NCBI GenBank assembly: GCA_943704525.1
Contig: CALSCQ010002632.1
Coordinates: 32,501 to 52,500, forward strand
Origin: Pigoraptor vietnamica
Lineage: Eukaryota > Opisthokonta > Filasterea
Direction: 5' to 3'
DNA: 20,000 nt
Shown here: in pieces, positions 1 to 20,000 of the stretch
Position numbering within the stretch: the stretch's first letter is position 1
How the letters are laid out: the number at the start of each line of letters is the position of its first letter
The notes under the pieces: model-generated
What the model saw: only the letters and a program-made list of their open reading frames with translations
The model's database searches: none
Told to the model about the DNA's origin: nothing
Program-made: the position numbers and the translations under genes

Positions 1-591
1 GTGGCGCGCTCGCTGGCACGAGAGTGGGGCGGGGCGCGGATTCTTGCTGAGGGCGGGGGAGAGGCCGTGTCGCCCATCGACATTGCGCCGTACGCCCACA
101 TTCGCGCCAACGCAGCGTCTGCAAGCGCACGCTATCGCCCCGTGGCCGTCGATCCCTCCCGTGTGCGGCCGCTTGCTCTCCGGGCGAATGCACAGCAGGG
201 CGAGCCCGTTGCGCTGCTCTTCCGCCAGGGCGCGTTCCCTGCGTCGCACGCCGGGGAGTCGGACGGGTCGTTCGCAGCTGTGGTCACGTGCTTCTTTGTG
301 GACGCGGTTTCCGATGGCGCCGAGGTGGTCGCTGCGGTTGCGCGGCTGCTATCGCCGGGCGGCGTGTGGATCAACTACGGGCCCCTCCACTACCACGCCT
401 CGGACTCGCCACCGCTCGCGCTCGACCAATACGTGGCCCTCATGCGTGCCGCTGGACTGCGCGTGGAGCGTGCAGACGTGACGTCCGGCACCCCATACAT
501 TGACGACGGCAACTCTCTGCGCAGTGAGATCTTTCGGTCGGTGCTGTGGGTGGCGGTGCGCGAGGGCGCGGGGCATGCAAACGGCGCGTGA
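1..591 (+). CDS. CARNMT1: Carnosine N-methyltransferase-like protein (N2227 family), 3' part
   Basis: This is the C-terminal 196 codons of a SAM-dependent methyltransferase of the N2227/CARNMT1 family, which methylates the histidine of carnosine to give anserine. The gene enters from the left edge, so the GTG at base 1 is an ordinary Val codon and not a start. Seen directly: residues about 26-52 (IDIAPYAHIRAN, then RYRPVAVDP) fit the family segment ending in RP...DP. TCFFVDAV (near nt 290) followed by LLSPGGVWINYGPLHYH (near nt 343-393) is the family's signature late strand and loop. RSVLWVAVRE near the end fits the last strand. The glycine-rich SAM motif would lie upstream, outside the window. 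No intron is seen here; the first ~25 residues are less clearly family-like and could lie near an exon edge. The TGA ends 79 bp before the stop of the convergent neighbour. Family assignment is confident; substrate is inferred from the family. Confidence 0.85.
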   Translation: MARSLAREWGGARILAEGGGEAVSPIDIAPYAHIRANAASASARYRPVAVDPSRVRPLALRANAQQGEPVALLFRQGAFPASHAGESDGSFAAVVTCFFVDAVSDGAEVVAAVARLLSPGGVWINYGPLHYHASDSPPLALDQYVALMRAAGLRVERADVTSGTPYIDDGNSLRSEIFRSVLWVAVREGAGHANGA

Positions 592-670
592 GTCGTCCTG
601 GGCGGTGCACGCTTAGTCTGTCGGCTGACTGGGCCACCTTTTCAGTCGAACTGCGCTCATATTTCTTCCT

Positions 671-3600
671 TCATTCGGACGCCACAAGGGACCCCACGGC
701 CTCGGTGAGAGACACGGTGCGGCGCAGGAGGTCTCCCGTCGCCTCGAGCAGCTCGCGGCGCCTTCGGTCGGGCGCGTCGCTCCCCCCGGCCAGGTGCGCC
801 ATGAGGGCTCCGCGGAACGCCCGCGACGAGTTGAGAAAGGCGGAGAGGTTTGCCCCGCTCACTGCGTCGGAACGGCCCCCGCTGTGGTCGCGCGCACTCG
901 CGATATCGGTCGCGAGACGTTGGAAGAGCGCCGATAGCGTACCGGCCTCCTCCGCAAGCCGCACGGGGTCGTCCACGACGCGCGGTAGCTCGGACAGGCG
1001 TTCGCAGAGTCGGAGGCCCGTCTGGCGGGCCGCGAGTGCCGGAGATGCGGCATGCAAGTCCCCCGGTGCCGCCGCGACTTGCGACTGCGACGAGGGGGCT
1101 TGCAACTGAGGGGGTCGGCTAAGCGCGGGGGAAACTTGCTGTTTGGCGGTTGTGGGCTCCGACCGCCGCACGGCGCCAGGCCACAGCACGGCAGCGTCCA
1201 CTGGGAGAGGCATGGGCTGCGCGACCGCCGAGACCGCGGCATGTGGTCGCGCGTTGGGGAGGGACGGAGGTGCTGCAACGACTGCTGACACTGGCCTTGA
1301 GGGAGCCCGCGGCGAACTCGGGTGCTGCTGTCCAAGCGGCTGCGCAACTGGGACGGCGCTGACCGTGTTCGTTCGGTCGGCGCTGTGCGTGGTCGCGGCG
1401 GGTGCCTGTCCGATGGGTGCTGCGTAGACTGCGTTGTCGCGCGCATTGCCACCGGATGGCCGCGTGTCGGCCGCAATGGCCGAGCCTGACGCGGGAGGCT
1501 GGGCCGCAGCCGCAGCCGTCGCAGCCGCGGGAACAGGCGAAGCGGCTGCCTGTGGTGTGGCGGGGTCTTCGGATGACGAGTACGATTCGCTGTCCTCGTC
1601 GTCGTCGTCCGTGTACTCGTCGTCGTCGTACGATGCGTCGTCATCATCATCGTCGTACGAGCCGTCGTCGTCGTCGTCGTACGAGCCCTCGTCGTCGCTG
1701 TCGTCCGCGTCCGCGTCGCTCTCCGTACGCCCCGGCGACGCTGGCGCAGCGGGCACGAGGGGCACGGGAGGGCGGCTTGCGGGATGCGGGACTTGCGGGT
1801 TTGTCCCTGAGGGTCGTGCATTCGCAGCTGGTGGCTGGTTGGGCTGTTGCTGTGCTACGGGTTGTGTCGTCGGCAGCGGGGGCCTTGCACCGGGGGCCGG
1901 CTCGACTTCCGCGTGTTGCGTTGCGGGCACCGACACGGCCTTCCCGGGCGGTTGGGGATGCGGCGTGGAAATAGGCGCTCCTCGTTCCGTTGCACGGTCT
2001 GTGAGCGGAACAGTCGACGTAGGCGACGGCGGCGCATCACGTTGCGGGGCAGTCGCGGGCCCTGGCGGCTGCAGCGGTCGTGCGCGTGCGGCCGATGGAG
2101 ACCCGTCCAGCGAATCGTCCGACCCGCGTTCTCGCCCCGCGGGCAGCAGAAATGTCACACGGTTGCGGCCGGATCGCGGCGTCCCGTCGGTGTCATCGAG
2201 ACGCGCGTCGCTGCGTGCATTTCGGGCTGTGTCCTCAACTGAGGGCGCTGGAGAGGAAGGCGTGACTGCGGCGACCTGCGCCTTTGTCGGGCTTGCGCCG
2301 TGTGGTACAGTCACAGCGCGCACCTCATTCGCACCAGACGCGACAGTTGGCAGCGCGACGACAATTGGCGCGGCGGGCCGCATGCTTTCGGCGGTCGCCG
2401 CGTGCATTTCCGCTCGACGCATGGGCTCGTGCGCGCTGCTGTGCCCCGCACTTTCCGGCACTTCTGCTGGCGCCGACAGTCTGCGGGGAACTTCGGCGGC
2501 CCTCACCTCCATCGTCTTATCCTGCGCCGGCACTGCCACGACCGCCGCCGCCGCCGCCGCCTCCCGCTCGGGCTCCCTACGAGGCGACGGGGGCGTGGAC
2601 TGGGCCACGGGCATGTCCGCGGGCGCATCTGTCGCCCCTGGGGCGTCTGTCGGCAGGTGTGTCAAAGACCCCATGTCGCGGCTGCCCTTGCGCCGCATGC
2701 GCTTCTCGCCGTGGCGCGCGCGTGCCGCGTCCTCCGGAGGGATTGCGATCGCGGCAAGGATGGGCGAGTACGCCTTCCCCTTGGGGGCGGCTGCGTCGGC
2801 GCCCTCAGTTGTACTGCTGGTGGCCGCTGCAATGAGGCGCGGCGGTTCGGACAGGCGCAGTGTTGCGCTGGGAGGGCTCATCGGGCCCCGCGACGACCCG
2901 TCGTGCGACATGGCGACGGCCACGCGGAACGAGCAGAGCATGCCGGGCGGGGCGCGCGCAAACGAGGCGCGCGCGTCGAAGGAGAGTCCGTCGACCAGGT
3001 ACTCCTCGCCGTCGCTGCGCCGCACGACAAAAACCGCGGGGTGCGCATATCCCTCGGGCGGCAACCACGTTAACATCCCCGCCGAGTCTATCTGCGGCCG
3101 CGACGGCGGTTTGTCGGGGGCGGACTGTCCCTCGGCAGGTACTGCCACCACCACCCGCGCCTCGCCTTCCGCTGTCGCTGCGGGCGCCTCAGGCCGCTCA
3201 CGCCGCCGCTCACCCTTGCGCTTTCCGCGAGAGGTCGCCATGCTGCCGTCGGACAGGAGAGACTCACGGGACGACGTCGCCGACGACGGCTCGGGCAGTC
3301 TCTTCGCCTCCTGTTGGGGAGAGTCAGTCGGGTCCGCCGCCTCGCGTTTCCTGTCCATCGAGCGCGACGGGTGGTCGTGGTCGCCGTCCTCCGATTGCAA
3401 CAAACTCTCTGTCGCGGACTCGCCTGCGGAGCTCTCGTTCAGGACATCGCGGCCGGCGTCGTCCCGCTTGCCGTGCGCACGTGACCGTCGACCTCCCTTC
3501 TCTCGGCTGCGGGAACGCCGGCCCTCAAGGGCGCGCTCCGCCTCGGCCAGGCGCGCACGCGTGTTTTCCAGCTCGGCGCGCATTGCAGCCACTTCCCTCA

Positions 3601-4609
3601 CGAGTGCGGACGTGCGGTCGCCGTCGTCTGCCTCCGCACCCGCACGCGGCTCGGCGGCTGCCTGTGCTTCCGCGACGTGCCGCTTTTGTCGCAAGCGCTG
3701 GTCAATAAGCATCGACTCGCGTCGCCAGTACTCACGGTCGAGCACCGCGGGGCCATTGCCAGGGACGTGTCCGCCGTCGCCGTCCAACGAGGCTACGTCC
3801 CCGCCCCCCTCTGCGTCCCATCCGCTCGAGTGAGACGCAGCCGGCGAGGCATTCTCCGGCCGCGCCGCCGCACGCACTCTTACTGCCCTTCGCGGGTGCG
3901 ACAGGTCACGGGATGCTGCCGGCGGCACGGGTATTGAATACATGTGATCGACCTCTGCACTGTACAGCAGCTCATCGCCCTCGCCGTCAGTGTCGCCGCT
4001 GCTGTCGTATGCGTTCGTGCGTACACTGTGCACACGCACGGCTCGCTGCGGCGGCTGCGGAGGGCCAATCGGGGGAAACTGGGGCACAGGGGCAACTCTT
4101 CCGCGCGTGCCATTCCACGACGACGACGGCGACGAGGACTTGCCCCGGGCGACGCCGCGAGGCGCCCCCACTTCGGCATACGTCGAGCGCGCCTGCACGT
4201 GCCCGTGCGATCGGGCGAGGCTGGCTGCGCGCTGCCATGCGCCGCGCGCACCTGTTGCCGTCGATGGTCGTTTCTGCGACGGGCTCGGAAGGGCAAACCC
4301 AGGCCCCGTGCCCACTGCGGGCGCGAGGCGAAACCCGTACGACGCCGGCGAGGTTGCGGTGGCAGGCCGCACGGTGCGAACGAGGGCAACGGCACTGCGC
4401 GGGCGGGCAGGGGCCGAGGGCCGCGCCTTTGCCACACGTGTGCTCACATCCCTTCGGGTGAAGCCCGGCGAGTACCCGTCGGCCACGGCGCCGTGCGCGG
4501 CCGCCAGCGTGCGAAATGCATTGGGCACGCTATCCGCAAACGCGCCATAGACGCGCGCTTGCTGCATGGGGACATATTGAAAGGCGCCGACGGGCGAGAA
4601 TCCGTCCAT
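671..4609 (-). CDS. Large disordered protein with coiled coil, FN3-like domain and Asp-rich repeat
   Basis: This uninterrupted frame encodes 1312 residues from the first ATG at 4609. The frame is open to 4714 but has only a TTG there, so 4609 is preferred (numbering below starts at that Met). No full-length family is recognised. Most of the chain is low-complexity Pro/Ala/Ser/Arg sequence, as in disordered nuclear or scaffold proteins. Visible parts in order: a short N-terminal region (1-60) with aromatic residues; a basic Ser-rich stretch; a heptad-like coiled coil (about 333-363, AMRAELENTRARLAEAERAL); an Arg/Lys-rich SR-like stretch; one FN3-like domain (about 500-590: LTWLPPEG, then FVVRRSDG, then CSFRVAVAM); an RVTF motif at about 817-820; a (SY)DDDD repeat (about 964-1015); and a C-terminal helical region of about 115 residues ending LTEAVGSLVASE. 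No signal peptide or membrane segment is seen. The absence of introns over 4 kb contrasts with neighbouring genes. A nuclear or cytoskeletal scaffold role is possible but only inferred. Confidence 0.75.
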   Translation of the reverse strand: MDGFSPVGAFQYVPMQQARVYGAFADSVPNAFRTLAAAHGAVADGYSPGFTRRDVSTRVAKARPSAPARPRSAVALVRTVRPATATSPASYGFRLAPAVGTGPGFALPSPSQKRPSTATGARGAWQRAASLARSHGHVQARSTYAEVGAPRGVARGKSSSPSSSWNGTRGRVAPVPQFPPIGPPQPPQRAVRVHSVRTNAYDSSGDTDGEGDELLYSAEVDHMYSIPVPPAASRDLSHPRRAVRVRAAARPENASPAASHSSGWDAEGGGDVASLDGDGGHVPGNGPAVLDREYWRRESMLIDQRLRQKRHVAEAQAAAEPRAGAEADDGDRTSALVREVAAMRAELENTRARLAEAERALEGRRSRSREKGGRRSRAHGKRDDAGRDVLNESSAGESATESLLQSEDGDHDHPSRSMDRKREAADPTDSPQQEAKRLPEPSSATSSRESLLSDGSMATSRGKRKGERRRERPEAPAATAEGEARVVVAVPAEGQSAPDKPPSRPQIDSAGMLTWLPPEGYAHPAVFVVRRSDGEEYLVDGLSFDARASFARAPPGMLCSFRVAVAMSHDGSSRGPMSPPSATLRLSEPPRLIAAATSSTTEGADAAAPKGKAYSPILAAIAIPPEDAARARHGEKRMRRKGSRDMGSLTHLPTDAPGATDAPADMPVAQSTPPSPRREPEREAAAAAAVVAVPAQDKTMEVRAAEVPRRLSAPAEVPESAGHSSAHEPMRRAEMHAATAESMRPAAPIVVALPTVASGANEVRAVTVPHGASPTKAQVAAVTPSSPAPSVEDTARNARSDARLDDTDGTPRSGRNRVTFLLPAGRERGSDDSLDGSPSAARARPLQPPGPATAPQRDAPPSPTSTVPLTDRATERGAPISTPHPQPPGKAVSVPATQHAEVEPAPGARPPLPTTQPVAQQQPNQPPAANARPSGTNPQVPHPASRPPVPLVPAAPASPGRTESDADADDSDDEGSYDDDDDGSYDDDDDDASYDDDEYTDDDDEDSESYSSSEDPATPQAAASPVPAAATAAAAAQPPASGSAIAADTRPSGGNARDNAVYAAPIGQAPAATTHSADRTNTVSAVPVAQPLGQQHPSSPRAPSRPVSAVVAAPPSLPNARPHAAVSAVAQPMPLPVDAAVLWPGAVRRSEPTTAKQQVSPALSRPPQLQAPSSQSQVAAAPGDLHAASPALAARQTGLRLCERLSELPRVVDDPVRLAEEAGTLSALFQRLATDIASARDHSGGRSDAVSGANLSAFLNSSRAFRGALMAHLAGGSDAPDRRRRELLEATGDLLRRTVSLTEAVGSLVASE
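1565..1720 (-). repeat. GAC/TCG trinucleotide repeat encoding the acidic tract
   Basis: An imperfect trinucleotide repeat runs as gtc/tcg on the + strand and reads as GAC codons on the coding strand. It encodes alternating Asp runs and SY or EY pairs (GSYDDDDDGSYDDDDDD and similar). The larger unit of about 21-27 bp (tcgtacgagccgtcgtcg type) is duplicated, so both codon slippage and block duplication appear to have shaped it. On the other strand it reads as Ser runs, which helps create the long antisense open frame. Confidence 0.85.
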
Positions 4610-5094
4610 CCCCAAGATTAGGCTGCGGCGGCCGCCAGGTCCGGCCTCTACGGACTGCTGCTGGCCGCGGCCCCCATCCAGCACGCCCAAACCACTTTGA
4701 CTCCCGGGTGTTCAGGGCGCGTGAGGCACCAGACGATTGCTGCCGTCCACCGCCCGCTCGCTGTGAGACGGTGTGCGAGCTTTCTTCAGAGCGCGTGGGT
4801 AGGTGCGATTGCAGAGTTGAAGTCTGGTGGCCCAAGTCGCGTGTTTGCATACCGGACACGCGTTTCTATGGGAGCATGTACCGTCATAGTGATGTCATTA
4901 GTGCTCTCAGTGCCTGGTGCCGATTGTTTGAACCAAGCTTCCAATTTCTCACTGCAGAGCGCGATTTTTTCAATTCGAGAGTCCCGACAACGCGTGTCCA
5001 GTCCACCTCCAGCCTTGCCACCTGGACAATGGCCGCCGGTTTCGAACAGAAAGTGAATAAGGAGCCAATCAATCGAGCAAGGCACGCCGCAGCA
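4610..5094. promoter_or_regulatory. Divergent intergenic region between the FN3 protein and receptor kinase genes
   Basis: This stretch of 485 bp lies between two head-to-head start codons, so it should carry both promoters. It is less GC-rich than the flanking genes, especially 4840-5080. CCAAT pentamers are seen on the + strand at 4941-4945 and 5065-5069. There is no clear TATA box. An ATG at 5029 is in frame with the kinase start at 5095 and would put the last 66 bp inside the coding region. No tRNA or other RNA gene is recognisable. Confidence 0.5.
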
Positions 5095-8000
5095 ATGGCG
5101 CTGCACGGGGGTTTGCGCGGCCATGGCGCTGTTTCGCTGCTCCTTCTGCTTGCGGCGGCGGCTGCGCCCGCCCTGTCGCAGAACGTCGCCATTGTTTCCG
5201 GTGAGCGGCCATCTCACCGCCTTTGCGCAGTGCGTCGTCGTTGACTGAGCCACTCGCCGGGCTCACCCTCCTCTTCTCTTCCACGCATTCTAGGGTTCGT
5301 GACGGAGTTCAATACGCTGCCGACGGTCGGCTGTCGGCGCGCAATGGCCGAGTTTTACGGGCCTGGCAACGACGGCCGCTGCCAGTTCATTCTGACCAAC
5401 CCAAGTCCCGTCAACATGGCGTACGTCCGGAGCGTCGTTGCAGGTGGGGCTCTCGCGTGCGAGTGCACGAAGGCATCGCGGGGCGAGTTCTCGTTTGTCG
5501 ACTCCTGCCGTGACTTCCTCCATGTGCCTTGCACGCAAACACCTAATGTGTTAGGACAGCAATAGGTGGCAATAGCGGTCACAATCGCCATGTCTCGCAA
5601 TGTGCAAAAAGTGTGTGTTTGAGCGCCGGTGCATGTGCATTGTTGAGGTGACACCCTCTGCTGCGTCTACACAGATCCGCAGTACGCCCACGTCGTCTTC
5701 ATCGGCTTCTACTTTGAGACTGCGACGTACGCCATGGCCCTGGAGTTCCGCAACAAGACATTCACCATGATTGACGTCGGCTTGGACGAAAGCCAGCCAC
5801 AGATAGCGTTCCTCAAGCAGAACGTGCAGGGCGTCGTGTTTGCGGAGGTACATCATGTCATTAAGCAAGGGGTGTGCACGCTCACGTCGTCTCGCAGCCG
5901 TACACCAACGACACACGTGTGCTCCCGCAGCCCCCTAAATGCGCCCACTGCATGAGCCCACTGCATGAGCCCCATTGCATGAACCCCACTGCATGAACGT
6001 GCGCTAATGCGCGCGCTTGCGTGCTCCCACCCCCACCCTCTCGTCCATCCCTGACACGCACTCACACACCGACAGGACCAGTCCGGCTTCATGGCGGGCG
6101 TCGTCGCGGGCCTCATCACCAGCAGCTTCCGCGTGGGCATCATCAGCGGGACGCCCTTTGCTCCCCTCGTGCGCTTCGTCAACGGCTACTTTGGCGGCGC
6201 GCGTTACGTGTGCCCCTCGTGCCAGGTCTTCAGGGTGTACGTCAACTCGTTCGACAACGCGACGCTCGGAATTGCAGCCGCGGACTGTGAGTGGCGAGCC
6301 CGTGTCCATTGTGCGTGCGTGGACACTGCGCCTGCCCCACTGCGCTAATTGCTTGTGTGTCAGCGCTCATCCAGAGCGGCGTCGACGTCATCTTTGGGGC
6401 GGGCGGTTCGATGGGCAGCGCGGGCATTCTTTACGCTTCGGCGCGCGGCTTGTACGTCATCGGCGTCGACGCCAACGAGGCGCTGTCGACGTTTGCGGGC
6501 GCACCGGACATTCAGCTGTCTAAGGTGATAACGTCCGCCGAGAAGCGCACGGACACGGCGGCGTACCTCTCGATCATCGACAGGCTGCGCGGCGTGTTCT
6601 CCGGCGGCACTCGCGTGGTGGACGCGTCGGTCGGAGGACTCGCGCTCTCCCCCTGTCCGAACGCGCTCGCGTGCAGCGTGCTGTCCGGACTCGTGCCTGT
6701 TACCACCTCGACGTCTTCGTCGTGCGCCAAGACGGTGCTCGTTGACCGGCAAACGCGGATCAACTCGATCTTCGAGAGCATCAAGGCCCGTGCGCTCAAG
6801 ACGGGCACAACCGCGGACGGCTACTTTACGACCGTTTCTGACCAAGGTTTGTGCTGGGGAGGGCTTCGTGTGTGCGTGGTCATCCCAGTTGCTAATGCGC
6901 CGGCTTACGCGCGTACGCGACTGAGCAGGCGCTGACATCGACGAGTGGGCGAGCGTCAGCCTCTTTGGGCCCGCGATGCCTGCCACGAAGGGCCACTCTG
7001 CCACGCTTGCGCGCCACAACAACATTCTCGTGTTTGGAGGCGAAGTCAACGGAAACCCTTCCTCCGCGTGCCACGTGCTCCAGTTCGGTGTGTGACCGCC
7101 AAAAATTGCCACACGGTGTGTTCCAGCCTGACTGTGAATGCGGCCTCGCAGACACGCAGGAGTGGGCCGTGTGCAATGCGACGGGCGCGCCATCGCCGCG
7201 GTCACTGCACTCGGCCGTCGCCCACGGCAACCAGGTGGTTGTGTTTGGGGGGCGGTCGGGGCTCGTCATACTCAGCGACGTCATTTCGTACGACATGGGT
7301 GAGTCTCGCGTGCACACTCGGTAGCATGAGTGCATAGCAAGGTGGCTTCCGACTTAGGCCTCTTTGCCGCGCAGCCACTTCCACGTGGACGACGCAGCCC
7401 ACCAACATTGCACTACGCCGCTGCGAGCACGCCGCCGCCGTGCAGGGCAACCGCATGTTCGTCTTTGGCGGATCGTCCGGTGTTGTGTCCGACGAACTCT
7501 GGTGAGTGACAATCGGCTCGACTGCTTCCAGCCGCCTCCACTTCAGCTGATGCGCTAACGCTGGAATGCGCACAGGTCGCTCGACCTCCTGTCCTACACG
7601 TGGACGCAGGTGGTGACGACGGGTGCAATCCCCCGCGGCACACGGGGCGGCGCTCTCGTAGGGGCCGCCAACGGCACGGCGCTCTATTTCTACGGTGGCC
7701 TCTTTGCATCCGGGGCGTACTCGTCCTCGCTGTACGCTCTAGACACAGGTGTGTGCGTGGCCATTTCACGTGTGTGTGTGTATGTGTGTGTATGTGTGTG
7801 CGTGTGTGTGTGCGTCTGTGTTTGCGTTTGTGTGCACGTGGCTGTGTGTGCGCGTGTGCGACTGCATGTGTGTTGTGGGTGTCAGCGTGCATACGTGCGG
7901 CACTTTTTCCGCCCTGTGCCAACGTCAGCAATTCGCAGCGAGCGCGGCGTGGACGGCGCTGTCCCCAAGCGACCCCTTTGGTGTCAAGCCGGTGGGCGTG

Positions 8001-10498
8001 GCGTTCTTCGGCGCCGCCTTCTATGGCCAGGTCATGGCCGTGCTCGGCGGCGTCACGGCGGACGGCTCGGCGGCGGACACGTACTACTACGCTACCGGCG
8101 CGAACGAGTGGCGTCGGGGCCGGCCGCTACCTTCACCCACCAGCGCGCTTGCCGCGGTCGCCTTTCGGCAGACGGACGACCCTGCGGGCTGCGTGTACAC
8201 GCCGGCCTCGTACCTGAGCCTGTGCGTCATGCGGAATCGGCTGGCCATCGTGCGCTTTGGCGGCCTCGAGGTGTCCGGGACGGCCGAGGCGTCGACGTCG
8301 TCGGACGTGGACATCCTCTACGTGGGCGACGCGCCGCTCCCTGGCGAGCCCGAGGTGGTTGCCGTGACGAGTTCGAGCAAGGTTTGGGTCGTGGCCGTGG
8401 CCGTGGCGGTCCCTGTCGGAACGGTGTGCGTCGCGCTGCTTCTCGCGCTCTTCCTCGTGAACAAGAAGCGGCGCGAGATGCAGGGGAAGGCGCTCAACTG
8501 GATTGTGGACCCGAGCGAGATTGTCATTGGCGCGGAGATTGGGGCGGTGGGTTGTGTAGCTGTGTGTGGTGGCAGTGCTGTTCGCCCGTGTTGGTGGCGT
8601 CTTCTGATCAGGCCCAATGCGCTCCCTTTTGGTCGACGCAGGGTCGCTTTGGCACCGTGCACGAGGCGAAATTCCGGTGGGTGCGCACGCGGCGCCCTGT
8701 TGATTCGCCGTGTTTGCCTTGGTGAACTTGTCTGTGGATGCGCGTATCTGTTCGTCTGGATTTCTCGTTGAAAAATTGACGTCCGGGCTTCATGTTATAC
8801 CCGCAGTGGCACGCGCGTGGCGATCAAGCTGCTGCGCGAAAAGGAAGAGCAGGACGAGCAGGCCCGCTCGCTCGTCAATACGCTCACGCAGGGAAAGTGC
8901 GTGGTCTCCGCCTTCGCCATCGCGTGCCATCTCATTGTCTCACACTCCCCTTGCGCAGCTCGTCAAAGGCGGGGTGGACGGGCGGGAGCGTGTCGATGGG
9001 TCGCGCGATTTCGTCCATCATGAAGCGGGTGGGCCTGACATTCACTGCAAGTCCGCTGCAGGGTGACGCGTGCACTGTCGCGTGCTGTTCCGTTGACTCA
9101 CAACCATGCCATACTGCTTCCGCCCACTCGTTCTCTCCGCCGCGCAGGGACGCTCGCAGTCGCGAATGTCCGAATTCGAGCGCGCGCGTGCACTTCTCAT
9201 TCTGGAGATCGAGACAATGTGGGCAGTGGGCTGTGCGCTGCCTGCGTTGGTGCAAGCGATCGTGCAATCTGATTGTCGAAGGGGCGTTCAATCATCCTCT
9301 AATGTCTCTCAAAACAAGCAAAAAGCAGGCTTACGCTCTCGCCGTCCTCCCCCGCCTCCCCCGCAGGGTCACGCTCCGCCACCCAAATATTGTCCAGATG
9401 CTTGGCGCATCAGTCGACAAGCGCTGCCCCTGCATCGTGCTTGAGCTCATGTCGGCGTCCCTCGACAGCCTGTTTGACAAGGGCCCCGATATCTACCCCT
9501 GGTCCACCCGCCTGGCGTACGCGAGGGTACGCGTGCCTCTCACTTGTGCGGCGCTCGTTCTTCGCCCCTTGTTGCCAATCGATGCCTGCCTGAGTCAGCG
9601 GCCGCCCCGTCTTTCAGCCACTTCCCCTCGGCTGACCCCCCGTCGCTCGCAGGACATCGCCCTCGGGATGACGTATCTGCACTCCGCCAAGCCGCCCGTG
9701 CTGCACCGCGACCTCAAGAGCATGAACGTCCTCATCGATTATGCTTCGAACCGCGTTAAGGTCAGCCCACGCCCGACTCGTTATTGTTTGAGGACACTCG
9801 TCGCGCGTGGGTGGTGAAAGCACTGCTGGTGGCATATGGTCCTGCCTTTCGAGTGGCATCTTTCGTCGCCTGCGTGGCTGACTTCGCAAATCGTCCGCAG
9901 GTGAGCGATTTCGGACTCGCGCAGTTTAAGGTGCTCAAGCCCACCTCGAGCGCAATGGCGGCACGGCCGGTCGGTTCCTACCTGTGGATGGCGCCGGTGA
10001 GTGTGCGCACACTGACGCTTTGTTGTCTGTCTAGTGACCAAATCTATCGGCGCGTGCAGGAAATTTTCAGCGGAGAACAGTACACGGAGGCGAGCGATGT
10101 CTACTCGTATGGTGGGCACCTTATAGTCTGGACGAGTCCGCGTGCTAGGCCTAATCTCGATTGCATCACGCAGGCGTCATCATGTGTGAGCTGTCCACGT
10201 GGACGCGCCCCTATGCGGAGCAGCGGGGAGAGCTCATCCTCGAAATCCTCATGGTCCAGGTGGGCGAGTGGGTGGGCGAGTGTCCCTGTGCGTGCGCGAT
10301 GTATTTCCCTGTGTGCCGTGGTGCATATTCTTAGGGACTACTTCGCAGGTGACAAGCGGCTCCATGCGCCCCAAAATCGCCGAGGGCACGCCGGACGCCT
10401 TCGCGAGCCTGGCCAAGCAGTGCATGGACAACGCCCCCGCAGTGCGCCCCACATTCGCCGACATTGGCGAGGCACTCGCGAACATTGCGGCCAAGTAA
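5095..10498 (+). CDS. Receptor kinase: Bmp/PnrA-like domain, six-blade Kelch, TM helix, TKL kinase
   Basis: Proposed exons: 5095-5200, 5294-5443, 5675-5847, 6076-6286, 6364-6846, 6929-7087, 7152-7298, 7375-7501, 7576-7748, 7939-8546, 8642-8676, 8807-8896, 8959-9028, 9148-9218, 9367-9526, 9653-9760, 9901-9996, 10060-10111, 10174-10259, 10349-10498. They join in frame to about 1084 residues ending at TAA. Parts in order: signal peptide (1-29, Leu/Ala core, ending PALSQ); Bmp-type solute-binding fold (about 30-370), with the family-like motif GFMAGVVAGLI, then VIFGAGGSMG and YVIGVDAN; six Kelch blades, each with a hydrophobic-GG core (about 380-700); one TM helix (about 725-752) followed by KKRR; kinase domain (about 768-1080). 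Catalytic parts are intact: glycine loop IGAGRFGTV, VAIK Lys798, HRDLKSMN (about 939-946), DFG (960-962), WMAPE, RPTF. HRDLKSxN favours the TKL group. Family knowledge: Bmp/PnrA domains bind nucleosides or similar small ligands outside the cell. Inference: a surface sensor that phosphorylates cytosolic targets. Less certain: exon 13, the exon 14 acceptor (9147 or 9159), and the start (in-frame ATG at 5029 would add 22 residues). Confidence 0.88.
5944..5997 (+). repeat. Four-copy 13-14 bp tandem repeat in kinase intron 3
   Basis: Four near-identical tandem copies of a unit like cccactgcatgag occur at 5944-5956, 5957-5969, 5970-5983 and 5984-5997. Copies 3 and 4 carry an extra C, and copy 3 has T for C in the middle. 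The array lies wholly in the intron 5848-6075, 78 bp upstream of the acceptor. It looks like a young minisatellite; no function can be read from it. Confidence 0.85.
7768..7878 (+). repeat. TG-rich microsatellite in kinase intron 9
   Basis: An imperfect (TG)n tract is interrupted by TATG, CGTC and TTTG units. It occupies most of the intron 7749-7938, whose donor is itself GTGTGTGCG. The intron's acceptor is at 7937-7938. The tract is on the sense strand, so the pre-mRNA is UG-rich here. Confidence 0.85.
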
Positions 10499-10630
10499 CA
10501 CCAATGACCCTTTGACTCCGCACCACCCCTCCCATTCTCTCGGCTTCCCCACCGATGCGAATTTCCCCTGTTCCCTTTGGCGCAATACAACACGGCGAAA
10601 TGACAACCACGACAACGTTTATGAAGCCAA

Positions 10631-13189
10631 CTACATCTCCATGGCGACGCTGTCGATGCCGCCGGGGCACCCCACCGAGAAGTCGAGGAGGATGATGCGC
10701 ACGCCCTCCTTGGCGCCCTCCGACGACCTCATGTACGGGTTGTGCGGGTACCGCTCGAGAGGGCCCCGCACGGCGCAGACAAGTTTGGCATCGTTGTACT
10801 GCGGCGTGAGCACGGTAAATTCAAATCCACGCCAAAAGGCGCAGTGAGCCGCACACGAGACGCGGCATGACGCACAGGCGGCACACGTATTGCGCTACGC
10901 ACCTGCACACGCCACACTGCACTGGCCTCCGGCTGCGCCTGCGCCCCGGCGTCCTCCGGCGCGACGGTGAGCAGCGGATTGCGGATGAGCTGGCCGGTGC
11001 GCGTGTCCCAGAGGCGCACGGTGCCGTCGTCCGAACCGCTGATGATCTTGTCCTCGTCAAACTGCACGCACGTCACAGAGCTGTGGTGGCCCATGAGCGT
11101 GTTGAGGCACTCGCCCGTGCGGACGTCCCACACGCGAATCGTCTCGTCCGCATTGCCCGACACGAGAATATTGCCGCGGAGGTGCATGAGGCCGACAAGC
11201 GACCGATGCCCTGCGCGTTCAGACGATTCGGACCAATATGAGTCCGTGCGCGCGCGCGCAGGGCCTTGCGGGCCTTGACACGTGACAGAGACAAACAACG
11301 TGCGGCACGCGAGACCAACCCATGAGGGTGCGCAGAAGCGCGCCGGTGGAGGCGCTCCACATGCGCACGGTCGAGTCCATCGATCCGCTCGCAATCAGGT
11401 CGCCCTGGAACTGCAGCGAGTAGATCTTGGCAGTGTGACCCTCGAGGTTGTGCCGCAGCGTCCCCTTGCTGGCGTCCCACACCTTCACGCAAGAGAGAGC
11501 AGCTTCAGTGTGTGTGTGCAGTGCGCGTGTGCATGCATCGGCGGGACAATGTTCGGGGAGGCGCCAGCACACACCGGACCGCACATGGCCGAGCATCGTC
11601 ACTGGTCAAGTTGTCGGAGCAAGTGACAAAGACAACATTAGGAGAGGAGACGCGTGCGTACCTTGAGCGTGTTGTCATACGATCCGCTGACGATGGTGTC
11701 CCCGCTGAATGCGACGCAGCGGACAGCCGCAATGTGGCCCTTGAGAACGAAGAGGCAGTGTCCGCCGTCCTGCGCAGGCACCCCGACTCAATTCACCTTG
11801 CACGAACCCACGCCTATGCACAAACGCAGCCACGCACACAAACCCACATACACACTTACATACATACATACATACACACACGTACATACACACATAAACA
11901 CATACACAACCGCACGCGCGCGCACACAAAAAACACACACCACACACACACACATGTACAGCGACCAACACGCAAGAATTGCCAAAAAAATCGCACCTTC
12001 TCGCTGATGGACCATACGCGGAGTGTCGAGTCGCGGGAACCGCTCACAACAATGTTGCCCTGAACATCGAGGCAGCGCACAGTCGACGTGTGCCCCATCA
12101 ACGTATAGCGGCACTCGCCCGTCGCGACGTCCCACACCTGGCGGCAGGGTGTGCGTCAGTATAACGCACCAAAGAGCAGCCGGGACGACGCCAGCGAACA
12201 TTGGTGGCAGTGCGCACGCACCTTGAGCGTCTTGTCGGTCGATCCGCTCACGATGGTGTGCCCGGCAAAGTGGCAGCACCACACGCCGCCCTTGTGCCCC
12301 GTGTACGTGCGGATGCACTCGCCCGTGATCGACGACCAGAGCATGAGCGTGCAGTCGTCAGAGCCGCTCAACACGAGGTCGTCGTGCAGCTGCAGGCACG
12401 TGATCACGTGGTCCGTGTGGCCGATCAGGCTGCGCGAGACAAAGCTACGCAGAAAACATTGCTTCGGTTGAGAAGCAATGGGCGGCACCAGCACACAAGC
12501 ACGTTGGCCCACCCGAGTTGCTGCAACACTCAGTCCCGAGCACTGAACTGCGCCCAAATGCACCCACCGCCCCTCCTGCCAGTTGAGGCGCAGGCGGTGC
12601 TTGGCGCTGAACACGTCCTTCCAGCGGACGCCCTCGCGCTGCAGCGACTCCCTCGACCGGTATGAGCGCAGCACGGCGTCGCTCAGGCGGTGCCGCTCGC
12701 AAACTTTCTTCCACAGCCTGCATATTGACACCGTGAGCATACAACGCCACACAGAAAGCAAAGAGCACAAAGGAGCGATGCAGCCAGTAGGGCACGTGAC
12801 GCGGCACCCACACATTGTCGTTGGCTAGGCGGTACCATGCGCGCGAAACCTGCGCAGCAGCGCATATGCTGCGATAGTCGAGAAAACCGAGAAGGAAGAT
12901 GGAGAGCTCCTGGGGCAGCATCGAGACAAAGTCGCGCTGAAGCAGCGGCACTACAAGTGAATGTAGATGACTGCGCGAGTGTTAGAGAATAACAGCCCAC
13001 AGCACGCGCCACTTTGAACCCGCAAACCCACCGAAGCTGCTTGCTCGCACATCTCGGCACAACGCCGACAATTGCTGCGCGCTTATCGTCGTCCGTAAAG
13101 CGCTCAAACTCGCGGAGCCACTCGGCAACGGCGGGCGACGGCATTGGCGCGTCGCCCGCACTGGGACTCGCAGGCGCAAACATGTCCAT
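10631..13189 (-). CDS. FBXW7: FBXW7/Cdc4-like F-box and WD40 protein (SCF substrate receptor)
   Basis: Nine exons on the minus strand: 13189-13032, 12970-12812, 12717-12568, 12444-12222, 12137-11997, 11769-11662, 11482-11320, 11210-10903, 10798-10631. They join in frame to 525 residues. All eight introns are GT-AG (61-227 bp). Order of parts: a dimerisation-like helix (about 22-60, WLREFERFTDDDK, then VVPLLQRDF); the F-box (about 68-115, LPQELSIFLLGFLDY, then DNVLWKKVC); a linker with LNWQEG; and a WD40 propeller with GHTDHVITCLQ, GHTSTVRC, SGSRDSTLRVW, GHIAAVRC and later blades, ending LVCAV and ILLDFS. This matches FBXW7/Cdc4/Sel-10 closely. The family recruits phosphodegron substrates to Skp1-Cul1 ubiquitin ligases. 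The three phosphate-binding arginines of FBXW7 (human 465, 479, 505) correspond to Arg251, Arg265 and Arg294 here, so degron recognition should be kept. It is shorter than the human protein because it lacks the long disordered N-terminus. An in-frame TGA upstream of 13189 supports the start. The gene is convergent with the kinase gene (132 bp gap). Confidence 0.92.
11832..11958 (+). repeat. CA/CATA-rich microsatellite in FBXW7-like intron 5
   Basis: A mixed (CA)n and (CATA)n tract fills the middle of the minus-strand intron 11996-11770; the TACA/CATA tetranucleotide part is near 11857-11875. On the sense strand of the gene it is TG/TATG-rich, as in the kinase intron 9 tract. Confidence 0.8.
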
Positions 13190-13685
13190 CTCCACACCCG
13201 CACCGCCGCAGAGCGCAGCGGCGTTTCAATTCTCTCGTCAAGCGTGCTCGTGCGGTGTGCTGCGTGTGTGCGGTTATCGTTTGTTCGCAGGCGTGTGTGT
13301 GGTGTGGGTTCACACCTTCCACTGTTTCGTCGGGGAATGTGACGCACTCACCCGGCGAATTTATATTAGAAAACGGCGAATAAATTTGAAAATCGGGGGG
13401 TCGGGCGCAATTCAGTCAATTCCATCCGCCGAGATCTCGCTTGCGGTCACGTGTCTTGGAACGGCCACACGCGCACCACAACCGAACGACGACAAACGAG
13501 TGCTTCCGTTAACTGTCCCTCCATCGCGTTGTAGTGAGTCGCGCGGGGATCTCCTTAGTCTTTTATTGGCACTTTTGGCTGGTTTTCCTGCACTTTTTTC
13601 CTTCGGACCACTCGCAAAGAGGTGCTTTGTCTCACCTATTTCGTGGGCTCGACCGTGTTCGATCCCTCACTGACGGGCGTGTTGC
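13190..13685. promoter_or_regulatory. Divergent intergenic region between FBXW7-like and TPR genes
   Basis: This stretch of 496 bp separates two head-to-head start codons. A sharp AT-rich patch at about 13357-13395 contains tttatatt (TATA-like on both strands), about 170 bp from the FBXW7-like start. A palindromic CACGTG E-box lies at 13448-13453. The 100 bp before the TPR start are T-rich (about 13550-13630). No RNA gene is seen. The promoter role is inferred from position; individual elements are only sequence matches. Confidence 0.5.
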
Positions 13686-15415
13686 ATGGCGGCGGCGCCC
13701 GCGCTCACAGCGGCGCCGGCGCCGGCCGACGTCTATGGGCCGGCGCCCGGGGCCGACGTACCTCGCAATGCAGCCGCAAAGCGTCTCGCCTCTCAGACGC
13801 GTGCGCTGATCGCAGCGGGGCGTTTGGACGACGCACTGCGCATGTGCAACATAGCGGTGGACACAGGGCGCGAGGCAACGGAGGACGAGACCGCACCCAC
13901 GCGGCATGCGCTGGACGCGGACGCCGCGGCCGTGCTCCTCTGCGACTGTGCGTCGGCGATGCTCACCGCGGGCCGTGTGTCCGACGCCGCCGCCTGCATT
14001 CGAAAGGCCCTCGCGCTGCAGCCGACGGCGCACGCTCGGTCGCGAGCATGCGTGCTGCTGGACTCGATCACGTGGTCTGCGGACCCGCGGGGCGCGCAGG
14101 CGCTTGGCATGCGAGAGCTGGCGAGTCGGCGCGCGGACGCACACGCGGCCAAGGAGGAGGGAAACCGCCTGTACAAAGTGGGGCGCCTGGACGAGGCCAT
14201 CGAGTGGTACTCGTACGCGATAGACATTGACGGACAGGACGTCACCTTCTACACGAACCGGGCCGCCGCTTATCTCGAGCGCGGCATGTTCTATGCGTCG
14301 GTCGTCGACTGCCGAAAGGCGCTCCGACTCGCCGAGATGCGCTACCCGGGGACGTCGCCCGCGGTACTTGCCAAGGCGCACGCGCGGCTTGCGACGGGCC
14401 TTGCGCGCATGGGGCGCACTGCGGACGCCGTGGCCTCGTACCGCGCGTCGCTGGCCGTGTCCGACAGCGAAGAGGTGCGGCGGAGGATGAACGCGACCAT
14501 GACCGCGACAGCGCTGACACCGTGGAGCGCCGAGGGCGGTGCTGGCGACGAGTTGCCACCGGACGCCGTGATGCGCGCCACGGCTGCAATGGACGGTCAG
14601 GAGGAGCGGGCGATGGCGGACGCGCTCTTTAAGGTACTGTCTGATGCCACTGAGTGGTTGCACATGCACGTGTGTCCCAACTGACATTGCTTGAGTGACT
14701 CTGAGATTGTCTTGGCTGACGCGTGCGGTGCTATTCAACCGCACAGGAGGGCAAGTACCGCGAGGCCATTCGGTACTACGACATGGCGTTGCGACGGGAC
14801 ATGCACGGCCCCATTGCGGACCGCCACCTCATGCACGTGTGTCGCGCGCTCGCTTTCTCTGCCGTCAGCCGGCGCGGGGACGCAATGGACGCGTGCGACG
14901 CCGCCATCGCAGCCGATCCGGGGCAGCCGGAGGGGTATCTTGTGAAGAGTGATCTGCTCGCGGCGAGCAAGCCGGGTGGCGGCCGCGCGGCTCTGCAGGT
15001 GCTTCTCGGCGTGTATTCCGTCTGGCCGACGGAGCTCACGGAGCACCTTGCGCGGAGGATGCGGTCGGCGCTGGTCACGTGCCTGCAGCAGGACCGCGAG
15101 CTGATGCAGACGGACACGCCCCAGGCACACGCGCGGCTGGCCCGCGACGTCGCCCACGCCCGTGCCCTGCGGCAGATTAAGGAGGTGCAGACGGCCGCGC
15201 GCGATCCGCGCATTCTGGCGCTTGCGATTCGTCTCGTGCGGTCGGACGCGGTGGCGGTGATCGAGTCGCTTGGGGATGACATGTGCGAGATTATTGCGCT
15301 GCTGTGCCGGCTGTGCCTCGCCAAGTACATCAGCCTGTTCCCTACGCGCGCGGACAACCGCGTCCTCTTCGTCGACGGCATCATGACATGGCGGCTGCAA
15401 ACGACCAACTTGTAG
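13686..15415 (+). CDS. TPR-repeat protein, co-chaperone-like
   Basis: Two exons, 13686-14633 and 14747-15415, are joined by a phase-0 GT-AG intron of 113 bp to give 538 residues. The splice restores a TPR helix (ADALFK then EGKYREAIRYYDMAL). An N-terminal Ala/Pro-rich segment (1-25) is followed by TPR-type helical pairs. The clearest are 151-184 (AKEEGNRLYKVGRLDEAIEWYSYAI), about 188-221 (YTNRAAAYLERGMFYASVVDC), about 230-262 and about 309-342. The layout of three consecutive TPRs resembles the clamp domains of Hop/STI1, TTC and DNAJC7 proteins that hold Hsp70/Hsp90 tails. No J domain, STI1 DP domain or catalytic domain is present. The last ~100 residues (from about 440) form a separate helical region I do not recognise, ending MTWRLQTTNL. 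No signal peptide or TM segment is seen, so a cytosolic adaptor is likely. The chaperone link is inferred from repeat type alone. Confidence 0.85.
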
Positions 15416-15673
15416 CTCACGCGTGCGGCCTGGCGATGTCACGCACGGATCCCTTGTATTTATCCCGCTCAATGAATTTGCGTCGTTCGTCAGTCGTCGT
15501 TTCACTGTCATCAGCCCTAGGGCTGCTCCGTGTGCAAGGTGTTACATCCAGGGTAGCGTCCAGGAGTGTGACAGGCACGTGACGTGCGTGTGGGCGTGGT
15601 ATGACCATCAACTTGCCAGCATTTGAGCGACGTTTTACAGTGTGAAAGAGCGCATTCTCAGTAGCAAACAGAC
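15416..15673 (+). promoter_or_regulatory. Upstream region of the HADH gene
   Basis: This gap of 258 bp lies between the TPR stop and the HADH start. It holds CACGTG at 15576-15581, directly followed by a CRE-like TGACGTG (15580-15586). The 50 bp before the ATG are relatively A/T-rich. It must contain the TPR 3' UTR and the HADH promoter. Element calls are by sequence match only. Confidence 0.35.
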
Positions 15674-16509
15674 ATGGCGTCCCTCGTCCATCTTGCCCGC
15701 GTCGCTGCCCGCACGCCCGCACGCGCCTTCAGCACGTCTGGCGCTGCATCGGCCCCCATCAAGCACGTGACCGTGTTCGGCGGCGGCCTCATGGGCGCCG
15801 GCATCGTGCAGGTGGCGGCCACGTCCGGCCACAACGTCACGCTTGTCGATGTCAACGACGCGGCCATCCAGCGCGGCAAGTCGCAGCTGGAGGGGGACCT
15901 CAAGCGCGCGGCGAAGAAGGCGTCGGCGGGCGACGAGGCGAAGGCAGCGGTGTTTGTCAAGGACGCGCTCGGCCGCATCTCGTTCAGCACGGACGGGGAG
16001 AAGGCCGTGCAGCAGACGGACCTTGTCGTGGAGGCCATTGTGGAGAACCTCGAGATCAAGCGGCAGCTGTGGGCCAAGCTTGACAAAGCCGCACCCAAGC
16101 ACACCATCTTCGCGTCGAACACGTCGTCCCTTCCCATCCAGGCGATGGCGTCGGCGACCACCCGCGAGGACAGGTGCGTGCGCTGCAGCTTAGTGACAGT
16201 ATTAGGGTGGCGCGTATGTATCCGTGCGTGTGTTTTGCGATTACTGCTTCAGCCGTTGGCTTACTGCGGCCGTGCGCAGGTTCGGCGGGCTCCACTTCTT
16301 CAACCCTGTGCCCGTGATGCAGCTTGTGGAGGTCATTCGTGCGGAGAAGACGAGCGAAAGCACCTTCAACTCGCTCATGGCTTTTGGGACGGCCGTCGGG
16401 AAGAAGTCGGTCGCGTGCAAGGACACGCCAGGGTTCATCGTGAACAGGTGCTTAGCCCCCTTTGTGATGCACACACCCTGCGGACCGCCGTTGTCAAATG
16501 TCGCAGCCA

Positions 16510-16562
<53 letters not shown>

Positions 16563-16896
16563 ACACACACACACACACACAACGACACGTTGGCTCGTCG
16601 ACAGATTGACGTGCACGCTGACGACAAACCCGTCCACGCTTACTCACACAACACTCGCACTCACACACACACACTCACGCACAGGCTGCTTGTGCCGTAC
16701 ATGATGGAGGCCATTCGCATGTTTGAGCGTGGCGATGCGTCGAAGGAGGACATTGATGCCGGGATGAAGTTGGGCGCCGGTTATCCGATGGGTCCCTTCG
16801 AGCTCCTCGATTACGTGGGTCACTCAGACACATACACACACACAGAGTACACACACTCCATACACCCCACACTCACACACACACTCACACACACAC

Positions 16897-16934
<38 letters not shown>

Positions 16935-17177
16935 GCACACACACAAGCACACATCCCGCAGTACACAGGCACGCACACACGCATACTGAATGGCTCAATA
17001 CTTTCCGTGCGTGTGTAGGTTGGTCTTGACACGTGCAAGTTCATCGTCGACGGGTGGGCGCGCGCGTACCCTAACGAGCCGGCCTTCAAGCCGTCGCCGC
17101 TCCTCTCGAAGCTTGTCTCGGAGGGCAAGTTTGGGCGCAAGTCGGGCGAGGGCTTTTACAAGTACGCCAAGAAGTAG
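15674..17177 (+). CDS. HADH: Mitochondrial short-chain 3-hydroxyacyl-CoA dehydrogenase
   Basis: Four exons (15674-16173, 16280-16447, 16685-16814, 17019-17177) encode 318 residues, close to the ~314 of animal HADH. The enzyme oxidises (S)-3-hydroxyacyl-CoA to 3-ketoacyl-CoA with NAD+, the third step of beta-oxidation. Residues 1-24 form a typical mitochondrial presequence (Arg/Ala/Ser, no acids). The Rossmann motif GGGLMGAGI starts at 36, and Asp59 follows strand 2 as the NAD-ribose ligand. SNTSS is at 148-152. The catalytic His172 (HFFNPVPVM) and Glu184 (LVEV) have the family spacing of 12. The C-terminal dimerisation domain includes [27 protein letters not shown] and [10 protein letters not shown]. 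The introns join codons exactly within these motifs (NR/LL and DY/VGLD). No peroxisomal C-terminal signal is seen. Introns 2 and 3 are loaded with CA repeats. Next gene downstream is convergent (110 bp). Confidence 0.95.
16513..16582 (+). repeat. (CA)n microsatellite in HADH intron 2
   Basis: A near-perfect CA run of about 70 bp has one CC interruption at 16560-16562. It lies in the intron 16448-16684. A second, looser CA-rich stretch (about 16641-16684) runs into the acceptor, which ends cacgcacag. Confidence 0.95.
16826..16980 (+). repeat. CA-rich microsatellite in HADH intron 3
   Basis: This is an imperfect (CA)n tract with ACTC, AGTA and AAGC interruptions, purest at about 16885-16933. 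It makes up nearly all of the intron 16815-17018. The sense strand is CA here, unlike the TG orientation in the kinase and WOPR genes. Confidence 0.92.
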
Positions 17178-17287
17178 GGCTGTGTGACAGGGAATGAATC
17201 TGACACGCGATGGCGTGGGGTTATAGGGACAGTGCGATTCCCCGCTTGCATGCACGCACAACGCAAGTGTCACACTGCGCTTGACAT

Positions 17288-18532
17288 TTAGAGGTATATT
17301 TTTCGCAAGTCAGGTGGCGCCGTGATCGTGTTGCACTGCGGACACAACCGCTTGACGCCGAGCGTCTGCAACCAGCACCGCTCGCAGTGCACGTGCCAGC
17401 ACAGCACAGACACGAGCGGCTGCGCGTATCGCTCCATGCAGATCAGGCACCGCGGCGTCCCTGCGCTGCTCGCATTCGACGCCGCCTCCAGCTCTCGTAT
17501 GCGCGACTTGAGGCTCGCAATGACCACCGCAGCGCCCGTCCCAGCGACACCCGCGTCGCCCTCCCCCGTCCCCAGCACTGCGCCCGACGGTGGCACGTGA
17601 CCGTACTCGGCCTCTTCGTCCAACCTCACTATCGAATCCTCGCCGTACTGCGCCTCGCCAAATTGCGCCGTCGCGTCGTCGTCCACGTCAATGTCGGCGT
17701 CCTCGTCGCTGTCGACGCGCGCGCGTTTCGCACCGCTTCTCCCGGCCGCGCTCCCGCTGCTGTGCACGCCGGGCGCCGCATTCGCAAACCCCCCGACAAC
17801 CATGGTCGACGCTCGCACGCGCGTCTGTCCCGCCCACGAATACACCTCGTACTGCTCCGAGTCCTCCCCCGCCGCGTGCTGACTGCCCGCCACTGGCTCC
17901 CCGCGCGGCGCACCCCCCGCAGCCAAGCACCCGTCCACATGCGCATTAATGTCCGCCTCGTTACCTCGCACAATGTCGCCGCAAATTGGACATCGCGGAA
18001 TAATCTCGCATTCCATAGCCTCGGCTTCTGCAGACGCCGCTGCCGAGCGACGTCGCCGTCCCCCACGCCCCTCGAGCCGTTCCCGCCGGCCCTTCCGCGC
18101 GCGCCGCAGCACCTCCAAACAACGCAACGAAGCTGCCGACTGCGCACCCGCCGAGCCATCTGCGAGCGCCATTTCCGCGTCAAAGTCCTCGTCTGGTCGG
18201 TCGCGTGGTCGCAGGCCGTTGCTGCGCAGTTGGATGGCCTGCGAGTGCACGAGCCGCCGTGCGTTGAGCGCTGCGCCCCTTTTCCCGCTGGCCGCCTGCG
18301 GCAAATCGCGCTCAGCATCGCTCTTTGCGCGCGCAACCGCCGCCACTGGGTCGCGGAGTCTTGCCAATTCGAGCGCATAGTGGGCCTCATACTCGCCCGG
18401 CGGCAGGGGCGCACCGCACAGCGGACACACAACCACGGCGCCCCTTTGCAACCCCGCAGACGGCGCGCGGCGTGGTGCCGGTCCATCCGCGGCAGACCGC
18501 GACGGCAGCGGCGCTATTGGGAGCACGTCCAT
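17288..18532 (-). CDS. RNF220: RNF220-like RING-type E3 ubiquitin ligase
   Basis: A single-exon frame encodes 414 residues from an ATG at 18532 in good context (gccATGG). At the C-terminus is a C3HC4 RING: Cys362, Cys365, Cys378, His380, Cys383, Cys386, Cys397, Cys400. The stretch CWHVHCERCWLQTLG, then LCPQCNTITAPPDL and the final RKIYL, is the RNF220 hallmark. It is preceded by a short helix (LKSRIRELEAAS, about 341-352), like the coiled coil before the RNF220 RING. Two upstream zinc motifs are visible: CPLC...H at 36-51, and a C2HC finger at 181-202 (CPICGDIV, then HVDGCL). Basic clusters (GRRRRS about 158-163 and KRAR 269-272) suggest nuclear entry; an Asp-rich patch follows at about 275-286. 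RNF220 proteins ubiquitinate nuclear and signalling substrates in animals. The substrate here is unknown. It is shorter than the ~566-residue human protein. No intron is needed, unlike most neighbours. Confidence 0.92.
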   Translation of the reverse strand: MDVLPIAPLPSRSAADGPAPRRAPSAGLQRGAVVVCPLCGAPLPPGEYEAHYALELARLRDPVAAVARAKSDAERDLPQAASGKRGAALNARRLVHSQAIQLRSNGLRPRDRPDEDFDAEMALADGSAGAQSAASLRCLEVLRRARKGRRERLEGRGGRRRRSAAASAEAEAMECEIIPRCPICGDIVRGNEADINAHVDGCLAAGGAPRGEPVAGSQHAAGEDSEQYEVYSWAGQTRVRASTMVVGGFANAAPGVHSSGSAAGRSGAKRARVDSDEDADIDVDDDATAQFGEAQYGEDSIVRLDEEAEYGHVPPSGAVLGTGEGDAGVAGTGAAVVIASLKSRIRELEAASNASSAGTPRCLICMERYAQPLVSVLCWHVHCERCWLQTLGVKRLCPQCNTITAPPDLRKIYL

Positions 18533-19015
18533 GGCTGCGTGAGTGGACTTGCTGCGGGATCTGCCTCACGTAGCGAGAAGAAGAGGGACCCCAGCCCAAG
18601 AAAGCGCCAAACGGTCACTCGTTGGCACGTGGGGAAATTTCCGAGATCTCGTCAGCGATTAACTCTATTTTTTGGCAATGCCATTTTTTTTAGGATGCCG
18701 TGTTGAAAGTAGTGTGCGGAAAAGCAGCGCCAACCACGCGAACCCACAACAAACACGCGCACCCACGCCTGCTTGCGCGCACGCGTGTTCCTCACCGCGC
18801 GGACGGTTTTGCGCCCCTGCGATCGACCGACACACGCAGCGCCCCGCAATGAGCGGCTCATGACCGACTGAAACGACCGCGTTGTGATTGGGCGCGTTCG
18901 CCCCAGTGGGCGGCTGCTTTCGTGTCGTACTCTCTGGGGGGAATCGAGTGCTGGCGGGGTGGTGTGCGTGCGTGTGCGGCGTCGTCGACTGCGCTGAGGC
19001 GCATCCGCCGGGCTG
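18533..19015. promoter_or_regulatory. Divergent intergenic region between RNF220-like and WOPR genes
   Basis: This stretch of 483 bp lies between head-to-head start codons. It holds CACGTG at 18626-18631, an AT-rich block at about 18657-18700 with the inverted repeat TGGCA-A-TGCCA (18674-18684), and an inverted CCAAT (gattgg) near 18885-18890. Reverse-strand open frames across it are Pro-rich by-products of G-rich sequence. No RNA gene is seen. Promoter function is inferred from position. Confidence 0.5.
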
Positions 19016-19159
19016 ATGGCGTCCGGTGGAGGGGCGCACGCCCCGCGCATTCCGAATAGCTACGTCTCGTTCATGGGCTACGTGCGCAACGAGGAAACGG
19101 CCTTCAAGTGAGTCGCGGACTGTGTGTGTGGGTGTGGGTGTGTGCGAGGGAGGGGGATA

Positions 19160-19199
<40 letters not shown>

Positions 19200-19801
19200 G
19201 TGTAGTGGCGGTCCGACTCTATTGCCCAATTTTTTGTGCGTTTGCTTATCTGTTGTGCTCTCAGAATCTTCAACGAGGCGAAGCGCGGCGGCTGTCGGCT
19301 AGTCACCTATCGCCTGCGCGACGTCCTCTTTGGGCCTGGCGAGGGGTACGTGTACGACTCGACGTCCAGCGACATTCAGCGGTGGACGGACCCCTACGAC
19401 TGGGGAGAGACGCACCACACGGACAGCCGCTACCTGCTCTACTACCGCCAGGCCAATGTCGTCGTGGACCCCGCGACGGGCACGCGGAGAAAGGTGGAGC
19501 GCGAGGGTGGTCTCCGCAAGAAGATTATGACGGATCCTAATAGCAATCTTCGGCTAATCAACTATTACAGCGACAGGTGCGCCTTTGTTTGGATGGGATT
19601 GTTTTGGGGCTGCGTGTGAACAAGGCATTGCGACTGTGCTGCGCGTGTGGGATATGCCTTGCAAGTCGCGAGAGGAGGAGGGGTTGACTCTCCGCCGTGC
19701 GTGTTCAGAATATCCCCCTAATCGAGTGTGTGTCTGCCGCAGTTACATCGCCACGCACGGCAACGACGACATTTACTTTGTGCCACCAAGCACGCCCCAC
19801 C

Positions 19802-19845
<44 letters not shown>

Positions 19846-20000
19846 CGTGTGTGTGTGTGTGGGTGTGAGAGAGTTGTCCTGCGTGGGAAGTAGTGCTCCC
19901 ATTGATATCCCATCACGTCACCGAGCAGTGCTCAAAATGCCAAGGAAATGCTCGCGTCCCGCCTTCTCAAGCGCAAGGACCCCTCGGCCACGTCGCCCTC
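19016..20000 (+). CDS. WOPR-domain (Gti1/Pac2 family) transcription regulator, 5' part
   Basis: Exons 19016-19107, 19265-19576, 19743-19802 and 19929 onward run off the right edge. Introns are GT-AG (157, 166 and 126 bp) and keep frame. The protein starts close to the domain: SYVSFMGYVRNEETAF, then IFNEAK (15-37), LVTYRLRDVLF, GEGYVYDS, IQRWTDPYDWGE (68-79), YLLYYRQ, then GLRKKIM and LRLINYYSDR. This is the order of conserved segments of the WOPR fold (Gti1/Pac2, Wor1, Ryp1, Sge1): an N-terminal helix with a GYV or GHI start, the V(F/Y)D strand, RWTDG-W, YL-YR and GL-KKT, then LISYY. Those fungal proteins bind DNA directly and act as master regulators of morphology. The usual RWTDG-W-S reads RWTD-PYDWGE here, a small divergence. 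After the domain comes a Lys/Arg-rich helix-like segment (KEMLASRLLKRKD) in exon 4. The ATG at 19016 is the first in frame near the domain. Function beyond DNA binding is not inferable. Confidence 0.82.
19160..19198 (+). repeat. Poly-G run of 39 bases in WOPR intron 1
   Basis: An uninterrupted run of 39 G lies in the intron 19108-19264, preceded by more G-rich sequence (gagggaggggg). It could form G-quadruplexes in DNA and pre-mRNA. Exact length should be treated with caution because homopolymers this long are poorly sequenced. Confidence 0.95.
19803..19867 (+). repeat. (GT)19 microsatellite starting at the WOPR intron 3 donor
   Basis: A perfect (GT)19 run occupies 19803-19840, followed by GCGTGCGTGTG-type units to about 19867. 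Its first GT is the predicted 5' splice site of intron 3 (CAC CG/GTGTGT), so the repeat and the donor are the same sequence. Confidence 0.9.

Follow-up and report, generated by a model that had tools for sequence, protein, structure and literature searches.

The receptor kinase gene and its parts

The window, the stretch of 20,000 nucleotides of Pigoraptor vietnamica analysed here, is part of contig C1095 in the 32.5-Mb assembly of 1395 contigs that we searched. According to an exon model built from the sequence, positions 5095-10498 of its forward strand hold a single gene of 20 exons, with an unbroken joined frame of 3255 nt encoding 1084 amino acids. Exons 1 to 7 lie at 5095-5200, 5294-5443, 5675-5847, 6076-6286, 6364-6846, 6929-7087 and 7152-7298, exons 8 to 14 at 7375-7501, 7576-7748, 7939-8546, 8642-8676, 8807-8896, 8959-9028 and 9148-9218, and exons 15 to 20 at 9367-9526, 9653-9760, 9901-9996, 10060-10111, 10174-10259 and 10349-10498. 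GT-AG borders were present at all 19 introns. Our own spliced aligner, fed the window protein, gave back identical exons, which is a program check and no independent proof. By eye, the remaining window contains a presumed F-box/WD40-like gene (10629-13225, reverse strand), a TPR-like gene (13674-15415, forward), a 3-hydroxyacyl-CoA dehydrogenase-like gene (15665-17155, forward) and a RING gene with a C-terminus resembling RNF220 (17288-18565, reverse), names that we assume from the look of the sequences. Long GT/CA-rich simple repeats were also noticed in introns of the gene (for instance at 7749-7860) and at 16450-16950.

The encoded protein is a predicted single-pass receptor kinase, whose parts all lie on the forward strand. 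Hydropathy predicts a signal peptide at about residues 1-28 (5095-5178; cleavage site estimated by eye). It is followed by a Bmp/PnrA-type solute-binding domain at about residues 28-375, encoded by exons 1-5 (5176-6846) and recognised both by PF02608 and by substrate-binding proteins of the PDB. The PF02608 match scored 94.9 bits against a curated cut-off of 24.1 (6e-27) and covered residues 85-296 and positions 57-255 of the 301 in the profile, and a profile made from the paralogs extended to the N-terminal SFN motif of Lbp. A six-blade Kelch propeller comes next, at about residues 376-715 in exons 6-10 (6929-8354), matched by PF24681 (1.5e-50), PF01344 and PF13418, with the Gly-Gly motifs of its six blades at residues 409, 458, 506, 557, 611 and 682. 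The only strong hydrophobic stretch outside the signal peptide is a single membrane helix at about residues 725-750 (8382-8459; best 19-residue mean 2.75), directly followed by the basic sequence NKKRR at 751.

The kinase domain occupies about residues 776-1084 (8535-10495; PF07714, 1.5e-46) and retains its catalytic motifs, namely K798, E864, HRDLKSMN at 939 (D941), DFG at 960 (D960) and APE at 988. The closest solved kinases were CTR1 (1e-39), MLK4 (2e-34), MAP3K12 (DLK) and TAK1, with the tyrosine kinase ITK next (1e-30), and the domain is therefore classed as TKL-like. The motif HRDLKxxN is a mark of Ser/Thr-type kinases, the type predicted here by HRDLKSMN. An insert of about 60 residues separates K798 from E864, and two paralogs, on contigs C422 and C1349, have inserts at the same place. 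The initial annotation had proposed this start, end and domain order, including the basic stop after the helix and a catalytically complete kinase. Exon model, Pfam, hydropathy and motifs confirmed the proposal, as did the Bmp profile match, whose absence the annotation had named as a reason to abandon it.

Since the exons were joined by splice-site choice and homology rather than from transcripts, the Bmp-Kelch part and the kinase could in principle be two adjacent genes wrongly fused by the model. However, exon 10 (7939-8546) spans the late Kelch region, the membrane helix and the start of the kinase within one open exon, and the full order is repeated, with mostly common introns, in the paralogs of C422 (79% identity over residues 1-1081) and C1349 (49% over residues 9-1082). 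A third paralog, on C1200, shows 92% identity up to residue 797, as far as the G-loop, shortly before the sequence reads N. In C422, all 19 window introns have a same-phase counterpart, 17 at the same residue and two shifted by 1-2, in a model that includes one 2-base exon taken as an artefact. Within one residue and in the same phase were 15 of 17 introns in C1349 and 10 of 11 in C1200. We rejected the artefact, which we consider very improbable, on the strength of exon 10 and the paralogs, and these same two observations make it unlikely that ectodomain and kinase reside on two separate mRNAs. The order of parts has thus persisted despite divergence down to 49% identity.

Every part of the gene is under purifying selection. 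Compared with C422 (1053 codons), dN/dS was 0.15 for the Bmp part, 0.14 for Kelch, 0.19 for the membrane part and 0.24 for the kinase, and compared with C1200 (748 codons, excluding the kinase) it was 0.10, 0.14 and 0.23 for the first three, respectively.

Two families of Bmp genes in the genome

Genome-wide, PF02608 gave 28 matches on 18 contigs, on which we modelled 19 Bmp genes, 13 belonging to a Bmp-Kelch and six to a Bmp-EGF family. The Bmp-Kelch set, which includes cut-off genes of the same Bmp type, consists of the window gene (C1095) and those of C1200, C422, C1349, C54, C1143, C712, C126, C507, C1015, C446, C542 and C533. Five of the 13 end in a TKL kinase (C1095, C422, C1349, C712 and C542) and five are cut off, four at contig ends and C1200 at its N stretch. 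The kinases of two further members, C1015 and C446, carry the tyrosine-kinase motif HRDLAARN. The C446 protein matched Bmp (2.7e-32), Kelch (3.3e-55) and kinase (1.6e-74) models in Pfam, and among solved structures its kinase was nearest to an EGFR entry, FGFRs, EphB4 and Tie2. In C507, the Bmp-Kelch ectodomain is followed by a region of many hydrophobic stretches in place of the kinase, suggestive of a polytopic protein; this tail had no Pfam match.

An ectodomain tree was built from 12 of the 13 Bmp-Kelch genes (C533 left out), five of which have an intracellular part that is cut off or of another kind. A branch (100/100) set the tyrosine-kinase members C1015 and C446 apart from the rest, and a single exchange of the intracellular part is thus enough to explain the split between TKL and tyrosine kinases. 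Labels were few in this comparison, and equally good clustering arose in 54 of 500 shuffles. The change of kinase likely came about by exchange of the exons for membrane helix and kinase. As the genome contains SH2 domains (27 matches), readers of phosphotyrosine may be available to the tyrosine-kinase members.

Cassettes related to the membrane-plus-tyrosine-kinase part of C446 were also seen on C788 (78% identity across the initial 165 residues and lower beyond them) and C327 (51%), joined there to other upstream parts. Neither the Bmp nor the Kelch part of the Bmp-Kelch family had a match in the analysed stretches around these two kinases, and upstream of the C327 kinase there are long GG-rich repeats within one open frame of 1378 aa.

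The second family comprises C555, two genes of C1193 (C1193a and C1193b), C1008, C325 and C619. By reading, an EGF-like motif, a single membrane helix and a complete or partial TKL-like kinase are present in five of the six, of which C555 and C1193b are truncated by the contig border; in C619, the sequence stops inside the Bmp part. Two of the kinases, those of C1008 and C325, look like pseudokinases, as their catalytic motifs read as degenerate and lack HRD. For C1193a, Pfam matched Bmp (5.8e-30), an EGF model (3.1e-5) and a kinase (6.9e-54). Relative to the initial annotation, which dealt with the window gene, this survey adds the gene's membership in a set of at least 19 Bmp genes, the same type of ectodomain on tyrosine kinases and, as set out below, the use of two bacterial Bmp subfamilies.

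Another flytrap module, ANF_receptor (PF01094), gave 58 exon-level matches in the genome, and on contigs C314, C902, C121 and C91 the same strand carried a match to the window kinase some 2 to 3 kb downstream, so that TKL receptors with an ANF-type flytrap may be frequent in this genome as well. Bmp domains on class C GPCRs were looked for and not seen, the ten contigs with 7tm_3 matches and the 18 with Bmp matches showing no overlap.

Ligand pocket and bacterial relatives of the Bmp domains

A Bmp profile made from eight of the 13 Bmp-Kelch genes found 15 PDB sequences. The top nine were Lbp (7x0r), four entries titled "Lipoprotein" (6yab among them), which we take to be pneumococcal PnrA, 4pev, TmpC, BmpD and BmpA. 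PMC13325309 compares Lbp, PnrA, TmpC, BmpD and BmpA as homologs with a common nucleoside pocket made of F27, F151, F176, V224, D225 and K242, with the ribose contacted by D98, K242 and D225. It reports that thymidine binding of BmpA was no longer measurable in F27A or F176A. In an alignment to BmpD (6shu), F151, F176, D225 and K242 corresponded to F177 (6175-6177), F202 (6250-6252), D249 (6468-6470) and K274 (6543-6545) of the window protein; the chain index of 6shu differed from the published numbering by a constant, hand-counted offset of 36 at all four positions. F27 corresponded to F41 (5308-5310), followed by N42 (5311-5313), via the paralog profile and again by hand-counting, and position 98 to D119 (5773-5775), which is weak evidence because BmpD itself has Glu there. 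The aromatic sandwich (F41 and F202) and the ribose contacts (D119, D249 and K274) are thus present in the window protein.

These positions are also largely kept across the family. The equivalents of F176, D225 and K242 were found in all 13 Bmp-Kelch genes, and those of F151 and D98 in 12 of 13 each (Leu in C507, and Arg in C533, where the model is poor). At the F27 equivalent, Phe is present in nine of the 11 rows that cover this part, the exceptions being C507 (Tyr) and C1143 (Leu). The N28 equivalent was kept in only four of the 12 rows with a letter there, and seven Cys (49, 65, 189, 192, 311, 317 and 334) in every row with a letter. The stacking frame for the base and the ribose contacts are thus kept, and the loop at the base edge is short, variable and diverged. 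For this reason, the class of ligand may be guessed while the choice of base cannot be read.

Conservation of this kind bears on whether the domain still binds a ligand at all. Kelch propellers often bind proteins or glycans, and the propeller could carry the ligand while the Bmp part has become a structural or protein-binding module, for example a face for pairing or for a co-receptor. Yet the Bmp part and Kelch have similarly low dN/dS values, 0.15 and 0.14 in the comparison with C422 and 0.10 and 0.14 in that with C1200, and F202, D249 and K274 are among the 26 Bmp columns that are invariant in at least 11 rows, so that we regard a loss of binding as quite improbable.

The Bmp-EGF family resembles other bacterial proteins. 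Its relatives include the purine-base binders 3s99 of Brucella (4e-29) and AtzT (2e-28), both outside the subfamily of the window gene (AtzT 1e-7 versus Lbp 2e-18). The positions of the AtzT pocket residues Glu165 and Trp194 are kept in C1193a, which has His/Asp at those of Asn218/Asn220, as does 3s99 (hand-counted). In PMC6834077, AtzT is described as binding guanine, and 3s99 with adenine modelled.

In order to place both families, bacterial relatives were collected by scanning the GTDB species genomes with the window's own family, which yielded at least 463 relatives, of which 80 loci were kept. The bacterial proteins were taken from 35 of these 80 loci (34 gave one) and from 30 Bmp loci in 16 of the same genomes (26 gave one). 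The sample was picked for likeness to the window family, so that Chloroflexota are over-represented, and the Pigoraptor receptors are the only eukaryotic sequences in the trees. A quick tree contained 80 rows (12 of the 13 Bmp-Kelch genes, five of the six Bmp-EGF genes and the 63 bacterial proteins), and a careful tree 57 rows, with C533, C507, C1200 and C619 left out and 42 of the 63 bacterial proteins retained after removal of long or near-identical rows.

In both trees, the Bmp-Kelch genes formed one clade inside PnrA-type bacterial proteins, mostly from Chloroflexota (support 100 in the quick tree, 100/100 in the careful tree), and the Bmp-EGF genes a separate clade inside the AtzT type (100 and 100/99). 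Which bacterial proteins lay next to the Bmp-Kelch clade depended on the tree: L042, L049, L052, L054 and L140 in the quick tree (support 85), and L132 and L040, both Chloroflexota, in the careful tree (98/98). The latter placement is matched by the CPxC pair formed by C189 and C192 of the window protein, which was also found in L132, L040 and the near-copy L043, three of the 63 bacterial proteins. By eye, the Bmp domain of L040 and L132 is followed in the same open frame by a part resembling peptide-type binding proteins, and L073, likewise from Chloroflexota, has two Bmp domains in tandem.

Forcing both receptor families into one clade in the careful tree cost 128.7 log-likelihood units (p-AU 8e-76), for a group named after the quick tree had been seen and in a tree in which five of the 57 rows (two of them Bmp-EGF) are flagged for odd letter make-up. 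A single origin of all Bmp receptors was rejected on this test, and the result favours two separate bacterial sources for the two families. The nesting suggests that the transfer ran from bacteria to the eukaryote. Tentatively, and with less than even confidence, we propose that this lineage captured bacterial purine-binding proteins twice, once of a Chloroflexota-like PnrA type and once of the AtzT type, and made of them two families of extracellular purine receptor kinases, in one of which the same nucleoside sensor would drive either TKL kinases or true tyrosine kinases, the latter being a nucleoside-sensing receptor tyrosine kinase.

Proposed function and comparison with known systems

On balance, we consider it probable that the window gene encodes a receptor kinase whose PnrA-type flytrap senses an extracellular nucleoside or a near relative, with coupling by Kelch and a Ser/Thr output by the TKL kinase. 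The outermost domain would close like a Venus flytrap on a small extracellular ligand, most likely a nucleoside or near relative, and the propeller would relay the closure to the arrangement of a dimer at the membrane helix, bringing two kinases into an active pair. The cytoplasmic kinase, once switched on, would phosphorylate Ser/Thr residues. The steps that follow binding are modelled on how receptor kinases work in general. A likely use would be the detection of nucleosides from lysing bacteria or other cells. The initial annotation had suggested a bacterial-type Bmp fold on the extracellular side of a eukaryotic TKL kinase, which held true, and the sensing of a nucleoside-like molecule. 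With the aromatic sandwich and the ribose-contact residues retained, such sensing stands as the best guess. The Bmp-EGF family, which groups with the AtzT type and appears to be separately derived, is a further point for a nucleoside or purine. The diverged base loop and the weak evidence of D119 count against a nucleoside, and some conserved residues may partly be residues of the fold.

The strongest argument against assuming a nucleoside comes from Dictyostelium, where a BMP domain is recorded for GrlL (PMC1885808). According to PMC10755179, GrlL is Far1, for which binding of folic acid is reported, and this folate receptor illustrates that eukaryotic receptors may use a Bmp domain for ligands other than nucleosides. 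A receptor of the same design as ours could likewise recognise folate, another pterin or a sugar of the bacterial surface and serve to find or engulf prey. PMC5969738 reports that fAR1 recognises LPS, and the base loop of the Bmp-Kelch family is short and variable, so that a larger ring system could fit. Folate has no ribose, however, and would not need the ribose-contact positions D249, K274 and D119, which are kept in nearly all rows. A ligand other than a nucleoside is unlikely in our judgement, and a nucleoside or near relative remains our preferred reading.

Our literature search, which mostly did not extend to subscription papers, returned no report of a Bmp/PnrA domain joined to a kinase or to Kelch, and thus none of the Bmp-kinase fusions in Acanthamoeba that the initial annotation mentions. 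Flytrap receptor kinases in animals and Bmp ectodomains in amoeba GPCRs are already described. If our reading is correct, the fusion of a bacterial nucleoside sensor with TKL and tyrosine kinases in one family would show a eukaryote making new small-molecule receptors from bacterial uptake proteins, and the window family would lend itself to testing this, as it comes with a predicted class of ligand and specified pocket residues.

The bacterial nucleoside-binding lipoproteins PnrA/TmpC, BmpA and BmpD share the domain family and most pocket residues with the window protein. They are substrate-binding proteins of ABC importers, whereas in the window protein the domain is fused outside a receptor kinase and has seven family-conserved Cys. 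The nearest known designs are the Dictyostelium Bmp GPCRs and the Venus kinase receptors (VKR) of invertebrates. As described in the available text of PMC1885808, most Dictyostelium family-3 (class C) GPCRs of the Grl group, including GrlJ and GrlL/fAR1, have a signal peptide and an extracellular Bmp domain, as the window protein does. Their output is seven-helix and G-protein-coupled, with no Kelch or kinase in that description, whereas the window protein has one membrane helix and a kinase, and 7tm_3 was absent among the 14 Pfam families listed for it; it thus does not belong to the class C GPCRs.

VKR come nearest in design. In the sections of PMC3703292 on which we draw, they likewise combine a bacterial-type extracellular flytrap, one membrane helix and an intracellular kinase with activation by small molecules, and a VKR-like architecture is noted in choanoflagellates (UTK12, RTKS). 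The modules differ, however, since VKR use an ANF_receptor-type module (PF01094) and a tyrosine kinase resembling that of the insulin receptor, with no mention of Kelch in those sections, whereas the window protein uses Bmp (PF02608), Kelch and a TKL kinase. PF01094 gave no Pfam match in the window protein up to an E-value of 0.1, which, together with the TKL-like kinase, places the window receptor beside VKR rather than among them.
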